Part shown: positions 1-64,000 of the stretch, one piece after another
How the letters are laid out: each line of letters opens with the position of its first letter
Numbering within the stretch: position 1 is the stretch's first letter
Assembly: GCA_900319245.1 (NCBI GenBank)
Contig: ONNQ01000009.1
Span: 26,624-90,623, forward strand
DNA from: an uncultured Lachnospiraceae bacterium
GTDB lineage: Bacteria; Bacillota; Clostridia; Lachnospirales; Lachnospiraceae
Reading direction: 5' to 3'
Length of the DNA stretch: 64,000 bases
Program-made: the position numbers and the translations under genes
The notes under the pieces: generated by a model
What the model was told of the DNA's origin: nothing
What the model saw: the letters and a program-made list of their open reading frames with translations, nothing else
The model's database searches: none

Positions 1-287
1 GAAAGATAAGACACCCACTTCAGGTAGTTGGCATTCTCGTAGGAGAAGGATCTGTCCAATCGGATGTTGTCCGCAATCTTCCACCCCAGAATGAGGACGA
101 TATAGCAAGGGATCGCGCTGATCCAGATGAGGATCAACCAGGGCAGCACGTTCTTTTCCAGCATTGAATTCTGGCGGACGAGATAGGCCGCGAACCGGGG
201 CATGATGACGGTATAGGTGAGCAGGCCGCAGATGCCTACTCCAACAATGATAAACTTGAGCCATTTGGCCAGTGCATTCTGTTTCAT
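1..287 (-). CDS. DUF2975 family membrane protein (partial, N-terminal part)
   Basis: The reading frame starts with ATG at 287 and runs off the left edge of the window, giving about 95 residues. The translation has a first membrane helix (FIIVGVGICGLLTYTVIM), a second helix around LPWLILIWISAIPCYIVLIL, and the motif GWKIADNIRLDRSFSYENANYLKWVS, which I recognise as typical of DUF2975 proteins. In Firmicutes this small membrane protein is usually followed by a Cro/C1-type regulator gene that would lie outside the window. Its molecular function is not known to me. The upstream region carries a perfect palindrome and a promoter. Confidence 0.8.
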   Translation of the reverse strand, partial: MKQNALAKWLKFIIVGVGICGLLTYTVIMPRFAAYLVRQNSMLEKNVLPWLILIWISAIPCYIVLILGWKIADNIRLDRSFSYENANYLKWVSYL

Positions 288-402
288 AAATGGACGTCCT
301 TTCCGGAGTTTTACAGTGTATTACTGGGGCTGGCAGTTGCTGCGTGCGCTGCGCGCCTTGGCGGGCGCTCTTCCTCTTCCTGCTGCCCCTTTCTATAGCA
401 TG

Positions 403-469
403 ACAATAACACCCGCAATAAAATAAGTCAATAATAATTTATCGTTTTTCGATAAATTATTATTGACTT
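403..469 (-). promoter_or_regulatory. Promoter with 20-bp perfect palindrome upstream of the DUF2975 gene
   Basis: The sequence aagtcaataataatttatcg (425-444) is followed by five T residues and its exact reverse complement (450-469), so a 45-nt perfect inverted repeat. On the minus strand TTGACT (431-426), a 17-bp spacer and TATTGT (408-403) preceded by TGT form a plausible extended -10 promoter for the DUF2975 gene. The palindrome overlaps the -35 box. This fits an operator for the Cro/C1-type regulator normally encoded with DUF2975; the regulator itself is not visible. Confidence 0.55.
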
Positions 470-718
470 CTGTCTGTAAGTGCTGAAATCGTAACTATCG
501 TAACTTCGTCTTAAGGAGAAGGATCTCCCTATTGAAGTCATCCTCCACCCATGAACTCAGGTCTTCTACCCAAAACATACACATACTTTCTTCTACTCTT
601 GTCGATAATCAAGTACCCCTCTACGCACTGTAGGGGTCTGACCGGTTTGCGGGTTTGAGTCTTTTCTGAATCTGGACCCCTCCACGCTCCGGTGGGGTCA
701 GACCCCACCGCTGCGCTG
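470..718. other. Gene-free stretch with GGGGTC palindromes
   Basis: No open frame with a ribosome binding site was found. A perfect palindrome ggtggggtcagaccccacc occupies 691-709 and a related ggggtctgacc lies at 632-642. The last codons of the YihY gene and the bases just after its stop form two copies of an 18-19 base unit (about 700-735, minus strand). No T-rich terminator tail is visible. Confidence 0.5.
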
Positions 719-1663
719 TCACCCACCGCCGCGCCTGCGGTCAAGGATCATTTTTTTGACCCGGTCCCAGCGCTCTCCGCAGAATCGGTTGAAGTAGCCG
801 CCAATCAGCAGGATATAGAAGCAGCAATACAGCCAGAAGAGGAAGATTGCAATCGTTCCGAGGCTCCCGTAGAACATCGTGTAGGCGTTGTAGCCTCTTA
901 CGTAGATGGAAAAGCCCCACGAAAAGGCGTTCCACAGCGGCGTTACGAGGAGAGCACCGGGGAGCTGCCTGACGAGGTTTCGCCTGCCCGCCGGGACGAA
1001 TGTGTAGACCAGCGCGAGGATGAAAATAATGAGCACCGCCACAAGGTTTCGCTGCCACAGCTCGATCGTGATGGTTTTGCTGATGACGTCCGGCATCCGT
1101 TCGAATAGGAAGTGGCTGACGGGGCCCGCAAATACGAGAAAGAGCATGACGACAAACATCATGATCATCACGATCGTGTACCCGATGGAGATCAGGCAAA
1201 GCACTGGGTACGACCTTCGCTCTTCTTCGTCATAGACTTTGTTGAGGCCGCACCGGAGCGCCATTGTGCCTCTGGACGCGGACCACAAGAGGATTAGCGC
1301 CGAGACGGAAAGCGTTCCCTTTGCGTTTGTGTACGTCTCAGCCACGACCCGGGCCGCGAATTCGTATGCGGTTTCCGGGATCAGGCGGCTTATGAAGTCG
1401 AGCAGTTCCCGTTGCGACAAGCCGATGCGCGTGATCGTTTGCAAAATAATGATAAGCAGCGGGATCATGGACATAAAAAAGTAAAACGCAATGCTGGACG
1501 CGTAGGTCGTGACATCGCGGTCGCCCCAGTCTTTGGCCGTGCGTTTGGCAAGGCGCTTGGCTCGCGCGCTGATTTCTTGCTGGCCAGCGGCGGGTTTGCT
1601 CGCCTGTTGGGCTGCTTCCCTCGTCGGATCGGCGGGTTTCGCACTGATTTGTGTTTCTTTCAT
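719..1663 (-). CDS. YihY/virulence factor BrkB family membrane protein
   Basis: 314 residues, start ATG preceded by GAGGAAAAGG. After a charged, Ala-rich N-terminal tail of about 45 residues come roughly six membrane helices, beginning at SSIAFYFFMSMIPLLIIIL (about 56-74), and the family signatures LLWSASRGTMAL, NAFSWGFSIYV and YGSLGTIAIFLFWLYCCFYILLIGGYFN. It ends in an Arg/Gly-rich tail (DRRRGGG). Family members are inner-membrane proteins of unsettled function; the old ribonuclease BN label is incorrect for this family. It appears to be monocistronic. The stop codon lies inside a short tandem duplication. Confidence 0.9.
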   Translation of the reverse strand: MKETQISAKPADPTREAAQQASKPAAGQQEISARAKRLAKRTAKDWGDRDVTTYASSIAFYFFMSMIPLLIIILQTITRIGLSQRELLDFISRLIPETAYEFAARVVAETYTNAKGTLSVSALILLWSASRGTMALRCGLNKVYDEEERRSYPVLCLISIGYTIVMIMMFVVMLFLVFAGPVSHFLFERMPDVISKTITIELWQRNLVAVLIIFILALVYTFVPAGRRNLVRQLPGALLVTPLWNAFSWGFSIYVRGYNAYTMFYGSLGTIAIFLFWLYCCFYILLIGGYFNRFCGERWDRVKKMILDRRRGGG

Positions 1664-1807
1664 CTTATCCTTTTCCTCTTTTCAGGACCGATTTCCAGTT
1701 TTTATTTTACACTATTTTCAGACAAAAATGGGGGCGTTGTACCCCCAAAGCGGCTAGGGGCTGGTGCCTTCCCCTGACGCAGAAAGACGCCGGCTGGCGC
1801 CGTTCTC

Positions 1808-1966
1808 CTAATACAAAAAGGAGCCGGCTAATGCCAAGCTCCTTGAAAGTGCGCAACTGGTTCTTTTGCCAACGATGCAGTAAAAGCTGTCGTTCTCGTC
1901 ATATGCCGCAACCATCAGCACCGGCATCGGGTAAACCGCCTGTACAACTCCGAGATTTTTCTTCAT
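1808..1966 (-). pseudogene. Truncated flavin reductase-like gene (N-terminal remnant)
   Basis: Read on the minus strand from ATG at 1966, preceded by the ribosome-binding-like AAAGGCGG, the first 23 residues are MKKNLGVVQAVYPMPVLMVA followed by AYDEN. I recognise this as the start of flavin reductase / FMN-binding split-barrel proteins (normally about 170-190 residues). The frame then leaves the family pattern (expected GxVNVMNAAWG) and stops after 52 codons. It is best read as the 5' stub of a deleted gene. Short length makes the family call moderate. Confidence 0.5.
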
Positions 1967-2005
1967 TCTGAATTCCGCCTTTCTTTACTGCTGTGATTTG
2001 GTGAG

Positions 2006-2073
2006 GCCGTGGCCTCATTTCCGTCCTGCGTCTTGATGGGCCGCGGACCTCGTTTCCGTCCTGGGCCTCCTCA
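2006..2073. repeat. Two-copy 34-bp tandem repeat
   Basis: Units at 2006-2039 and 2040-2073 share GGCCG.GG.CTC.TTTCCGTCCTG with scattered substitutions. They sit between the flavin reductase remnant and the YdcF-like gene. No function is evident. Confidence 0.6.
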
Positions 2074-2167
2074 TTGACATTCGGCCTTGTTAAGGCTCAT
2101 TATACAAGTACCAGGAAAGTTTTTAAACACTTGATTAATATGGGGTCTGCCCCCAGAGGAATATACA

Positions 2168-2920
2168 ATGTCATTACCAGTCATTCTACTCTTTATCATC
2201 GGCGCTCTGTGCATCCTATATGGCGTCATGGTTTTCATGATCCGCAGCGGCACGACCTTCTTTGTCGTGTGGTTTGCACTCGGCGCGCTCTTTCTGCTCC
2301 TCGGGTTTCTGCTCCGGAACCATTTCCTTGCAAGGGTGCCGAGAGTCCTGCGCACGCTCCTACTCATCGCCGTCTGTGCAGGCGTGATCATGCTCGCTGT
2401 GTGTGAGAGTTTTGTCGTGCAAGGTTTTAGCAAGCAGGCGCCGGCGGGGCTCGACTATCTGATCGTCCTGGGCGCACAAGTGCGCGAGGACGGGCCTAGC
2501 GCTGTGCTCAAATATCGCCTCGACGCGGCGGCGGACTACCTGCGCAGGCCGGAAAATGAGGGCACGATCTGCATCGTGACCGGCGGCAAGGGCGCTGCCG
2601 AGCCGTTTCCCGAGGGGCAGGGGATGCGGGACTACCTCGTGCGGGTCGGAATTCCCGCCGCGCGCATCGTTGTCGAGGACCGCGCTCTCAACACGGTTCA
2701 AAACATTGCCAACAGCAAGGCTCTCATGGCCTCCCCGAACGCCTCTGTCGCCATCGTCACCAGCAATTTCCACGTCACGCGCGGGCTCGCGCTGGCGCGC
2801 AAGCAGGGGCTGACCGAAGCTTACGCCATTGCGGCGCCGTCGACGCCCTTGTTCCTGCCCAACAATATGCTGCGGGAGTTCTTTGGCCTGTCCAAGGACT
2901 TCCTGCTGGGAAATTTGTAA
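2168..2920 (+). CDS. YdcF/ElyC/SanA-type DUF218 protein
   Basis: 250 residues, ATG preceded by CAGAGGAATATACA. Three hydrophobic helices occupy about residues 4-85; the DUF218 domain follows, with DYLIVLGAQVREDGPS, LKYRLDAAADYL, IVTGGKG, EGQGMRDYLVRVGI, VEDRALNTVQNIANSK and the late VTSNFHVTRGLALARK. The family is tied to envelope and peptidoglycan-precursor homeostasis in Gram-negatives; the biochemical activity is unclear. It is convergent with the MATE gene downstream and separated from it by two strong hairpins. Confidence 0.85.
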   Translation: MSLPVILLFIIGALCILYGVMVFMIRSGTTFFVVWFALGALFLLLGFLLRNHFLARVPRVLRTLLLIAVCAGVIMLAVCESFVVQGFSKQAPAGLDYLIVLGAQVREDGPSAVLKYRLDAAADYLRRPENEGTICIVTGGKGAAEPFPEGQGMRDYLVRVGIPAARIVVEDRALNTVQNIANSKALMASPNASVAIVTSNFHVTRGLALARKQGLTEAYAIAAPSTPLFLPNNMLREFFGLSKDFLLGNL

Positions 2921-2942
2921 AGTAGGAGCTGCCCCTACGGTG

Positions 2943-3003
2943 CGCGATGGGGTACGCCCCCATCGCGTCGCCGGATTGAGTCAGCGGACAGGTCCGCTGA
3001 CTC
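2943..3003. terminator. Two tandem GC-rich hairpins between convergent genes
   Basis: CGCGATGGGG (2943-2952) pairs with CCCCATCGCG (2958-2967), and GAGTCAGCGGAC (2978-2989) pairs with GTCCGCTGACTC (2992-3003). The second overlaps the stop codon of the MATE gene. T-tracts are weak, so this is a likely bidirectional end structure rather than a textbook intrinsic terminator. Confidence 0.5.
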
Positions 3004-4384
3004 ACTTTGATCTGCGCAGCAGCCACAGCGCAAACACAGCGCTCAAGGCCTCACTGATGACCAGCGCGGACGCAAGGCCTGTGGTGCCCCACAGTCGATC
3101 CATAAGGAACATGATCGGGATGTAGAATCCCAGCTGGCGCACCGTCGCGTGCAGCAAGGTCTCCTTGCCCTTTCCCATGCCCTGCATGCAGAAGGACGTA
3201 TTGTAGTTGATGAACTGCACCGGCGAAGCGAGGCATCGCAGCCGCAGGAACGTCGCCGCAAAGGCCACCGTTTGCATAGCAATCTCCGCATCGCTCCCCG
3301 ACGTGCTGAGGAAAGCTCTGGAAACCGGTCCTGCAAAAATCTCGAAGAGCACAACACTGGCTCCCGCGAACGCCAGGCCAATATACCGTGTTTTGCGAAT
3401 GACTTCGTTCATCCTCTCCTCATTCCCGGACGCATAGTTATAAGCCACGATCGGCATCATGCCCTGGGAGAGCCCCACATTGATTGCGTTGGGCAGTCTC
3501 TCCACTTTCATAACGATGCCCATCGCCGCCAGCACGAGATCGCTGTGCGCGGCAGAAATGACATTGAGACATATATTGGCCAGATCAAACATGCCCGTCA
3601 GCATCGCGGACGGCACGCCGACGGAAAAAATATCACGCACAAAGCGCTTCTCCAGGCCGATTGCATCCCGCAGGCGCATGCTCAGGGGCGCTTCGGCTGT
3701 CGCTTTTTTGACCGCGATCAGAAGATACAGGCAGGCGATCACATTGGAGAGCGTTGTCGCAATCGCGGCGCCGACGACCTCCTGCCCCCTGGGGAGAAGG
3801 ACAAACATGAACAGCGGATCCAGTGCCATGTTGAGAACGCCGCCCATGCTAAGGCCCAAACTGGCTTGGCCCGAATATCCGGCGTTTCGAAGAAGGTGCG
3901 CAAGCGTCAGTGACAAAATACTGGGCAAACTGCCGAGTACGATGACAATCAGGGCGTATTGGCGCGCAAACCCAATCGTGGCATCCGACGCGCCGAGGAG
4001 GCGCAGCACCGGATCCAGGAACACGCCGACCAGCACCGAATAGGTCACCGCCAGCGTAATCGCGCCGTATACGCTGAATGCGCTGACCTGCCTCGCATAC
4101 CCTGGCTCCCTTCGGCCCATCAGCCGGGCGACCAGGCTTCCCCCGCCGACGCCGAACAGGTTGGAAAAGGCGACGTTGAGCATGACCATGGTCAGCGTGA
4201 TCGTCGTCGCCGCCATCATGTACGAATTTCCCGTCCTGCCAATGAAAAAGGCATCTACCATGTTGTAAATCAGATTGATGAGCTGGCTGATGATCGTCGG
4301 CACAGCCATCACTGCGAGCGCCTCCAGAACCGGCGCGTTCGCAAACATCTCGTCTTTGCTAATCGTATTATTCCGTCTTGCCAT
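3002..4384 (-). CDS. MATE family efflux transporter
   Basis: 460 residues from ATG at 4384, which follows AAGGAGTGGCACCGA; the longer open frame upstream has no ribosome binding site. It shows the twelve-helix MATE layout, starting VLEALAVMAVPTIISQLINLIYNMVDAFFIG, with MMAATTITLTM, FGVGGGSLVARLMGRREP and, in the second half, LPNAINVGLSQGMMPIVAYNYASG. MATE proteins are cation-driven multidrug exporters in the membrane; the substrate cannot be inferred. It follows the 606-residue membrane protein gene by 25 bases on the same strand, so the two are probably one operon. Confidence 0.93.
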   Translation of the reverse strand: MARRNNTISKDEMFANAPVLEALAVMAVPTIISQLINLIYNMVDAFFIGRTGNSYMMAATTITLTMVMLNVAFSNLFGVGGGSLVARLMGRREPGYARQVSAFSVYGAITLAVTYSVLVGVFLDPVLRLLGASDATIGFARQYALIVIVLGSLPSILSLTLAHLLRNAGYSGQASLGLSMGGVLNMALDPLFMFVLLPRGQEVVGAAIATTLSNVIACLYLLIAVKKATAEAPLSMRLRDAIGLEKRFVRDIFSVGVPSAMLTGMFDLANICLNVISAAHSDLVLAAMGIVMKVERLPNAINVGLSQGMMPIVAYNYASGNEERMNEVIRKTRYIGLAFAGASVVLFEIFAGPVSRAFLSTSGSDAEIAMQTVAFAATFLRLRCLASPVQFINYNTSFCMQGMGKGKETLLHATVRQLGFYIPIMFLMDRLWGTTGLASALVISEALSAVFALWLLRRSK

Positions 4385-4409
4385 TCGGTGCCACTCCTTA
4401 CGATGCGAG

Positions 4410-6230
4410 TCATTGGAAGTTTCCCAGCGAAATCGAATCCCGGAAGGTTCTGCGGTCGCCCGCCGTCGCCTCCAGAAACAGATAGTTGGGTCTTCCGTTC
4501 TCATAGGTGATCTTACAGTCGTAGTGCTCGACCCGTTTCATGATGTACAGTGCCTCGACGAGGTCCTCGTAGTGCTCCTTGAGCGCCGCTGCCGCTTTGG
4601 GAACCACAACTTGATTGTCTGCCGAACCTGTTCGCCCGCCAAACCTCGCCGGGATCACCTCCGCTGCACAATAATTGCCTCGCGACGCATCCTCCAGAAT
4701 TCGATACCGCCATTGCAGATCTTCGCTGCAGGGCGACATAGCATCGGCATATCCGCCAAAATCCACCACATGGTCACCGATCACAGTGAATGAAATCCCG
4801 TGCTCCGGGTCCCATTCGCTCTCGCCGCGCACCACATAGGCCGGCACTGCGTTTTTCTTAGCTGCAGCTGAAGTCGCTGCTCCGCCTGCCAACACTCCAA
4901 ACGGCTCATCCGCCGCGTGCGATCCATACAATGCTTTGCACCCGCAGACACCGGGATCCGGCTTCACGACCTCCACCCGGCTCGGTGACATATGTCCCAG
5001 AATCCACTCCACCGACGGCTCCGTCGGCTCGGTCCCCGTATAGTACTCGATCAGGCAGTCAGCGATCTCCTGCTGCAGGCCTTCCGTCATGTGCTCGAAC
5101 GCATCGGCGCATTTCTGGGCGTAGGACGGCATTGTGCCGGGCTCCACGAAGAGCTCCGCCGGCGTGCCCCAATACTGCCCCTTCAGAACCGCCTTTGCTT
5201 CCGCCCCGTCCCAATCGGGCTCCTCGCTCATAAAATCGCGATACCGCAGATCGAGCACCTCCGCCAGACGGTGGAACTTTTCCCATGTGAAATCCACACA
5301 GTAATACCGCGGCGAATCATACTCGCTGCAGATCACTTTATAATAGTCAAAGAAATACCGCCTCGATCTGTGGCTGAACGGTATTGGAGCCAGCTCATCA
5401 CGATAATATATGTCCACAAAGCGCTGTGCTTCAGGCGCGACATCATCCCGCGTGAACACATAATCCATATCCCCTGCCAAAAAATCGACCGGCGTCAGCT
5501 TTTCATCCTTTAGATCCCGGATAACCTCTCCGCCATGCGTCTGACGGAACTCGTCACTGACAAGGTTTTTCCGAACCAGCCAGCCGACAAAATAGGCGAT
5601 CGGCATAGCCGCGTAATCAAAAATCTTCATAGTCTCTTCGTCTGTATATTCTTGTTCTGCTTCTGCCTGCTTCGGAGAGCCGGTCGTCCCTATCTCCGTG
5701 CCACCGGAAGGAAGCTTTTCTACGTCAGATGCTTTCACAGCCGTCTTCCCATATACGCGCCGATATTCTTCCGCTGCGTCTTCCCAGGCCCATTCCGCTT
5801 TGTCTTTGATGAATTGGAATTCAGTAGTGGTTAGCTTTGTGGCCCTCTTTGTATTCTTATTTTTCTCAGAAATCTTGGGCAAGAAGATCACCAGCGCCCC
5901 AAGCATAATTGCCATAACCACAGCAATGCAGCCGGCCTCCGGAATGTCCAGAGCAAACCAACTGATTCCCAGTGTGAAAATGAGGAGCGGAAATTTGAAG
6001 AGAAAACCTTGCAGGACGGGATTCTCTCTATCTCTAGCCAGCTTATTGAAGCTCCTGACCGTAATAACAAGCATAGCGATGGCGCAGGCCAAAAAGGCCA
6101 GGATCATCACAATAGGCACATCCATAGTCGGGTCACTTAAACGTGCGAAGACTCCCAGCAGGCTGAAGATGAAAAGACCAGTTTCTAAAATGGCACATAT
6201 AGTCAGAAAAATGAATTGTAATACCTTCAT
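4410..6230 (-). CDS. Uncharacterised membrane-anchored protein (606 aa)
   Basis: Start ATG at 6230 chosen because GGAGAGCGTT precedes it; an earlier in-frame ATG at 6242 lacks such a site. Four hydrophobic helices lie in about residues 3-120, followed by a soluble part of about 480 residues. The middle (DYAAMPIAYFVGWLVRKNLV ... FVDIYY ... YFFDYYKVI) resembles small DUF domains of enteric Firmicutes, and the end (AYVVRGESEWDPEHGISFTV, VVDFGGYADAMSPC) looks like a separate compact domain, but I do not recognise either securely. No catalytic motif is evident. It is the first gene of a likely operon with the MATE pump. Confidence 0.75.
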   Translation of the reverse strand: MKVLQFIFLTICAILETGLFIFSLLGVFARLSDPTMDVPIVMILAFLACAIAMLVITVRSFNKLARDRENPVLQGFLFKFPLLIFTLGISWFALDIPEAGCIAVVMAIMLGALVIFLPKISEKNKNTKRATKLTTTEFQFIKDKAEWAWEDAAEEYRRVYGKTAVKASDVEKLPSGGTEIGTTGSPKQAEAEQEYTDEETMKIFDYAAMPIAYFVGWLVRKNLVSDEFRQTHGGEVIRDLKDEKLTPVDFLAGDMDYVFTRDDVAPEAQRFVDIYYRDELAPIPFSHRSRRYFFDYYKVICSEYDSPRYYCVDFTWEKFHRLAEVLDLRYRDFMSEEPDWDGAEAKAVLKGQYWGTPAELFVEPGTMPSYAQKCADAFEHMTEGLQQEIADCLIEYYTGTEPTEPSVEWILGHMSPSRVEVVKPDPGVCGCKALYGSHAADEPFGVLAGGAATSAAAKKNAVPAYVVRGESEWDPEHGISFTVIGDHVVDFGGYADAMSPCSEDLQWRYRILEDASRGNYCAAEVIPARFGGRTGSADNQVVVPKAAAALKEHYEDLVEALYIMKRVEHYDCKITYENGRPNYLFLEATAGDRRTFRDSISLGNFQ

Positions 6231-6376
6231 AACGCTCTCCATATCGGTGATAAAATCTCATTTTATTGTACACGAAAACAGGCGATAAAGGCAGATGCAA
6301 TGTGACCGCAGGATTCGTGATCAAGGCCTGCAAATCCTTTCTTGTAAAGAGCTCACAAAATTCACCCCACAGTTCT

Positions 6377-6429
6377 TGTTGACAAATCAACAACTCCATG
6401 CTATTCTTTCAAACGTTGACAAATCAACA
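6377..6429 (+). promoter_or_regulatory. degV promoter with twin GTTGACAAATCAAC operators
   Basis: An extended promoter is visible: TTGACA (6379-6384), 17-bp spacer ending TGC, TATTCT (6402-6407). The inverted repeat TGTTGA-CAAA-TCAACA (6377-6392) covers the -35 box, and an identical core GTTGACAAATCAAC recurs at 6415-6428, around the expected start of transcription, 37 bp away. Two identical dyads that bracket a promoter are typical of repression; the MarR-family gene downstream is the obvious candidate regulator. Confidence 0.65.
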
Positions 6430-6471
6430 TTTCTCTAAAATGCATTGTTCAAATTAAGGAGTAACAATCAA

Positions 6472-7320
6472 ATGTCCGTAAAAATTATTATTGATTCCAC
6501 AGTCGATATGAGTGAGAAGTACAGCAAAAAGGTGACCATCGTGCCGCTCACCGTTTCGTTCGGCGAGACGGATTATATCGACGGCGTCACCATAGACAAA
6601 CAGACCTTTTATCAGAAGCTTGTCGCCAGCAAGGAGCTGCCCAAGACCAGCCAGGCGACGCCGGATGCGTTCATAAAGGTATTCGAGGACCTTCAGCAAA
6701 AGGGCGAGGAAGCCGTGGTGATCACCGTCTCCTCCCGCCTGTCCGGCACCTACCAGAGCGCCTGCATTGCCGCCGAGGACTTCCCCAACATCCGCGTCGT
6801 GGACAGTATGAACGTTTCAATTGCATCCGGCATTCTTGCAGAATACGCACTGCGTTGCGCCGCAAACGGCATGGGTCTCGACGAGCTGGCTCTCCACCTG
6901 TGCCAAAAACGTGATGAAATCGGCCTGGTCGCCATGGTCGACACGCTCGAGTACCTGCGCAAGGGCGGCCGCATCTCCGGTGCCGCTGCGCTCGCGGGCG
7001 GCGTCCTCAACATCAAGCCGGTTGTCACGTGCCGAGACGGTGAGCTCGCCGTTTTGGGCAAGGCCCGCGGATCCAAGAAGGCCAACAACCTCCTCATTGA
7101 GCAGATCCGCCACGACGGCGTCGATTTCTCCATGCCGCTGCAGCTCGGCTACACCGGTCTCTCCGACGAGATGCTGCGCCAGTACATCGAGGACAGCCAG
7201 TGCCTCTGGAAAGGCCATGTCGCCACCCTCGACTGCGTGCAGCTCAGCAGCGTCATCGGCACGCACGCGGGTCCCGGCGCCGTTGCTGTTGCGTATTTCA
7301 AATCCGGTGCGGTAAAATAA
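6472..7320 (+). CDS. DegV family protein (fatty-acid-binding)
   Basis: 282 residues from ATG at 6472, preceded by AAGGAG; the upstream extension in the open frame is ignored. Family features are IIIDSTVDM at the start, PLTVSFGETDYIDGVTID, TSQATPDAF, the lipid-head-group motif VSSRLSGTYQSA, VDSMNVSIASG, and VDTLEYLRKGGRISGAAA. DegV/FakB proteins bind a fatty acid and, in Firmicutes, can present it to the FakA kinase. No fakA is nearby. The next gene is a MarR regulator 81 bases on, probably cotranscribed, and the promoter has paired operators. Confidence 0.9.
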   Translation: MSVKIIIDSTVDMSEKYSKKVTIVPLTVSFGETDYIDGVTIDKQTFYQKLVASKELPKTSQATPDAFIKVFEDLQQKGEEAVVITVSSRLSGTYQSACIAAEDFPNIRVVDSMNVSIASGILAEYALRCAANGMGLDELALHLCQKRDEIGLVAMVDTLEYLRKGGRISGAAALAGGVLNIKPVVTCRDGELAVLGKARGSKKANNLLIEQIRHDGVDFSMPLQLGYTGLSDEMLRQYIEDSQCLWKGHVATLDCVQLSSVIGTHAGPGAVAVAYFKSGAVK

Positions 7321-7401
7321 CTGTGTTATCAGGCACACGATTACTTGCTGCTGATGCAGGTTTTTGACCCGCATTTGCCATAACACCGAGAGGACACCGC
7401 A

Positions 7402-7851
7402 ATGGAAAACCGGTTTGAGCACTTTACGCTGGATATTTTTAATATCTCCAAGTATTGGAATAAAATTGCCACAGATGAGATGAAGAAATATGGGCTCCGC
7501 GGCGCGCACGCCCTGTATCTGATGATCCTCGACGGGTACGAGGGGGAGATGACGGCGGCGCGGCTGGCGGATCTATGCCAGCGCGACAAGGCAGACGTCT
7601 CCCGGGCGATCGCCGATTTCCAGAAAAAAGGAATCCTGGAGCCCTATGACGGCCCCAGGTATAGAGTTACGCCCAAGCTGACCCCGCGCGGGCACGAACT
7701 GGCCGCGCAGATTCGGGAGCGCGCCGCGAAGGCCCTCGACCTGGCCGGCCAGGGCATCACGGATGAGATGCGCGAGAATATGTATCACTGCCTCGACCTC
7801 ATCGCAGCCAACATGCGCGGCATCTGCGAGGACGGGCTGATGGACCAGTAG
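7402..7851 (+). CDS. MarR family transcriptional regulator
   Basis: 149 residues. A winged helix-turn-helix is seen at about residues 35-100: GLRGAHALYLMILDGYEGEMTAARLADLCQ and RDKADVSRAIADFQKKGILE, then the wing YRVTPKLTPRGHELA. The helices at either end would form the dimer interface. It lies downstream of degV on the same strand and is followed by a clear terminator. I infer that it controls the degV promoter through the two GTTGACAAATCAAC sites; MarR proteins often respond to small lipophilic ligands, which would suit a fatty-acid-binding partner. Confidence 0.88.
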   Translation: MENRFEHFTLDIFNISKYWNKIATDEMKKYGLRGAHALYLMILDGYEGEMTAARLADLCQRDKADVSRAIADFQKKGILEPYDGPRYRVTPKLTPRGHELAAQIRERAAKALDLAGQGITDEMRENMYHCLDLIAANMRGICEDGLMDQ

Positions 7852-7904
7852 GCTCCCAGGCGCCGCAGGCCCATCGCTAGTAAAATAACTCACAAATCAA
7901 ATAT

Positions 7905-7941
7905 AGCGGAGACACCTATCTTGGATGTCTCCGCTCTTTTT
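7905..7941 (+). terminator. Intrinsic terminator after the MarR gene
   Basis: AGCGGAGACA (7905-7914) pairs with TGTCTCCGCT (7926-7935), followed by CTTTTTG. Confidence 0.85.
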
Positions 7942-7962
7942 GTACTTGATGCGATCACAGGG

Positions 7963-8883
7963 TCACCCTTTGATTTCCTCCATAAACTTCTCCCGGAAAG
8001 TCTTGCGGTACTTGGAAGGCGACAGGCCCTTGGCCTTGCGAAAGAGCCGGCTGAAGTACATGGGGTTTTCGTATCCAACGAGCGCCGCAATAGAAGTGAC
8101 GCTGTAGTCCGTCGTCTCCAGCAGCGTCTGCGCGTTGCGGATCCGCACGTCCAGGATGTACTGCATGGGCGACGTCCCCACCGCGCTGCGAAAGCTCCGG
8201 TTGAACCAGCTCGTGGACATGTTGCGGGAGACCGCGTACTGCTCAATGCTGATCTCCTCATTATAATGCTCGTCAAAAAACGCCCTCGCCCGATCAATCT
8301 CATCCTGAATAAAGCCCGAGACCCGCGGCGCATTCTCCGTCATGCGGCGGTGCATGGTCATCAAAAGCTCCCTGAACAGATAGGTGAGCATCTCCTCATA
8401 GCCCCACGAACAGCGCACCAGCTCGTCCCGCATCCTGCGGAAGAGATCCTCGTACTCCCTCGAAATGCCGGTGTGGAGGATGTACCCATCCGTCGGGATC
8501 TCATAATGCCTGAGAATATTGCGGACCTCCCGCCCCGTAAAGTGGACAAACCACACCTGCGTCTTATCTTTGCCAAAATAGAAATAATCCTGCACCTGCT
8601 TGGGCTGAAACAAAACCATGCTCCCCGCCGGCACAATGACTTCTTTCCCATCCAATATAAAGTGCCCCTTCCCGGCCGCTATATAAATGATCTGCCAGTC
8701 CACCCTGCCCCGCGGCCGCAAGGTCGGAAGCTTGGGCACGCTGTACAGCTTATAAGTCCCGGCGCTCAAAATGCGCAGGGGCAGCTTCTTCTTCCTAAAG
8801 GGCACCCTGGAATTAAACAGATAGCCGGAATTGACATACAGATCCTTTTCTGCAATTCCATTCTGTCTCACGTTTTCTGCCAT
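7963..8883 (-). CDS. AraC family transcriptional regulator
   Basis: 306 residues; ATG preceded by TGAGG. The N-terminal half is a cupin-like sensor (GRVDWQIIYIAAGKGHFILDGKEVIVPAGSMVLFQP, about residues 58-95). The C-terminal 100 residues hold two helix-turn-helices of the AraC/XylS type: ISIEQYAVSRNMSTSWFNRSFR and YSVTSIAALVGYENPMYFSRLF, ending in KAKGLSPSKYRKTF. It is divergent from the beta-galactosidase gene and is probably its sugar-responsive activator. The intergenic space holds an interrupted palindrome in front of a promoter with a poor -35 box. Confidence 0.93.
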   Translation of the reverse strand: MAENVRQNGIAEKDLYVNSGYLFNSRVPFRKKKLPLRILSAGTYKLYSVPKLPTLRPRGRVDWQIIYIAAGKGHFILDGKEVIVPAGSMVLFQPKQVQDYFYFGKDKTQVWFVHFTGREVRNILRHYEIPTDGYILHTGISREYEDLFRRMRDELVRCSWGYEEMLTYLFRELLMTMHRRMTENAPRVSGFIQDEIDRARAFFDEHYNEEISIEQYAVSRNMSTSWFNRSFRSAVGTSPMQYILDVRIRNAQTLLETTDYSVTSIAALVGYENPMYFSRLFRKAKGLSPSKYRKTFREKFMEEIKG

Positions 8884-8895
8884 GTCTGACTACCT

Positions 8896-8987
8896 CATCA
8901 ATCTCTCGCATCGCAGTCCCACACTGTGCACGAGTCACTCACATCGATCTCCTTATCACAGTCTCGTACTGCGCATACACCCGCTCT
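8896..8987. repeat. Two-copy 46-bp tandem repeat upstream of araC-type gene
   Basis: Units at 8896-8941 and 8942-8987 share CATC.ATCTC...ATC.CAGTC.C..ACTG.GCA with about 60-65% identity. They begin just upstream of the AraC-family start codon, so they lie in its leader. No function is evident. Confidence 0.55.
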
Positions 8988-9133
8988 TCTTTCCATTATT
9001 GTAGTAGATTTCGCCTCCCTTTTTCCACATCCTTTCCCATCCAAGCCCCTTAGTGCAAGTTTTGTATCGTTTCGTTCATATGGCTGAGAGCCCTTTTTCG
9101 CTATGCTTTGAATAGGAGTATAGACCAAAAAAT

Positions 9134-9177
9134 CGAGTCGTCATGAATGGGGTTCCATGACCGATTCGGCCCATAAT
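9134..9177 (+). promoter_or_regulatory. Candidate activator site and promoter of the beta-galactosidase gene
   Basis: An interrupted inverted repeat with arms CGAGTCG-TCATG and CATGACCGATTCG occupies 9134-9167. CATAAT at 9172-9177 is a fair -10 box, while no good -35 box is found 16-18 bases upstream. A weak -35 next to a dyad agrees with activation by the divergent AraC-type protein. Confidence 0.4.
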
Positions 9178-9198
9178 GTATGAAAGGGGGTTCTAATA

Positions 9199-12100
9199 TT
9201 GATCGTTCCAAGATTTTATGAAGATCTCTCTGTCCTTCACCAAAACACCGAACCGGATCGGGCCTATTACATCCCGTCCTCAGTCCGCAACGATATGGTG
9301 ATATGGAACAGAGAAAGCTCTGACCGCCTGCAGATGCTAAGCGGGTGCGCGTGGCGATTCGCCTATTATCCCAGCATCCACGATCTGCAGGATCCTTTTT
9401 ATATGCCGGAGTATGTGCAGGGACAATGGTGGAAGCAGGAAACAGTGCCCTTCTGCTGGCAGCTGCGAGGCTACGACAGCCCCCAGTACACCAACATCCG
9501 CTACCCTTTTCCCTTCGATCCGCCCTACGTCCCCCAGGACAATCCCTGCGGCGCCTACCTGCACAGCTTTTCCTGGCACAGGGACCCGGATGCACCCCGC
9601 GCGTTCCTGAATTTTGAAGGCGTAGATTCCTGCTTCTACGTCTGGCTCAACGGGGCCTACGTGGGCTACAGCCAGGTCTCCCATCACACGACGGAGTTCG
9701 ATGTGACGGACCTTCTCCAGGAAGGCACGAATCTGCTTGCCGTTCTGGTTCTCAAGTGGTGCGACGGCTCCTATCTGGAGGATCAGGACAAGTTCCGCTT
9801 CTCGGGCATCTTCCGAGACGTCTATATTTTGAAACGGCCCGTCGACCGCATCCGCGACTACGTGATCACGACGGATCTGGCCGACGACCACAAGTCTGCC
9901 GAGATCAACATCACGTTTGACTTCTCGCGCAAGCCCATCCCGGTTTCGCTGACCTTACTCGGTCCGGATGGGGAAAGCATCATTTTTAGTCAAAAAATCG
10001 CAGCAGAGAAGCTTACCTCCGCAAAGGCAGACAACTCCGATCAGATTGCAAAGGTCAGCAGCTCCGATCAGAAAGCTGCTGCATACACAGTCCGCATCCC
10101 TGTAGAGGATCCTATTCTGTGGAACGCGGAGGAACCCAACCTCTACACCTTGGTCATGGATACCGGCCGGGAAGTCATCACCGAGAAAGTAGGCATCCGC
10201 AAAGTAGAGGTACGAGATTGTGTTGTGACCCTCAACGGGAAGCCCATCACTTTCCGCGGCGTCAACCGCCACGAGTCAGATCCGGTCACCGGATCGGTCT
10301 GTTCTATGGACCAGACCTTGCTGGACCTTCGCATGATCAAGGCCCACAACTTCAACGCGGTTCGAGCCAGCCACTATCCCGATGTTCCGTGGTTCTATCA
10401 GCTCTGCGACTGCATGGGACTCTATGTGATCGATGAGGCGGACAATGAGAGCCATGGGACGGCGCCGCTGTATTTTGGCGAAGATGACTATTCGGAGCGG
10501 ATGCGGCTGGCCCACGTACGAATTGCAGACAATCCGGACTTTGTGGAGCCCACGCTCGACAGGGTGCGCTCCATGGTCCTGCGGAACCGGAACCGTCCCA
10601 GCATTCTGGTCTGGTCCATGGGCAACGAGTGCGGCTATGGCGTCACCTTTGAGAAATCCCTGCGGTGGACCAAGGAGACAGACCCCACGAGGCTGACGCA
10701 CTATGAGAGCGCCTTCTATCTGAGCCGGGATCGGCAATTTGACGTCTCCGACATCGACCTGTTCGGGCGCATGTATCCCGCCTTTTCCGAGGTGACAGAC
10801 TATCTGGACAATGCTCCCGACAAGCCGCTTCTCTTGGTGGAATATTGCCACTCCATGGGCAACAGCCCCGGCGATTTTAAGGAATATCTGGATCTGACGG
10901 AAAAGTATCCCGCACTCTGCGGCGGATTCGTCTGGGAGTGGTGTGACCACGCCGTCTACAAGGGGCGGACTCCGGCCGGCAAAGACATGTACTGGTACGG
11001 CGGCGACCACGGCGAGCTGCAGCATGACGCCAATTTCTGTCTGGATGGTCTGGTCTATCCCGACCGCCGGCCCCACACAGGGCTCCTGGAATACAAGAAT
11101 GTCCACAGACCTCTCAGGGCGTCCTATGACTTGCAGCGTCAGGTTCTGACGCTGGAAAATCATCTAGATTTCGTGGATCCCGTGTCTCTGGTCAGCGCCT
11201 CCTGGGCTCTGACACTGGATGGGACGCTGATTGCGAAGGGCGCGTTGGAACTGCCTTCCATTGCGCCTCACAGCAATGCGGAGGTTCCGCTGTCCTTCTA
11301 TGTGCCCGAGCAGGGGCGTTGCTACCTGAAGATCACCTACGTGCTCAAAGAAGAGACAGCCGGCCTGCCCGCTGGCCATGTTCTGGGCTTCGATGAGATT
11401 TTCATCCCCACCGTGGAAAGCCAGGCACGCAAGGCGGCCGCCATCGCCAATACACCAGTTGGTGAGTCAGTGGACCCTCTGACGCACTTTGTGGAAGTGG
11501 GCGAATCAATGAAGCATCCCATTCTGAGTCATTTTGAGGAGGGTCGCTTCCTCATTGTGGAGGGCGACAACTTCGTCTACCGCCTGGATACCCTGTCGGG
11601 ACTCTTTACATCCATGAAATTTGGCGGAAAGGAGCTGTTGGATCTCCCCATGGACTTCAACCTCTGGCGGGCCCCCACGGACAACGACGCCGCCCCGGCC
11701 GATTTGTGGAAATGGGAGCGCCTGGATCACACCGTGACCAGAGCGTACGAAGTAACTTGCAAGAGGCACAGCGGCAGCATTGAAATTGCGATCAAGCAAT
11801 CGGTCGGTGCCATGTCCGTCCAGCCGGTCCTCCGCATGGATCACACAGTCACCGTATATGCGGACGGACGTATCCGTCTGGATGTGGACGCCCGCAAGGA
11901 TCCCGAGATTGCGACCCTTCCCAGAATCGGCCTTCGGCTCTTCCTCCCGGAATCCATGCGTCAGGTCACCTACTATGGCATGGGTCCCTGCGAGACCTAC
12001 ATCGACAAGCACCACGCCGGCTACCACAGCGTCTTCCGCTCCTCGGTCGCCGACCTGCATGAAGACTACATCAAGCCGCAGGAAAACGGCAGCCACTACG

Positions 12101-12384
12101 ACTGCGACTACGTCACCGTCAAAGGAGCAGGCATCGCGCTGACCGCCGTCTCCGGCGATCCCGACCAGACCTTCTCCTTCAACGCGTCGATCTACGCACA
12201 AGAGGAACTGGAGCGCAAAAAACACAACTATGAGCTCGTGCCCTGCGGCAGCACAGTCCTGTGCCTGGACCACAAGATGGCCGGCATCGGATCCAAGAGC
12301 TGCGGCCCGGACCTTTCTCCGGAGTACAGAGTAAGTGACGACACCTTCCGCTTCTCCTTCGTGCTCAAACCCGAGCGCACGTGA
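9199..12384 (+). CDS. lacZ: Glycoside hydrolase family 2 beta-galactosidase
   Basis: 1061 residues, the normal length of large LacZ enzymes. The start is TTG at 9199, eight bases after GGGGG of AAAGGGGG; the first in-frame ATG is over 30 codons later, inside the conserved sugar-binding domain. Domains follow the LacZ order: jelly-roll (about 45-215, FCWQLRGYDSPQYTN), Ig-like, TIM barrel (about 340-640), Ig-like and the C-terminal beta-sandwich (from about 770). The acid/base is Glu477 in MGNECGYG and the nucleophile Glu548 in LVEYCHSMGNSPG. It hydrolyses lactose or related beta-galactosides in the cytoplasm, apparently taken up by the symporter downstream. Confidence 0.93.
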   Translation: MIVPRFYEDLSVLHQNTEPDRAYYIPSSVRNDMVIWNRESSDRLQMLSGCAWRFAYYPSIHDLQDPFYMPEYVQGQWWKQETVPFCWQLRGYDSPQYTNIRYPFPFDPPYVPQDNPCGAYLHSFSWHRDPDAPRAFLNFEGVDSCFYVWLNGAYVGYSQVSHHTTEFDVTDLLQEGTNLLAVLVLKWCDGSYLEDQDKFRFSGIFRDVYILKRPVDRIRDYVITTDLADDHKSAEINITFDFSRKPIPVSLTLLGPDGESIIFSQKIAAEKLTSAKADNSDQIAKVSSSDQKAAAYTVRIPVEDPILWNAEEPNLYTLVMDTGREVITEKVGIRKVEVRDCVVTLNGKPITFRGVNRHESDPVTGSVCSMDQTLLDLRMIKAHNFNAVRASHYPDVPWFYQLCDCMGLYVIDEADNESHGTAPLYFGEDDYSERMRLAHVRIADNPDFVEPTLDRVRSMVLRNRNRPSILVWSMGNECGYGVTFEKSLRWTKETDPTRLTHYESAFYLSRDRQFDVSDIDLFGRMYPAFSEVTDYLDNAPDKPLLLVEYCHSMGNSPGDFKEYLDLTEKYPALCGGFVWEWCDHAVYKGRTPAGKDMYWYGGDHGELQHDANFCLDGLVYPDRRPHTGLLEYKNVHRPLRASYDLQRQVLTLENHLDFVDPVSLVSASWALTLDGTLIAKGALELPSIAPHSNAEVPLSFYVPEQGRCYLKITYVLKEETAGLPAGHVLGFDEIFIPTVESQARKAAAIANTPVGESVDPLTHFVEVGESMKHPILSHFEEGRFLIVEGDNFVYRLDTLSGLFTSMKFGGKELLDLPMDFNLWRAPTDNDAAPADLWKWERLDHTVTRAYEVTCKRHSGSIEIAIKQSVGAMSVQPVLRMDHTVTVYADGRIRLDVDARKDPEIATLPRIGLRLFLPESMRQVTYYGMGPCETYIDKHHAGYHSVFRSSVADLHEDYIKPQENGSHYDCDYVTVKGAGIALTAVSGDPDQTFSFNASIYAQEELERKKHNYELVPCGSTVLCLDHKMAGIGSKSCGPDLSPEYRVSDDTFRFSFVLKPERT

Positions 12385-12467
12385 GATGCGTCATCGAGCT
12401 TAAGCCTGTGCTTACGCGAGGTTCGCTTTCATGCTTAAGCCTGCGATTACGTAAGTTTCGCCTTCGT
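12363..12467. repeat. 35-bp tandem repeat, three units, first unit is the lacZ 3' end
   Basis: Units at 12363-12397, 12398-12432 and 12433-12467. Units two and three share GCTTAAGCCTG. and about 70% of bases; the first, which contains the last seven codons and the TGA of the beta-galactosidase gene, matches unit two at about 60%. The repeat therefore appears to arise from the end of the gene. Confidence 0.6.
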
Positions 12468-12598
12468 TATCCTTGCATAGCCCGCCCTTGCAGCCGTCCA
12501 GCCATTGGTACTCCTGTTGTATAGAATCGTCCAAACGGCTGCAATGGCAGGGCTAATTCGGTACATGTTGATTCATCATCTAAAAAGGGGTTTTTTAA

Positions 12599-14011
12599 AT
12601 GCATACTAAAGAAAAGACATATTTGAAATGGTATAACAAGGTCGGTTACGGCTCCGGTGATATCGCCGGCAACGTGGTTTATGCCCTGCTGTCAGCCTTC
12701 GTCATGATCTTCCTGACGGACACCGTCGGAATGAACGCCGGCATCGTCGGCACACTGATCGCTATATCCAAGCTCTTTGACGGCGTATCGGATATTTTCT
12801 TCGGTTCGCTGATCGACAAGACCAACACCAAGATGGGCAAAGCAAGACCGTGGATGTTCTATGGGTATTTTGGCTGTGCGGTGTGCTTGGTGGCCATCTT
12901 CTGCATCCCTGCGGATCTGAGCCCCACAGCGCAGTATGCCTGGTTCTTCATCGCCTACACACTGCTCAATGCAGGCTTCTACACGGCCAACAATATTGCC
13001 TACTCGGCGCTGACCGCACTTGTTACCAAAAACAACCACGAGCGCGTGCAGATGGGCTCCATCCGCTTCATGTTTGCCTTCGGCACCAGCATGCTGATCC
13101 AAACCATCACGGTTGGCCTGGTCGCTCACTTTGGCGGCGGCGCAGCCGCATGGCGGACTGTGGCAATCATTTATGCCATCGTCGGCGTGATCACCAATAC
13201 TCTCTCGGTTTTCTCAGTCCGTGAACTGACCCCCGAAGAGCTTGCTGAAGGCGAGGAAGTCGATGCCGCCAAGACTGCCGGCTCCGCCCAGGAGGAAAAA
13301 TACTCCCTGATCGACGCCTTCTCGCTCCTCATCCGCAACAAGTATTATCTGATGATCTGTGCATCCTATATTTTGATGCAGATCTATTCTGCGACGCTGA
13401 ACATGGGTATCTACTACATGACCTATGTGCTCAAAAACGCCAACCTACTGGGCGTCTTCTCCTGGGCCATCAACATTCCCATGATCATCGGTCTGCTCTT
13501 CACCCCCACTCTGGTGGCCAAATGGGGCGGCATGTACAAGCTCAATCTCACCGGCTACACGATTGGTACGCTGGGACGTCTCGGCGTTGTGATCGCAGGC
13601 TACCTCGGCTCCATTCCGCTGATGCTGGTCTGCACAGCGATCGCGGCCATCGGTATGAGCCCGCTGCAGGGTGATATGAACGCGCTGATCGCGACTTGCT
13701 CGGAATACACCTACCTGACAAGTGGCAAGCGAGTGGATGGCACCATGTACTCCTGCACGTCCCTCGGAACCAAACTCGGCGGCGGCATCGGTACTGCCCT
13801 GGCCGGCTGGCTCCACGCCTTCAGTGGCTACGTGGGCGGCGCAGCCGAGCAGTCGGCGTCCTGCATGACCATGCTTCACATCATGTACTTGTGGATGCCC
13901 ATGTGCTTCAACTTGCTGATCACGCTGATCCTGACACGCCTCAACGTCGAAAAGGCCAACGAAGACCTGCGCAAGGCGCACGCGGCTGCGGCGGAGTCTG
14001 GGACGGAGTGA
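12599..14011 (+). CDS. GPH-type (glycoside-pentoside-hexuronide) MFS sugar symporter
   Basis: 470 residues; ATG follows AAAAAGGGG. The N-terminal signature WYNKVGYGSGDIAGNVVYALLS, then DTVGMNAGIVGTLIAISKLFDGVSDIFFGSLIDKTNTKMGKARPWMF, is that of the GPH family (LacS, MelB, XynP). About twelve membrane helices are visible, with a central hydrophilic loop (about 205-240). There is no C-terminal IIA-like domain. The family moves sugars with Na+ or H+. Position after lacZ suggests a galactoside as substrate. The gene is followed by an unusual 63-bp repeat block. Confidence 0.92.
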   Translation: MHTKEKTYLKWYNKVGYGSGDIAGNVVYALLSAFVMIFLTDTVGMNAGIVGTLIAISKLFDGVSDIFFGSLIDKTNTKMGKARPWMFYGYFGCAVCLVAIFCIPADLSPTAQYAWFFIAYTLLNAGFYTANNIAYSALTALVTKNNHERVQMGSIRFMFAFGTSMLIQTITVGLVAHFGGGAAAWRTVAIIYAIVGVITNTLSVFSVRELTPEELAEGEEVDAAKTAGSAQEEKYSLIDAFSLLIRNKYYLMICASYILMQIYSATLNMGIYYMTYVLKNANLLGVFSWAINIPMIIGLLFTPTLVAKWGGMYKLNLTGYTIGTLGRLGVVIAGYLGSIPLMLVCTAIAAIGMSPLQGDMNALIATCSEYTYLTSGKRVDGTMYSCTSLGTKLGGGIGTALAGWLHAFSGYVGGAAEQSASCMTMLHIMYLWMPMCFNLLITLILTRLNVEKANEDLRKAHAAAAESGTE

Positions 14012-14056
14012 GGCATCGATGTCTTCGGCGAAGTGAAGTTTTCCAAGGTTTTTGTT

Positions 14057-14472
14057 GGCTGCTGATTGGGTTTAGGTACAGAGAAGCTGATTTCTGAATT
14101 TGTTCTCCACGGGTTTAGTGGCTGCTTATTAGTCTTAGGTACAGGCGGGCTGATTTCTGAATTTGTTCTCCACGGGTTTGATGGCTGCTTATTAGTTTTA
14201 GGTACAGGCGGGCTGATTTCTGAATTTGTTCTCCACGGTTTTGATGGCTGCGGACCGGGATTGGGTACAGACGACTGATTTCGAGGAAATGTTCTCCATC
14301 TTTTCTGAGAAGATTTGGAACTTTTTTCATATTCATCGTTGCTGTACCTAAAACAGCAGCCAGCTATGGAGGACAAATCTTTAAAATGGCCCGCCTGTAC
14401 CTAAACTCACTATAGGACGGAAAATCCATGGGGAATAATTCTTATAAAATCATCGCCTGTGCCTAAAGCTCT
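14057..14472. repeat. 63-bp tandem repeat (four units) plus inverted partial copies
   Basis: Direct units begin at 14057, 14120, 14183 and 14246, exactly 63 bp apart; the fourth is degenerate. The core of each is GGTACAG-CGGGCTGATTTCTGAATTTGTTCTCCACGG. From about 14343 the complement of the same motif appears three times in the opposite orientation (CTGTACCTAAAACAGCAGCC at 14342-14361, CGCCTGTACCTAAA at 14392-14405, CGCCTGTGCCTAAA at 14455-14468), partly preceded by ATGGAGGACAAAT-like remnants of TGGAGAACAAAT. Direct and inverted parts could fold on each other. The open frames across the units (21-residue periodicity) have no ribosome binding site. It fills the gap between the symporter and LRR genes. 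Confidence 0.8.
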
Positions 14473-14588
14473 CTCGCAGGCAACAGATTGTGAACCACAA
14501 GCTTGTTGAACCACAAGGCCGCCCTATGTGCGCATCAACAGAATTCTATGGTATTCTAATTGAGAAGATGATTTTAGGAGGTCTTTCC

Positions 14589-15074
14589 ATGCAGGAATTT
14601 TACTATAGACGTGTAGAAGACGGCACTTTCTGCCTGACAGGATATGAAGGTAACGAGCCCGACGTCATCATTCCCGATGACAAGGTGTTTACAATTCTGA
14701 ATGACAAAGTCTTTCGCGGCCACAGTGAGATCAGATCCGTCAAAATCCCGAACTCCGTAACAGATATGGGCGAGTTTCTTTTCGACGGCTGCGCGAATCT
14801 GCGTAGTCTGCAGCTGCCCGCAGAGCTGCGCACGCTGTGGGGCTATACGTTTGTGCGGAGCGGCATCGAGGAAATCGTGCTTCCCGACCACCTCCGGATC
14901 ATCCCGCCCTTCGCCTTCAAAGATTGCAAAAACCTGCGCCGCGTCGTCTGCGGTGCAGGTCTTGAGAAAATCTATGCTTGGGCTTTCAGCGGCTGCGACC
15001 AGCTCACGGAAGAAAACCTGATCCATGGGCCGGGGGCAGATATCAGCCCGCAGGCTTTTGAAAGCAGAGAATGA
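14589..15074 (+). CDS. BspA-like leucine-rich repeat protein (LRR_5)
   Basis: 161 residues from ATG at 14589, preceded by TTAGGAGGTCTTTCC. It contains about four or five BspA/TpLRR-type repeats: IRSVKIPNSVTDMGEFLFDGC, NLRSLQLPAELRTLWGYTFV, IEEIVLPDHLRIIPPFAFKDC, NLRRVVCGAGLEKIYAWAFSGC. The N-terminus (YYRRVEDGTFCLTGYEGNE) is a common cap of cytoplasmic LRR_5 proteins. There is no signal peptide or cell-wall anchor, so it is probably intracellular. No specific role can be given. Confidence 0.88.
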   Translation: MQEFYYRRVEDGTFCLTGYEGNEPDVIIPDDKVFTILNDKVFRGHSEIRSVKIPNSVTDMGEFLFDGCANLRSLQLPAELRTLWGYTFVRSGIEEIVLPDHLRIIPPFAFKDCKNLRRVVCGAGLEKIYAWAFSGCDQLTEENLIHGPGADISPQAFESRE

Positions 15075-15186
15075 ATGGCAGCCTTGCATTGATACATACA
15101 TCAAAGAATTGATCAGCCACGCCGCGCCATCCGGCCCCAATTTGCCCATGGCTTCCTTCACAATTCCTGCTATATTTCTCATAATT

Positions 15187-15489
15187 CTATTTAAGTCCGC
15201 CCATTTTCTTGTACACATCGCCTCTTGGACCTGCAAGGAGCGTCGTGACAACGACAATTCTGCCGTTGATCAAAGTGTAAATGACCCTGTAACTGCCAAT
15301 TCTGATCCGATAATAGGTGCTATGTTTCCCCTTTATTCGCTTGACATCAACTGTCTCCGGATGCTCACCAATCAGTAATTCCTGAATCGCATCCTCGTAA
15401 TCTGTCCTGACGTCCTCATGCTGCCGGAAAAACTTTTCTGCTGCCTTTGTGTACTGAATATCATAAGAAAAGTTTTCGATCACTCCCAT
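15187..15489 (-). CDS. RelE/ParE superfamily toxin
   Basis: 100 residues from ATG at 15489, which has GGTGGAGG six bases upstream; an in-frame GTG at 15501 is the alternative. The fold signature is clear: YDIQYTKAAEKFFRQHEDV, YEDAIQELL, VKRIKGKHSTYYRIRIGSYRVIYTLINGRIVVVTTLLAGPRGDVYKK, ending with the strand and basic residues of RelE/ParE toxins. RelE-type members cut mRNA on the ribosome, ParE-type inhibit gyrase; the sequence does not decide. The gene directly follows its antitoxin gene, 12 bases after its stop. Confidence 0.88.
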   Translation of the reverse strand: MGVIENFSYDIQYTKAAEKFFRQHEDVRTDYEDAIQELLIGEHPETVDVKRIKGKHSTYYRIRIGSYRVIYTLINGRIVVVTTLLAGPRGDVYKKMGGLK

Positions 15490-15501
15490 CTCCGCCTCCA
15501 C

Positions 15502-15771
15502 CTAAACATTAAAGTGTTTTACGGAAGCAATCTGCAGGTCATCATCTGACAGCGTATCCAGCTCTCCCAAGATCTCCCGTGTTTCCTCTTCCGATGCGTC
15601 TTCCACATTCACGGTAAGGCGGTAAAATGGATCATTCTTCATTTTAGCTAGATATTCATCCAAAGCATCCATCACGACATCCGTCATCGACATATGGAAC
15701 ACCGTTGCAACACTCTTAATATCCGCTAATCGCTCCTCATCCATCTTAATGTTCATCGCTTTTGTCGCCAC
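15502..15771 (-). CDS. Ribbon-helix-helix antitoxin
   Basis: 89 residues. GTG at 15771 is chosen because AAAGGAG lies nine bases upstream; GTG at 15780 is too close to that site. Residues 5-45 (MNIKMDEERLADIKSVATVFHMSMTDVVMDALDEYLAKM) form a ribbon-helix-helix DNA-binding unit, and the acidic tail (EDASEEETREILGELDTLSDDDLQIASVKHF) would wrap the toxin. It is the first gene of the pair and should repress its own promoter, which holds the symmetrical sequence GTATATAC. Confidence 0.85.
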   Translation of the reverse strand: MATKAMNIKMDEERLADIKSVATVFHMSMTDVVMDALDEYLAKMKNDPFYRLTVNVEDASEEETREILGELDTLSDDDLQIASVKHFNV

Positions 15772-15798
15772 AGCATACACCTCCTTTATCTAATATCC

Positions 15799-15827
15799 AA
15801 TATATATAGTATATACGGTAAAGTCAA
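15799..15827 (-). promoter_or_regulatory. Promoter of the toxin-antitoxin operon
   Basis: On the minus strand TTGACT (15827-15822), a 17-bp spacer and TATATT (15804-15799). The spacer and -10 box hold the near-palindrome TATATACTATATATA, a likely antitoxin operator. Confidence 0.65.
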
Positions 15828-15854
15828 TGTATTCACTTTTGCCGACTTATCGCA

Positions 15855-15894
15855 CAAGAAAAAGGACACCGACGAACCAATGTCGCCGGTGCCC
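15855..15894 (-). terminator. Intrinsic terminator (minus strand)
   Basis: On the minus strand GGGCACCGGCGAC pairs with GTCGGTGTCC and is followed by TTTTTC. It would end transcription coming from the ABC transporter and the remnant downstream of it. Confidence 0.75.
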
Positions 15895-15911
15895 TCTTCC
15901 AACACCCAGTA

Positions 15912-16028
15912 TTACAGTGCTTTGGCAAATGCCTTGATCTCTGCCAGCTTCGCTTCAGATTTGTTCTCTTCACCTGCTGCCGTGATGATGCCGCGCTTTT
16001 CATACTCGGCGACAGCTTCCTCAGTTCC
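15912..16028 (-). pseudogene. C-terminal remnant of an unidentified gene
   Basis: A minus-strand frame without a start codon encodes GTEEAVAEYEKRGIITAAG followed by EENKSEAKLAEIKAFAKAL and TAA. It looks like a genuine protein C-terminus (alternating charged and hydrophobic helix) and is followed at once by an intrinsic terminator. It overlaps the last bases of the ABC transporter gene in another frame. I read it as the surviving tail of a gene whose front was replaced or deleted; the family is not recognised. Confidence 0.35.
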
Positions 16029-17763
16029 TCAACTCCTGCGCCTTCTCAAGCTTCGCATATGCCCCGTTCAGCGCCATCAGCTCATCGCGCGATCCCTGCT
16101 CCACAATATGCATGCCATCCACAACCGCAATCCGGTCCGCGCCTCGCACCGTGGAGAGGCGATGTGCGATGACGAGGCATGTTTTGCCGGCGCTCAGCAC
16201 GTCCAGGCTGTCCTGGATCTGCTTCTCTGTGACGCTATCGAGGGCAGAAGTCGCCTCGTCCAGGATCAGGATGGGCGGATTCTTGAGGAAGACCCGCGCA
16301 ATGGAGATGCGCTGCTTCTGCCCGCCGGAGAGCACGACGCCGCGCTCACCGACAAAGGTCTCGTAGCCGTCGGGCATCTGCATGATGTCGTCGTGGATTC
16401 TGGCGCGGACAGCCGCCTCCACCACTTCGCGGTCGCTTGCGTCCGGGCGCCCGTAGCGAATGTTCTCCATGACCGTGCCCGCAAACAGGAAGACATCCTG
16501 CTGGATGATGCCGATATTCTTGCGCAGGCTCTCCTGCGTGAGGTCGCGCACATCGTTGCCGTCCACCGTCACACGCCCGCCGCTCACATCGTAAAAGCGG
16601 GGTATCAGGTGGCACATCGTGGTCTTTCCGCCGCCCGATTCGCCGACCAACGCGACCGTCTCACCCGGCGCAATGTGCAGACTCACATGATCGAGCACTT
16701 CCGTTCCATCACCATAAGAAAACGAGACGTCCTCAAAGGCAATGTCGCCTCGCACATCTGTCAAAATCCTGGCATCCGGCGCATCCTTGATCTCCGGCTC
16801 GGTCCGCATCAGCTCCACAAACCGATCAAATCCGGACATACCCTGCGTATAGATCTCCATGAACTGCATCAGCTTGCGGATGGGCGCCGTGAACGTGGAA
16901 ACGTAAAGTGTGAACGTGACGAGGTCAATATAATTCATCTTTTCGCGCATGATCAGGAAGCCGCCCACGGAAATGACGACGACCTGCATGAGGCCAACGG
17001 TGCCTTCGACGCCCGCATTGAATAGGCCCATCGCGCGGTAAAAGGACACCTTACTGGCCTTGAAAGCCTCGTTGGCGACGTCAAACTTCTCGTCCTCCGC
17101 CTCCTCGTTGGCAAACGCCTTGGACGTCCGGATGCCGGAAATGCCGCTCTCGATCGCGGCGTTGATCTCACCGGTGCGCTTCTTCACCTCGCGGTTGGCC
17201 GCCTGCATGTTGGCCCGCTGCCGCATGCCGAACACGACGCAGATCGGCAGCATGATCATGAGCACGAGCGTCAGCACAGGATTGATCGTAAACAGGATCA
17301 CAATTGCACCAACAATCGTCAACGAGCATGTCAAAATATTCTCCGGCCCATGATGTGCCAGCTCCACGATCTCAAACAGGTCGTTGGTCACGCGCGCCAG
17401 CAGCACGCCCGTCCTATTGCGGTCAAAAAAACTGTAGGACAGCTCCTGCATGTGCATGAACACATCTCTTCGCATATCCGCCTCGACCAGCGTTCCCATC
17501 CTGTGTCCAATTACGGTGACAAAATACTGACACACCGCGCGGAGTATATAGGCCACGAACATGATCGCCATGACAGTAAAAAAGGCCCTGTAAAGGCCAT
17601 CCGGCAGAAGACTCCTCATGGACCATCTTGACACATATGGAAAAATCAGGTCCACCAGGGCGATCCCCACAGAAAGTGCCATATCTATGGCGAAGGCTTT
17701 CTTGTGGGGTTTGATGTAAGAGGCGAATATCGCCAGTTTGGAACGTGTGTAATCCTTTTTCAT
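16021..17763 (-). CDS. ABC-type exporter, fused membrane and ATPase domains
   Basis: 580 residues. Residues 1-310 form the six-helix type-1 exporter domain (AFAIDMALSVGIALVDLIFPYVS; LSYSFFDRNRTGVLLARVTND). The nucleotide-binding domain follows: Walker A GESGGGKTT, Q-loop IIQQDVFLF, signature LSGGQKQR, Walker B ILILDEATSALD and switch IAHRLSTV. It would act as a homodimer or with a partner elsewhere; no second half-transporter is adjacent. The substrate is unknown. The start has only a weak ribosome binding site, and a copy of the GGATATGGG hairpin family ends 34 bases upstream of it. Confidence 0.93.
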   Translation of the reverse strand: MKKDYTRSKLAIFASYIKPHKKAFAIDMALSVGIALVDLIFPYVSRWSMRSLLPDGLYRAFFTVMAIMFVAYILRAVCQYFVTVIGHRMGTLVEADMRRDVFMHMQELSYSFFDRNRTGVLLARVTNDLFEIVELAHHGPENILTCSLTIVGAIVILFTINPVLTLVLMIMLPICVVFGMRQRANMQAANREVKKRTGEINAAIESGISGIRTSKAFANEEAEDEKFDVANEAFKASKVSFYRAMGLFNAGVEGTVGLMQVVVISVGGFLIMREKMNYIDLVTFTLYVSTFTAPIRKLMQFMEIYTQGMSGFDRFVELMRTEPEIKDAPDARILTDVRGDIAFEDVSFSYGDGTEVLDHVSLHIAPGETVALVGESGGGKTTMCHLIPRFYDVSGGRVTVDGNDVRDLTQESLRKNIGIIQQDVFLFAGTVMENIRYGRPDASDREVVEAAVRARIHDDIMQMPDGYETFVGERGVVLSGGQKQRISIARVFLKNPPILILDEATSALDSVTEKQIQDSLDVLSAGKTCLVIAHRLSTVRGADRIAVVDGMHIVEQGSRDELMALNGAYAKLEKAQELRN

Positions 17764-17790
17764 AGTATCATCCCAATCGTATTTATGAAA

Positions 17791-17886
17791 AACCTCGGAT
17801 ATGGGATCCTTCAGGGACTCTCACAACTGCACTCTTCGTTGTGAGTGCAGTTGTTGTAGTCGCCCTTCAGGACCCATATCCTTGGT
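17791..17886. repeat. GGATATGGG hairpin element, copy 1
   Basis: Outer arms AACC..GGATATGGGATCC and GGACCCATATCCTTGGTT enclose TTCAGGGACT and AGTCGCCCTTCA, and the centre holds a second stem ACAACTGCACTC / GAGTGCAGTTGT. The centre differs from that of copies 2-4. It lies between the MoxR and ABC genes, upstream of the latter. Confidence 0.8.
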
Positions 17887-17920
17887 TATGTTCTAAATGA
17901 ATCATAGGGTCGCCCTTTGA

Positions 17921-18895
17921 TCACGAGAACTGTTCTGTCGGCACCGCCACGGTTCGTACGATGTCTTCCATCACGACGCGCTGTCCTGCCGTGCGTCCGA
18001 TGTGCCGCGTGAGCACCAGGCGGTGCGCGCAGACCGGAACCGCCAGGCGCGTGATGTCTTCCGGCACGACGTAGGAGCGTCCCTCCAGGAAGGCCAGACT
18101 CTGTGAGGCGTGAAGAAGCGCCAGCGTACCGCGTGGGCTGACCCCAGCTTCTACGTCCGGCCTCTCTCTGGTGGTTTTGACCAGGTCTGCGATATAGCGG
18201 ATCAAATCCTCTGACACCTGCACCTGGCTGGCCTCCCTGCGCGCCAGCGCAATGGTCTGCGCGTCTGCAACTGCAGAAATGTCGTTCTCCCATCCGCCAG
18301 AAACTATCCTCTTCAGCGACCTCTCCATGATGCGGCACTCATTCTCTTCATCCGGCAGCCCAATCGACAGCTTCATAAGAAAGCGGTCCATCTGCGCCTC
18401 GGGCAAAGGAAAGGTTCCACCGGTCTCGATGGGATTCTGAGTCGCGATGACAAAAAATGGCGCCGGCAGCTGCCTTGTCACACCATCCGTGGTTACCTGC
18501 TTTTCCTCCATGCACTCCAGAAGACCCGCCTGGGTCCTGGGCGTCGCACGGTTAATCTCGTCCGCCAGGAGAATATTGGTGAAGATCGGCCCGGGCTTGA
18601 AGGTAAATTCTCCACTGGCCTGATTATAGACCGAAAGTCCCGTCATGTCCGTGGGCAGAAGGTCCGGTGTGAACTGAATTCGCTGGTAACGGACGTCCAA
18701 TGATTTGGCGAGCGTCCTGGCCAGCGTCGTCTTGCCCGTACCCGGCAGATCTTCCAGCAGCACATGTCCGCCGGTGATCAGTGCCGTCATGAGCAGCCTC
18801 GTCACATTTTCACACCCGACCATGACTTTTGCAATATTTTTTTCGATTTCCAACACCTGATTTCGCACAGAAGTGCCGTTATTTACGTTTTCCAT
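17921..18895 (-). CDS. MoxR family AAA+ ATPase
   Basis: 324 residues from ATG at 18895, preceded by GGAAGGAACAGGG. Motifs are Walker A EDLPGTGKTTLA (about 49-60), the MoxR signature QFTPDLLPTDMTGLSVYN, Walker B NILLADEINRATPRTQAGLLECMEE, sensor 1 FFVIATQNPIETGGTFPLPEAQMDRF, and the lid GVSPRGTLALLHASQ. MoxR ATPases work as chaperones with DUF58/VWA proteins. It is the last gene of an operon with DUF58 and a membrane protein. The function of such clusters in Clostridia is not settled; transglutaminase partners often present elsewhere are missing here. Confidence 0.93.
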   Translation of the reverse strand: MENVNNGTSVRNQVLEIEKNIAKVMVGCENVTRLLMTALITGGHVLLEDLPGTGKTTLARTLAKSLDVRYQRIQFTPDLLPTDMTGLSVYNQASGEFTFKPGPIFTNILLADEINRATPRTQAGLLECMEEKQVTTDGVTRQLPAPFFVIATQNPIETGGTFPLPEAQMDRFLMKLSIGLPDEENECRIMERSLKRIVSGGWENDISAVADAQTIALARREASQVQVSEDLIRYIADLVKTTRERPDVEAGVSPRGTLALLHASQSLAFLEGRSYVVPEDITRLAVPVCAHRLVLTRHIGRTAGQRVVMEDIVRTVAVPTEQFS

Positions 18896-18954
18896 CCCTG
18901 TTCCTTCCACCGTCGAGTGTATCGACAACTGTACCGCTCCGCGAACCTTCCGTT

Positions 18955-18993
18955 AAAGCGGTCATTCGCAATCCGCTTCACTGCCAGCTCATG
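18955..18993. repeat. Inter-gene repeat of the MoxR operon, copy A
   Basis: AAAGCGGTCATTCGCAATCC (18955-18974) and the following bases to CTCATG match 20350-20388 at about 80%. Each copy lies in the gap between two consecutive operon genes and contains a small GCGA/TCGC-type dyad. Confidence 0.55.
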
Positions 18994-19010
18994 AACCGCG
19001 TTCCCGCCAT

Positions 19011-20324
19011 TTACAACAGCTTCCGCTTCTCCATCTCCTGCCGGCGCCGCTCCTCTTCACTTCTGCGCCGCACCAGCTCCCGCATCCGGGCCAGATCCTG
19101 CCGCTTGACCAGCTCCGGCGCAAACCTCGCCTTCTCATAGAGCTGGTGGATCTCCCGCCACTCTTCCTCCCGAGAGGCCTCACCTGCCACCGCGTACTCG
19201 ATCTGAGTGGGCGTGTATGCCTCCGAAAGCTCCTTAGCCCCCGGATGCAAGCGGATCAGGGAGATATAGGCCCGCCGGATCCCCGCTGCCGGCCCCAGCC
19301 CCGCCAGAATGGGAAACCGACTCGCCGCCGGGCGCTTGGAGCGCCGCGTTTCTTTGGTGTTTTGGCGCTTACGGGTATCGCCGGTTTCCGGATCCACTGC
19401 CAGAAAACTGTAGTAAAGATTATAGATGCTCCAATAAATCAGATAGAGCACCATCGCCGTGCCCACGATGACGAACACGGTTTCCAACACGATCCAGAAC
19501 GTGTGCAGCCAGGGGAAAAGCGCTTCCGCCGACTCCATGTTAAAGGGTTGCGGTGGAGCTGCCGCGGTGCCTGCCGTGTTGCCGGTCATCCAGCCGACCA
19601 GCAGTGCGATGAGCCAGAGGAATAGTCCGATCACAAATCCGACCGCTGTCAGAAGGGCGTACGGAATCAGGAACACTACCTCCTGTTCCGAGCAGACCGC
19701 CGTAAGGACGAGGCAGAGCACCAGCGCGGCAGCCAGGTACAGGATCAGAAGGCCTGTATTCAGGCGCCGGATCTTCCCGTAGGGGACCCGCGTCCTTTCG
19801 GAGGCCGCCACATAGGTTCTCTCCAGACTTTTTTGATTGTGCCACGCAAGAAACAAAAGGACAAGACCGGTTTCCATGACGAAGGCCAAGGCACGCAGTG
19901 CGGCGATTTCGCCGAAGGTCCCCACCATCCAGATGAGGATCGGCACCGTCAGTCCCATCGGGTGCGGCACGAAGGCCGGCCTCTCCGAAATCCGGCTCTC
20001 GTACATGCTCCAGACCTCGATGAGCCCCAGGACGCCCACCGGAATCCATACCAGGGGCATCACAAGCCGGCCTAGCGCCGCTGTGAGCACGACCATCGTG
20101 AAGCAAAGTATCGTATAGACACGAAAAGAGCGGATCTTGTGCTGGATCCAATCAGCCACCAGTGCAAGAGCCGCCATCAAAAGGCAAACGCCGACCGTCC
20201 CGGCCTGCGGCGCACCGGAGACGATCCCCAGCGCCGCTGCCGATCCTGTCAGCGTCAGCATATTGGTCCCGATTCGGACAACGCGCAGACCTGTGCGCTC
20301 TCCGACGTTACGATGATCTTCCAT
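19011..20324 (-). CDS. Membrane protein of the MoxR-DUF58 operon
   Basis: 437 residues, ATG preceded by AGGGA. About ten hydrophobic helices span residues 20-310 (for example GTVGVCLLMAALALVADWI, YTILCFTMVVLTAALG, VVFLIPYALLTAVGFVIGLFLWLIALLVGW). The C-terminal 125 residues are soluble and strongly basic/acidic, with RAYISLIRLHPGAKELSEAYTPTQIEYAVAGEA and EIHQLYEKARFAPE, the kind of tail found in DUF4129-like proteins of these clusters. It sits between the DUF58 and MoxR genes. No catalytic function is visible. Confidence 0.75.
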   Translation of the reverse strand: MEDHRNVGERTGLRVVRIGTNMLTLTGSAAALGIVSGAPQAGTVGVCLLMAALALVADWIQHKIRSFRVYTILCFTMVVLTAALGRLVMPLVWIPVGVLGLIEVWSMYESRISERPAFVPHPMGLTVPILIWMVGTFGEIAALRALAFVMETGLVLLFLAWHNQKSLERTYVAASERTRVPYGKIRRLNTGLLILYLAAALVLCLVLTAVCSEQEVVFLIPYALLTAVGFVIGLFLWLIALLVGWMTGNTAGTAAAPPQPFNMESAEALFPWLHTFWIVLETVFVIVGTAMVLYLIYWSIYNLYYSFLAVDPETGDTRKRQNTKETRRSKRPAASRFPILAGLGPAAGIRRAYISLIRLHPGAKELSEAYTPTQIEYAVAGEASREEEWREIHQLYEKARFAPELVKRQDLARMRELVRRRSEEERRRQEMEKRKLL

Positions 20325-20349
20325 AAAAGTTCCCTACTATACTGCGGGC

Positions 20350-20388
20350 AAAGCGAGCATTCGCAATCCGCCTTGCTCCCCACTCATG
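20350..20388. repeat. Inter-gene repeat of the MoxR operon, copy B
   Basis: AAAGCGAGCATTCGCAATCC and the bases to CTCATG match 18955-18993 at about 80%. It lies between the DUF58 gene and the membrane protein gene. Confidence 0.55.
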
Positions 20389-20419
20389 CACAGCAGCATT
20401 GCGCCGTACATAGCACCCA

Positions 20420-21562
20420 CTACATCATCACAAAATGAATTCCCTTCGGAACCGGCTTTCGTTCCACCTCCGGATTCGGAATACAGATCCAGAACAGCCC
20501 TCCGCATTGTCTGGACAGCGCCTCCGCTTCCGCAAGAAGCGCGTCGGACTGTCCCGAAGAGATCATGCAGAATGAGATGTCTTCCATAGACCGGGCATCC
20601 ATTCCCATCCTCTCACGTTTGAGCAGTTCACAGAACGGCTGCGGGCTCAGGGGAAGGCTGACTCTGGCCAGCGCCTCTCCGATTGCGCCTATGTGGCGCT
20701 CCGAGCTGCCGGAAGGAATCTCCACCTCACGGCCGGTCACTATGTCTCTTCCGTTGGAGGCCATGCTGACCGGAATGCTTTCCCGCACGCACCGGCCTGC
20801 CAGTGTATAGGCCAACCGGATTCCCTCTTCCAAGAGCTCCTCCCTGTAGCGGATGGAGGGAGGCTCCAGGTCCAAGAGAAAGCGCACATGCTGTCCGCAC
20901 GTGTAGTCCCTTATGTTGACCAGGAGATCTCCGGTCCTCGCGGAGGCCTTCCAGTTGACCGCACCGAGCGGGTCCGCCGGCGTGTACTCCCTGATCCCCC
21001 GGAAGGAAAACGCATCCTGATACAGGCGTCTTCGGGCAATAACCTCGCCTATGATCTGCCGGGACAGGTCGACGACTTCCGCATCCTCCAGCATCCGTGG
21101 ACAGACCAGAAGGGCCGCCGCCTGCTTCGTGGTCATGTAGCGGACGCTATCGGAGAAGAAATCCGGCAGCGTGACGCCCGCCTCTTCAATCAGGTAGTAG
21201 CCTCTCTTGGCCGCCTTTACCGGCTGTCTGCGAGTGATCTCCTCGTGCGCTCCAAGGCCAAAATATTCCGCCACATTCGTTTTGTCCGACACAATTGCGT
21301 TCCGGTCCTCATCGATCACGATCGAGCGGTCCACCTTAAAGGTCAGTGTGAGAACGGGAAGGGGCAGAATTTTGTCATTGGTCACAGTTTCCACCAACGT
21401 CGCGCCGTCGCCTTCCTCCACGTCTCGCTCCTCAAAGCGGAGCTGCACCCGCAGCCCCGCTTTCCAGAACTTTTCATACACCATATTCAGGACAAAATAC
21501 ATGGCCAGAACACTGACCGGAATCCAGACCAGTAACATCGATTCTTTCTTCCATTTGCGCAT
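20420..21562 (-). CDS. DUF58 domain-containing protein
   Basis: 380 residues. One membrane helix near the N-terminus (SMLLVWIPVSVLAMYFVLNMVY), a beta-rich segment, and the DUF58 core: YQDAFSFRGIREYTPADPLGAVNWKASARTGDLLVNI (about 178-215), followed by a VWA-like part (VRFLLDLEPP). DUF58 proteins are the regular partners of MoxR ATPases. It is the first gene of the three-gene operon; the upstream Na/Pi gene on the same strand ends 99 bases before it. The start lacks a strong ribosome binding site, so the N-terminus is less certain. Confidence 0.88.
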   Translation of the reverse strand: MRKWKKESMLLVWIPVSVLAMYFVLNMVYEKFWKAGLRVQLRFEERDVEEGDGATLVETVTNDKILPLPVLTLTFKVDRSIVIDEDRNAIVSDKTNVAEYFGLGAHEEITRRQPVKAAKRGYYLIEEAGVTLPDFFSDSVRYMTTKQAAALLVCPRMLEDAEVVDLSRQIIGEVIARRRLYQDAFSFRGIREYTPADPLGAVNWKASARTGDLLVNIRDYTCGQHVRFLLDLEPPSIRYREELLEEGIRLAYTLAGRCVRESIPVSMASNGRDIVTGREVEIPSGSSERHIGAIGEALARVSLPLSPQPFCELLKRERMGMDARSMEDISFCMISSGQSDALLAEAEALSRQCGGLFWICIPNPEVERKPVPKGIHFVMM

Positions 21563-21661
21563 GCCCGGGGATGCGCCTGCATCCCTTCAGATGTTCACAT
21601 CCAGCACATGTCCGCATCTCGTCACGCATCAATATCCACACGCGCTTTTCACGGTTTTATA

Positions 21662-23410
21662 TCAAGAATTCAGCGCCTCAAACTTATCGGCAAAGAGTTC
21701 CCGGATCGCATCATACTGTTCCTTCGTGGGCGCCTTGGCTTCTGCGTCAGACGCCATCAAAATATGGCTTGCGATACTGTCGCAGCGGTCGATGATCCGC
21801 TCGTAGCCCGCGCACAGATCCGAAAAGACAAAGTTGTTCTCCTGCGCGCACTCGCCGCTGTGCAGCCTTCGCACATTGCGCTTGCTGATCTTTCCATGCA
21901 TGTCGGTGATGATCTCTCTGTAAATCTGCACAGTCTCTGCAAGGCGCGCATTCTGCGTCGTGTAATCATGTACGGTGGCCTCCAGAATCTCCTGGGCCGC
22001 ACTGCCAAAAACGCGCAGATCCTGCTCCGCCTCTTCCGAGAAGCTACGTCCGCTGGCGCGGAAGCCTGTGATGCTGTGCAGCATGTTGGTGATCTTCTCG
22101 GTCATCTCAGCGTAATCATTGACTGCATTGTTGAGGAAGACGAGGTTGCGGGCGTCTGCGTCATGCATCTTCTGTTCGGAAATGCTGATGCAGTACTTGC
22201 GAAGCTGCGCCGCGTAGCGACTTGCCTTGTCGCCGAGAAGCCTTGTCTTTGTCAGCTGTTCCTCGGAATTGTCCCCGATTGAAACGATATAGGCGTCAAA
22301 ATACTCCTGCACCGCGTCAGCCAGCATCGTCGAAGCGGTTCTCACCTGATCAATCGCAAACGCAGGGTTGGAAAGGAAGATCGGGTTGAGAATCGTGAGT
22401 GTATCTGCCTCCTCCTGCTGCTCCGCCTTGTTGTAGGGAAGCACTATGTGAACAAGAGGAATCAAAAATCCGCCAAAGGGCAGGAAGATCGCACTTCCCA
22501 GCAGGTTGATGGCGGTGTGGAAGGCTGCTATGCCGACAGCGCCGGTCTCCGCCTGCAGAAACGGAAAGTGAACGATCATATTGATCAGATAAAACGCCAC
22601 CAGAAACACACTATTTCGAATTAAATTATAGAAAAGGTGGATCAGTGCCGCTCTCTTACCTTTGTTGTTAGACTGCAGGGACGCCAGGATGGCTGTCAGG
22701 CAGGTGCCCAGCTGCGCGCCGCACACGATTGGGATCGCCATTCCAAATGTGACGCCGAGGGACATAGCTAGGGCCTGCAGAATACCGATTGCCGCCGCCG
22801 AACTCTGGATCATCAGCGTACACGCGACGCCTACCAGAACGCCGATCAAGGGATTGGATACGCTCAGCATCATCTTATTAAAGGCAGGCACATCCTGCAG
22901 GGGCGCCACCGAGTTGCTCATCATGTCCATACCAATCATCATGACAGAAAAGCCGATGACGATCGTGCCGATGGATTTCTTCTTGTCATCATTGGCAAAC
23001 ATCAAAAAAACAACGCTGCCGATGGCCAGAAAGGGCGTAAAGGAAGACGGCTTTAGCAGCTGCAGCCAGAAAGAGCCGCCCAGCGAGTTCAAGCTGAGCA
23101 GCCATGCCGTCGCCGTTGTTCCCAGGTTTGCGCCGATCATAACACCCAGCGACTGGGATACTTTCATAATGCCGGAATTGACAAGGCCCACTGTCATAAC
23201 CGTCGTCACGGAGGACTGCACAAAGATGGACAGCGCTGTGCCAAAAGACCACGCTGCCACTCTCTTCTCTGTCAACCTCTCGATCAGGGTGCTCAGCCGG
23301 CCGCCGGCCAGCTGCGTCAGGGTATCACTCATTACATTCATACCAAACATGAAGAGCGCAAGTCCGCTCAACATGCCGGTCACAAGTTCAAAAATCTGTT
23401 GTCCGCTCAT
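21662..23410 (-). CDS. Na/Pi cotransporter family protein with PhoU-like domain
   Basis: 582 residues, ATG preceded by GAGAAGGAAATACACCAT. The membrane half has two inverted repeats with the QSS motifs FVQSSVTTVMTVGLVNSG and LMIQSSAAAIGILQALA, plus GANLGTTATAW and GAQLGTCLTAIL, as in NptA/YjbB. Residues about 345-560 form helical bundles of the PhoU type. These proteins move phosphate with sodium, and the PhoU-like part is thought to control flux. It seems to be an independent transcription unit or the head of the DUF58 operon. Confidence 0.92.
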   Translation of the reverse strand: MSGQQIFELVTGMLSGLALFMFGMNVMSDTLTQLAGGRLSTLIERLTEKRVAAWSFGTALSIFVQSSVTTVMTVGLVNSGIMKVSQSLGVMIGANLGTTATAWLLSLNSLGGSFWLQLLKPSSFTPFLAIGSVVFLMFANDDKKKSIGTIVIGFSVMMIGMDMMSNSVAPLQDVPAFNKMMLSVSNPLIGVLVGVACTLMIQSSAAAIGILQALAMSLGVTFGMAIPIVCGAQLGTCLTAILASLQSNNKGKRAALIHLFYNLIRNSVFLVAFYLINMIVHFPFLQAETGAVGIAAFHTAINLLGSAIFLPFGGFLIPLVHIVLPYNKAEQQEEADTLTILNPIFLSNPAFAIDQVRTASTMLADAVQEYFDAYIVSIGDNSEEQLTKTRLLGDKASRYAAQLRKYCISISEQKMHDADARNLVFLNNAVNDYAEMTEKITNMLHSITGFRASGRSFSEEAEQDLRVFGSAAQEILEATVHDYTTQNARLAETVQIYREIITDMHGKISKRNVRRLHSGECAQENNFVFSDLCAGYERIIDRCDSIASHILMASDAEAKAPTKEQYDAIRELFADKFEALNS

Positions 23411-23644
23411 ATGGTGTATTTCCTTCTCATACTGTCTTTATTACAAAGGATTGTCCTATTTTTTGACCCAACCCAATTTGTACTATCGTATCACAATTCC
23501 ATTTGCATTCGGGCACTGTAACGTATTTTGATCGATTTTATACGCTATGAATCGCCATCTTGTGCATATTCATCATCATGAAATTGGTATATTATATATG
23601 ATTGACCGATAACCAATGCACCCAACAGAAATGGATCATACACA

Positions 23645-24583
23645 ATGGAATACAGTCTCACACTATTAAGCAAATTGTCGTCAATGATGATCATGGCCGC
23701 AGTGGGTTATGCGCTTGTTAAACTCCGCCTGATCAAGGAATCCGACAGCAAAATCCTGACAACGCTCCTGGTCTATGCGCTGCAGCCCTGCCTGATCTTT
23801 CGGAGTATGCAGATTGACCTGACGCCGGAGCGGGCCATGGGATACGCTGCCGCTGTGGTATTCGCTTTCAGCTGCATGTTCACTGCCGCGATTGCCGCAA
23901 ACCTGCTGCGAAAGCCCTTGCGCCTCGATCCCGTGGATATGTGCACGCTCATGTTCGCCAACGTGGGAAATCTCGTGCTCCCGGTGATCGCTATGATGCT
24001 CGGCGACGAAATGACCTTCTACTGTGCGGGTTTCCAGCTTCCCTTCAACCTGTTCGTATGGGTCTACGGCTATATTCTCATGAGCGGCCGCAGCGATATT
24101 CCGGTCCGCAAGATCGTGCTCAATCCCAACCTGATCGCGCTTTTTGCAGGGCTGTTCTTCCTTGTGACCGGTCTCAAGGTGCCAGCTGTGATCGATACGG
24201 CCATGGAAGGCCTTCAAAATATGGTCGCCGGCGCTTCTATGATGCTGGTCGGCGTCGTCATCGCCGGCTGCAATCTCAAAGAGGTCTTTGCCAACAAGAG
24301 GGCCTACTTGATTTCCGCGGGACGGCTCATCGTCATCCCGCTCCTCACGATCCTGCTGCTGTTCGCCACAGGCTTTCTCAACCGCTATCCCCAGTACAGA
24401 CCTGTCCTGATGGTGGTCATGATCGCTGCGGCTGCGCCAGCCGCCAGCTCCGTTATTCAGCTCTCGGTCCTGACAGGACGCGACGCCGCCAAAGCCGGCA
24501 TCTACAACGTCATGTCCACGCTCTTGTGTGTTGTGACGATGCCATTTATTATTTACGTTTATCAGCTGTTCTTTCCCATGTAA
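23645..24583 (+). CDS. AEC family transporter (auxin efflux carrier type)
   Basis: 312 residues, ten hydrophobic helices in two halves. Features are LSSMMIMAAVGYALVKLRLI, KILTTLLVYALQPCLIFRSM, the central NVGNLVLPVIAMMLGDEM, NPNLIALFAGLFFLVTGLKVPAVID, and the C-terminal APAASSVIQLSVLTGRDA. Family members export or import small carboxylates or amino acids; the substrate here is unknown. No neighbour suggests a pathway. The ribosome binding site is weak. The stop codon lies within a 14-bp tandem repeat. Confidence 0.9.
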   Translation: MEYSLTLLSKLSSMMIMAAVGYALVKLRLIKESDSKILTTLLVYALQPCLIFRSMQIDLTPERAMGYAAAVVFAFSCMFTAAIAANLLRKPLRLDPVDMCTLMFANVGNLVLPVIAMMLGDEMTFYCAGFQLPFNLFVWVYGYILMSGRSDIPVRKIVLNPNLIALFAGLFFLVTGLKVPAVIDTAMEGLQNMVAGASMMLVGVVIAGCNLKEVFANKRAYLISAGRLIVIPLLTILLLFATGFLNRYPQYRPVLMVVMIAAAAPAASSVIQLSVLTGRDAAKAGIYNVMSTLLCVVTMPFIIYVYQLFFPM

Positions 24584-24648
24584 AACCTGCGTGGTAAAGC
24601 CTGCACGGTAAAACCTGCATGGTAGGACCTTCGTGGCAGAGCCTGCAT
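24579..24648. repeat. 14-bp tandem repeat, five units, anchored on the AEC stop codon
   Basis: Units start at 24579, 24593, 24607, 24621 and 24635 with consensus GGTAAAACCTGCAT. The first unit contains the TAA stop codon (24581-24583). The units fill most of the gap to the DUF308 gene. Confidence 0.8.
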
Positions 24649-24665
24649 AATTAAATACGCGCGCG

Positions 24666-25196
24666 CTACTGAATATACACGACTTCGGTCTTTCGGAAGG
24701 CAGAAATGATCCTCGCGATGGCGGCGTAACAAAGACCGATACTGTAAATCAGGGTGAGGACGGGCATATTGCTCCAGTGGATGGTACAGGCGGCCGCGAT
24801 ACATATTTTGACAACGCCGGTGAGGGCCTTGAGCTTCCAGGCGCCCCTGTGGGTCCTGGCCTCGCGGGCCCGCAGAAGATCCACCAGGCCCGAGAACGCG
24901 TGCCACCCCACCAGGTACATCATGATCATGACGCCCGGCTCGTCGAGGATGGTCACCGTGAAGGCGCAAAAATCCAATAGAAAGATGCCCAGGAGCAATA
25001 CCGATTTGCCGCCGACCATGCGCCTTGCCATCGTAAAATAGTAGATGAGGAGCTGTGCGCCCATCAAAAAGAGCGCGGCTGCCAGAATGAACGCGACGAT
25101 ATACGTGCCTTCCTCTGGGAACCAGAAAAGGATCGAGCCGGTGATCAGCATGAGAATGCCGGTGACTACCGCACCGACTCGCTGCAGATTATTCAT
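24666..25196 (-). CDS. DUF308/HdeD-like membrane protein
   Basis: 176 residues from ATG at 25196, preceded by GAAAGGAGGCGACC. Six hydrophobic helices in pairs are seen: VGAVVTGILMLITGSILFWF, YIVAFILAAALFLMGAQLLIYYF, SVLLLGIFLLDFCAFTVTIL, VMIMMYLVGWHAFSGLVDLLRA, LTGVVKICIAAACTI, LTLIYSIGLCYAAIARIISAF. This is the DUF308 layout. The start overlaps the stop of the DUF6765 gene by eight bases (coupled translation). Function unknown; relatives are linked to acid stress in enterobacteria, which need not apply. Confidence 0.75.
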   Translation of the reverse strand: MNNLQRVGAVVTGILMLITGSILFWFPEEGTYIVAFILAAALFLMGAQLLIYYFTMARRMVGGKSVLLLGIFLLDFCAFTVTILDEPGVMIMMYLVGWHAFSGLVDLLRAREARTHRGAWKLKALTGVVKICIAAACTIHWSNMPVLTLIYSIGLCYAAIARIISAFRKTEVVYIQ

Positions 25197-26361
25197 GGTC
25201 GCCTCCTTTCTCACTGGCCTTTCTTAGCAAAAGCATGAAGTCCCGGATTCCTTCGAACGGGCCGCCCTTATACTCGATGGAATACCCTGCCAAAAGATTG
25301 CCGGATTTAAAGATCGCATTGGTGACCATGCTCTTCTGCGCAAGGGCCGCCAGGATAAACCTGCCGAGGAAGGTATCGTCCTTGTCCGTCCCGGCTGCAT
25401 TGTAGTACTCCTCCTGATACCGGCTCTCGTCAAAGGCAGGGATTTCCTGTCCCGACAGTGCTTCTCCAAATGCTTTCCAGTCTGTGGATGCATCCAGCTG
25501 CCGCTTCTCCAGAATCCGCCAGATCTCAATCTCATAGGGATCCGCCGCCTCCATATCATAGTGGTCCTTCTCAAAGTGCTCGCTCTGCCCCCTCAGAAAC
25601 TTCATCGCATAGATCATCTGGGTGAATGCCCTGTAATAATCATTGGGGTTTTCCTTGAGGATCACCTCGTAATTGCCCCATGCGGGCAGATATTTGTAGC
25701 GCATGAAGCTGTAGTCCGGCAGGTGTCCCGCTCTCCCATGCCCCAGACACATGACGGATCGCTCACTGGGCTGGAAGGGCGTGCCGATATAGCTTCCCGT
25801 CTCGAGATTGTCCTTGCCGCCCGGATTATGGCGGAAGTTGACCGGCCTCTCCTTGAACACGCCGTCATCCCCCGGCAGCAGTTCGTAGAACCAGTAGTCG
25901 GTGTTGTTGATGACCAGCGATGGCGTGCCGGCAAAATACCGATGGGCCCAGGTATCCGCGAGGATATGCATAGCAAGCCCTACAGCCTGCAGGCTCTTGT
26001 CCTTTGCAAGATGCACTGTTTTGACAAGGAGGTCTCCATTGGGACCGCAGAGCAGGCGGTACTTGGCTTTATAGATTGCGGAGCCCTTGACGTCCGCATA
26101 CAAGTCGCGGGGAAGGAAGTGGAACGAAGCCCAGGTCCTTGTGATATCCTGCAGGCCCAGAAGGTCCGTCTTGGCGTCCATCATCTCCAGCTGCAGCTGG
26201 GTTGTTGCCGCATGCCCCGGACCGCCGATCGAACTTAACAGGGTCCTGGTGCAGCAATCCACGAACTGGGCGCTGTAACAGACCGTGAGACTCTCTTCAT
26301 GAGAGTAGCCCGCAAGAATGGCGGCGCAATAGGTCGCATAGTAATGAAAATCAATCTGCAT
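25189..26361 (-). CDS. DUF6765 family protein
   Basis: 390 residues from ATG at 26361, preceded by AGAGGCGG. The N-terminus MQIDFHYYATYCAAILAGYSHEESLTVCYSAQFVDCC is recognisable as the DUF6765 start. Later HILADTWAHRYFAGTPS and FRHNPGG are conserved-looking His-rich motifs, reminiscent of zinc-dependent phospholipase C-like proteins, though I cannot prove an active site. There is no signal peptide. It is the middle gene of three: it starts 12 bases inside the region after the 178-residue membrane protein and overlaps the DUF308 gene. Confidence 0.75.
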   Translation of the reverse strand: MQIDFHYYATYCAAILAGYSHEESLTVCYSAQFVDCCTRTLLSSIGGPGHAATTQLQLEMMDAKTDLLGLQDITRTWASFHFLPRDLYADVKGSAIYKAKYRLLCGPNGDLLVKTVHLAKDKSLQAVGLAMHILADTWAHRYFAGTPSLVINNTDYWFYELLPGDDGVFKERPVNFRHNPGGKDNLETGSYIGTPFQPSERSVMCLGHGRAGHLPDYSFMRYKYLPAWGNYEVILKENPNDYYRAFTQMIYAMKFLRGQSEHFEKDHYDMEAADPYEIEIWRILEKRQLDASTDWKAFGEALSGQEIPAFDESRYQEEYYNAAGTDKDDTFLGRFILAALAQKSMVTNAIFKSGNLLAGYSIEYKGGPFEGIRDFMLLLRKASEKGGDHE

Positions 26362-26371
26362 CTTCCGCCTC

Positions 26372-26908
26372 TTACTTCCCAACTTCCGCAGGGGCCTTTC
26401 CTCTTTGTGAAATCTCGTTCGTTAGTTTTCCCACCATAATTGCGGCAAAGACCATCTCCCCAACTGTTACAAAGGATGTGATATCGACCAACAGGGTGAG
26501 CAGATTGTCTATGCTATCAAATCCTCCCCGTATGATCTCCACTACCCCCGATACAAATTCCAGCCCGTCCACGAGATAAATATACATGGCTGCAATGATA
26601 AATCCCGGGCTGAGCTTCTTCTTGCCCATCCCGATCTTCCGTGCGCTGTTTCCGACAAGCCATCGAAAGATCAGATCGACTATGTAGATGATCGCAACGA
26701 CTGCGACGACAATCGCAATGGTCGTTCCTCTGCCCAGTTCGGACGGGCTCTCTGCAATTATATTGGCAATGCTGTTCTCCGAGTCATCGAGGATGAGCAG
26801 CACTGCGGATTTGGCCATACTCCACAGACCGAACAGAATTGTGCCGGTCCCGTATACGATGAGCGTGTGCTGGTGTTTTCTAAGTTCTGTCTGCATTCTA
26901 TTCTCCAT
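26372..26908 (-). CDS. Uncharacterised four-helix membrane protein
   Basis: 178 residues with hydrophobic segments TLIVYGTGTILFGLWSMAKSAVLLIL, TIAIVVAVVAIIYIVDLIFRWLVG, FIIAAMYIYLVDGLEFVSGVVEII and LLVDITSFVTVGEMVFAAIMVGKLTNEI. It does not match a family I know. It is the first gene of the operon with the DUF6765 and DUF308 genes, and its stop is 10 bases before the DUF6765 start codon. Confidence 0.65.
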   Translation of the reverse strand: MENRMQTELRKHQHTLIVYGTGTILFGLWSMAKSAVLLILDDSENSIANIIAESPSELGRGTTIAIVVAVVAIIYIVDLIFRWLVGNSARKIGMGKKKLSPGFIIAAMYIYLVDGLEFVSGVVEIIRGGFDSIDNLLTLLVDITSFVTVGEMVFAAIMVGKLTNEISQRGKAPAEVGK

Positions 26909-27242
26909 TCCGCACCGCTTCGCGCGGCGGATCGCCGGGCTTTGCGTTCACGATTTCCTCTGCACTGCAAGTCGTCAATTTGTTTTTAATCTGATAATAC
27001 ATATGCGCATTCCCTTCGCCTGCCTGGGACCGGTGAGACAGGCGTCTCCCTTTCCTCTTTCCGATCCGGTGAAGCAGTTATGAATTCAAAGAATATTGTA
27101 TCATGTAGGGGCGTTTTCTCCATCCCAATCTCCCCGTTTTTGTTGCGTCTTGATTTCTGATAAGCAATATTTTGCAAAAAGATTTATAGATTTCGTGATA
27201 GTATAGAACTATCAATAATATATACTTGAAAGGAGACATCTT
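26909..27242. other. Gene-free divergent region
   Basis: This gap separates the minus-strand membrane protein operon from the SDR gene. A 63-codon minus-strand frame has composition unlike a protein and is not called. Near the SDR gene, GATAGT-ATAGA-ACTATC (27197-27213) is a small dyad just upstream of the ribosome binding site AAAGGAGA, possibly an operator. Confidence 0.45.
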
Positions 27243-28031
27243 ATGGATCTGCATCTGAAAGACAAAGTTGTATTAGTCACCGGCGGCACTGGCGGAATCG
27301 GCACAGCAATCGTAAAGGGCTTCCTCAAAGAAGGCGCAAAGGTTGCTTTCTCTTCCACAAGACAGACCAAGATCGACGCCCTTCTTCCCACTCTGGAAGC
27401 AGCGGAAGGCCAGGTCGCGGGATTTGTCGCTGATATGACCAAAGAAGAGGATATCAAGAACCTGGTTGAAAACGTCAAGAATCACTTCGGCACCATCGAC
27501 ATCGTAGTTCCCAACGCGGGCTATGAAGGAAAGGCTCATCCCGTACAGGATATGACGCTGGATCTCTTTGAAGAGACCTACATGCTCAACGTATTCGCTG
27601 TCATGCTCATGATGAAGTACACGGCCCCCATTCTCATTGAGAAGAAGTCCGGCGCCGTCGTCGTGATCGCATCTGCGGCCGCCTATGAGCCCACAGCAGG
27701 CAACAGCGCCTATGTATCTTCCAAGTATGCCGTAGCAGGCCTTACAAAGTGCATCGCTATGGAGCTCGGCCCGGTCGGCATCCAGGTCAACTATGTCTGT
27801 CCCGGCCCCGTAGACACGCCTATGATGCTCCGCATCGAGAAGGATTTCTTTGGCGACACCATGACCCACGAAGAAGCTATGGCTATGCTGGCAGGCACAT
27901 ACGCAATGGACAAGAGATACGCTAAGCCCGAGGAGATCGCCAATGCGGTCCTCTATCTCTCCTCCGACGTCTCTGCGCACACCGCAGGAATGGGCATGCA
28001 CATCGATTCCAAGGTCTCCCCGACCAGCTGA
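27243..28031 (+). CDS. Short-chain dehydrogenase/reductase (classical SDR)
   Basis: 262 residues, ATG preceded by GAAAGGAGACATCTT. The NAD(P)-binding motif is TGGTGGIG (residues 14-21), followed by NAG in VVPNAGYEG, the catalytic Ser in VVVIASAAAYEP and Tyr/Lys in YVSSKYAVAG, then CPGPVDTPMM. The end lacks the usual GG..D tail strand motif but the fold is complete. The substrate is not deducible; a steroid or bile-acid role was considered and not supported. It is monocistronic with its own terminator. Confidence 0.9.
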   Translation: MDLHLKDKVVLVTGGTGGIGTAIVKGFLKEGAKVAFSSTRQTKIDALLPTLEAAEGQVAGFVADMTKEEDIKNLVENVKNHFGTIDIVVPNAGYEGKAHPVQDMTLDLFEETYMLNVFAVMLMMKYTAPILIEKKSGAVVVIASAAAYEPTAGNSAYVSSKYAVAGLTKCIAMELGPVGIQVNYVCPGPVDTPMMLRIEKDFFGDTMTHEEAMAMLAGTYAMDKRYAKPEEIANAVLYLSSDVSAHTAGMGMHIDSKVSPTS

Positions 28032-28067
28032 TCTGTCTGCTGCCGCAGAAGTAACTCCAACAACAAA

Positions 28068-28106
28068 CGCCCGATGGTCTTTCTGGACCACCGGGCGTCT
28101 TTTTTC
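28068..28106 (+). terminator. Intrinsic terminator after the SDR gene
   Basis: CGCCCGATGGTC (28068-28079) pairs with GACCACCGGGCG (28086-28097) with one mismatch; TCTTTTTTC follows. Confidence 0.85.
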
Positions 28107-28148
28107 GTTCCGCTATCGTTCCGTTATGTGATTCGTATTGCGGTGCTC

Positions 28149-28688
28149 TCACGCAAGCTTCGCGATCAGAACTTTGAAGACCTCTTCTGCCACCGCCAGC
28201 TTGTACATGAGCCTTGAGGGCTGCGGCGCAAGTTCCAGGTGGAAGGATTCTATAACCGGCTTCGCTGACTGCGTTCCGTCTTTACAGGCGGCTCCAAGGT
28301 CCATCCCTATGGCAAAATACACCTGGCCCGGCACCGACGCCTCCGGATTAGCAGGGTCCACATTTCCCATGGTCCCCGTGACGCCGATTCCGATCTGCGC
28401 GCCGTAAGCCTTCATGCAGGCAGCCGCCATCGCTTCCGCTGTCTCTCTGGAGTAGACGGTATACTTTTCTATAGTCTCTGCCGGGACGCCCTGCAGTATT
28501 TTGGCCTCGTTGCTGTAGGTGATAAAGGCGCCCTTGAGGACTGCCGAAGAGCCCTCTGTGTCGGTGATCAGCGACGCGATCTGACCGGACGTGGCGCTCT
28601 CCATGGTTGTGATCGTGTATTGTTTCTCGATCAGGAGCCTTGTCAGTCGGTGATAGTGCTCCCGAATTTCCTGCTCGTTATAGACCAT
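28149..28688 (-). CDS. CinA C-terminal domain protein (nicotinamide-nucleotide amidase family)
   Basis: 179 residues from ATG at 28688; TTG at 28697 is an alternative. It consists only of the CinA amidase domain: TTMESATSGQIASLITDTEGSSAVLKGAFITYSNEAKILQGV, YSRETAEAMAAACMKAYGAQIGIGVTGTMGNVDPANP, GQVYFAIG. In PncC, this domain deamidates nicotinamide mononucleotide. The usual ESCTGG motif is ESATSG here, so activity is less sure. It follows the PanE-like gene on the same strand. Confidence 0.83.
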   Translation of the reverse strand: MVYNEQEIREHYHRLTRLLIEKQYTITTMESATSGQIASLITDTEGSSAVLKGAFITYSNEAKILQGVPAETIEKYTVYSRETAEAMAAACMKAYGAQIGIGVTGTMGNVDPANPEASVPGQVYFAIGMDLGAACKDGTQSAKPVIESFHLELAPQPSRLMYKLAVAEEVFKVLIAKLA

Positions 28689-28802
28689 ATCGCCCAATGC
28701 CTCTCTGCAATCTGATTCGACGTTCGATTCGCCACCGCCGCACTTTTCGCTCGTGCGTCTTTGTTCCTTTTCGCTCGTGCTTCTTCGTTCCAGGCGGCGT
28801 GA

Positions 28803-29744
28803 TCAGTCGAACTTTCCGTCGTTCTTCTCCTCCAGCGCCTTGATGGCATGATACGCGAAGGTCGCATAGGGCACTTCGACGCCCACTTCGGCCGCCTTGC
28901 GCATGAGGACGCCCGCGAACATCTCGATCTCCGTGTGCCGCCCTGCGTCCAGATCCTGCAGCGTGGAAAAGCGCGCCGTCGGAAGGCAGCTGTCCCAGGA
29001 GAGCGACGGGCCCGGCACCTCTATGCCCATGGCGGCCCCAACTCTGGTCACTTCCTTGAGCAGCCTGTCGCGCAGAAACTGCACATGCGCGGAGTCAAAA
29101 TACGCCTTAAAAGGCACGCCCAGAACAGCCTGCGGAAGATTGTAGCAGATGTTGGACGCATATTTGGCCCACTGATCCTGCAGAATATTCTCCATAAAGT
29201 AGACACTGCAGGTCGTGCCGGCAAAAAGGTCCTCGATGGCCTCGATGCGCGCGCTTTTGACCGGAGACCCTTTCTCCCCGAGGTACACGCCCCACTTGAT
29301 CGTCGGGTCAAAAGTCACGACGTCGCGACCTTCTTCGTTCTTTCTGCGCTCGGAACTGACCCGCATCAGGGAGTAGACAATCTGCGCGGGATCAATGACC
29401 TCCGCGATCTTCTCCTCCGAATCAATACCGTTGAGAAGAGACAGAACCACCGTATCCGGACTGCAGATCGTGCGGATGTCCTCCAACACGCTGTCCAAGG
29501 CCGTATACTTGACTGCGACCAGCAGAAGGTCTGCCCCCTTGGCCTCTTCCGGCGTACAAACCCTGGGCCGCAAGGTCACAATCTCTTTCTTGTTGTTGAC
29601 TGCGATGCCTTCCCGTTCCAGGCGCTCTTTACGCGCGCCGTCCGCGACGACACAGAAATCAACGCCGTCTTTTCCTGCCAGCGCGTATGCAATAAAAGAG
29701 CCCACTGCGCCTGCGCCGATGAGGGCTACTGATCGAATTTCCAT
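28803..29744 (-). CDS. Ketopantoate reductase family protein (ApbA/PanE)
   Basis: 313 residues from ATG at 29744, preceded by GCAGGAGGTTGAA. The N-terminal Rossmann motif is ALIGAGAVGSFIAYAL; LLLVAVKYTALDSVLEDI and VLSLLNGIDSEEKI follow, then the C-terminal domain with DQWAKYASNICYNLPQAVLG (the Lys/Asn region) and TSR-like SLSWDSCLPTARFSTLQDLDAGRHTEIEMFAG. Family members reduce 2-ketopantoate to pantoate for CoA synthesis, but many paralogues act on other 2-keto acids. Its operon partners RidA and CinA suggest clean-up of reactive metabolites. Hence the function is stated only at family level. Confidence 0.85.
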   Translation of the reverse strand: MEIRSVALIGAGAVGSFIAYALAGKDGVDFCVVADGARKERLEREGIAVNNKKEIVTLRPRVCTPEEAKGADLLLVAVKYTALDSVLEDIRTICSPDTVVLSLLNGIDSEEKIAEVIDPAQIVYSLMRVSSERRKNEEGRDVVTFDPTIKWGVYLGEKGSPVKSARIEAIEDLFAGTTCSVYFMENILQDQWAKYASNICYNLPQAVLGVPFKAYFDSAHVQFLRDRLLKEVTRVGAAMGIEVPGPSLSWDSCLPTARFSTLQDLDAGRHTEIEMFAGVLMRKAAEVGVEVPYATFAYHAIKALEEKNDGKFD

Positions 29745-29761
29745 TTCAACCTCCTGCTTGT

Positions 29762-30130
29762 TCACGCCTCCGCAATGCACTCGATCTCACAGAGTGCGCC
29801 CTTGGGAAGGTCCTTGACTGCGACGCAGCTTCTGGCCGGTTTGGATGTAAAATACTTGGCGTACACTTCGTTAAAGGCAGCAAAATCCGCAATCTCCGCA
29901 AGGAAGCAAGTCGTCTTGACAACCTTATCCGCGGAAGAGCCTGCCGCCTCGAGAATCGCGAGGACGTTCTTGCAGCTCTGCTCGGTCTGTGCCGCAATCC
30001 CTTCCGGCATCTGGCCCGTCGCAGGGATGATCGGAATCTGGCCGGATGTGTAGACCATTCCGTTTACGATAAATCCCTGAGAATAAGGGCCGATAGCTCC
30101 GGGTGCGTTGTTTGTGCTGATCACTTTCAT
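29762..30130 (-). CDS. ridA: RidA family (YjgF/UK114) protein
   Basis: 122 residues, ATG preceded by AAAAGGAGGAAATATATCA. All signature pieces are present: MKVISTNNAPGAIGPYSQG, VYTSGQIPIIPATGQMP, EQSCKNVLAILEAAG, VVKTTCFLAEIADFAAFNEVYAKYF, PARSCVAVKDLPKGALCEIECIA including the Arg (ARSCV) and Glu needed for imine hydrolysis. RidA hydrolyses 2-aminoacrylate and similar enamines made by PLP enzymes. The PanE-like gene starts 17 bases downstream of its stop, so the two are cotranscribed. Confidence 0.93.
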   Translation of the reverse strand: MKVISTNNAPGAIGPYSQGFIVNGMVYTSGQIPIIPATGQMPEGIAAQTEQSCKNVLAILEAAGSSADKVVKTTCFLAEIADFAAFNEVYAKYFTSKPARSCVAVKDLPKGALCEIECIAEA

Positions 30131-30139
30131 TGATATATT

Positions 30140-30255
30140 TCCTCCTTTTCGGTTGTTAACTTCTTTTGTGCCGGCTTCCGCCTTCTGTTTTGACCGGTTG
30201 CTGCCTTCTTACTGTCCGGCTGCCTTTTGATGATCGGCTGCTAACCTCTGTCATG
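30140..30255. repeat. About 22-bp degenerate tandem repeat anchored on the HAD stop codon
   Basis: On the minus strand, units resembling ACAGAAGGCAGCAACCGGTC recur about five times from 30255 to 30140. The first contains the TAG stop codon of the HAD gene (30241-30243) and the last reaches the ribosome binding site of ridA. Confidence 0.65.
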
Positions 30256-30909
30256 CAGCCATGCGATCAGGTCGTTCAATGAAGGCAGGATCACCGCCGC
30301 TTTCTGCTGCATCTCCTCATTGGGTGCGAGCCGGTCGGGCACCATGACAGGCTGCATGCCTGCGTCGAAAGCCGCCCTGATGCCGTTGTGGGAGTCCTCG
30401 ATGACGTATGTCTCTTTGAATCCTTCCGACGAAATGCCCATCTGCGCCGCGCATGTCAGGAAGATCTCCGGATCCGGCTTTCCATGCTCTACCATGTCCC
30501 CGCTCACGATCACGTCAAAATATCGCAGCACGTCGTGCCTCTGCAGTACCTTGTCGATCATCCGTCTCGGTGAAGAGGAAGCCAGTCCCACGGGAATCTC
30601 CTGCCCTTTGAGATATTGCAGGATCTCCTTTGCTCCCGGTTTCAGCTGCATCTGCCCGGTCTCGACCACATTGGCAAAGTAGTCCCTGCAGGCCTTGTAG
30701 GTCCTGTCCATATCAAACTGCGGCAGATACCCGAAAGTCTCCGTCATGATCCTGCGCTCCTGGTCGTCCGTGACGCCTGTGGCGAGATCCACTGCCCTTC
30801 TCATATCGTCCTCGGGAAGGCCATAGAGCTCCGCCGCGTGCAGATAGCCCGCCAGATACACGGCTTCCGAATCTGAAATTACGCCGTCCATATCAAAAAT
30901 AACATTCAT
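30241..30909 (-). CDS. HAD superfamily phosphatase / beta-phosphoglucomutase-like
   Basis: 222 residues from ATG at 30909, preceded by AAAGGAGAGCGTTT. Motif I is FDMDGVISDSE (nucleophile Asp5, acid Asp7), motif II GLASSSPRRM, motif III Lys in VEHGKPDPEIF, motif IV VIEDSHNGIRAA. The alpha-helical cap is of subtype C1, as in beta-phosphoglucomutase and small sugar-phosphate phosphatases. The substrate cannot be fixed from sequence. It lies between the sorbitol operon and ridA, on the same strand. Confidence 0.9.
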   Translation of the reverse strand: MNVIFDMDGVISDSEAVYLAGYLHAAELYGLPEDDMRRAVDLATGVTDDQERRIMTETFGYLPQFDMDRTYKACRDYFANVVETGQMQLKPGAKEILQYLKGQEIPVGLASSSPRRMIDKVLQRHDVLRYFDVIVSGDMVEHGKPDPEIFLTCAAQMGISSEGFKETYVIEDSHNGIRAAFDAGMQPVMVPDRLAPNEEMQQKAAVILPSLNDLIAWLHDRG

Positions 30910-30977
30910 AAACGCTCTCCTTTCCACACATTATACACGGCAAGGGGGCACCGAACCAGTAAGATTTAGAACAGTTC

Positions 30978-31041
30978 GGATATGGGTCCTTCAGGGGCTC
31001 CGCGCTCAAGAGCTGAAAGTCGCCCTTCAGGACCCCTATCC
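30978..31041. repeat. GGATATGGG hairpin element, copy 2
   Basis: GGATATGGGTCC and GGACCCCTATCC arms with one mismatch, symmetrical TTCA/TTCA internal loop, GGG/CCC, and an inner GCGCTCAAGAGC stem. It lies between the sorbitol PTS gene and the HAD gene, about 70 bases before the latter's start. Confidence 0.85.
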
Positions 31042-31175
31042 TTACTGATCACTCCAGCCGGAAACCGCGCGCAAGCATAAAAAAGGCAGCAGCCTGTTTG
31101 AAAGGGGAAAGGCTGCTGCCGGAAAGGATGATTGTGACTTCCTGATAGGAACTTATGGATTTGTGTGCGATCGGA

Positions 31176-32201
31176 TTATGCTGCTGCGTAGAGTCCGATG
31201 CTTGCTACGAAAGCGATGAGTACGCGAACCCAGCTTGTGATGAAGCGGGAGTACATGACGGATACAACACCGACCTCAACGGTCTCTGTCTCAGCTTCTG
31301 CAAGGCCAAGGCCTACAGGGATGAAGTCGCAGGCTGCGTGGCAGTTCAGTGCGAACAGACCGACCAGTGCAAGTGTAGGAGAAATTCTGCCGGCTGCGAT
31401 CTCAGCGCCCATGATACCGCCGAGGATCTGGGAGATAACAGCGCCGGGTCCAAGGATTGCGGACAGACCGGGGATCGAGCAGACGATACCGAGGATCAGA
31501 AGTCCTACGAAGTTGCCCAGCAGGGGCTGAAGCAGTGTGGAGAAGAAGTTACCAAAGCCTGTGCCGTTGATGATACCGATCAGCAGGGATACGAAGCCCA
31601 TGAAAGGAAGCAGTGTGGTGATGCAGGTCTGAACGGCGTCACGAGCTGCCTGGTTGAATGTTGCGACAACCTTACCTGCGCCAAGACCGATCTTAGCCAG
31701 TGCGTTGCCTTTTCCGTTCTCAGCCATCTGCTCGGAGAGCTTCTTGCTGGTGTCGATGCCGCCCTTCTTCTCGGGAGCGGGAGCTGCCTCTTCTACAGGA
31801 GCTGCCTCTACGGGAGCTGCGGAGCCGTCTGCCAGTGCGATGTTGGCATTGGTAACGCCGGATACATAGATATCTTCTTTGATGTACTGTGCCAGCGGGC
31901 CTGCCTTACCAACGGGGTTGATGTTGATGGTAGGGATTCTCTTCTTGGGATAGAGGCCGCAGCGAAGTGTGCCGCCGCAGTCGATGATCACGAGTGCAAG
32001 CTGATCTTCAGGGCAGCTTGTCTTGAAGCCGTTTACGGGCTCAAGGCCGGACAGCTCAACGATCTTGTCGAGGATCTCGGGAGCGACGCCGCCGCCTGTG
32101 ATGTACATAACTTTGTTCTTCTGCTCTGTGCCCTGGATGGTAAGGGGGCCGCCAAATCCGCCTGAACCTTTTTCTACACGAATTGCTCTATATTCTGCCA
32201 T
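31176..32201 (-). CDS. srlE: Sorbitol/glucitol PTS component IIB-C2 (SrlE-type)
   Basis: 341 residues, ATG preceded by AGAGAGGAAAATAAA. The N-terminal IIB domain starts YRAIRVEKGSGGFGGPLTI and carries the phosphorylated cysteine in GGTLRCGLYPKKRIPTINI. A Pro/Ala/Glu-rich linker (about 125-150) leads to a membrane part with LLPFMGFVSLLIGIINGTGFG, LLGNFVGLLILGIVCSIPGLSAILGPGAVISQILGGIMG and NCHAACDFIPVGLGLAEAETETV. Together with IIC it imports and phosphorylates sorbitol. It is the last gene of the operon here; the IIA gene expected next to it is absent. Confidence 0.93.
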   Translation of the reverse strand: MAEYRAIRVEKGSGGFGGPLTIQGTEQKNKVMYITGGGVAPEILDKIVELSGLEPVNGFKTSCPEDQLALVIIDCGGTLRCGLYPKKRIPTININPVGKAGPLAQYIKEDIYVSGVTNANIALADGSAAPVEAAPVEEAAPAPEKKGGIDTSKKLSEQMAENGKGNALAKIGLGAGKVVATFNQAARDAVQTCITTLLPFMGFVSLLIGIINGTGFGNFFSTLLQPLLGNFVGLLILGIVCSIPGLSAILGPGAVISQILGGIMGAEIAAGRISPTLALVGLFALNCHAACDFIPVGLGLAEAETETVEVGVVSVMYSRFITSWVRVLIAFVASIGLYAAA

Positions 32202-32225
32202 TTTATTTTCCTCTCTTTCTATCTC

Positions 32226-32305
32226 TCGATGCTCGCCCCAGTTCGGTGAGCCGATAACTGCTATGGTATGGTATCGATGCTCGCCCCTGTTCGGTGAGCC
32301 GGTAA
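32226..32305. repeat. 32-bp direct repeat between srlA and srlE
   Basis: TCGATGCTCGCCCC-GTTCGG and following GTGAGCCG.TAA occurs at 32226-32257 and 32274-32305, nearly identical, 48 bp apart. Each unit can form a small GCTC.CC / GG.GAGC stem. Its place inside the operon suggests a processing or attenuation element. Confidence 0.75.
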
Positions 32306-32359
32306 ATACAAATGTTATGGATCTTAGTGCGTCAGTCTGTGATGGCTTCTATAGCCTGA

Positions 32360-32908
32360 TCAGTGTGTCTTGAGCTCTTTGCTAAGCTCGATGCCCTGCT
32401 GTTTCTGTACGAATGCGGTTGTGAAGTCGGTTGCCCATCCGGAGATGAAGTTTGCTACGAAACCGACCAGCATGTAGCGAAGTGCAAGGGGTGTGGAGTC
32501 AAGTCCGAGTGCTGTAACACCCTGTGCGATTCCGAGGTAGATCAGGATCTCGGAAGGGTTGATGTGAGGGAAAATACCGCTGTTGGTGTGGCAGTGGTAA
32601 CTTGCTGCTGCGTAGTAGCTGGGCTTGTAGAACTCAGGCATGAACTTGCCCATGGAGAGTGCCATCGGGTTACCGAGCATGAATGCGCTGATCCAGGGAA
32701 GAACTGCGTAGCGGAGGATCGGATTGCTTGTGCAGACCTTAGCGACAACTTCGATTCTCTCGTCACCGATCAGAGCGATGACTGCGTTCATCATGATGAG
32801 GAGCATCAGGATGGTGGGGATGATACCGGTTACCCAACCCATGAACTGCTCACCGCCGAGCTGGAAAACACCCATGAATGCCGAAGCGAATTTAACCAAA
32901 AAATCCAT
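32360..32908 (-). CDS. srlA: Sorbitol/glucitol PTS component IIC (SrlA-type)
   Basis: 182 residues, ATG preceded by GAAAGGCGG. The sequence MDFLVKFASAFMGVFQLGGEQFMGWVTGIIPTILMLLIMMNAVIALIGDERIE is that of SrlA/GutA, with NPILRYAVLPWISAFMLGNPMALSMGKFMPEFYKPSYYAA after it. It is a membrane protein with four to five helices which, with SrlE, forms the sorbitol channel. It directly follows gutM (one base between stop and start). Confidence 0.93.
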   Translation of the reverse strand: MDFLVKFASAFMGVFQLGGEQFMGWVTGIIPTILMLLIMMNAVIALIGDERIEVVAKVCTSNPILRYAVLPWISAFMLGNPMALSMGKFMPEFYKPSYYAAASYHCHTNSGIFPHINPSEILIYLGIAQGVTALGLDSTPLALRYMLVGFVANFISGWATDFTTAFVQKQQGIELSKELKTH

Positions 32909-32909
32909 A

Positions 32910-33356
32910 TTATACCGCCTTTCTTAAAATCCTTGTTTGTGAAATTCTTTTTTCAAGCGGAGTCGGAGCTGCTGTTTCGGGGACCAGTTCGCCGGCCTGG
33001 TATTTTCTGTAGGTGAGCGCCGCATCGGCGATCGCCTTGCGCAGGTTTCGGTGATTTTGGGGACCGTCCTCTTCGGTGAGATCTCCGATAAAGCGTCCTT
33101 CAAAACCGTTCAGGTCCTTAAACCTTGTAAATGCGGTGACGCCTTCGAGCTTTTTGCCCTCCTGGATGATCCCGTCCTCGTCGATCCGAAACATCACGAT
33201 GGCGCCTGCGTGAAATCCGCCTGATTTTCTTCCAAAAGCAACTTTGCCCTTCCGGCGAAGCTTTATGAATTCATTGTTGAGATGCTTCATCTGCATAAAA
33301 CTGAAGAATCCCTGCAGCGCGAATGCGATTCCCGCGACGATGATCACTGCCAGCAT
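32910..33356 (-). CDS. gutM: GutM family sorbitol operon activator
   Basis: 148 residues, ATG preceded by GGAGGTCGGAAC. One N-terminal membrane helix (MLAVIIVAGIAFALQGFFSF) is followed by the GutM domain with NNEFIKLRRKGKVAFGRKSGGFHAGAIVMFRIDEDGIIQEGKKLEGVTAFTRF and the conserved GDLTEED. GutM is known as an accessory activator of glucitol operons in E. coli. No DeoR- or BglG-type GutR gene is in the window, so GutM is the only operon-linked regulator. Confidence 0.88.
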   Translation of the reverse strand: MLAVIIVAGIAFALQGFFSFMQMKHLNNEFIKLRRKGKVAFGRKSGGFHAGAIVMFRIDEDGIIQEGKKLEGVTAFTRFKDLNGFEGRFIGDLTEEDGPQNHRNLRKAIADAALTYRKYQAGELVPETAAPTPLEKRISQTRILRKAV

Positions 33357-33450
33357 GTTCCGACCTCCGTTTCTGTGTTTTGGCTGCTGTTTATTTCAGT
33401 GCTTTTATTGTTTCAGTGCTGTGATCAGCTCTGTTTTTTCTCTGGTCCGA

Positions 33451-34251
33451 TCAGCCTCTGGACTTACCGCCGGAGATGTTGATCGTGGTTCCTGAGATGT
33501 AGCTGGATCTGTCGGATACCAGGTACGCGACCAGTTCGCCGACTTCGTCGAGCTTTCCGTCACGGCCCATGGGGATGACCTTGGTGTAATCAGTGGAGAG
33601 CTCTTCGGGCTTTACGCCGCGGGTGTAAGCAAGTGCCTCGTTGTAAGCGGGTGTGCGAAGGCCGGTAGCTTCCATGATGCCGGGAGCGACTGCGACGACG
33701 CGGATGTTGTACTTGCCAAGTTCCTTCGCCCAGCTGCGGGTGAAGCTGTCGCAAGCGCCCTTGGTTGCGGAGTAAGCTGACTGACCCTGGGAGCCTTCCT
33801 TACCGGACTCGGAGGACATGTTGATGATGACGCCGCCGCCCTGCTTGAGCATCTGCTTTGCAGCTGCCTGTGCGCAGTACATAAGACCCTTGACGTTGAT
33901 GTTGAACATGATGTTGAAGGATTTCTCGTTCAGCTCGTATTCCGGTCTCTCGCCCTTGACGTCGACCAGGAGTCTGGGGAGGTTTACACCTGCGTTGTTG
34001 ACGATCGCGTCGAGCTTTCCGTATTTTGCCACGACTGCGTCGACCATCGCCTGTACGCTTTCCTGACTTGTGACGTCACACTTTACGCAGTAGATGCCTT
34101 CCTTCTCATCGCCTGTCTCAACGCTGACATCTGCGATGACCGGAACCGCTCCGGCGTTCTTCAGTGTGGTGACTACGTGGAATCCGATTCCGGAAGCACC
34201 GCCTGTGACGATCACGACTCTGCCGTCAATTCCTAACCAATTCTGACTCAT
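33451..34251 (-). CDS. srlD: Sorbitol-6-phosphate 2-dehydrogenase (SDR family)
   Basis: 266 residues from ATG at 34251, preceded by AAAGGAGGAAATGAA; the longer open frame upstream is not used. SDR motifs are TGGASGIG (about 15-22), NNAGVN, the catalytic Ser in IINMSSESGKEGSQGQSAYSATKG with Tyr and Lys, and VAPGIMEATGLRTPAYNEALAYTRG, which is typical of GutF/SorF-type enzymes that oxidise sorbitol-6-phosphate to fructose-6-phosphate with NAD. It heads the operon with gutM, srlA and srlE. Confidence 0.88.
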   Translation of the reverse strand: MSQNWLGIDGRVVIVTGGASGIGFHVVTTLKNAGAVPVIADVSVETGDEKEGIYCVKCDVTSQESVQAMVDAVVAKYGKLDAIVNNAGVNLPRLLVDVKGERPEYELNEKSFNIMFNINVKGLMYCAQAAAKQMLKQGGGVIINMSSESGKEGSQGQSAYSATKGACDSFTRSWAKELGKYNIRVVAVAPGIMEATGLRTPAYNEALAYTRGVKPEELSTDYTKVIPMGRDGKLDEVGELVAYLVSDRSSYISGTTINISGGKSRG

Positions 34252-34398
34252 TTCATTTCCTCCTTTGTTTGATTTGTATGTTGGAACAGCAGATCTTCCT
34301 GCCTTGCTCTTTCTTATCTGCTGTTTCCGTTTCCTTTGTTCTGATGCCATTGTATGGGAGGAAATAAGAAACTTTAATGCGTTCAATTTCGCACGGAT

Positions 34399-34500
34399 GG
34401 AAAGGAATTAGTGCGGTGGATTGCACCGATTTGGAAATGAATTAGTACGGGGATTTGCCAAAAAAGTGAAATAGATTAGTGCAGTAGATTTCCGCGGAGT
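34399..34500. repeat. About 34-bp direct repeats upstream of the sorbitol operon
   Basis: Units start at 34399, 34433 and 34466, with a partial fourth at 34501. They share GGAAATGAATTAGTRCGG and GATTTGCC-like parts. The spacing is close to three helical turns, so they could be binding sites for a regulator of the sorbitol operon; nothing else is seen in 34252-34608 apart from the srlD leader. Confidence 0.5.
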
Positions 34501-34608
34501 GGAAATGAGGTGAACGAAATGACCGGCGCCATCCGAGCGACACTGAGGAAGTACACGGCATAAGATTTGTGCTTCTATGAAATGAGCAAATATTTGTGTG
34601 GATAATAC

Positions 34609-34655
34609 AAAGAGCTGCGGCAGGCCTGGTAGTCTGTCGCAGCTCTTTACTTATT
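34609..34655. terminator. Terminator hairpin of the GH32 gene (bidirectional shape)
   Basis: AAAGAGCTGCG (34609-34619) pairs with CGCAGCTCTTT (34638-34648). The A and T tracts on both sides allow function on either strand; on the minus strand it ends the sucrose hydrolase gene. Confidence 0.75.
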
Positions 34656-34670
34656 TGTACTTTGTGGTGT

Positions 34671-34770
34671 GTAAGTTCAGAACCACTCTTTTTTCACCGG
34701 TGATGGTCAGATGAAGGACCGCTCTTTTCATCCGTGGCGGTCAGATGAGAAACTGCTCTTTCACCGCCGG
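34671..34770. repeat. 33-35-bp tandem repeat anchored on the GH32 stop codon
   Basis: On the minus strand GTGAAAGAGCAGTTTCTCAT with its TGACC (34770-34739, the last codons and stop) is followed by GGATGAAAAGAGCGGTCCTT with CATCTGACC (34738-34705) and GGTGAAAAAAGAGTGGTTCT (34704-34671). Three copies, the first coding. Confidence 0.8.
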
Positions 34771-36222
34771 TTTGAGGGTCCACATCCTGTTGAATGTATC
34801 CCCCTCGATACGGAAGAAGTGTTCTTCCTTGGTGGGGAAGATCCTGGAGGTGAAGACCGCGTCGCCGTCGTTTACGAAAATCTCGATGGAACTGCTGTCC
34901 ACAAAGATTCTAAGGTGAGACAGGCCGTTCTCCAGCGGTCTTGTGCGGCTCTCGCCTTCCGACTCGTTAAATCTTGTCCTCATGCCGCTTCTGTCCACCG
35001 TGATCTCTTTTCGGTCCTCGCTGTAGAGGATCGACAGGCCGCCTTTTCCGGCTTCATCCGTAAACAGATAGAGGCTGACATCTCCTTTGCGGCAGTCCAG
35101 TTCCACTTCTGCGGCGCGCGGCAGCGCATAGCAACCCGCTTCGTTGGCCGTAAAGGGGAGTTTCTCATCTCTGAGTTTCTTGAGTTCCGGCAGGGGCTGC
35201 TGGATCAGACGTCTGCCCCTGACCGTCAGCTCTCTGGGAAGCGTCAGGCACCCGGCCCAGTCCTCTTCGTCCGTCGGATAGCTTACGTCCGGCACGCCCA
35301 TCCAGGCGATCAGGATTGCCTTGTCCGCGTCCTGCAGGTTGTTGGCACAGGCCGCCGCATAGGAATCGAAGCCAAAATCCAGCACGTGGAACTGTCCGTC
35401 CGGCGTAAAGGTCAATGTCTCCCAGTCCATATTTCCGATGATATAGCCGTTGTGGTTCTGGCTCTGTCCCCTTCCGGGAATGGTCAGGTGCTGCGGGCAC
35501 AAAAGCAGCACGTCTCTGCCGCCGATATGCTCTACAGAAGGGCACTCCCACATGTCGCCAAACGATTCGAATCCCGGCACTTTCATCTCTCCGAGGAAGG
35601 TCCATCCGTGCTGCAGATCCTCCGACGAATACACCAGTGCGCAGCCCCTCTTGTCCTTGGTCTGGGCGCCGATGATCATATAGTAGGTGTCACTTCCGGG
35701 AATGCGGATGATCTTGGGATCTCTCTGGTGCTCCGTGTAGTCGGGATTGGCCCCGAATAAGGGCAGCGGATACTTCTCCGGCCAGCCGTCGTTGCCGAGT
35801 CTTGCCAGGCATGTGTAGGCGTGGCGCGTCCAGTCTGCGTCCCTGTGATTGCCCGTGTAATAGAGGTATATTTTGTCATCGATGGGCATGGCCGAGCCCG
35901 AATAGACGCCCTTATTGTCGTAGCCGTCCTCCTGATCCGGCAGGAGGCAGACGCCGAGATTCTTCCAAGTCACCAGATCCTTGGAAATAATGTGGTACCA
36001 GTGCTTGAGGCCGTGCACCGCGCCCCAGGGGCACCACTGATAGAAAAGGTGCCAGCGATTATCATGCCAGACAAATCCGTTGGGATCGTTCATCAGACCG
36101 GTGACTGCCTGGTTGTGAAAGGTCTGCCTGTAAGCGGATTTGCTGATCCTGTCATACAGGTCCTTGAGCTCCTGCGGATCCTTCAGATAGCGATATTTCT
36201 CTTCCCGCGTCCATTCTCTCAT
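34741..36222 (-). CDS. Glycoside hydrolase family 32, sucrose-6-phosphate hydrolase type
   Basis: 493 residues, ATG preceded by GGAGGAGATATAGCA-like bases. The five-bladed propeller motifs are present: nucleophile Asp46 in MNDPNGF, transition-state residue Asp168 in QRDPK, acid/base Glu226 in DMWECPSV. A C-terminal beta-sandwich begins near residue 360 (SLYLFTDEAGKGGLSILYS, FVDSSSIEIFVNDGDAVFTSRIFP). It cleaves beta-fructosides, probably sucrose or sucrose-6-phosphate, in the cytoplasm (no signal peptide). It stands alone, without a sucrose PTS gene or fructokinase beside it. Confidence 0.93.
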   Translation of the reverse strand: MREWTREEKYRYLKDPQELKDLYDRISKSAYRQTFHNQAVTGLMNDPNGFVWHDNRWHLFYQWCPWGAVHGLKHWYHIISKDLVTWKNLGVCLLPDQEDGYDNKGVYSGSAMPIDDKIYLYYTGNHRDADWTRHAYTCLARLGNDGWPEKYPLPLFGANPDYTEHQRDPKIIRIPGSDTYYMIIGAQTKDKRGCALVYSSEDLQHGWTFLGEMKVPGFESFGDMWECPSVEHIGGRDVLLLCPQHLTIPGRGQSQNHNGYIIGNMDWETLTFTPDGQFHVLDFGFDSYAAACANNLQDADKAILIAWMGVPDVSYPTDEEDWAGCLTLPRELTVRGRRLIQQPLPELKKLRDEKLPFTANEAGCYALPRAAEVELDCRKGDVSLYLFTDEAGKGGLSILYSEDRKEITVDRSGMRTRFNESEGESRTRPLENGLSHLRIFVDSSSIEIFVNDGDAVFTSRIFPTKEEHFFRIEGDTFNRMWTLKPAVKEQFLI

Positions 36223-36340
36223 TGCTATATCTCCTCCATGATTTAAAAAGGCAATGACTTGTAAGCCCCCATCTGCCGTTCGTCACTGCCTGTCCCGTAC
36301 TGCTTCTATTTTACAATATTCTTAAATTTCCGTACATGGA

Positions 36341-36542
36341 ATTGTTTATGCAATTGGTGACTATGGGATTGTTTATGCATTTGGCGGCTATACGCCCGAT
36401 GACCTGCCTGCGCAGACAATCTCGCAGGGATCATATTTACATTTTCACCAAATGCAATTAGGATGAGTAAGGTAAACAACAGCAAACCATCATCCAGCGA
36501 TTAGGATGGGTAAGGCAAGCAGTATCAACCCTTCATCCCGCA
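36341..36542. repeat. Two tandem repeats upstream of the thioesterase gene
   Basis: A 27-bp pair lies at 36341-36367 and 36368-36394 (ATTGTTTATGCA.TTGG.G.CTAT). A different 43-bp pair lies at 36457-36499 and 36500-36542 (ATTAGGATG.GTAAGG.AA). They fill the gap between the divergent GH32 and thioesterase genes; no clear promoter was picked out. Confidence 0.65.
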
Positions 36543-36562
36543 ACAGGCCATAGGAAATACAC

Positions 36563-36985
36563 ATGAACTACGAAGAATTCATCCGTAACTACCACAATCA
36601 CAGCCCCTTTGCCAACTCCATCGGGCTCCGGCTCACCGCCATGGAGGACGGGCACGCGGAGGGAGAGATTGCGATCACGCCCTCTCTCTTTAATCCCATT
36701 GGTTCCATCCACGGCGGCATTTATTATACGCTCGCCGACACGGTTGGCGGCTGCGCCGCAAGGACCAGAGGCCAGATTCCCACTACGATCGAGGGCAAGA
36801 TCAATCATATCCGCGCGGCCACGCACAAGGACAAGAAGCTCATCGCCAAAGGGGACGTCATCCACTTCGGCCGCAAGACAATCGTGAGCTCCGTGGAGAT
36901 CACCAATGACAGCGGACAGACCCTGTGCGTCGGTCTCTTCACCTTCTTTGCGCTCAACAAGGAGGACCTTGCCTCCTTTGTGTGA
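36563..36985 (+). CDS. PaaI-type hotdog-fold thioesterase
   Basis: 140 residues, ATG with a modest ribosome binding site (AGGAAA). The hotdog motifs are HSPFANSIGLRLTAMEDGHAEGEIAITPSLFNPIGSIHGGIYYTLADTVGGCAARTRG (HGG at about residues 54-56 with the Asp in the helix) and the last strands IHFGRKTIVSSVEITNDSGQTLCVGLFTFFAL. PaaI-type enzymes hydrolyse acyl-CoA thioesters. No pathway is indicated by the neighbours. The end is 44 bases from the convergent PucR gene. Confidence 0.87.
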   Translation: MNYEEFIRNYHNHSPFANSIGLRLTAMEDGHAEGEIAITPSLFNPIGSIHGGIYYTLADTVGGCAARTRGQIPTTIEGKINHIRAATHKDKKLIAKGDVIHFGRKTIVSSVEITNDSGQTLCVGLFTFFALNKEDLASFV

Positions 36986-37029
36986 TGGGCCTAGGCATCA
37001 ATGATCGCATGTTAATCCGCCCGAAGTCC

Positions 37030-38181
37030 CTACATCTTCTGGATCATGCAGGCGACGGTGTACTCCACGCGCTCCTTGGGCGTCTCCAGGCTGCACCCCA
37101 GGAGTTTGCGGATGTTGGCCATCCGGTACAGAATGGTGTTCCTGTGTATGTACAGCTCCTCGGACATGGCCTTGATGCTGCCGCCGTTTCTAAGGTACGA
37201 CTCCAGTGTCACAAGATAGTCCCCGTTGTGCTCCCGGTCGTACTCGAGGATCGGCGCGAGGAGCTTGCCGGACAGGTCCGTGAGGAGCTTCCTGTCCTCC
37301 ACCAGATACAACATCTGATACAGTCCCATCGTGTCAAAATACAGAAGCCCCTCTTTTCTCTTTAACGCCATCTCCGCTGCGGCGCGCGCCCTCTTGAAGG
37401 CAAAGTGCAGGTTTTCGATGTCCTTCACCTGATCGCTCACGCCGATATAGACCCTGCGATCGGGAATCTTGCGCTGCGTCCGGTCGAAGAAGGAATCCAG
37501 AATCTGCGCGCACTCCTCCTCCCGCATCGCGTTCATAATGATCACAAAGTAGGAATCGTAATAAAAGAAATGCCCGTTGTGGGTCAGATTGGTCAGGTAC
37601 AGCTGCAGGCGGTAGGCAATCCTCTTGCGCTCCACCGTATCCATCTTGTCCAGATCCCCCGTCGTGACCAGTGCCACCTGAAACGTCCCATCCAGGTCAA
37701 AATACGGAAGAAGCTCCCGGTTATAGAGATCCCTCGCCTCCGGATTCTCAATGGCGTGGATCAGGGCCCCGGAAATCTGCTCATCCGTCGTCGACTGCAC
37801 AAAGATCCGGAAGGTCAGGTCTTTGATCATATCCGCCAAAAAGATTTCCCATGGCACCGTCAATAGCGGAAACCCATTGGCGTCGCAATATTGCTTCACC
37901 GACTGCGGGATCTCCTTGACATAATAGCCCGTGTTCACGATCAACCCCGATGAATTGTGGCTGTTCAGTTCCTCCACCAGTTTCAGCATATCTGTTTCCT
38001 TCTGAAACCCGAGTCCCGTCGTGACGGCCAGCTCCTTGCCTGAGAAATTGTGGATGATGGTCATATCCTCCAGCATCATAAGCCAGCTGATCGAATTGGA
38101 CCATCCGCCGTTCCCGGCGACCATTTTCATCTTGTAGCGATTCTGCGCTACAACAAGCATATCTTCAATTGTGAATCCCAT
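37030..38181 (-). CDS. PucR family transcriptional regulator
   Basis: 383 residues, ATG preceded by GCGGAGGGATTACGT. The N-terminal PucR ligand domain is seen (MGFTIEDMLVVAQNRYKMKMVAGNGGWSNSISWLMMLED, GKELAVTTGLGFQ), a central GGDEF-like fold, and the C-terminal helix-turn-helix DNA-binding part of the CdaR/PucR type (LVTLESYLRNGGSIKAMSEELYIHRNTILYRMANIRKLLG). Related proteins control purine or sugar-acid catabolism. No such operon is next to it, so its target is unknown. Two GGATATGGG hairpins stand directly upstream. Confidence 0.9.
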   Translation of the reverse strand: MGFTIEDMLVVAQNRYKMKMVAGNGGWSNSISWLMMLEDMTIIHNFSGKELAVTTGLGFQKETDMLKLVEELNSHNSSGLIVNTGYYVKEIPQSVKQYCDANGFPLLTVPWEIFLADMIKDLTFRIFVQSTTDEQISGALIHAIENPEARDLYNRELLPYFDLDGTFQVALVTTGDLDKMDTVERKRIAYRLQLYLTNLTHNGHFFYYDSYFVIIMNAMREEECAQILDSFFDRTQRKIPDRRVYIGVSDQVKDIENLHFAFKRARAAAEMALKRKEGLLYFDTMGLYQMLYLVEDRKLLTDLSGKLLAPILEYDREHNGDYLVTLESYLRNGGSIKAMSEELYIHRNTILYRMANIRKLLGCSLETPKERVEYTVACMIQKM

Positions 38182-38209
38182 ACGTAATCCCTCCGCAATA
38201 TAGATCCTC

Positions 38210-38277
38210 GGATATGGGTCCTTCAGGGGCTCCGCGCTTAAAAGCTGAAAGTCGCCCTTCAGGAATCCACATCTTCC
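38210..38277. repeat. GGATATGGG hairpin element, copy 3 (degenerate right arm)
   Basis: The left half GGATATGGGTCCTTCAGGGG is intact, the inner GCGCTTAAAAGC stem too, but the right arm reads AGGAATCCACATCTTCC instead of AGGACCCATATCC. It lies 28 bases upstream of the PucR start codon. Confidence 0.8.
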
Positions 38278-38294
38278 GTCAAATCAAAATCCTC

Positions 38295-38358
38295 GGATAT
38301 GGGTCCTTCAGGGACTCCGCGCTTAAAAGCTGAAAGTCGCCCTTCAGGACCCATATCC
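38295..38358. repeat. GGATATGGG hairpin element, copy 4
   Basis: GGATATGGGTCC (38295-38306) pairs with GGACCCATATCC (38347-38358) without mismatch. Between them lie TTCAGGGACT, the inner stem GCGCTTAAAAGC and AGTCGCCCTTCA. It is in tandem with copy 3 with 17 bases between. Confidence 0.9.
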
Positions 38359-38381
38359 TTGGATTTATTATACCATCATCA

Positions 38382-38443
38382 TTGTGCTCACAGCACAATT
38401 TATGCATTGAGATTTGCGCTCGTGTACCGTAGAAATGTATATT
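38382..38443 (+). promoter_or_regulatory. Palindrome and possible promoter of the 59-codon gene
   Basis: TTGTGCT-CAC-AGCACAA (38382-38398) is a perfect dyad. Downstream TTGCGC (38414-38419), 18 bases, and TATATT (38438-38443) could serve as a plus-strand promoter for the small gene at 38539. Only moderate matches to consensus. Confidence 0.35.
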
Positions 38444-38538
38444 GCATCTGGTATTATGGTCTTAGAAAACAAAAGGGGATTGCAACAACGGCAATCCATT
38501 CCGATACATTTTATTCATCATAAGGGGAGGTCATAGAT

Positions 38539-38718
38539 ATGAGGATCATGAGTGACAACGTTTATTTCGATAAGCTGACAGATACACACAAAATGCCTGA
38601 GTGGGTTCGCGCAGAGCGCTATGAGTACTGCGAAGACTTCTTTGGAAGCGTAACCGATGACAAGCGCGGCAGCTTCTTCACAAGACTGCTCTCCGTCATG
38701 ACTAGCATCTTCGCATAA
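38539..38718 (+). CDS. Small protein of unknown function (59 aa)
   Basis: Start ATG at 38539 follows AAGGGGAGG with a good spacing; the frame ends with TAA and is closed by a strong terminator about 70 bases on. The translation begins MRIMSDNVYFDKLTDTHKMP and continues EWVRAERYEYCEDFFGSVTD, then DKRGSFFTRLLSVMTSIFA. It is rich in charged and aromatic residues, with an amphipathic C-terminal helix, one Cys and no signal peptide. I do not recognise a family. The bases around the stop codon start a 24-bp tandem repeat, as in other real genes of the window. It is a free-standing unit between the PucR and Gfo/Idh genes. Confidence 0.65.
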   Translation: MRIMSDNVYFDKLTDTHKMPEWVRAERYEYCEDFFGSVTDDKRGSFFTRLLSVMTSIFA

Positions 38719-38785
38719 TGCAGTTGCAAGATTAACTGCAAATCTAGTTGCAGGACGAATTGCAAATCCAATCACAACCTGAAAT

Positions 38786-38833
38786 AAAAGAGCTGGCGTA
38801 TGAAGTAAATTCTTCGTACGCCAGCTCTTTTGT
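38786..38833 (+). terminator. Intrinsic terminator after the 59-codon gene
   Basis: AAAAGAGCTGGCGTA (38786-38800) pairs with TACGCCAGCTCTTTT (38817-38831), 15 bp without mismatch, and can act on both strands; the Gfo/Idh gene comes from the other side. Confidence 0.88.
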
Positions 38834-38914
38834 GCGGAGAGCTGTCTCTTTGGATCTGATGCTGTTTTGGGCATAGAAGAATATTTTCCGTGATCGTACT
38901 CCCCCGCTACCGCC

Positions 38915-39889
38915 TCACTTCGCCTTAATCCCCGCCTGGATCCTGGCCCTGTTCAGCACCTCATTGACTGCGAGGCTGTGTTCGAGCTGTTTGTAGCAGA
39001 ATTCATAATCCTGCTCCTTAATAGCGCGGATGAACTGCTTGAATTCCGGGATCATTCTCCGCTCCGCGTAGTGCTCCTCGGCGACCTCGCAAGTGCCGTC
39101 CCGCAGCTGCAGCGTCACGTTGCCCACCTTGTTGGGCGTCATGTCGCTCTTAATGAATCCGTTGGTGCCCTGGATGATCGCACTGCTGTCACCGTTGCAG
39201 TCCTTGGCCGCGACACAGACCGCTGTGAACTTGGGATACAGCATCATGAGCACGCCGCTCGTGTCGATGTTCCTCTCCATGTTGGGGAAGTAGGAAATGC
39301 TGTCCGGCCTGCCAAAATACTGCATCACATAATGAATATTGTAGAGGTTGAGATCCATCAGCGCGCCGCCAGACTTCTTGGGATCAAAGGCAGGCGCAAT
39401 AATGCCCTTCTTGAAATTATCATAGCGACTGGAGTACTGGCAGAATCTGCACTGCACGATCTTAATATCTCCCAGAAGAGGAAGCCATTCGCGGATCTTG
39501 CGGTAGCCTTCCATATAGACCGTCGTGATCGCTTCAAACAGGAAGAGGTTCTTCTTGCGGGCCAGCGCCGCGAGGCTCTCCGCCTCCCCCGCGTCATCCG
39601 TCATCGGCTTCTCCACAATGACGTTCATTCCCATTTCGAGTGCCTTTTTGCAATAGCCAAAATGCAGGTTATTGGGAACGGCCACATAGACAGTATCAAT
39701 GCCTGTCTCACACAGTTCCTCGAGATTTGACACGGCCTGCGGGATTCCATACTGCTGACTGAGCGCCTCCGCCTTGGCAAACCCACTGGGGCTTCCCATG
39801 ATCGAAAGAACTTCCAGTCCCTCCATTTTGACAAGTTCCGGAAGAAATTCCTTCACGATCATTCCTGTACCAATGATTCCAAGTTTCAT
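38915..39889 (-). CDS. Gfo/Idh/MocA family NAD(P)-dependent oxidoreductase
   Basis: 324 residues, ATG preceded by AAAGGAAATAGATT. The Rossmann motif is GIIGTGMIVKEFLPEL; the family Lys-Pro is in VIVEKPMTDDAGEAESLAALA (about residues 90-110) and the C-terminal domain has SGGALMDLNLYNIHYVMQYFG, a typical substrate-pocket region (Asp-x-x-x-x-x-x-His). Family members oxidise or reduce sugars and related compounds. It is the last gene of the operon with DUF554 and AarF genes, 13 bases after the DUF554 stop. Confidence 0.9.
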   Translation of the reverse strand: MKLGIIGTGMIVKEFLPELVKMEGLEVLSIMGSPSGFAKAEALSQQYGIPQAVSNLEELCETGIDTVYVAVPNNLHFGYCKKALEMGMNVIVEKPMTDDAGEAESLAALARKKNLFLFEAITTVYMEGYRKIREWLPLLGDIKIVQCRFCQYSSRYDNFKKGIIAPAFDPKKSGGALMDLNLYNIHYVMQYFGRPDSISYFPNMERNIDTSGVLMMLYPKFTAVCVAAKDCNGDSSAIIQGTNGFIKSDMTPNKVGNVTLQLRDGTCEVAEEHYAERRMIPEFKQFIRAIKEQDYEFCYKQLEHSLAVNEVLNRARIQAGIKAK

Positions 39890-39902
39890 AATCTATTTCC
39901 TT

Positions 39903-40646
39903 TCACAGCGCCCAAGGCGTAAATGCGAACGCCGCCGCGATCACAAGCCCCGGCAGCATATTGGCAACACGGATTTTCCTGCCCCAGACCAGGTTCACGC
40001 CCACGCAGAAGATCATGACCGATCCGACCATAGAAAGGTTGGCCAGTGCCTGGTCCGTCATCAGCGGACTGATCAGTCTCGACAGCAGTGTCACGCTGCC
40101 CTGGAGGATTGCCACCGGCACGGCGGAGAAAGCGCACCCTTTGCCAAGGGAGCCCGTCATGGCGATGATGATGATAAAGTCCAGCACTGCTTTGGCAATC
40201 AGTGTGGAAGGGTCTCCCAGAATGCCATCCTGGATCGATCCGACGATGGCCATGGCGCCGACGCATACCGTCAGGGACGCTGTGAGAAATCCCTCGATGA
40301 AGAGATTGTCCTTGGCGTTTCCGCTCTTGATCTTGAGCCACTCTCCAAACTCTTCCAAATGCCGCTCAATATCGAGAAACTCTCCGATCAGCGTGCCGAG
40401 TACCAAAGAGAGAATGAGGAGCATCGAGTGACCGCCTGCAATCCTGTCTCCCTCCACGCGCACCATTTCCTCCAGCGCGCCGCTGATGCCCAGAAAGAGT
40501 ACGCATACGCCGCTGGCCTTGGCCAGCGCATCCTGCTGTCTGTCCCCGAGAAAGCGGCCGAAGAAGCTGCCCAGAAGGCCGCCGGCGATGATCGCCAGCA
40601 CGTTGACCACGGTCCCGATCCCGGGGAATGTAAAACTACCTGTCAT
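39903..40646 (-). CDS. DUF554 family membrane protein
   Basis: 247 residues, ATG preceded by AAAGGCAGGTAATT. Seven or so hydrophobic helices, with the DUF554 signature FPGIGTVVNVLAIIAGGLLGSFFGRFLGDRQQDALAKASGVCVLFLGISGALEEM, then LGTLIGEFLDIERHLEEFGEWLK, FIEGFLTASLTVCVGAMAIVGSIQDGILGDPSTLIAKAVLDFI. The family is often annotated as a putative transporter (YdfK/YqgA), with no proven substrate. Confidence 0.9.
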   Translation of the reverse strand: MTGSFTFPGIGTVVNVLAIIAGGLLGSFFGRFLGDRQQDALAKASGVCVLFLGISGALEEMVRVEGDRIAGGHSMLLILSLVLGTLIGEFLDIERHLEEFGEWLKIKSGNAKDNLFIEGFLTASLTVCVGAMAIVGSIQDGILGDPSTLIAKAVLDFIIIIAMTGSLGKGCAFSAVPVAILQGSVTLLSRLISPLMTDQALANLSMVGSVMIFCVGVNLVWGRKIRVANMLPGLVIAAAFAFTPWAL

Positions 40647-40678
40647 AATTACCTGCCTTTATCAATGTTTTGGCATCG

Positions 40679-42445
40679 CTACTTGTTGCGCGTTAGCAAA
40701 TGCCGTATGAATACATATAGGCAGATCACAAACGCCAGTATATATCCAAAGAACCCCAGCGCCGGGATGCCCAACAGCTGCGGCTGCATGTCTGTCGTGC
40801 AGATGATCGAGGAGCTGATGAGAAGCGCCATGACCCACAGGCCCATGACTACGTTTCGGACCAGCTGTCTCATCAGGTGGGAGAATTTTCTGGTCGCATC
40901 CAGTTCCATGTTGATCCGGGACTGGCCTTTGAGATACTCCTCCAGCGCGATTTTGACGAGGGGCGGGATATCCAGCGTTCGCCCGGCCGCCTTGTAGATG
41001 CGCCGTCCTGCCTTCCCCGCTTCTTCCTTCCAGTCAAAATTCTGCAGCATCTCTTCTTTGAGCCGGCTCGCCGCGATTTCCGCCATGTTGATATCAGGGC
41101 TGATGTTGAGGAGCACGCCCTGCATCTGGGTCAGACCCCGCACCAGCATAGTCATGCCGTGAGGAAGCTTGATCCCATTGCCTTTCATGATCTCCATCAC
41201 GTCCTTGAAGAACTCCACCGCGTCGATGCTACCCATGGAAGCATTTCCATAGCGGTCCATCAGATCGCGCAGCTCGCCGTAGAGCTTGCCGGAGTCGATC
41301 TTGCCCTGCACGTCACCAAGCTCCAGAATGGTTGATTCCAGCACGGCGATGTCGCCCACAGCGATGGCACGCACTGCTCTCGCCATCAGGTTTCTGTCGC
41401 GATTGGACAAGCGTCCCATCATGCCCATGTCAATCCAGACGATCTTGCCGTCCATAACCTTTACATTGCCGGGATGCGGGTCCGCGTGGAAGAAGCCGTC
41501 TTCCATGACCTGCTTGACATAATTGTTGACCAGCTTGCGGCCGATCTCCCCCAGATCGTACCCCTCAGCCAGAAGGCTCTTCTTGTCATCCACTGGGCAT
41601 CCGCCTATGTACTCCATGACCAACACACGGGATGTCGTGTATTCATGGTAGAGCTTGGGGCAGCGGATATATTGGATTCCCTGATTGTTGCGGGTGAACT
41701 CCTCCATATTGGCGGCTTCCTTGAGGAAGTCCATCTCCTCCTGCGCCGTGGCCCACAACTCGTCCAGAACCATGTCAAAATCTACAACGTTCTTAAAACC
41801 TCCGACCGGCGGCAGGATGCCGACCGCTCTCTTTAAAAGGCCGATATCCCTGGCCATGATGTCATAGATGCCCTTGCGCTCTACTTTGACAATGACGTCT
41901 CTGCCGTCCAGGAGCTTGGCCCTGTGGACCTGGGCAATGGAGGCCGATCCAAGCGTTTCGTGCTCGATCGATGCGAAAATATTGCGCCAGTCCTCTCTGT
42001 AGGACCGGTTGATGACTTCCTCGACTTCCGAGAAGGGCATGGGCGTGACCTCGCTCGTCAGCTTCATCAGCTCATCACAATAGCGCTGCGGCAGCACGTC
42101 GGAATGAAGCGACATGATCTGCCCCAGCTTCACATAGGTGGGCCCCAGCTCCTCTAAGATCGCGCGCAGTTTCTCCGGCGTCAGACCTCTTGTGATCTGG
42201 TGTTTGCCAAGGACCGCGGTGATCTCCCGAAGCCTTGCCCTGTTGTCAATCTTGGCCTTGTCGGACTGCGCCGCCCGATCCGGCTCCGTGTCATACGCGG
42301 ACCGATCTGTTCCCGCGTCGTTTTCCGCCTGGCCCGGCTCCGCGGCATTCTCCGAAGGGGCGCCCGATCCCGGATCCGGCGCCCCAGCCATTTTATTATC
42401 TGTCGCAGCCGTTTGCTGCTCCTCGTTCCTGTTCTCTTCGCTCAA
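40679..42445 (-). CDS. AarF/UbiB (ABC1) family protein kinase-like protein
   Basis: 588 residues. The start is TTG at 42445, six bases after TAAGGA and seven after the stop of the preceding gene. The first 65 residues are acidic and of low complexity. The ABC1 domain carries LRAILEELGPTYVKLGQIMSLHSDVLPQRYCDEL (KxGQ motif), the Ala-rich SASIAQVHRAKLLDGRDVIVKVERKG, and FFHADPHPGNVKVMDGKIVWIDMGMMG. Two C-terminal helices (about 525-580) anchor it to the membrane. In other bacteria UbiB supports ubiquinone synthesis; in anaerobes lacking it, the role is unknown, perhaps lipid handling. Confidence 0.9.
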   Translation of the reverse strand: MSEENRNEEQQTAATDNKMAGAPDPGSGAPSENAAEPGQAENDAGTDRSAYDTEPDRAAQSDKAKIDNRARLREITAVLGKHQITRGLTPEKLRAILEELGPTYVKLGQIMSLHSDVLPQRYCDELMKLTSEVTPMPFSEVEEVINRSYREDWRNIFASIEHETLGSASIAQVHRAKLLDGRDVIVKVERKGIYDIMARDIGLLKRAVGILPPVGGFKNVVDFDMVLDELWATAQEEMDFLKEAANMEEFTRNNQGIQYIRCPKLYHEYTTSRVLVMEYIGGCPVDDKKSLLAEGYDLGEIGRKLVNNYVKQVMEDGFFHADPHPGNVKVMDGKIVWIDMGMMGRLSNRDRNLMARAVRAIAVGDIAVLESTILELGDVQGKIDSGKLYGELRDLMDRYGNASMGSIDAVEFFKDVMEIMKGNGIKLPHGMTMLVRGLTQMQGVLLNISPDINMAEIAASRLKEEMLQNFDWKEEAGKAGRRIYKAAGRTLDIPPLVKIALEEYLKGQSRINMELDATRKFSHLMRQLVRNVVMGLWVMALLISSSIICTTDMQPQLLGIPALGFFGYILAFVICLYVFIRHLLTRNK

Positions 42446-42451
42446 CGTTCC

Positions 42452-42784
42452 TTATTCTCCGGTCTTGCCAGACTCCTCAGCCTTCGCGATGAACGCTTTG
42501 AGTTTCTCGAGTTCCTCTGCGGACATGCTGGCGATCTTCTGTTCCAGGGTAAGATCCTTCTCCTCCGCAGCTACTTCTTCAGAAGCCTTTGCAGCTTCGT
42601 CCATGCTCTTCTTGACGTTTCTCTTGAGTTCCTGGTTGAGCTCCTTGCCCTGCTCGACGGTCAGCTCACCCTTCTTTACCAGGTCATCTACAACCTGCTG
42701 GGATTTCTCTACTGTCATGGCTGCTGCGCCAATTCCCATAAGCAGAAACTTCTTGATTCCATCGCCGATCATCTTATCCATCAT
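42452..42784 (-). CDS. Phasin-like helical protein
   Basis: 110 residues, ATG preceded by GGAAAGGTAGGG. After a short hydrophobic start (IKKFLLMGIGAAAMTVEKSQQVVDDLVKKGELTVEQGKEL) it is a charged amphipathic helix bundle with EELNQELKRNVKKSMDEAAKASEE-like heptads and the tail SAEELEKLKAFIAKAEES. It resembles the small phasin-family proteins that commonly precede AarF genes in Clostridia. The AarF start codon is six bases beyond its stop, so the two are translationally close. Confidence 0.75.
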   Translation of the reverse strand: MMDKMIGDGIKKFLLMGIGAAAMTVEKSQQVVDDLVKKGELTVEQGKELNQELKRNVKKSMDEAAKASEEVAAEEKDLTLEQKIASMSAEELEKLKAFIAKAEESGKTGE

Positions 42785-42853
42785 TACCCTACCTTTCCAA
42801 GGCTAAGCCTTCTGTTACAATATATTTTGACAAATGATCATTGTGCCTGGCCC

Positions 42854-43276
42854 TTAGCCGGCAAGATTCACAATGAACGCCCACAGTTTGGGAAAGAAAA
42901 TAATGCCGCCCGTGACCGCCGTCCAGATTGCCGCGATCAGCACTGCGCCGGCCGCGCAGTCCTTGGCTCTCTTGGCGAGCGGCTGCCAGTCCTCTGTCAC
43001 GAGGTCCACCACAGACTCCACGGCTGTGTTGACAAGTTCCAGTCCCATGATCAGGCCGAACAGTGTGAAGCAGATACACCATTCCGTCACGGAAATATGG
43101 AGGAGGAATCCGAATATCACAACCATCACGGCGGCAAAACAGTGAATCTTGATATTTCTCTCCTCGACCACACAGACCACAATCCCCTGCCAGGCGTTTG
43201 CAAAGCTGCGCGCCAGCGACTGTCTGGAAGCGTCATGATTCCTATTCTCACTTGCGGATGTGTCGTGCTCCTTCAT
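42854..43276 (-). CDS. Diacylglycerol kinase (DgkA/undecaprenol kinase family)
   Basis: 140 residues from ATG at 43276, preceded by GGAAAGGAAGGAAAGACAGT. Three membrane helices and the DgkA signature GLELVNTAVESVVDLVTEDWQPLAKRAKDCAAGAVLIAAIWT are clear. There is a hydrophilic N-terminal extension of about 25 residues. In Firmicutes the enzyme phosphorylates undecaprenol or diacylglycerol at the membrane. It lies upstream of the phasin-like gene on the same strand, with about 70 bases between. Confidence 0.92.
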   Translation of the reverse strand: MKEHDTSASENRNHDASRQSLARSFANAWQGIVVCVVEERNIKIHCFAAVMVVIFGFLLHISVTEWCICFTLFGLIMGLELVNTAVESVVDLVTEDWQPLAKRAKDCAAGAVLIAAIWTAVTGGIIFFPKLWAFIVNLAG

Positions 43277-43331
43277 ACTGTCTTTCCTTCCTTTCCAGTT
43301 CCTAGTATAGCACCAATCCCTGCCACACACC

Positions 43332-43373
43332 AAAAAAAAGAAAGCGGTGCACGCGCAGATGCACCGCTTTTTC
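43332..43373. terminator. Intrinsic terminator of the GlcD-type gene
   Basis: AAAGCGGTGCA (43341-43351) pairs with TGCACCGCTTT (43360-43370). On the minus strand TTTCTTTTTTTT follows; the plus side ends TTTTTC, so it may act in both directions. Confidence 0.88.
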
Positions 43374-43429
43374 TATATGTGCGCGCCTTAAAGGCGTGAC
43401 AATCATACATAACTTCGTCAGAAGACGAA

Positions 43430-44851
43430 TCAGCAAACCTTGTAGCAGATCTTGCCGGGGTTGAGAATCATCTTGGGATCGAATACTCTCTTGATGCCTT
43501 CCATCAGTCTCATCTGTGCAGGACCGGAGAAGTCTGCCAGATAGTCCATCTTGCCGTGGCCGATTCCGTGCTCACCGGAGATCAGGCCGCCGAAATCTGC
43601 TGCTTTATGATAAATGTCCTTCATGAAGACTTCGACGTCTTTCTGGAAGGTCTCTTTGTCGACTGTATCATCGCCGCATGCGTAGATGTGAAGGTTTCCG
43701 TCGCCGGCGTGGCCAAAGCTCTTGATCTTGAAGCAGTATCTGTCCTCTGTGGATTTTACATAGGTCAGGTACTCGGCGATCTTGGTTACAGGGACAACGA
43801 CGTCGCACTCATCCAGCCATGTGGTCTCCGCCTCGATAGCCTCGAGGAAGGAAGAACGGGCTGCCCATGCGTCGCGCTTCTTGGCGGGCGTATCTGCGAC
43901 CAGAACGTCGATCGCGCCTTCTTCAAGAACCATCTCCGCGGCTCTCTCTACGACGTCATTGAGCTGGTCCATGTTGTCGCCGTCGAATGTGACGAGCAGG
44001 TATGCGCCTACGTCGAAGCCCTCGATCTGCTTGGGGAACGTGCTTCTTCCGATGAATCTCTCGGAGGAAAGGACGATCTCTCTCTCCATGAACTCAACAG
44101 CCTGCGGATTGAGGCCGTGCTTCATGAACTTGGGAACTGTAGCGATACACTCGTCGAGGCCTGCGAAAGGAATGATCAGGGAGACTGTCTCCTTAGGAGC
44201 AGGGATGACCTTCAGGGTCAGCTCTGTGATGATGCCGAGTGTTCCCTCGGAACCGATCATCAGGTTGAGCAGGGAATATCCTGTGCTGGTCTTGGAAACC
44301 GTAGCGCCGAGCTTGATGATCTCGCCTGTCGGGAGAACAACGGTCATCGCGCGCACGTAATCTCTTGTGCATCCATATTTGACAGCGCGCATACCGCCGG
44401 CGTTGGTGGAAACGTTGCCGCCGAGGGTTGCGAACTTCTCGCCCGGATCCGGGGGATACAGAAGGCCTCTGCCAAGAGCGTCCTCTGCCAGATCGTGAAG
44501 AAGAACACCGGGCTCTACGCGGACAACGAAATTGTCCTCATCGTACTCAAGGATCTTGTTCATCTTCTGCATGTCGATCATGACGCCGCCGTAGATGGCG
44601 ACAGACGCTCCTGTCAGGCCGGTACCGGCACCGCGAGGGATTACAGGGATATTGTTCTCATAGCAGATCTTGACGATTGCCGCAATATCTTCTGTGTTGG
44701 TTGCGTCTACAACTACTTCAGGGGGATTTGAGCCGTAGATCGGCATCTCATCGCGGAAAAAATCTTCATTGATATCCTTGCCTGTATGTACCTTACCGGG
44801 TACGATCTTCTCGATCTGGGCAATGATTTCAGGAGTTACTTTGTTATACAT
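43430..44851 (-). CDS. glcD: FAD-linked 2-hydroxyacid oxidase/dehydrogenase (GlcD family)
   Basis: 473 residues from ATG at 44851, preceded by AAAGGAGCAGACAAC. The FAD-binding type-4 (PCMH) domain reads IPVIPRGAGTGLTGASVAIYGGVMIDMQKMNKIL, LYPPDPGEKFATLGGNVSTNAGGMRAVKYG; the C-terminal domain ends HAGDGNLHIYACG and GGLISGEHGIGHGKMDYL. Such enzymes oxidise glycolate or D-lactate, in anaerobes often with electron transfer flavoprotein. No etfAB, glcE or glcF genes are next to it. Its promoter carries FadR-like operators and the gene for a FadR-type regulator is just upstream. Confidence 0.92.
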   Translation of the reverse strand: MYNKVTPEIIAQIEKIVPGKVHTGKDINEDFFRDEMPIYGSNPPEVVVDATNTEDIAAIVKICYENNIPVIPRGAGTGLTGASVAIYGGVMIDMQKMNKILEYDEDNFVVRVEPGVLLHDLAEDALGRGLLYPPDPGEKFATLGGNVSTNAGGMRAVKYGCTRDYVRAMTVVLPTGEIIKLGATVSKTSTGYSLLNLMIGSEGTLGIITELTLKVIPAPKETVSLIIPFAGLDECIATVPKFMKHGLNPQAVEFMEREIVLSSERFIGRSTFPKQIEGFDVGAYLLVTFDGDNMDQLNDVVERAAEMVLEEGAIDVLVADTPAKKRDAWAARSSFLEAIEAETTWLDECDVVVPVTKIAEYLTYVKSTEDRYCFKIKSFGHAGDGNLHIYACGDDTVDKETFQKDVEVFMKDIYHKAADFGGLISGEHGIGHGKMDYLADFSGPAQMRLMEGIKRVFDPKMILNPGKICYKVC

Positions 44852-44942
44852 GTTGTCTGCTCCTTTCATAAATCCTGTGCGTTGATTCAAGCCGTCTGTA
44901 CCAGCTTAAATCCGACTAACAGTTGCGCCTAAATAGTCCCCT

Positions 44943-45018
44943 TTGGTCAACCAATTTGTATACATTGGTTCTACCACTTTGCATAATTATAATACCCTCT
45001 ACCAACAGTCACTGTCAA
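44943..45018 (-). promoter_or_regulatory. glcD promoter with two GntR/FadR-type operators
   Basis: Minus strand: TTGACA (45018-45013), 18-bp spacer, TATTAT (44994-44989). Downstream of the -10 box are TGGT-TCT-ACCA (44966-44976) and TTGGT-CA-ACCAA (44943-44954). The first agrees with the T.GT...AC.A pattern recognised by FadR-subfamily GntR regulators such as LldR. Their position at and after the transcription start points to repression. Confidence 0.65.
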
Positions 45019-45092
45019 TGAAACTCTGCCGGCAGAGGGTGATTTCTATGTTTTCACTATATTTTGGCAACAATATTTGTAATTATTGCCAG

Positions 45093-45797
45093 CTATCCCT
45101 TAAATTGTCTGATATATTCGAAGTGGCGGTTCAGGCCGTCCAGGCCCATCTTGAGATCGCTGTCCACAACGCCCATGACAAGAAGGCGGTGTGCGGACTC
45201 GAGCATGTCGTTGCTCCGCATTCCCTCGATGATCTTGCCGCGCAGAACGGGGATGTAGTCCTCGATCACGTTGGTCAGCGCGCTGTACGTAGTGATCAGA
45301 TAGTCGTTGCGAGAGGCCTCGATCAGCGTCCGATGCAACGCCATGTCGTGCTCATAGCGGTCCTTCTCCGTCTCCGCAGACAGGAGGGCGTCCAGATGCG
45401 CCTTGATCTGTATCTTCTGCCGCTCGGAGGCATTGACCACCGCAAGATGCATGGCCTCCCTCTCCAGGCAGTAGCGGAACTGGTTCAGATCGTCCCGGCC
45501 CATCTCCTTCATGGTATAGATCAGTGACAGCATCTCCGTCATCGGCACGTCAAAATTCAGAGAGACATAGTGTCCCGCTCCGTGCCGGGAGGCAGTTACG
45601 CCCATGTTCTCCAGAATTCGCAGGCCCTCTCTGACCGAACCCCGGCTGATTCCCAGCTGCTCGGCAAGTTCCCGCTCTCCCTGCAGCCTGTCGCCGGGCT
45701 TGAGTCTCCCCTTAAGGATCTCCCCTTTGATCAGATCGATCACAAGCTGATATGGCTTTTCTTTCTTCAAATCCTGATGATTTTCAGTCGCAGACAT
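45093..45797 (-). CDS. GntR family regulator, FadR subfamily (FCD domain)
   Basis: 234 residues from ATG at 45797; the adjacent ATG at 45800 is too close to the GAGG site. The winged helix is KPYQLVIDLIKGEILKGRLKPGDRLQGERELAEQLGISRGSVREGLRILENMGVTASRHGAGHYVS. The FCD ligand domain follows (LNQFRYCLEREAMHLAVVNAS, DMALHRTLIEASRNDYLITTY, HRLLVMGVVDSDLKMGLDGLNRHF) with metal-type His residues. It is very likely the repressor of the adjacent glcD gene, with a hydroxyacid as inducer, by analogy with LldR and GlcC. Confidence 0.92.
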   Translation of the reverse strand: MSATENHQDLKKEKPYQLVIDLIKGEILKGRLKPGDRLQGERELAEQLGISRGSVREGLRILENMGVTASRHGAGHYVSLNFDVPMTEMLSLIYTMKEMGRDDLNQFRYCLEREAMHLAVVNASERQKIQIKAHLDALLSAETEKDRYEHDMALHRTLIEASRNDYLITTYSALTNVIEDYIPVLRGKIIEGMRSNDMLESAHRLLVMGVVDSDLKMGLDGLNRHFEYIRQFKG

Positions 45798-45873
45798 CAT
45801 AAACCTCATCAATTTCAAACTTATGCTTTTCATTATAGAGGATTCATATTCGAGGGGCAAGTTTGTTAGGGCT

Positions 45874-46620
45874 TCACGCCCCCTGAAAGCGGAGCGGCAG
45901 CTCCATCCGGTTAGCAGTAAGGAGTTTCTCATCCCGCAGGATCTCCCGGGCCGGTCCGTCCGCCGCGACTTTGCCGCCCGCAAGCAGGATCACGCGGCTG
46001 CAGGTGTCGTAAATCATGTCCAGATCGTGGGACGTGATGATCTTGGTCTGCGGCAGGCTATTGATCGCGCGGATCACAACGCGGCGGTTATAAGGGTCCA
46101 GCGCAGAGGTCGGCTCGTCCATCAGAAGGACCTCCGGCTCCATGGCGAGCACAGTCGCAACCGCCGCCATGCGCTTTTCTCCGCCGGAAATCTTGTGGTT
46201 GTAGAGATATTTAAGGTCCATAAGGCCCAGGCTCTCCAGAGTACTGTCCACTCTCTCCTCAGCCTCTTGGCGCGTCATTCCACTGTTCAGAAGGCCAAAC
46301 ATCATGTCCTCCAGCACTGTGGGCATGAACATCTGGTTGTCGGAGTTCTGCAGAACGAAACCGAGCTTCTCGCGGATGCCGGCAATATGGGCAGGGAGGA
46401 CCTCCAACCCGTCCACCAGGATCGTTCCGTCAAAGAACTGTTTTGACACACCTGCGCCGGGCCCCGCAAGACCCAGAAGCAATTTCATCACCGTGGATTT
46501 TCCGGCGCCGTTGGCGCCGATGAGGCCTACCGTCTCTCCTCTTTGCACATGAAAAGAAACCGATTGGACCACCGGCTTTCCCTTCTCATATGCAAATGTC
46601 ACATTCTCAAATCGTATCAT
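45874..46620 (-). CDS. cbiO: Energy-coupling factor ATPase (CbiO type)
   Basis: 248 residues from ATG at 46620. ABC ATPase motifs: Walker A GLIGANGAGKSTVMKLLLG, Q-loop GFVLQNSDNQMFMPTVLEDMMFG, signature KISGGEKRMAAVATVLAMEPEVLLMDEPTSALD, switch ITSHDLDMIYDTC. The QNSDNQ and EDMMFG segments are typical of CbiO/NikO. It powers cobalt or nickel uptake with the CbiM and CbiQ homologues encoded just upstream. The ribosome binding site lies in a triple GGAGAATC repeat. Confidence 0.93.
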   Translation of the reverse strand: MIRFENVTFAYEKGKPVVQSVSFHVQRGETVGLIGANGAGKSTVMKLLLGLAGPGAGVSKQFFDGTILVDGLEVLPAHIAGIREKLGFVLQNSDNQMFMPTVLEDMMFGLLNSGMTRQEAEERVDSTLESLGLMDLKYLYNHKISGGEKRMAAVATVLAMEPEVLLMDEPTSALDPYNRRVVIRAINSLPQTKIITSHDLDMIYDTCSRVILLAGGKVAADGPAREILRDEKLLTANRMELPLRFQGA

Positions 46621-46643
46621 ACTCTCCGATTCTCCGATTCTCC
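46621..46643 (-). promoter_or_regulatory. Triplicated ribosome binding site of cbiO
   Basis: On the minus strand the start codon is preceded by GGAGAATC GGAGAATC GGAGAGT, three consecutive 8-base units each with GGAG. Only the one nearest to ATG is at normal spacing. Confidence 0.6.
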
Positions 46644-46699
46644 AGCGCCGTGTCATTGTCTTTGGCGTCCGGCCGGCGTTCTACACGCATCCCCCTGCG

Positions 46700-47506
46700 T
46701 TAACGCGTCACAAGCATGCCCAGAAGCTGCGTCAGGTTGACGTTCCGCGCGGCGATAAAGAAAAGGATCCAAACAGCCGCATAGGCGGCGTCTCTCGCCG
46801 ACCCGGCCCGTTCTTCCGAGTAATAGAATTCCCCCCGGTAGCCCCGCAGCAGCATCGAGGAATAGAGCTCCTCCGCCCGGTCCATACTGCGCAGAAGGAG
46901 CTGGCCCAGGAAGGAGCCCCACGCCGTGTAGTGGATGCCCTTTTGCCCGGGCGCGCGCAGGCTGTAGGCCTTGGTCATGACCGAAACCTCCTCGGCCAGC
47001 ACGGCCGCATAGCGGTAGGTCAGAAGGAGCAGCGTCACGAGGATCTGCGGCACGTGGATCTTTCTGAGCACGCCGCAGACTGCCTCGATCCTGGTCGTCG
47101 CCATGAGAAGGAACGACGCGGCGAGACAGAAGACGCCTTTCACCATGAGCGTCACCATGGAGATCATCCCCGTGGTCACGACGAAACTGCCAATCGGGAA
47201 GGCCGGCGTTCGGTCCAGGAAGGGGTTCAGAACGCCTACCGCGCACACCAGGGGCAGCACAAAGCGCAGCTTGTACAGGCAGGTCATGACCGGCACTTCG
47301 CTCACCGCGAACAGTACCGCCGGGTAAAAGACCATAAAGAGCAGCCCGCTCATATTGTATTTGTCAAAAGATACCACGATCAGAATGTAGACCACTGTCA
47401 CAAGAAGCTTCGCCGCCGCGCTTACTGCGTGGATCGGCGAAGCTTTTGCTGCCAATTCGTCCATTTCTCTCAGGTCGTGGATCGACTGATCGATTGTCCG
47501 GCTCAT
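46700..47506 (-). CDS. cbiQ: Energy-coupling factor transmembrane protein (CbiQ/EcfT type)
   Basis: 268 residues. Membrane helices are LLVTVVYILIVVSF, LLFMVFYPAVLFAVSEV, FVLPLVCAVGVLNPFL, VTTGMISMVTLMVKGVFCLAASFLLMATT, and the coupling helices hold VLRKIHVPQILVTLLLLTYRYAAVLAEEVSVMTKAYSLRAPG and RSMDRAEELYSSMLLRGYRGEF (the two Ala-Arg-Gly-type motifs). It links CbiO to CbiM. The ATG overlaps the TGA of the cbiM gene (ATGA), which indicates coupled translation. Confidence 0.92.
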   Translation of the reverse strand: MSRTIDQSIHDLREMDELAAKASPIHAVSAAAKLLVTVVYILIVVSFDKYNMSGLLFMVFYPAVLFAVSEVPVMTCLYKLRFVLPLVCAVGVLNPFLDRTPAFPIGSFVVTTGMISMVTLMVKGVFCLAASFLLMATTRIEAVCGVLRKIHVPQILVTLLLLTYRYAAVLAEEVSVMTKAYSLRAPGQKGIHYTAWGSFLGQLLLRSMDRAEELYSSMLLRGYRGEFYYSEERAGSARDAAYAAVWILFFIAARNVNLTQLLGMLVTR

Positions 47507-48579
47507 AATGCTTCTGTTACTTCTTTTCTCTTTCTAAAGAACCTTCCTACCAGGCAAATTGCCAGCGCTGCAGCCGCGACCATCGCGCTTCCGGCGATCC
47601 CCGATACAGTTGTCCCCATCGGGCTTTCGCTGTTCGCAAACGCGTAATCGGGAAGAACGGAGGTTTTCTCCTGCAGAGAAGCCGCCGCTTCCGCCGCCTG
47701 ACTGCGCACGCCGAAGTTGTCTTCATCCAGTCCCATATTCGCGCTGTAGCCGGCCTCCTCGTTTCCAAAGAGCGCCCACTCCAGACCATCCGGATTGCCG
47801 CTTGCGAAGTGGGAGAAGACGCCGCCTGTCAGAATAGCCAGCGCAGCCAGTGTGAAAATGACAACGCCGAGCGGTTTGGAGCTTCTTCCCGCACTGCTCT
47901 GTGCAATCAGATCCACGTCACGGATCAGTTCCGGTCTGGTCTCATAGACATAGGTCAGTACTGCCGCTGTGATCAGGCCTTCAACCAGGCCGATCGCCAG
48001 ATGGATGGGCTGCATGAGCGCGCAGAACGCGCCGAAAGGAAGCGCTGTAATACCGGAAAGCGTAGTCTCCAGCACGACCGAGAAGGCGCCCATCTGCAGT
48101 GTCACGATGCATCCGATGAGGGACGCCGCAATGATCCTGGCTCTCTGCGCCTTGCGGGGTTCCATCTTGCCAAACAGGCTGCTCTTCATAATCGGCCGCC
48201 AGATCAGGTAATAGCCGATAAAGCACCCATAGAAGGCCATGTTCCATATGTTGGCGCCGAGCGCCATCAGCCCGCCGTCGGCAAAAAACAGACATTGGAT
48301 CGTTAACACCACGATCATGGACAAAAAGCCGGCCTGCGGCCCCAGCAGTGCGGAAAGAAGCATGCCGCCGCACAAGTGGCCGGAGGACCCCGTGCCCGGG
48401 ATCGTGTAGTTGATCATCTGCCCCGCGAAGACAAGCGCGGAGGCCACTGCCATAGTGGGGAGTTTCTGCGTATTTTCATCCTGGGTCAATGTTTTGACCG
48501 ATAAGCCGGCTGCCGTTCCGGACGCCGCATACATGGTCGCAGCAACCGCGGGAGCCAATAAAGCGTCTGCCATATGCAT
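47503..48579 (-). CDS. cbiM: Cobalt/nickel ECF substrate-binding protein CbiM fused to a PDGLE (CbiN-like) domain
   Basis: 358 residues from ATG at 48579, giving the N-terminus MHMADALLAPAVAATMYAAS; His2 near the amino end is needed for metal binding in CbiM/NikM. An AAAGGAG site lies twelve bases upstream. Typical parts are GTGSSGHLCGGMLLSALLGPQAGFLSMIVVLTIQCLFFADGGLMALGANIWNMAF. A C-terminal extension (about 235-358) has the PDGLE motif in ASGNPDGLEWALFG and a final helix, replacing separate CbiN. Cobalt versus nickel cannot be decided. It is the first gene of cbiMQO. Confidence 0.92.
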   Translation of the reverse strand: MHMADALLAPAVAATMYAASGTAAGLSVKTLTQDENTQKLPTMAVASALVFAGQMINYTIPGTGSSGHLCGGMLLSALLGPQAGFLSMIVVLTIQCLFFADGGLMALGANIWNMAFYGCFIGYYLIWRPIMKSSLFGKMEPRKAQRARIIAASLIGCIVTLQMGAFSVVLETTLSGITALPFGAFCALMQPIHLAIGLVEGLITAAVLTYVYETRPELIRDVDLIAQSSAGRSSKPLGVVIFTLAALAILTGGVFSHFASGNPDGLEWALFGNEEAGYSANMGLDEDNFGVRSQAAEAAASLQEKTSVLPDYAFANSESPMGTTVSGIAGSAMVAAAALAICLVGRFFRKRKEVTEAL

Positions 48580-48682
48580 AATTGAAATCTGCTCCTTTAC
48601 GAGTTGTATCTGATTCAAGTTCCATAAGACCAGATCCGTGGAAATCCCTCTGCAGGACTTCGCATCCTGTCCCTACGTAAAG

Positions 48683-48710
48683 TTTATAATGGCGAACTCC
48701 CCTCTCACAA
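48683..48710 (-). promoter_or_regulatory. Probable promoter of cbiMQO
   Basis: Minus strand: TTGTGA (48710-48705), 16-bp spacer, TATAAA (48688-48683). Just upstream of the -35 box is CCCCCTGGGGGG, a possible metal-regulator site. The leader of about 95 bases contains a small CAGGA / TCCTG stem. I did not find the conserved parts of a cobalamin riboswitch. Confidence 0.45.
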
Positions 48711-48798
48711 GCCCCCCAGGGGGATAGAATTTAGCGCATTACCTTGTTGACTTGTCTGACAGGCGATCCCTTTTTCCCTGCCGGGCGGCCCGATCCTT

Positions 48799-51543
48799 CT
48801 ACTCCACTGACTTGAGCGATTCCACCATGTTGATCTTGCGAATGGAGAAGAAAGAGAAGAAATTGACGGACAAAGAGAATACGATCGTCAAAATCACAGC
48901 GTACACATAGCTCTTCATGTGCAGGCCCCGCCCGAAGATCATGTAATCCATGGAGATCGTATCGATCAGCCATCTGTGCAGCCAGTACCCGGCAAAGGTC
49001 CCCAGAAAGGCGCCCAGCGCGGTCAGAATGAGGTTCTCCCGGTATACATAGGAGGCTGTCTCGTTGTCGTAAAAGCCCAATACCTTCAGCGTCGCCAGCT
49101 CGCGGACCCACTCCGTCACATTGATGTTGGTGAGGTTGAACAGGACCAGGAAGGCCAGCATCGCGGCGGCCAAAATAATGATCCACACCACAATATCAAG
49201 GCTCTGCAGGCTCTCATGAAAATGCTCCCTTGTCTCATCCAGGCGGCTGTAGGTGATGACGCCTTTGAGGTCCGAGACTCTCCCGGCCACCTCTTTGGGA
49301 TCCAGTTCGCGCCCCTCTGCTGCACCTTCCGCATTCGCGGTTTTGACCAGCAGCAGGTTGTTGGTGGGCCGCTCTCCGAACACCGTCTTATAGTAGGCGT
49401 GGGTCATGTAAATATGGTGGTTGACATAGTTCTCGCAAATGCCGCCCACGACCGCCTTATATTCCGCTTCGTCATTGTCAATGAGCGTGACGGTATCCCC
49501 CTCCTTGATGCCCAGAAGCGTGCTGAGCTTTTCGTCGATCACGATCGCCTCATCTGTGGGCGTCAATTTGGGAAGGTCTCCTACCGAGCCATAGCGCCGG
49601 AGGCCGTCGCCGCGCGGATAGAGATTGATGTAGTCGTCAAAGGTGTACTTCTGCGAATTCTGCGTGCTCTGTCCAGTGGGGTCGCCTGCCTCTGTCAGCC
49701 CGGCCTTGTCCCGGACGTATTTCCAATCGGCGGAGGCGTGCAAAACCACGTTCCCGACCGTTCCCTCTCCCGTGCGCACGTCGACCGTTTGCTCGTAACA
49801 TCCCGTAAAATCGGCGATGCCGGGCTCATTGCGCAGTGCCGCAAGGAGCTCCGCGCGGTCCGACGGCGTCAGATCGCTGCTGATGGAAATCGCCGCATTA
49901 TACGGCATCAGGTCGTCAAACTGCCAGGTGAGGACGTCGAAGATGGAATCTCTAAGTCCATATCCGGTCGCCAGAAGCGCTGTGCAGCCGGCGATTCCAA
50001 CGATGGTCATCCAGAAGCGCTTCTTGTAGCGAAAGAGGTTGCGCGCACTGACTTTGCGGATAAAGGACAGCCTCTTCCAGATGAAAGGGATGTACTCCAA
50101 AAAGATCCGCTTGCCGGGCTTGGGCGCGCGGGGGCGCAGAAGCTCCGCCGGCTTGGACAAGAGTGTTGCATAGCAGGCGGCGTAGGCGGTGCCCGCTGTT
50201 GCAAGGACGGCCGCACCGACCGAATAGAGCGCCACAATGGGCGAAATCGTGACCTCGAGCTTCGGCAGCATATACATGATGCCCCACTCCCAATAGATCA
50301 GGGAGGGAAGCGCGATTCCGCCAAAAATCAGTCCGATCCCGCCGCCCAGCAGGCTGGCTGCCAGCGCATACCCGATGTATTTGATGGAGATAGACATAGT
50401 CGAGAAACCAAGAGACTTGAGTGTTCCGATCTCCGCGCGGTGGTCCTCTACCATTCTGGTCATCGACGTGAGGGAACTCAGGGCGGCGACCATGAAGAAG
50501 ATCAGCGGAAAGACGTTGGCCAGATCGCTCATGCGCGAGGAGTCCTCCGAAAATTCCACATAACTGCGAATGGTATCGCGTCCCAATATATACCAGTCCC
50601 CGTTCGATCCCGTCAGTCCCTCCATAGCGCTCGCACCGGAGCTGCCGGACTCCGCAATCCCGGAGATGATCAGTGCGGCCAGATCTGCAAAGCTGAGATC
50701 CTCGCTCACCTGCGAACTGCGGATGCGCGCCCGCTCCTTGGCAAAGGGCTTGATCTCCTCGATAAAGGCGTCCACATGTTCCTCATAGGCGTCGTCTCTG
50801 TAGCAGTTATAGGCAGCGAGGCCCTCCAGTTCCAGAAAGATCTGCGAATAATAGTCCTGCGTAAAGCACTCTGCCGGCAGCGCCACAAATCCCGTGGTAT
50901 CGCCGCTGCCCACGCTGGATTCCTCCCTGGTGCGGGAGATGTAGAGCGGACTTCTGGCAATTCCGACGATGGTATATGTGTGCCTTGTAGAGGAAGTTCC
51001 GCCTGCCGCCTTGCCCGTCTCTCCGCCTCCGCCGGATGTGCCGTCCGCACACTGCGCCAGCGGGTCGTCCTGCATCACACTGTTAAACGATTCCTTGGTG
51101 TCGATGGTGATCGTATCGCCGATCTCCTTGTGCATGGCCTCCAGAATTGTGACCTCGGTGATGCATTCGGAAGGCGTCTCCGGCATCCGCCCCTCCACAA
51201 GATCCAGCAGGTTCAAGGTCTGCGGAATCGAGAAGACAGTGACGCTGTCCTCCTCCAAAAGCGCGTCAAAAGAACGGCTGCCCTCCGCCGCACTCACACC
51301 GGGCAGCGCTGCCGCTGCCGCAAGATCCTCTTCCGTGAGGCCGAGCATGGAGATCAGCCGTACGTCCATAAATCGTTGTCTGTCATAATAGTGGTCCATG
51401 GTCGTCTGCATGTCCGGCGCGGTCATGCGCAGGCCAGCCAGAAAGCCGACGGCCAAAAAACTCATCACAAAAAGAGACAGAAAGCGCTTTTTCGTATGCA
51501 GGATTTCGCGCACCATATCGGTGATCAGTCTGCTTCTCGTCAA
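48799..51543 (-). CDS. FtsX-like ABC transporter permease (MacB type, two FtsX domains)
   Basis: 914 residues. TTG at 51543 is the start, after AAAGGAGTTATT. An N-terminal helix (FLSLFVMSFLAVGFLAGLRM) leads to a large extracytoplasmic domain, then FtsX helices at about 345-475 (ANVFPLIFFMVAALSSLTSMTRMVEDHRAEIGTLKSLGFS) and a second set at the end (VVWIIILAAAMLAFLVLFNLTNINVTEWVRELATLKVLGFYDNE, YVYAVILTIVFSLSVNFFSFFSIRKINMVESLKSVE). Such permeases need a LolD-type ATPase; none is encoded next to it. It follows gtrA closely (17 bases). Confidence 0.9.
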   Translation of the reverse strand: MTRSRLITDMVREILHTKKRFLSLFVMSFLAVGFLAGLRMTAPDMQTTMDHYYDRQRFMDVRLISMLGLTEEDLAAAAALPGVSAAEGSRSFDALLEEDSVTVFSIPQTLNLLDLVEGRMPETPSECITEVTILEAMHKEIGDTITIDTKESFNSVMQDDPLAQCADGTSGGGGETGKAAGGTSSTRHTYTIVGIARSPLYISRTREESSVGSGDTTGFVALPAECFTQDYYSQIFLELEGLAAYNCYRDDAYEEHVDAFIEEIKPFAKERARIRSSQVSEDLSFADLAALIISGIAESGSSGASAMEGLTGSNGDWYILGRDTIRSYVEFSEDSSRMSDLANVFPLIFFMVAALSSLTSMTRMVEDHRAEIGTLKSLGFSTMSISIKYIGYALAASLLGGGIGLIFGGIALPSLIYWEWGIMYMLPKLEVTISPIVALYSVGAAVLATAGTAYAACYATLLSKPAELLRPRAPKPGKRIFLEYIPFIWKRLSFIRKVSARNLFRYKKRFWMTIVGIAGCTALLATGYGLRDSIFDVLTWQFDDLMPYNAAISISSDLTPSDRAELLAALRNEPGIADFTGCYEQTVDVRTGEGTVGNVVLHASADWKYVRDKAGLTEAGDPTGQSTQNSQKYTFDDYINLYPRGDGLRRYGSVGDLPKLTPTDEAIVIDEKLSTLLGIKEGDTVTLIDNDEAEYKAVVGGICENYVNHHIYMTHAYYKTVFGERPTNNLLLVKTANAEGAAEGRELDPKEVAGRVSDLKGVITYSRLDETREHFHESLQSLDIVVWIIILAAAMLAFLVLFNLTNINVTEWVRELATLKVLGFYDNETASYVYRENLILTALGAFLGTFAGYWLHRWLIDTISMDYMIFGRGLHMKSYVYAVILTIVFSLSVNFFSFFSIRKINMVESLKSVE

Positions 51544-51560
51544 AATAACTCCTTTGATCG

Positions 51561-51965
51561 TTACTTTTTAAAAATCACGAATTTACTCAAAACATAGTTC
51601 AAGACAATGACGATGAAGTTGGCCAGTATTTTGACAATCATGTCGTTGAAGTGCAGGATGGTCACGAAAATGAGCATGATGGCCCAGTCCACGACGCCGG
51701 TGCCGATCCTGCAGGCGAAGAAGGATATGATCTCCTTCACGATTTCCTGTGTGCCGGTCGCCGCGCTGTGAAAGACCATACTGCGGTTGGTCACGTAGGC
51801 AAAGAAAACCGCCAGGGCCCAGGCCAGGATCGTGCCGACCATGACGTTGGTCCCCAGTAGGTGGACGCAGACCCAATAGGTGACAATGTTGACGACTGTC
51901 GTGAACACGCCGAAAACAAGATATAATATCACATCCTTATATTTTTCCCAGTACTCTCTGATCAT
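51561..51965 (-). CDS. GtrA family membrane protein
   Basis: 134 residues with four helices. Family features are ILYLVFGVFTTVVNIVTYWVCVHLLG, ILAWALAVFFAYVTNRSMVF, and the late NFIVIVLNYVLSKFVIFKK. GtrA-like proteins are thought to move or hold lipid-linked sugars used for surface glycosylation. No glycosyltransferase is adjacent. Its ATG overlaps the pepF stop (ATGA), and the FtsX-type gene follows, so the three probably form one transcript. Confidence 0.92.
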   Translation of the reverse strand: MIREYWEKYKDVILYLVFGVFTTVVNIVTYWVCVHLLGTNVMVGTILAWALAVFFAYVTNRSMVFHSAATGTQEIVKEIISFFACRIGTGVVDWAIMLIFVTILHFNDMIVKILANFIVIVLNYVLSKFVIFKK

Positions 51966-53782
51966 GCTTTGTCTCCCGTCATTTCCTGGTGCAGCGCTTC
52001 CATCTCCTCGATTGCCTTTGCGAATACGTCCAGCGCCTCATCGATCGGCTCTGAGGTGGAGAGATCGACCCCTGCGATCTTGAGCAGGCTGACCGGATCC
52101 TTCGTGCAGCCGCCCGAAAGGAATTCCAGATAGGGCTTCACGGCCGCTTCGCCCTGCTCCAGAATGCGGTGCGCGATCGCGACAGACGCCGCGAAGCTGG
52201 TCGCATACTGGTAGACGTAGAAGTTGTAATAGAAGTGCGGGATCCTGCTCCACTCGTTCGCGATCAGGGGATCCGACACCATCTCCGGGCCAAAATACTG
52301 CTTGTTCAGGTCCAGATACGTCTCGCACAGCGTGTCGGCTGTGAGCGGAATGCCGTCCTCCGCCATCTTGTTGGTCTTTCTCTCAAACTCCTCGAACATG
52401 GTCTGGCGGTATACGGTTCCCTTGAAGCTCTCCAGATAGTGGTTGAGAAGATAGGCTCTCTCTCGGGGATCGGTGGCCCGTGAGAGCATATATTCCAGAA
52501 GCAGGATCTCGTTGGTCGTAGAGGCGACCTCCGCGACAAAGATCTTGTACTTGGAATTTAAGTGAGACTGGGCATGCTCGGAATACCATGTGTGCATGGA
52601 GTGACCCATCTCATGGACCAGCGTGAACACGTCGTTGAGCGTGTCCGTGTAGTTGAGCAGCATATAGGGGTGTACGCCGTAGACGCCGGAGGAATAGGCA
52701 CCGGAACGCTTTCCTTCATTCTCGTAGACGTCGATCCAGCGCTCCTCATAAGCCTTCTTTACGATCGACAGATACTCTTCTCCCAGAGGGGCCAGCGCTT
52801 TCAGAGAGATCTCCTTGGCCTCTTCATAGGTGAATTTACGGTCAAAATCTGCCACCATGGGCATATATACATCGTACATGTGCAGCTCATCCAGACCAAG
52901 CATCTGCTTGCGAAGCGCCACATAGCGATGCATGTAACCAAGGCCGCGGTGAACGCTGTCAATCAGTCGGTCGCAGACGGCCGGATCCACGTTGTTCTCA
53001 TCCACCGCCGCTTCGAAGGTCGACCCGTATTTTCTTGCGCGGGCATAGAAGATCTGCTGCTTGACTTGTCCGTCATACAGGGCCGCCCAGGTGTTCTTGA
53101 ATTCGCCGTAGCGGGTATAGAACTTCTCGAAGACCTCTTTTCTCAGCTCTCTGTCCGGAGACATCTGCAGGGGAACGAAACGTCCGTTGGAGATGGTGAT
53201 CTCATTGCCGTCTCTGTCTGTGACAGACGGGAACTTGAGATCTGCGTCGGCAAGCATTCCAAATCCGTTGGACGCCGTCTGCGCCATTTCGCCGGCCGAC
53301 GCCAGAAGCTGTTCCATCTCCTTGCTCAGTGTATGGTCTTTTCTGCGGCGGATCTCCCGGATCGTGACGTCGTAGTCCGCAATGGCCGGCACTTCCTCGT
53401 AAAAGCGCGCCAGTACATCCTCCGGAATATCGAGGATCTCGGGTTCCATAAAAGCGAGTTCCTCACTGATCCTAACTGCAGCGCTCTGCACCTTAAGTTC
53501 CAGTGACTGATAATGGGAGTCTCCTGTGTCCTGGTCCTGGCGCATAAAGGAATAGCCGCTGACGCGGTCCAGCTTCAGTGAGCAGTCATCATATAAGCGC
53601 AGTGCGTCATAAAATCCCTGTGCGCTTTCGGCCAGGTGCCCTTCAAAACCGGCGATCTTTGCTGCCAGTTCCTTGGCCTCCTGCAGTTCCTTCTCCCACA
53701 GCTCTTCATTCTCATAAATATCTTCCAGGCGCCATGTCAGTTCTGTGGCGACCTCATCTCTCTTTAATAATCGGTCATTCAT
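51962..53782 (-). CDS. pepF: Oligoendopeptidase F (M3 family)
   Basis: 606 residues from ATG at 53782, preceded by AAAGGAGCAACAACT; an in-frame extension of 33 codons upstream reads through a terminator-like hairpin and has no ribosome binding site. The zinc motif HEMGH is at residues 390-394, and the conserved GVYGVHPYMLLNYTDTLNDVFTLVHEMGHSMHTWYS surrounds it. Other PepF features are TWRLEDIYENEELW at the start and FGPEMVSDPLIANEWSRIPHFYYNFYVYQYATSF near the end. It cleaves cytoplasmic oligopeptides. Confidence 0.95.
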   Translation of the reverse strand: MNDRLLKRDEVATELTWRLEDIYENEELWEKELQEAKELAAKIAGFEGHLAESAQGFYDALRLYDDCSLKLDRVSGYSFMRQDQDTGDSHYQSLELKVQSAAVRISEELAFMEPEILDIPEDVLARFYEEVPAIADYDVTIREIRRRKDHTLSKEMEQLLASAGEMAQTASNGFGMLADADLKFPSVTDRDGNEITISNGRFVPLQMSPDRELRKEVFEKFYTRYGEFKNTWAALYDGQVKQQIFYARARKYGSTFEAAVDENNVDPAVCDRLIDSVHRGLGYMHRYVALRKQMLGLDELHMYDVYMPMVADFDRKFTYEEAKEISLKALAPLGEEYLSIVKKAYEERWIDVYENEGKRSGAYSSGVYGVHPYMLLNYTDTLNDVFTLVHEMGHSMHTWYSEHAQSHLNSKYKIFVAEVASTTNEILLLEYMLSRATDPRERAYLLNHYLESFKGTVYRQTMFEEFERKTNKMAEDGIPLTADTLCETYLDLNKQYFGPEMVSDPLIANEWSRIPHFYYNFYVYQYATSFAASVAIAHRILEQGEAAVKPYLEFLSGGCTKDPVSLLKIAGVDLSTSEPIDEALDVFAKAIEEMEALHQEMTGDKA

Positions 53783-53827
53783 AGTTGTTGCTCCTTTCGT
53801 ATTACCCATGATATCACACTCATGCAA

Positions 53828-53866
53828 TAAAAAAACACTCCCCACTCCTGTCAAATTGGAAGTGTT
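53828..53866 (-). terminator. Terminator/attenuator hairpin in the pepF leader
   Basis: On the minus strand GGAACACTTCC pairs with GGGGAGTGTT and seven T residues follow. The hairpin ends 46 bases before the pepF start codon. The gene upstream on this strand already has its own terminator at 54201-54230, so this one more likely regulates entry into pepF. Confidence 0.65.
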
Positions 53867-53979
53867 CCCCAAGTCCTTCATGGTATACTTGATGTAACGA
53901 ATATCCTGTGATGAACGACAGGCGATTTGCAGATAATTGTTTGTAATAGTCTGTGTTTTCAGATAATTTAAACTAACGC

Positions 53980-54007
53980 TTGATTATTATCAGAACTTTG
54001 CTATAAT
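53980..54007 (+). promoter_or_regulatory. Strong promoter of a short orphan transcript
   Basis: TTGATT (53980-53985), 16-bp spacer ending TTTGC, TATAAT (54002-54007): a perfect -10 box with the TGn extension. It reads to the right, away from pepF. Confidence 0.7.
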
Positions 54008-54105
54008 AAAATCAACAAAAGAAAAGGGATTGCTAAAGCGGCTGAATAGCCTGAACCGTATAATCAGAATAAAAATCAGCCAATAAAGTAAAGGAGGTCA
54101 CGTAA

Positions 54106-54132
54106 ATGAAATTGCAGGTATTTTCCGAATAG
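54106..54132 (+). CDS. Eight-codon ORF (MKLQVFSE) of a short transcript
   Basis: ATG at 54106 is preceded by AAAGGAGGT with eight bases between, an ideal ribosome binding site. The peptide is MKLQVFSE, ended by TAG (54130-54132). The stop codon touches the 5' arm of the following terminator, so a ribosome at the stop would cover that arm. This is the layout of a leader peptide, but no gene on the plus strand follows: the next gene is convergent. Either the peptide or the RNA (about 155 bases) may be the product. Confidence 0.5.
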   Translation: MKLQVFSE

Positions 54133-54170
54133 GGATATCCGATGACGAGAAAGTCGGATATCCCTTTTTT
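54131..54170 (+). terminator. Intrinsic terminator after the 8-codon ORF
   Basis: AGGGATATCCGA (54131-54142) pairs with TCGGATATCCCT (54154-54165), 12 bp perfect, followed by TTTTT and AT-rich sequence. Confidence 0.9.
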
Positions 54171-54200
54171 ATTGCCTTTTTTTATTTGCTTTTAATGCAC

Positions 54201-54230
54201 AAAGCGAGCCTTGCAAGCAAGACTCGCTCT
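54201..54230 (-). terminator. Terminator hairpin of the PH/zinc-ribbon gene
   Basis: AGCGAG..TTGC and GCAA..CTCGCT form a two-part stem; on the minus strand TTTG and ATTAAAAG follow, so the T-tail is modest. Confidence 0.6.
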
Positions 54231-54249
54231 CCGAATTCTATTACAGCAT

Positions 54250-54804
54250 TTACAGCGTCGTAAATGTCCCGCAGTAGGGGCACTTGACCGTTTCGCCCTC
54301 GGTACCTGTCAGCGTCGCGCCGCAGGAAGGGCACTTGATGGAAACCTGCTCGGTTGACTTGATCCCCAACGTTTTCTTAAAGCTCTTGATCGTGCTATTG
54401 ACGGACTCCGCCATTGCAAGAGTCTCGCCAACCCAGGCAAACTCATCCCTTTCTACCTTTACGCCCGTGATGATTTCTGTAATCTCGTCGATCCACTTCT
54501 GGACATCGCTCTCCCACTCAAATCGAAAGCTCTCTGTCCCCTTGTTAAAATACAGGTCCAGCGCATAGGTCACATTGTCAGGCCTGCCGATCTTAGCCTG
54601 CACTTGACCGTTCACGACCCGCAGATCGCTGAGCGGATATTTGACCACTTCTTCTGTATTGCCAAAAAATCCCTTCTTCACCAGAATAATGTTCTGATTT
54701 GTCAGGATCAGTTCGTTGTTGCCAGACCAGAATCCGCCGTATCCGATTTTACTGATTCTGTCTACGATTGTTTCATCTGCATTTAAATTGAATTCGTTTT
54801 CCAT
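54250..54804 (-). CDS. PH-like domain and zinc-ribbon protein
   Basis: 184 residues from ATG at 54804, preceded by GGAGGGGGAAAAC. Residues about 8-115 look like a bacterial PH/GRAM-like domain (ADETIVDRISKIGYGGFWSGNNELILTNQNIILVKKGFFGNTEEVVKYPLSDLRVVNGQVQAK). A helix links it to a C-terminal zinc ribbon with two CPxC motifs (KCPSCGATL and KCPYCGTF). Such proteins are common in Clostridia; function unknown, the ribbon may bind zinc. It is the last gene of the minus-strand run starting at the aldo/keto reductase. Confidence 0.78.
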   Translation of the reverse strand: MENEFNLNADETIVDRISKIGYGGFWSGNNELILTNQNIILVKKGFFGNTEEVVKYPLSDLRVVNGQVQAKIGRPDNVTYALDLYFNKGTESFRFEWESDVQKWIDEITEIITGVKVERDEFAWVGETLAMAESVNSTIKSFKKTLGIKSTEQVSIKCPSCGATLTGTEGETVKCPYCGTFTTL

Positions 54805-54825
54805 GTTTTCCCCCTCCAATCCTGA

Positions 54826-56052
54826 TCACTCGTTCCACGCCCCATATTTCTCCAGCACGCTGACGAATGCTTCCAGGCCTTCTCTGTCTTCTTCTGTAAA
54901 ACGCCCCTTTAAAGGGCTGTCGATATCAAGGACTGCCGTGACCTTACCCTGTCTATCATGGATCGGCACGACGATCTCCGCATTGGATGCGCTGTCACAG
55001 GCGATATGTCCCGGAAAAGCGTGCACGTCCGGGACCAGCTGCGTACGGTCTTCAAAGGCCGCCGTTCCGCAGACGCCGCGTCCCCAGGGAATGCGAATAC
55101 AAGCTGTCTTTCCCTGGAAGGGACCAAGAACAAGTTCCGGAGCTTCTTTGCCACTTTTCTTTGCTCCACTCTCCTGTGTCCCACTTTCCTGCACACCACT
55201 TCCCAGCCCCAGCTCCGCTCCATCTGCACTCTCCGTCTTCTCTCTTCGCAAGTAGAAGCCTGCCCAGTTCACATCCCCCATTGCATCCTTGAGCAGCGCA
55301 GAGGCGTTGGACAAAAGCGGCATGGGTGCCGGATCCGTCAGAGCAAATTCTCTAAGCTGCGCCGCCAAGAGCTCGTAGTCCGGCGCGGGGCGCTCGGGAG
55401 CACGTGTGATCAGCGGCACATCTCCTGTATCCACTGCCTTGACCAACACTCCATTATCTGACACCGCCATCCCCTCTTCGGCTTCCCTATTTCCAATCCG
55501 CTCCTCCGCCTTCATCTTCGCGTAGTAGTGATAGAAGAGCTGCAGGTATTCCTGCTCCACTTCCTGGAAAGGCCTGTACTCATAGTCAGGAACGATATGG
55601 AATTGCGGGTCTTCCTCGCTCTGCTCGTTATGGAGCAGTTCCTTGAGGTCATAGAAAAGGGCTCCATCGTCGATTTTTTTGACAAGGCGCTCCTCTTCCT
55701 CTGTCAGTGTTGTCCCCAGATAGCGCTCGTAGATCAGCGTCAGCAGGCGACCCTCATGGACCCTGTATCCAGGTAGTTCCTTCTTGAAGGGGCGCGGAAC
55801 ATCCGATAGATAGCACTCGCTGGCGTCATGAAGAAGGCAAGCCAGCACAAGTCGGGCCGGCCATTCTCTGGCAGCTGCTTCCCGCGCGCAGAAAATGCAG
55901 TGCTCTGCGACGGACCAGAATTTTGACACGTGTCCGTTTCCCCGGCAGAGGAAAGAAAGCGCGTGAGCAATGTCCTCGATGCAGATTCCCTCCGCATCCG
56001 GCTGCGCCGGATAGAAACGAATTCCTATATAGGTTGTGATATAGTCAGGCAT
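54826..56052 (-). CDS. Fusion of HD phosphohydrolase and free-methionine-(R)-sulfoxide reductase (GAF)
   Basis: 408 residues from ATG at 56052, preceded by AAGGAGTGGAAT. The N-terminal half (1-180) is an HD-domain hydrolase of the YfbR type: VAEHCIFCA (His51), ACLLHDASE (His75-Asp76) and a later KKIDDG Asp. Residues about 225-408 are a GAF-type fRMsr with all three catalytic cysteines, C318, C328 and C352, in TACIRIPWGRGVCGTAAFE and GHIACDSASNAEIVVPI. Between strands 270 and 307 is a low-complexity insert (QESGTQESGAKKSG). HD proteins of this kind dephosphorylate nucleotides; fRMsr repairs free oxidised methionine. The joining is unusual. Confidence 0.85.
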   Translation of the reverse strand: MPDYITTYIGIRFYPAQPDAEGICIEDIAHALSFLCRGNGHVSKFWSVAEHCIFCAREAAAREWPARLVLACLLHDASECYLSDVPRPFKKELPGYRVHEGRLLTLIYERYLGTTLTEEEERLVKKIDDGALFYDLKELLHNEQSEEDPQFHIVPDYEYRPFQEVEQEYLQLFYHYYAKMKAEERIGNREAEEGMAVSDNGVLVKAVDTGDVPLITRAPERPAPDYELLAAQLREFALTDPAPMPLLSNASALLKDAMGDVNWAGFYLRREKTESADGAELGLGSGVQESGTQESGAKKSGKEAPELVLGPFQGKTACIRIPWGRGVCGTAAFEDRTQLVPDVHAFPGHIACDSASNAEIVVPIHDRQGKVTAVLDIDSPLKGRFTEEDREGLEAFVSVLEKYGAWNE

Positions 56053-56063
56053 ATTCCACTCCT

Positions 56064-56726
56064 TCACTTATGTCTCAGATACTCCGCCGAAACCGGAAAT
56101 TCAAAATAAGTGTCCGGGAAAGGCTCATCCCGCAGTGTGAAGTGCCACCACTCGCAATCGATGGGCTCAAATCCATTGCGGATCATGACATTCCGAAGCT
56201 GCATGCGGTTCTCATACTGCTCCTCTGTGATGCCCTTGTAATCCGGATGCGATACCTCGCTGAACATATCGAAAGGGCTTCCCATATCCACTTCCTTGCC
56301 GGTCTTCATGTCCAGAAGCGTCAAGTCGACCGTGCTTCCCCTGCTGTGACTGGACTTGCTGGCAATGTAGCCCTTCATGAAAAGCTCCTGCTTCTGCAGA
56401 TCCGGGTAAAAGTAAGGCTTCATACGAATATCCGTGTCTTCGATCCCCCACAGCACAAAGTGTTTCACCGCGCTGGCAGGCCTATAGGCATCGAAAACCT
56501 TCAGGCGATATCCCTGCACATTCATCTCATTGCTCACCGATTTGAGAGCGCGCGCCGCCTGCTTGGTAATGATCGCGCAGGGTTCCTCATATCCGTCAAT
56601 CCTCTCGCCGATAAAATTATAGGTGGAATAGTAGCGGATTTCCTGCACGATAGCCGGAACATAATCCGCCAGAAGTACAAAGGCCGACGGATCCATCGTC
56701 ACCTGTTTCTCATAATTAATTGCCAT
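56064..56726 (-). CDS. M15 family D-Ala-D-Ala dipeptidase (VanX/DdpX type)
   Basis: 220 residues, ATG preceded by GAAAAAGAGGGCAATAAA. Zinc ligands are His127 and Asp134 in SSHSRGSTVDLTL and His195 in CEWWHF, with catalytic Glu192; Arg82 in FDAYRP is also conserved. There is no signal peptide, so it is cytoplasmic or uses another route. VanX cleaves D-Ala-D-Ala; homologues outside vancomycin clusters recycle dipeptide or act in wall turnover. No vanHA or vanRS is present, so this is not evidence for glycopeptide resistance. Confidence 0.9.
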   Translation of the reverse strand: MAINYEKQVTMDPSAFVLLADYVPAIVQEIRYYSTYNFIGERIDGYEEPCAIITKQAARALKSVSNEMNVQGYRLKVFDAYRPASAVKHFVLWGIEDTDIRMKPYFYPDLQKQELFMKGYIASKSSHSRGSTVDLTLLDMKTGKEVDMGSPFDMFSEVSHPDYKGITEEQYENRMQLRNVMIRNGFEPIDCEWWHFTLRDEPFPDTYFEFPVSAEYLRHK

Positions 56727-56842
56727 TTTATTGCCCTCTTTTTCTCAGGGTTTCATACCATTTAACACGTATTCTCTCAGCGTCTAGCACCGTTTTACAC
56801 GTGTTTCCCAACACTTTTGCGTATTCTCTCATCTGCAGGTTT

Positions 56843-57928
56843 TCACTCCGCAATCATGTCGCCAACAATCACGCCGCCCCCAAGCACCACGTCGCCGTCA
56901 TAGAGGACGACGGACTGGCCGGGCGTAATGGCCCGCTGCGGCTCGTCAAAGACCACCTTCAGAAGATCCTCCTCCGGCTGTGTGACCGTGCAGGGCTGCT
57001 CCTTGTGGCGGTAGCGGATCTTGGCGCTGCATCGAAGCGGAGTCTCAATGCGGTCCATGGCAATCAGATTGACTTTTCTAGCGTACAGCGTCGTCTTCAT
57101 CAAGTCGTCGTTGCTCCCAATGGTGACCGTATTGCTCTCCGGATCGATCCCGGTGACATATAAGCGGTTCGCCGCCGGAAGCCCCAGTCCCCTGCGCTGC
57201 CCCAGCGTGTAATGGATGATGCCCTTGTGGCGCCCTAGCACGTTGCCCGCCGTGTCCACAAAATCCCCCGCCGGGCACTCCTTCTCGCTGTAGCGCTCGA
57301 TAAAGCCGGCATAATCACCATCCGGGACAAAGCAAATATCCTGACTATCATGCTTCTGCGCATTGCCAAATCCGCTCTCCGAAGCAATCTCCCTAGTCGT
57401 GTGCTTGTCCTGCTCCCCCAGCGGAAACTGCACATGGGCCAACTGCTCCTGTGTCAAAACATAGAGCACATAACTCTGGTCTTTGGCCAAATCCAATGCC
57501 TTCAGCAGCTGATATCGTCCGCTCTCCTCATCAAAACGAACCCTCGCATAGTGCCCGGTCACCAACAGATCGCAGCCAAGCTCCTTCATCTTCTCATACA
57601 GGTGCTGGAATTTGAGCTTCCGATTGCACTCGATGCAGGGATTGGGCGTGCGCCCGTGCAGGTACTCGTCGATAAAGGGCTCGATCACTTCCTGGCGGAA
57701 CAGATTCTCATAGTGCACGATATGATAAGGAATGCCTATCTTCTCGGTCACGCCGCGCGCGTCCTGCGTGTTCTCCAATGAGCAGCAGGTGTCCATCAGG
57801 TCCATGCCCACCACGTCATTTTCATAGAGCCGCATGGTGCAGCCCACACACTCATACCCGCGGCTTGCCATCATCTGTGCAGCCACGCTGCTGTCCACGC
57901 CGCCGCTCATTGCGATTAGTGCTCTCAT
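56843..57928 (-). CDS. mnmA: tRNA-specific 2-thiouridylase MnmA
   Basis: 361 residues, ATG preceded by GAAAGGAATAGACAGG. The PP-loop is SGGVDSS (8-14); the nucleophile Cys101 is in NPCIECNRKLKF and the second catalytic Cys199 in SQDICFVP. GTPNPCIE-type and GRHKGIIHYTLGQRRGLG motifs are intact. It thiolates U34 of tRNA Lys, Glu and Gln using sulfur from a cysteine desulfurase. aroA precedes it by five bases, an operon arrangement without clear functional link. Confidence 0.96.
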   Translation of the reverse strand: MRALIAMSGGVDSSVAAQMMASRGYECVGCTMRLYENDVVGMDLMDTCCSLENTQDARGVTEKIGIPYHIVHYENLFRQEVIEPFIDEYLHGRTPNPCIECNRKLKFQHLYEKMKELGCDLLVTGHYARVRFDEESGRYQLLKALDLAKDQSYVLYVLTQEQLAHVQFPLGEQDKHTTREIASESGFGNAQKHDSQDICFVPDGDYAGFIERYSEKECPAGDFVDTAGNVLGRHKGIIHYTLGQRRGLGLPAANRLYVTGIDPESNTVTIGSNDDLMKTTLYARKVNLIAMDRIETPLRCSAKIRYRHKEQPCTVTQPEEDLLKVVFDEPQRAITPGQSVVLYDGDVVLGGGVIVGDMIAE

Positions 57929-57933
57929 CCTGT

Positions 57934-59163
57934 CTATTCCTTTCCATTTTCCAGTCTAACCAGAATTCCCAGACTCTTCAGCCTCTCCCAGAAATCCGGC
58001 AGGCTCTTTGCAACCGCTTCCGCGCCGCTGATCGATCCCCCCACCTTGGAAAGCAGCACTGCCAGTGCCATCACGATTCTGTGATCGCCATGCCCCCGCA
58101 ACGTCTCCGACGGCGTCCCAACGCCCGCTGCCACACGGATTTCATTGTCTGCCAGCTCTATTTTGGCGCCCGCCTTCTCCAGCTCCTCTTTCATGGCCGC
58201 CCCTCGGCTGCTCTCCTTGAATCGGAGCCGCGCCGTTCCAGTGAATCTGGCGCCGTGCCGCATTGCTGCAAGAACCATCAGAACAGGTCCCAGATCCGGG
58301 CAGTCCGTGAGGTCGATCTCCGCGAATCCCCCCTCAATCTGGTCAAAACACCGCCCATACACACGATCTCCCTGCACACTCTCCTGGGACAGCCCCTCCA
58401 CAGTCACATCTCCGCCGATCAAGTTAAAGGCCTCGAAAAAGGCTGCGTTTGAGTAATCGCCCTCGATCTGCGCGTCCTGCGGGCAATATTGCTGCCTGCC
58501 GGGAATGTCAATAGTGCGCTCATCCTTCCATGCGGTGTGAACGCCAAACTTCCGCAGTGCCTGTATGGTCATATCGATATAGGGTCTGCTCTCCACCGGT
58601 CCGATCAGCCGAATCCTGCTGTCATCTGATAAAAGCGGTAGCACAAAAAGCAGTCCGCTGATAAACTGACTGCTCACGTTGCCAGGTATTTCATATTGGC
58701 CTGCCGCAAGGGTCCCTGCCACCTGCAGGCTGTTCTTCTCTTTGAGGAACATCAGGCCCTGCTCTTTACAGATCCTCTCATAGACCTTCAGCGGCCTCTC
58801 GAAGAGCCTCTCCCTCCCCGTCAGCACATGGTTTGTGCCATCCATGAGGCACAAGGGAATCAGAAATCGCAGTGTGCTGCCGCTCTCCCGGCAGGGGAGG
58901 ATGGATGTGGCGGGTTCACTTCCGCCCCGACATGCGATATCCGTCCCCCGCACAATCGCGTTTCCGTCCTGGCAAGTGATGTCCGCTCCGAGCGTCCGCA
59001 GTCCGTCGATCGTGGCCAGAATGTCCTGTGAGAGATCAATTCCATGAATCGTGCTGGTTCCTTCCGCCAGTGCGGCGCAGATCAGCATTCTGTGCGCCAT
59101 GCTCTTGGAGGGCGGCGCCGTAATCCTGCCTCGCGCGGTAGAAGGCTGTATCCTAACTAACAA
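57934..59163 (-). CDS. aroA: 3-phosphoshikimate 1-carboxyvinyltransferase (EPSP synthase)
   Basis: 409 residues if started at TTG 59163, which has AGAGAGGGG eight bases upstream and gives the normal N-terminus (M)LVRIQPSTARGRITAPPSKSMAHRMLICAAL. An ATG at 59214 extends it by 17 residues, but that stretch is a tandem duplication of the aroC 3' end and has no good ribosome binding site. Family motifs are PPSKSMAHR, LPCRESGSTLRFLIPL (phosphate/PEP binding), EGDYSNAAFF, LTDCPDLGPVLMVLAAM and GHGDHRIVMALAVL. It makes EPSP in aromatic amino acid synthesis. Confidence 0.94.
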   Translation of the reverse strand: MLVRIQPSTARGRITAPPSKSMAHRMLICAALAEGTSTIHGIDLSQDILATIDGLRTLGADITCQDGNAIVRGTDIACRGGSEPATSILPCRESGSTLRFLIPLCLMDGTNHVLTGRERLFERPLKVYERICKEQGLMFLKEKNSLQVAGTLAAGQYEIPGNVSSQFISGLLFVLPLLSDDSRIRLIGPVESRPYIDMTIQALRKFGVHTAWKDERTIDIPGRQQYCPQDAQIEGDYSNAAFFEAFNLIGGDVTVEGLSQESVQGDRVYGRCFDQIEGGFAEIDLTDCPDLGPVLMVLAAMRHGARFTGTARLRFKESSRGAAMKEELEKAGAKIELADNEIRVAAGVGTPSETLRGHGDHRIVMALAVLLSKVGGSISGAEAVAKSLPDFWERLKSLGILVRLENGKE

Positions 59164-59240
59164 GTCTGTATCCCCTCTCTTGCAACGCTTTCGTACCTCT
59201 TTACCGTGCTTCATGCCTCATAGCGCTTTCACACCTCTCT
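59164..59240. repeat. About 39-bp tandem repeat anchored on the aroC stop codon
   Basis: On the minus strand AGAGAGGTGTGAAAGCGCTA (from 59240, including the aroC TGA) is matched by AAGAGGTACGAAAGCGTTGC (from 59201). The two units fill the space between aroC and the TTG start of aroA and supply the aroA ribosome binding site. Confidence 0.7.
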
Positions 59241-60323
59241 GAGGTAATCCGTTCCATAGCGAAGCGCCAGCATATCGCAGAGTACAATCGCCGTCACACT
59301 GTCCACAACGACTCTGGCTCTGTGCACGATCGCCGGATCATGCCTTCCGCTAATCTGCAGCTTCTCCTCCTGCCTGCGCAGGAAGTCCACAGTATCCTGT
59401 TCCTTGTAGATGGAGGGCGTCGGCTTCACGGCACATCGGAACAGGATCGGCATACCATTACTGATTCCGCCGTTGATCCCGCCGTTGTGGTTGGTTCCGG
59501 TCACAATGGCGCCGTTCTGTACGGCAAAGCTGTCATTAGCTTCACTCCCCCGCATGTCCGCCATTGCAAATCCGCCGCCGAATTCTACGCCCTTGATGGC
59601 AGGAATACTGAACAACGCGTGGGACAGAACGCCTTCGAGGGAATCGAACCAGGGCTCTCCGACGCCTGCCGGAAGTCCTGTCACGGCCGTCTCCAGTACG
59701 CCTCCGACGCTGTCGCCTTCTGCGGCGGCCTGTTCGATGGCGGACTGTATTTTGACGCCGATGGATTCATCCAAGACCGCAAAAGCGCGCCCAGCGAGCG
59801 CCTCAATATCGCGCTCCATGTTCTCAAACCCGCGGTCCGCGATTCCAGCGCACCTTGCGATATGGGTTCCGATCCGGATGCCCTTCTTCTCCAGCGCCAA
59901 CTGGGCGATCGCGCCGGCTGTCACGAGAGGCGCCGTCAGACGGCCGCTGAAATGCCCGCCGCCGCGGTAATCCTCGTACCCTCCGTACTTGCAGAACGCC
60001 GCATAATCCGCATGCCCGGGGCGCGCCAGAAACCTCGTAGACTCATAATCTCTGCTGCGGACATTCTCATTAGGGATCAAAACACAGATCGGCGTACCCG
60101 TCGTGTGCCCCTCGAAGACACCGCTCACGATCCGAAAGTGGTCCGGCTCCACACGACCCGTCGAAATCTTGCCGATGGGCCGGCGCAGGGCCAGCTTCTG
60201 GGCGATGTATGCCTCGTCCACCTCGATTCCGGGCGCAAATCCATCGAGAACCACGCCGATCTCTTCGCCGTGGCTCTCTCCGAAAAGCGTTATAGAAATG
60301 CTGTTTCCAAAGGTGTTCTTCAT
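59229..60323 (-). CDS. aroC: Chorismate synthase
   Basis: 364 residues from ATG at 60323, preceded by GGAGGAAAGC. Signatures are FGNSISITLFGESHGEEIGVVLDG, RPGHADYAAFCKYGGYEDYRGGGHFSGRLTAP, GGVEFGGGF-like VEFGGGFAMADMRGSEANDSF, and GRHDPAIVHRARVVVDSV. The enzyme turns EPSP into chorismate with reduced FMN. It lies between the aldo/keto reductase gene and aroA on the same strand, so the last two steps of the shikimate route are together. Confidence 0.96.
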   Translation of the reverse strand: MKNTFGNSISITLFGESHGEEIGVVLDGFAPGIEVDEAYIAQKLALRRPIGKISTGRVEPDHFRIVSGVFEGHTTGTPICVLIPNENVRSRDYESTRFLARPGHADYAAFCKYGGYEDYRGGGHFSGRLTAPLVTAGAIAQLALEKKGIRIGTHIARCAGIADRGFENMERDIEALAGRAFAVLDESIGVKIQSAIEQAAAEGDSVGGVLETAVTGLPAGVGEPWFDSLEGVLSHALFSIPAIKGVEFGGGFAMADMRGSEANDSFAVQNGAIVTGTNHNGGINGGISNGMPILFRCAVKPTPSIYKEQDTVDFLRRQEEKLQISGRHDPAIVHRARVVVDSVTAIVLCDMLALRYGTDYLREV

Positions 60324-60355
60324 GCTTTCCTCCGTATGGAATCGCTTTGTATCAC

Positions 60356-61546
60356 TCAACGCTTGCCGCCTCGGAACATGATCTTCCTTGCAATATCAAT
60401 TCCAATCTTGTAGGGAAGCGGGCGCAGCGCCTTATCGGCTTCCTTGAGCTTCTCCCTGATCGGAATGTTCTGGGGGCAGTGCTGCTCGCACTTGCCGCAC
60501 TGGACACACTGCGTGGCAAAGGGCGGCTCCTTGGAGAGCGCCACCGTCTGCGCAAACTGGAAGCGGCCACCGGATTTTGACTCAGTATACATAGCATTGT
60601 AGCAGCGGAAAATGCCGGGGATGTCCACGCCCTTGGGACAGGGCATGCAATAGCGGCAGCCTGTGCAGCCGACCTTCTCCTTCTCGCGGATCCGCGCCTT
60701 GATTTCCTCCAAGGTCCGAAAATCCGCCTCCGTCATGCTGCCTGCCTCCGCCTCCGAGGCAATCCTGCAGTTCTCCTCGACCATCTCCACGGAATTCATG
60801 CCGGACAGAACGACGGTCACCTCTTTCTGGTTATAGAGCCAGCGGAGTCCCCACTCGGCGGCAGACCAGTCACGTCCGCTCTTCTTCATGGCGTCCCGCG
60901 CGCCCTGCGGCAGCATGTTGACCAGCTTGCCCCCGCGGAGGGGTTCCATGATCACCACCGGAATGCCCTTTGCGGCAGCCGCCTTGAGGCCCTTGACACC
61001 CGCCTGCGACACCTCGTCGAGGTAATTGTACTGAATCTGGCAGAAATCCCAGTCATAATCGACCAGGATTTTTAGAAAATTCTCCGTATTTCCGTGATAG
61101 GAGAACCCGATATTGCGGATTGCACCCGAGGCCTTCTTCTCCCGAATCCAGTCCAAAATACCGACCTGCTTAAGCTTCTCCCACATGGCCACATCGGTCA
61201 CATGGTGCATCAGATAATAATCGATATAAGAGGTCCTAAGCCTCGTCAGTTCCTCGTCAAAGTGCTTGTCCACAGCCTCAATATTGCGGATCAGAAATTG
61301 CGGCAGCTTGGTCGCAATGTGGACCTGATCCCGGATGTGATTGCGCTCCAGGATCTGCCCCAAAGCCTCCTCGCTTCCAGGATAAATGTACGCGGTGTCA
61401 AAATAGTTAACGCCCGCCCTATACGCGGTCATCAGTTCCTTCTCCGCCTTATCAATATCGATACTGTTTCCTTTTCTCGTAAAGCGCATGCAGCCATACC
61501 CCAGGATCGACAGTGGATTTCCATATTTGTCGTTTCTGTATTGCAT
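60356..61546 (-). CDS. Aldo/keto reductase with C-terminal ferredoxin-like 4Fe-4S domain
   Basis: 396 residues. The barrel holds the AKR residues Asp/Tyr in GVNYFDTAYIYPGSEEALG, Lys in HIATKLPQF and His in DYYLMHHVTD. After residue about 290 a cluster-binding part has CTGCRYCMPCPKGVDIP and CVQCGKCEQHCPQNIPIREKL, two sets of cysteines (the first CxxCxxxCP is shared by the clostridial family). Proteins of this type in anaerobes reduce unknown carbonyl substrates, likely with ferredoxin involvement. It appears to be the first gene of the aro run. Confidence 0.92.
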   Translation of the reverse strand: MQYRNDKYGNPLSILGYGCMRFTRKGNSIDIDKAEKELMTAYRAGVNYFDTAYIYPGSEEALGQILERNHIRDQVHIATKLPQFLIRNIEAVDKHFDEELTRLRTSYIDYYLMHHVTDVAMWEKLKQVGILDWIREKKASGAIRNIGFSYHGNTENFLKILVDYDWDFCQIQYNYLDEVSQAGVKGLKAAAAKGIPVVIMEPLRGGKLVNMLPQGARDAMKKSGRDWSAAEWGLRWLYNQKEVTVVLSGMNSVEMVEENCRIASEAEAGSMTEADFRTLEEIKARIREKEKVGCTGCRYCMPCPKGVDIPGIFRCYNAMYTESKSGGRFQFAQTVALSKEPPFATQCVQCGKCEQHCPQNIPIREKLKEADKALRPLPYKIGIDIARKIMFRGGKR

Positions 61547-61612
61547 AGCATTCCTCTCCTAGTCAGTCTTCCGGCTATTGACCCGTCAAAATCTCTATAC
61601 TTTATTCTAAAC

Positions 61613-61645
61613 AGAGGGCCCCCGCTAGTGCGGCGGGAGCCTCTA
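61613..61645 (-). terminator. Terminator hairpin of the NifX-SlyD fusion gene
   Basis: On the minus strand AGAGGCTCCCGC pairs with GCGGGGGCCCTCT with small irregularities; GTTTAGAAT follows. The T-tail is short. Confidence 0.6.
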
Positions 61646-61652
61646 TCTTTAC

Positions 61653-62567
61653 TTACTCTGTTACTTCCAGGAGCTCAATTCGGAAGTTCAGTTCTTTGCC
61701 TGCCATCTCGTGGTTTGCGTCGAGCGTAATATTCACGTCGTCCTTAGCTGTGACAGTTACAGGGAAGGGCTGACCCATCATGTTTCTCAGGTAGACTCTC
61801 TCACCCACGTTCAGGTTCTCGGAACCGGGGAGCTGTGCGATCTCGATGGTGATGATCGCCTCGGGATCGGTCGGTCCATAGGCCTCCTCGGGCATCAGGT
61901 GCACATCAATAATCTGGCCGACTTCCATGTCTGCTACAGCCTTGTCAAAACCCTTAATCATCATGCCTGCGCCGCAGACAAATGCCAGAGGCTCGCCGCG
62001 GTCATAGGAAGAATCAAACTGAGTGCCATCGTCAAAGGTTCCTCTGTAGTGGACCTTCACGTTTTTGCCAGCATTCTTGCCTTCTACGGTAAGTCTTCTG
62101 CCGCCTCCGCAGCATCCGCCGCCATTGCCGCCACAGCACTCATGCTCTTCGCCTTCCTCGTGGCCGTGACCGCCACAGCACTCGTGATCTTCGCCCTCAC
62201 CGTGGTGGTGACCGCACTCATGGCCTTCGCCGTGGTGGTGATGATCGCAGTTTGCGCCTGTGTCCACAAGCTCACCGCGCAGATATGCAGCTACTGCCTC
62301 GTCCGCGTTGCCGGAAGCGCCGGCGCAGACCTCGATGCCCGCATTGGTGAGCGCGTTCAGGGCGCCGCCGCCAAGACCGCCGCAGATCAGAACCTGGATA
62401 TCATGGTTTGCCAGAAGTCCTGCCAGTGCGCCGTGGCCGATTCCATCCGATCCAATGACTTCACTGGATACGATGGCGCCGTCCTCTACCTCATATACCT
62501 TGAAATATTCTGTTCTTCCAAAGTGCTGGAAGATATTGCCGTTTTCGTATGTTGTTGCGATTTTCAT
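61653..62567 (-). CDS. NifX/NifB-like domain - His/Cys-rich linker - SlyD-type FKBP fusion
   Basis: 304 residues, ATG preceded by GAAAGGAAATTACA. Residues 1-103 match the dinitrogenase iron-molybdenum cofactor family (MKIATTYENGNIFQHFGRTEYFKVYEVEDG, VLICGGLGGGALNALTNAGIEV). Residues 107-153 contain 12 His and 8 Cys, including CDHHHHGEGHECGHHHGEG and repeated EHECCGG. Residues about 168-304 are a SlyD-type FKBP with its insert-in-flap domain (VHYRGTFDDGTQFDSSYDRGEPLAFVCGAGMMIKGFDKAV, HLMPEEAYGPTDPEA). SlyD itself binds nickel through a C-terminal His/Cys tail; here the metal-binding stretch is in the middle. A metallochaperone or metal-store role is inferred. It is monocistronic. Confidence 0.88.
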   Translation of the reverse strand: MKIATTYENGNIFQHFGRTEYFKVYEVEDGAIVSSEVIGSDGIGHGALAGLLANHDIQVLICGGLGGGALNALTNAGIEVCAGASGNADEAVAAYLRGELVDTGANCDHHHHGEGHECGHHHGEGEDHECCGGHGHEEGEEHECCGGNGGGCCGGGRRLTVEGKNAGKNVKVHYRGTFDDGTQFDSSYDRGEPLAFVCGAGMMIKGFDKAVADMEVGQIIDVHLMPEEAYGPTDPEAIITIEIAQLPGSENLNVGERVYLRNMMGQPFPVTVTAKDDVNITLDANHEMAGKELNFRIELLEVTE

Positions 62568-62704
62568 TGTAATTTCCTTTCAGCTTGATTTCGTAAACAT
62601 CTGTTGTTAATAGTAGCACAGTAAACTTTCCGGCAAAAGTCTATTTTGCTTTACAGAGCATGTCTTGCGCCTCCGTCTTGGCAAAAATGATATAATAAAG
62701 AGAC

Positions 62705-62799
62705 AGCACATAGTTTTTTATCGAATAACAGAAAAGCAGCGCAACGTGTTCGCCGATTAATGGATTAGCAGCCCAACGTTTTTCATCGAATAATCATTC
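62705..62799. repeat. About 32-bp tandem repeat, three units, upstream of the kinase gene
   Basis: Units begin at 62705, 62736 and 62768 and share GCAGC.CAACGTTTTTCATC and GAATAA parts. They fill the leader of the kinase gene and end 18 bases before its start codon. Confidence 0.7.
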
Positions 62800-62817
62800 G
62801 GAGGGACCAATACCACC

Positions 62818-63849
62818 ATGAGTACACCTAAAGACTTACTGCAGAATCGATACCGCTTACGCACTGTCCTTGGAACCGGCGGATTCAGCACCATCTATCT
62901 GGCCATCGACGAAACCACCGGCAAAGAGGTTTCTGTCAAAGAATTCACCGCCGAGCACATGGATGGCCTGGCCACGGTGCTCCGCAACAACGCCTATGAC
63001 ATCGCCAGCCAATCGGAGCCGCAGCCGGTGCCCGATCCCTCTTCTATATCCGGAGAGGAAAAGCTCTCCCGCGGGCTCATGCAGATCCGCCGGGAAGCGC
63101 AGATGCTGGATTTCTTAAAGGATGTGCACGGCGTTCCCGGACACATTGAGACCTTTCAGGAGAATAACACCTTCTACCTGGTCAAAGAATACCTGGAGGG
63201 CATGACCTGTCGCGAATATATGGACCGCTTCCGCGGCCGTCTTCCCTTCACGCTGGCCCTCTATATCATGAAAGGCACGCTGGAAATTCTCAAAGGGACC
63301 CACGCCCGAGGCTATATCCACTGCGACGTCAGTCCCATCAACAGCTTTCTGTGCCGGGATGGCGGCGTCTATCTGATCGACTGGGGCAACGCGGCAGACT
63401 TGCACGGCAGTATGGAGGACCACGTCGTCCGTCAGGCCGTCAACGTGCGCTATGCGGCGCCGGAGCAGCAGATCAGCGGCCGCCAGCTCACCCCCGCCAC
63501 AGATCTCTATTGTCTGTGCGCCACCATCTACGACGCGATCTGCGGCGAACCGCCCAGACAATGCGTGGAGCGCCTGCGGGGCGAGTCGCTCGTTCCACCG
63601 AGCATCCACGTCAGCGACCTGCCGCCCTTCGTCACAGACATCCTTATGAAAGGGCTCTTGCTGGATCCCGCCGAGCGCCAGCAGAGCGCGCAGGAAATTC
63701 TGGACGTCATAGACCGCGAAGTCGTCTTCAGCGTGACGCCCGTCGCCGGAACCGGAAATGCGTCCGTTTCCGCAAGACTTGTCAATGAGAAGCGGAGCCC
63801 CTTCGGATTCTTGACGTCACGGCGGATCCGGCGGCCTACTGTACTGTAG
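62818..63849 (+). CDS. Serine/threonine protein kinase (Hanks type, no membrane segment)
   Basis: 343 residues; ATG with GGAGGG twelve bases upstream. Glycine loop GTGGFS (19-24), catalytic Lys41, an N-lobe insert of about 40 residues, Glu93, then His-Cys-Asp in YIHCDVSPINSFL (HRD replaced by HCD, catalytic Asp170, Asn175), DWG instead of DFG (Asp188) and APE (214-216). The DxSPxN loop is common in clostridial kinases. All catalytic residues are kept, so it is probably active. It ends in a short basic tail, with no PASTA or membrane helix. Target unknown; no phosphatase neighbour in the window. Confidence 0.88.
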   Translation: MSTPKDLLQNRYRLRTVLGTGGFSTIYLAIDETTGKEVSVKEFTAEHMDGLATVLRNNAYDIASQSEPQPVPDPSSISGEEKLSRGLMQIRREAQMLDFLKDVHGVPGHIETFQENNTFYLVKEYLEGMTCREYMDRFRGRLPFTLALYIMKGTLEILKGTHARGYIHCDVSPINSFLCRDGGVYLIDWGNAADLHGSMEDHVVRQAVNVRYAAPEQQISGRQLTPATDLYCLCATIYDAICGEPPRQCVERLRGESLVPPSIHVSDLPPFVTDILMKGLLLDPAERQQSAQEILDVIDREVVFSVTPVAGTGNASVSARLVNEKRSPFGFLTSRRIRRPTVL

Positions 63850-63902
63850 TCACAAGAGAAGGGCAATCCGACACTTTTCGCCCGCCATCACTCCATCGCA
63901 GC

Positions 63903-64000
63903 GTGAACTACCCACCGCCTACGCATAATCGCTTAGAGGCGGGGGCTTCGTGCCGCTTACGCGGTCACAGGGCAGACACATGCCCGCTGTCCCGTTTGAC
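63903..64000 (-). mobile_element. Right end of an IS200/IS605-type (tnpB) element, cut by the window edge
   Basis: GTGAACTACCCACCGCCTAC at 63903-63922, then a loop and AGAGGCGGGGGCTTC (about 63935-63949), is the hairpin typical of IS200/IS605-family right ends in Clostridia (read on the minus strand: GAAGCCCCCGCCTCT..AGGCGGTGGGTAGTTCAC). The stem is CCGCCT/AGGCGG. A TnpB-like C-terminus ends just to the right. The element boundary is near 63903. Confidence 0.6.
63965..64000 (-). CDS. Possible TnpB C-terminus (partial)
   Basis: The minus-strand frame entering from the right edge reads VKRDSGHVSAL and TGA. Short, but its place directly before the right-end hairpin of an IS200/IS605-type element is where tnpB (OrfB) ends. 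The rest is outside the window, so the identity rests on context. Confidence 0.4.
   Translation of the reverse strand, partial: VKRDSGHVSAL

Follow-up and report, generated by a model that had tools for sequence, protein, structure and literature searches.

A gene on the minus strand of the analysed DNA, a stretch of 64,000 nucleotides from an uncultured Lachnospiraceae bacterium (hereafter the window), encodes on one chain a NifX-type domain, a segment crowded with His and Cys, and a SlyD-type FKBP prolyl isomerase (Table 1). The fusion gene is real and conserved; its architecture, its conservation across genomes, purifying selection, a predicted disorder of the linker, and the retention of catalytic and ligand-type residues have been observed here. 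Each part belongs to a known family and the combination is common in genomes, notably those of gut Lachnospiraceae, the protein itself being apparently unstudied; no published description of a NifX-His/Cys-SlyD protein was found in the open-access literature, which was judged mostly by title and abstract. The protein is read here, tentatively and at somewhat short of an even chance, as a cytosolic metal- or cluster-carrying foldase, whose metal need not be nickel.

Anaerobic gut Clostridia depend on Fe-S and other metal enzymes and, to our knowledge, little is known about how metal is loaded into their proteins during folding. In organisms such as Blautia, Roseburia, Coprococcus and Butyrivibrio, several of which are available as strains, a domain of the cofactor-carrier type, a segment of the metal-sink type and a foldase stand on one chain, and the fusion protein may load metal into proteins while they fold. 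A coupling of cofactor insertion to folding would thereby become directly testable with one, probably soluble, protein.

Table 1. Coordinates of the fusion gene, its parts and nearby elements (positions in the window)
Feature	Position	Strand	Residues	Basis or remark
Whole gene	61653..62567	minus	304 aa	ATG at 62567, stop codon 61653-61655; NifX-type domain, His/Cys segment, SlyD-type FKBP; Pfam and one-frame conservation
NifX/ORP-type (Di-Nase, PF02579) domain	62259..62567	minus	1-103	Pfam, PDB relatives, residue counts
Disordered His/Cys/Gly/acidic segment	62088..62258	minus	104-160	NCDHHHHGEGHEC near its start; composition, AlphaFold pLDDT
In-frame tandem repeat of 42 bp, 2.1 copies, inside the segment	62128..62215			Repeat found in the sequence
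SlyD-type FKBP prolyl isomerase	61656..62075	minus	165-304	Pfam, PDB alignments
SlyD-type insert-in-flap (IF, chaperone) segment	61707..61874 (bounds approximate)	minus	~232-287	Alignment to 5i7p and 4odm
Intrinsic terminator-like stem-loop	61617..61641	minus		9 pairs, 8 of them G-C; just 3' of the gene
Possible extended -10 promoter element, TGTGCTACTAT	62610..62620	minus		Read directly; ~45 bases upstream of the start
CbiM with PDGLE domain, CbiQ, ABC ATPase (the cbiMQO genes, 45877-48618) and their surroundings	45877-48618, with 43433-44890 and 45096-45983	minus		Beside FAD-linked oxidase and GntR-FCD regulator

Domain architecture, conservation and distribution

Pfam places Nitro_FeMo-Co (PF02579, the dinitrogenase iron-molybdenum cofactor type, 'NifX/Di-Nase') at residues 9-96 (75.3 bits against a cut-off of 26.3, E 4.7e-21) and FKBP_C (PF00254) at residues 165-235 (75.7 bits against a curated cut-off of 21.1, E 3.6e-21); both families are also present in each of two named fused relatives. 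The open reading frame and Pfam confirm the coordinates and the order of NifX, linker and SlyD that the preliminary description had given for this locus, and place the gene on the minus strand. An AlphaFold2 model of the fusion protein built from 33 sequences (mean pLDDT 84.9, pTM 0.47) gives high confidence for both domains, with pLDDT below 50 at residues 110-155. When the protein was scanned against NCBIfam, no model reached its own cut-off; the equivalog PRK10737, the SlyD model, scores 64.2 bits against 174, and TIGR02663, the equivalog for the NifX of nitrogenase assembly, 12.5 bits against 112. A 292-residue open frame also runs antisense to the gene (61710-62588, plus strand), probably as a by-product of codon use.

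The NifX-type part has PDB relatives in 1t3v, 1o13, 2yx6, 1rdu and 1eo1. Conserved in it are H15 (within HFG), H45 and C62 (within CGG), the position of the last carrying no Cys in the four PDB relatives aligned. Across the fused NifX domains H15, H45, C62 and C107 are invariant (134/134 each) and H109 (131/134), H110 (130/134) and C118 (132/134) nearly so, and these positions are retained in most of 46 unfused NifX relatives as well. The CDH motif is kept in the fusion protein, and the two Cys flanking HFG are absent. According to PMC11938142, His35 of NifX takes part in NifB-co binding and the conserved Cys82 does not, and His121 of NafY is essential. His35 and Cys82 are spaced by 47 residues, as are H15 and C62, and this spacing suggests a possible correspondence of the two pairs. 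In the NifX half, a metal or metal-sulfur cluster is probably bound by H15 and ligands near it.

SlyD binds unfolded clients via its IF part and isomerises prolines. The flap insert of the fusion protein aligns up to residue 302 with the FKBP12/SlyD chimera 5i7p, and up to residue 304 with Thermus SlyD 4odm. Residues Y174, F184, D185, F196, I204, Y230 and F295 are invariant in 33 sequences and occupy positions that align with the FKBP active site, assigned by way of the active-site residues of FKBP12; as judged by the alignment, the PPIase active-site residues are retained. A C-terminal His/Cys metal tail of the type found in E. coli and H. pylori SlyD, which is not universal, is absent, and the chain ends at the FKBP core.

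Of 36 other genomes of the same genus, 23 have the fusion as a single open frame and nine give no match. Pieces of it occur in three more, apparently at contig ends in two and with a broken frame in the third, and the last genome has a NifX-type match alone, in a different frame arrangement. At least 586 stretches that encode a relative were revealed by a scan of public genomes. The best 80 named loci show 60-81% identity over the best segment, and BLAST of the two halves found both domains, in the same order and in one open frame, in all 80. The carriers named in these loci include Blautia hansenii, B. glucerasea, B. schinkii, Roseburia inulinivorans, Coprococcus comes, Pseudobutyrivibrio, Butyrivibrio, Mediterraneibacter catenae and Catenibacillus scindens. 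The preliminary description had allowed that such an architecture might already be common and characterised; the first of these holds, as evident from the number of relatives, and for the second the open-access literature gave no description.

Across the family, the fusion occurs in 24 of 140 genera sampled by one genome each, a sample that includes the window's own genome (87% complete), 95% completeness having been asked of the others; five of the 140 genomes have a closely related SlyD without the NifX part and the segment. Among 391 genomes of a class sample, 9 (own genome included), from three families, have the fusion at full length. When 398 genomes sampled across the phylum were queried with the SlyD part, 7 matched; four are fused, one of these outside the class, and three are stand-alone SlyDs, two of them just 37-38% identical. 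That a frameshift or an assembly error has joined two genes, a possibility raised by the preliminary description, is practically inconceivable with one order in one open frame in every named locus and in the 23 same-genus genomes; the search for domain order that it had proposed returned the same order in the named loci and in the 24 genera of the family.

Estimates of pN over 14 same-genus orthologs are 0.08-0.27 for the linker, the alignment of which is the least certain part of the estimate, 0.07-0.19 for the NifX part and 0.055-0.18 for SlyD, with synonymous sites near saturation. All three parts are under purifying selection.

Two single loci deserve separate mention. In a draft genome (G003, locus L020), the fusion gene lies in two frames with the break inside the NifX part, its relatives being intact, which may reflect a sequencing error or decay. 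An unverified and unannotated 'Bacteriophage sp.' scaffold from human faeces (MT836829.1) carries a homolog of the fusion with 70% identity over 81% of the query, and may be a mislabelled bacterial contig.

The His/Cys segment and the origin of the fusion

Residues 107-153 (47 amino acids) comprise 12 His, 8 Cys, 14 Gly and 12 acidic residues, which reproduces the His and Cys counts reported at the outset; the binomial chance of at least 20 His and Cys in 47 residues is 1e-17, with a background of 3.3% His+Cys taken from 15 neighbouring genes. The His+Cys share of the segment is ~29%. Across 134 fused proteins (135 less locus L022, which is left out of the linker counts), the segment is 32-82 residues long and has 8-28 His+Cys (median 14; 0-17 for His alone, 4-16 for Cys). 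Its median charge composition is 9 D+E and 1 K+R. The pattern CxHx..HxC occurs in 108 of the 134, the exact pattern being loose. After the opening C107, H109 and H110, and then C118, it is composition rather than exact sequence that is preserved. The 42-bp repeat is a likely mechanism of change in segment length.

Of 46 NifX paralogs examined that lack SlyD, 41 have a similar tail, which opens with C-x-[HD]-[HED] and has a further Cys after it. These NifX-tail genes stand alone, lie behind DUF134 in one frame or end an Mrp/NBP35 ATPase, the labels 'DUF134' and 'Mrp' having been set by position in the frame and confirmed by Pfam for 4/4 DUF134 and 2/2 Mrp proteins scanned. Neither a His/Cys tail nor a NifX part is present on the five SlyDs that stand alone in the family sample; two of the genomes concerned (G460 and G564) encode a NifX-tail protein at another place. 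Since most unfused NifX paralogs have the like tail and these SlyDs have none, the His/Cys strip is, from the sequences compared, better read as the tail of a NifX subfamily to which SlyD was appended than as a displaced SlyD tail. A move of the C-terminal metal tail of SlyD to the front is rejected on the same evidence.

In the simplest history, SlyD was added behind a NifX protein that already had its metal tail. A SlyD tree rooted on a distant SlyD contains 63 of 138 fused rows and eight stand-alone rows, eight duplicate loci having been dropped; the contig-edge locus L021 counts as fused in it, and the broken L020, given the same label, does not appear in the drawn tree. Six close stand-alone SlyDs nest in its fused clade, under a starred branch, and therefore most likely lost the NifX front half. 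The NifX tree was built from 51 of 134 fused rows and all 46 unfused ones. Both trees are quick ones that leave many forks open, and a very long branch (4.33) leads to the SlyD outgroup, so that the position of the root and how many gains and losses took place are uncertain. One locus titled Synergistes sp. (L099) falls among Lachnospiraceae rows of the SlyD tree, likely through a naming or binning error.

The stand-alone SlyD genes, with the six close ones nested in the fused clade, and the stand-alone NifX-tail genes would also suit two unrelated activities that were joined for co-expression alone. This account is very improbable, as the joined order persists across genera, and the join, though variable, is always Cys-rich and usually His-rich.

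Metalloenzyme associations and gene surroundings

The preliminary description had hinted at nickel or cobalt and proposed a co-occurrence check. In the 140 family genomes, HypA is present in 10/24 fusion carriers and 28/116 others (p 0.13), CODH in 5/24 and 28/116 (p 1.0), LarC in 19/24 and 70/116 (p 0.10) and urease in 3/24 and 8/116 (p 0.40), by tests that treat related genomes as independent, so that the HypA and LarC trends are not to be over-read either way. The HypA count of 38 genomes leaves out G539, which passes the cut-off just with in-frame neighbours (39 otherwise), and LarC was counted at E 1e-10 with fragments included. None of the four nickel-enzyme families gives a significant signal (all p>0.1), and co-occurrence does not support the hint. 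Five of the 24 carriers have none of HypA, CODH, LarC and urease, and 11 have none of HypA, CODH and urease.

The cbiMQO importer that had been cited as a pointer to Ni/Co is real, but lies 13 kb off in another gene group. The group is a possible nickel supply for lactate racemisation, LarC being encoded on another contig. A nickel/cobalt chaperone that feeds particular Ni enzymes has a precedent in SlyD-HypB of E. coli, as described in PMC7840056, and could draw on the HypA and LarC of the own genome, on cbiMQO in the window, and on the somewhat higher, though not significantly higher, frequency of HypA and LarC among carriers. It is decidedly unlikely in view of the lack of significant association with the four families, the carriers devoid of all four or of HypA, CODH and urease, and the NikR-like boxes, which occur in 12/133 upstream regions against 14/133 shuffled ones. 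A Ni/Co role of the fusion protein is not supported.

A link to [FeFe]-hydrogenase maturation gave no signal either, HydG being over the cut-off in 11/24 carriers and 58/116 others (p 0.82). The nitrogenase-like PF00148 is found in 9/24 carriers and 31/116 others (p 0.32). Six family genomes have nifDKEN-grade sets (four PF00148 matches of 345-433 bits); none of them is among the 24 carriers of the 140-genome sample, and a nitrogenase cofactor role is rejected. The window's own genome (87% complete) reaches 107 bits at best for PF00148. Homologs of PF00148 well below NifDK grade lie on contig C76 of that genome at ~109868-120423.

The gene is flanked by an aldo/keto reductase past the terminator and by a divergent protein kinase. 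Two terminator-like sites were observed in the region against 1.2 expected (sd 1.0), which is not above chance; of the earlier claim of a single transcription unit with its own terminator, the terminator-like stem stands, at a site frequency not above chance, and the unit is plausible from the neighbours. Among 23 other same-genus upstream regions, the putative promoter element recurs at a similar position in L003 and L005 and as a variant in L004; it was left unflagged by a simple promoter scan of the region. No family is directly adjacent to the fusion gene in more than 4 of 60 readable loci (of the 80; the other 20 are probably masked by a longer antisense ORF), and since there is no recurrent neighbour or operon partner in these loci, no client can be named.

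Metal-operator boxes, defined by consensus sequences for Fur, PerR, Zur, CopY, NikR, MntR, DtxR, Rex and CzrA-like regulators, were counted in 133 upstream regions and one base shuffle of each. The counts are close to the shuffled ones and unconvincing, with Fur boxes in 9/133 against 3 and PerR boxes in 10 against 7. No Rfam riboswitch match was found within the window at the gathering threshold.

Proposed function and comparison with known systems

In the tentatively preferred reading, a small metal or metal-sulfur cluster would sit in the NifX/ORP-type domain, the long His/Cys/acidic tail would gather and buffer soft divalent metal ions, and the SlyD domain behind the tail would grip an unfinished client through the IF and speed its prolyl isomerisation. 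The tether would bring metal to the client during folding, in cis, as in E. coli SlyD with its own C-terminal tail. For the fusion protein we infer metal binding, a cluster, client binding and transfer. The conserved residues, the His/Cys composition and the PPIase residues support two elements of the metallochaperone proposed in the preliminary description, its architecture of three parts and a role related to metal; its Ni/Co part is not supported, and the strip is better read as a NifX tail than as one relocated from SlyD.

The fusion protein shares with SlyD the FKBP domain, the IF insert, the active-site residues and, within one chain, a metal-type segment rich in His and Cys. It differs in that the segment precedes the FKBP domain and derives from a NifX-type protein and that a C-terminal tail is lacking, and SlyD has no NifX domain. 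SlyD is the closest precedent, the fusion protein possibly working like it with a metal domain borrowed from another family, because the tail of E. coli SlyD (13 His and 6 Cys, up to 7 Ni bound) binds nickel and has a role in hydrogenase maturation (PMC7840056). The comparison suggests that the metal-binding strip of SlyD can come from a different protein family. 

Several observations count against the preferred reading. The fusion does not track significantly with any of the six marker families, no recurrent neighbour points to a client, the pattern of the strip is loose, the Cys82 of NifX is reportedly uninvolved in NifB-co binding, and the Cys of the CxHFGHCE motif of MrpORP are missing. 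The tether is dispensable, since five family genomes have this SlyD without the NifX part and the segment. In addition, the nickel role of H. pylori SlyD needs no metal tail, according to PMC7840056, and the Di-Nase cluster of MrpORP is not efficiently transferable to apo-aconitase (PMC6345978). The more specific proposal of a widespread gut-bacterial family in which a metal-cluster carrier is fused to a chaperone, so that insertion of an Fe-S or heterometal cofactor is coupled to prolyl isomerisation and client folding on one molecule, is doubtful.

Metal on the NifX tail might instead shut SlyD off, which would make the protein a metal-gated foldase serving sensing or regulation instead of delivery. 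The His/Cys segment lies immediately in front of the FKBP domain, and in both E. coli and H. pylori the PPIase activity of SlyD is inhibited by nickel; gating through the tail is unlikely, as the inhibition in H. pylori is independent of the metal tail (both from PMC7840056).

MrpORP (Mrp/NBP35 ATPase and Di-Nase; PMC6345978) resembles the fusion protein in having a Di-Nase/NifX-type module joined to a second domain, in the CDH motif at the end of the module, and in its occurrence in anaerobes. In the fusion protein, however, the partner is SlyD and not an ATPase, the module is N-terminal, the Cys of CxHFGHCE are absent and a long His/Cys segment is present. The MrpORP model NF041136 is matched by the Di-Nase part alone, with 72.6 bits against a cut-off of 450, and the Mrp/NBP35 P-loop ATPase domain is lacking.

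IssA, as described in PMC5524996, likewise combines a NifX-type (IPR003731) domain with a disordered tail rich in Gly behind it, and stores Fe and S. This parallel and the high His+Cys share of the segment would fit a metal or Fe-S store, an IssA-like or metallothionein-like buffer for which SlyD is a stabilising or solubilising partner. Such a store is quite unlikely; the retained catalytic SlyD residues would be needless in it, and the IssA tail is cationic and aromatic and, in the same text, a proposed binder of anionic thioferrate, whereas the fusion segment is acidic and His/Cys-rich and is followed by SlyD. Unlike the cationic IssA tail, the acidic strip is suited to soft divalent cations.

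The DUF134-NifX proteins of Clostridia have a NifX domain and a like C-x-H-H...C tail, and differ from the fusion protein by a DNA-binding-like DUF134 in front and the lack of SlyD behind. An NifX-His/Cys-tail protein lies in one frame behind DUF134 (Pfam) at L040, L160, L165 and L180, as in many Clostridia; DUF134 is a sigma-70 region 4-like DNA-binding domain, and DUF134-NifX is possibly a metal- or cluster-sensing regulator. MrpORP-like proteins of Lachnospiraceae (Mrp/NBP35 ATPase and NifX) also end in a His/Cys tail, as seen at L176 and L178 (by Pfam) and L177 (by position).
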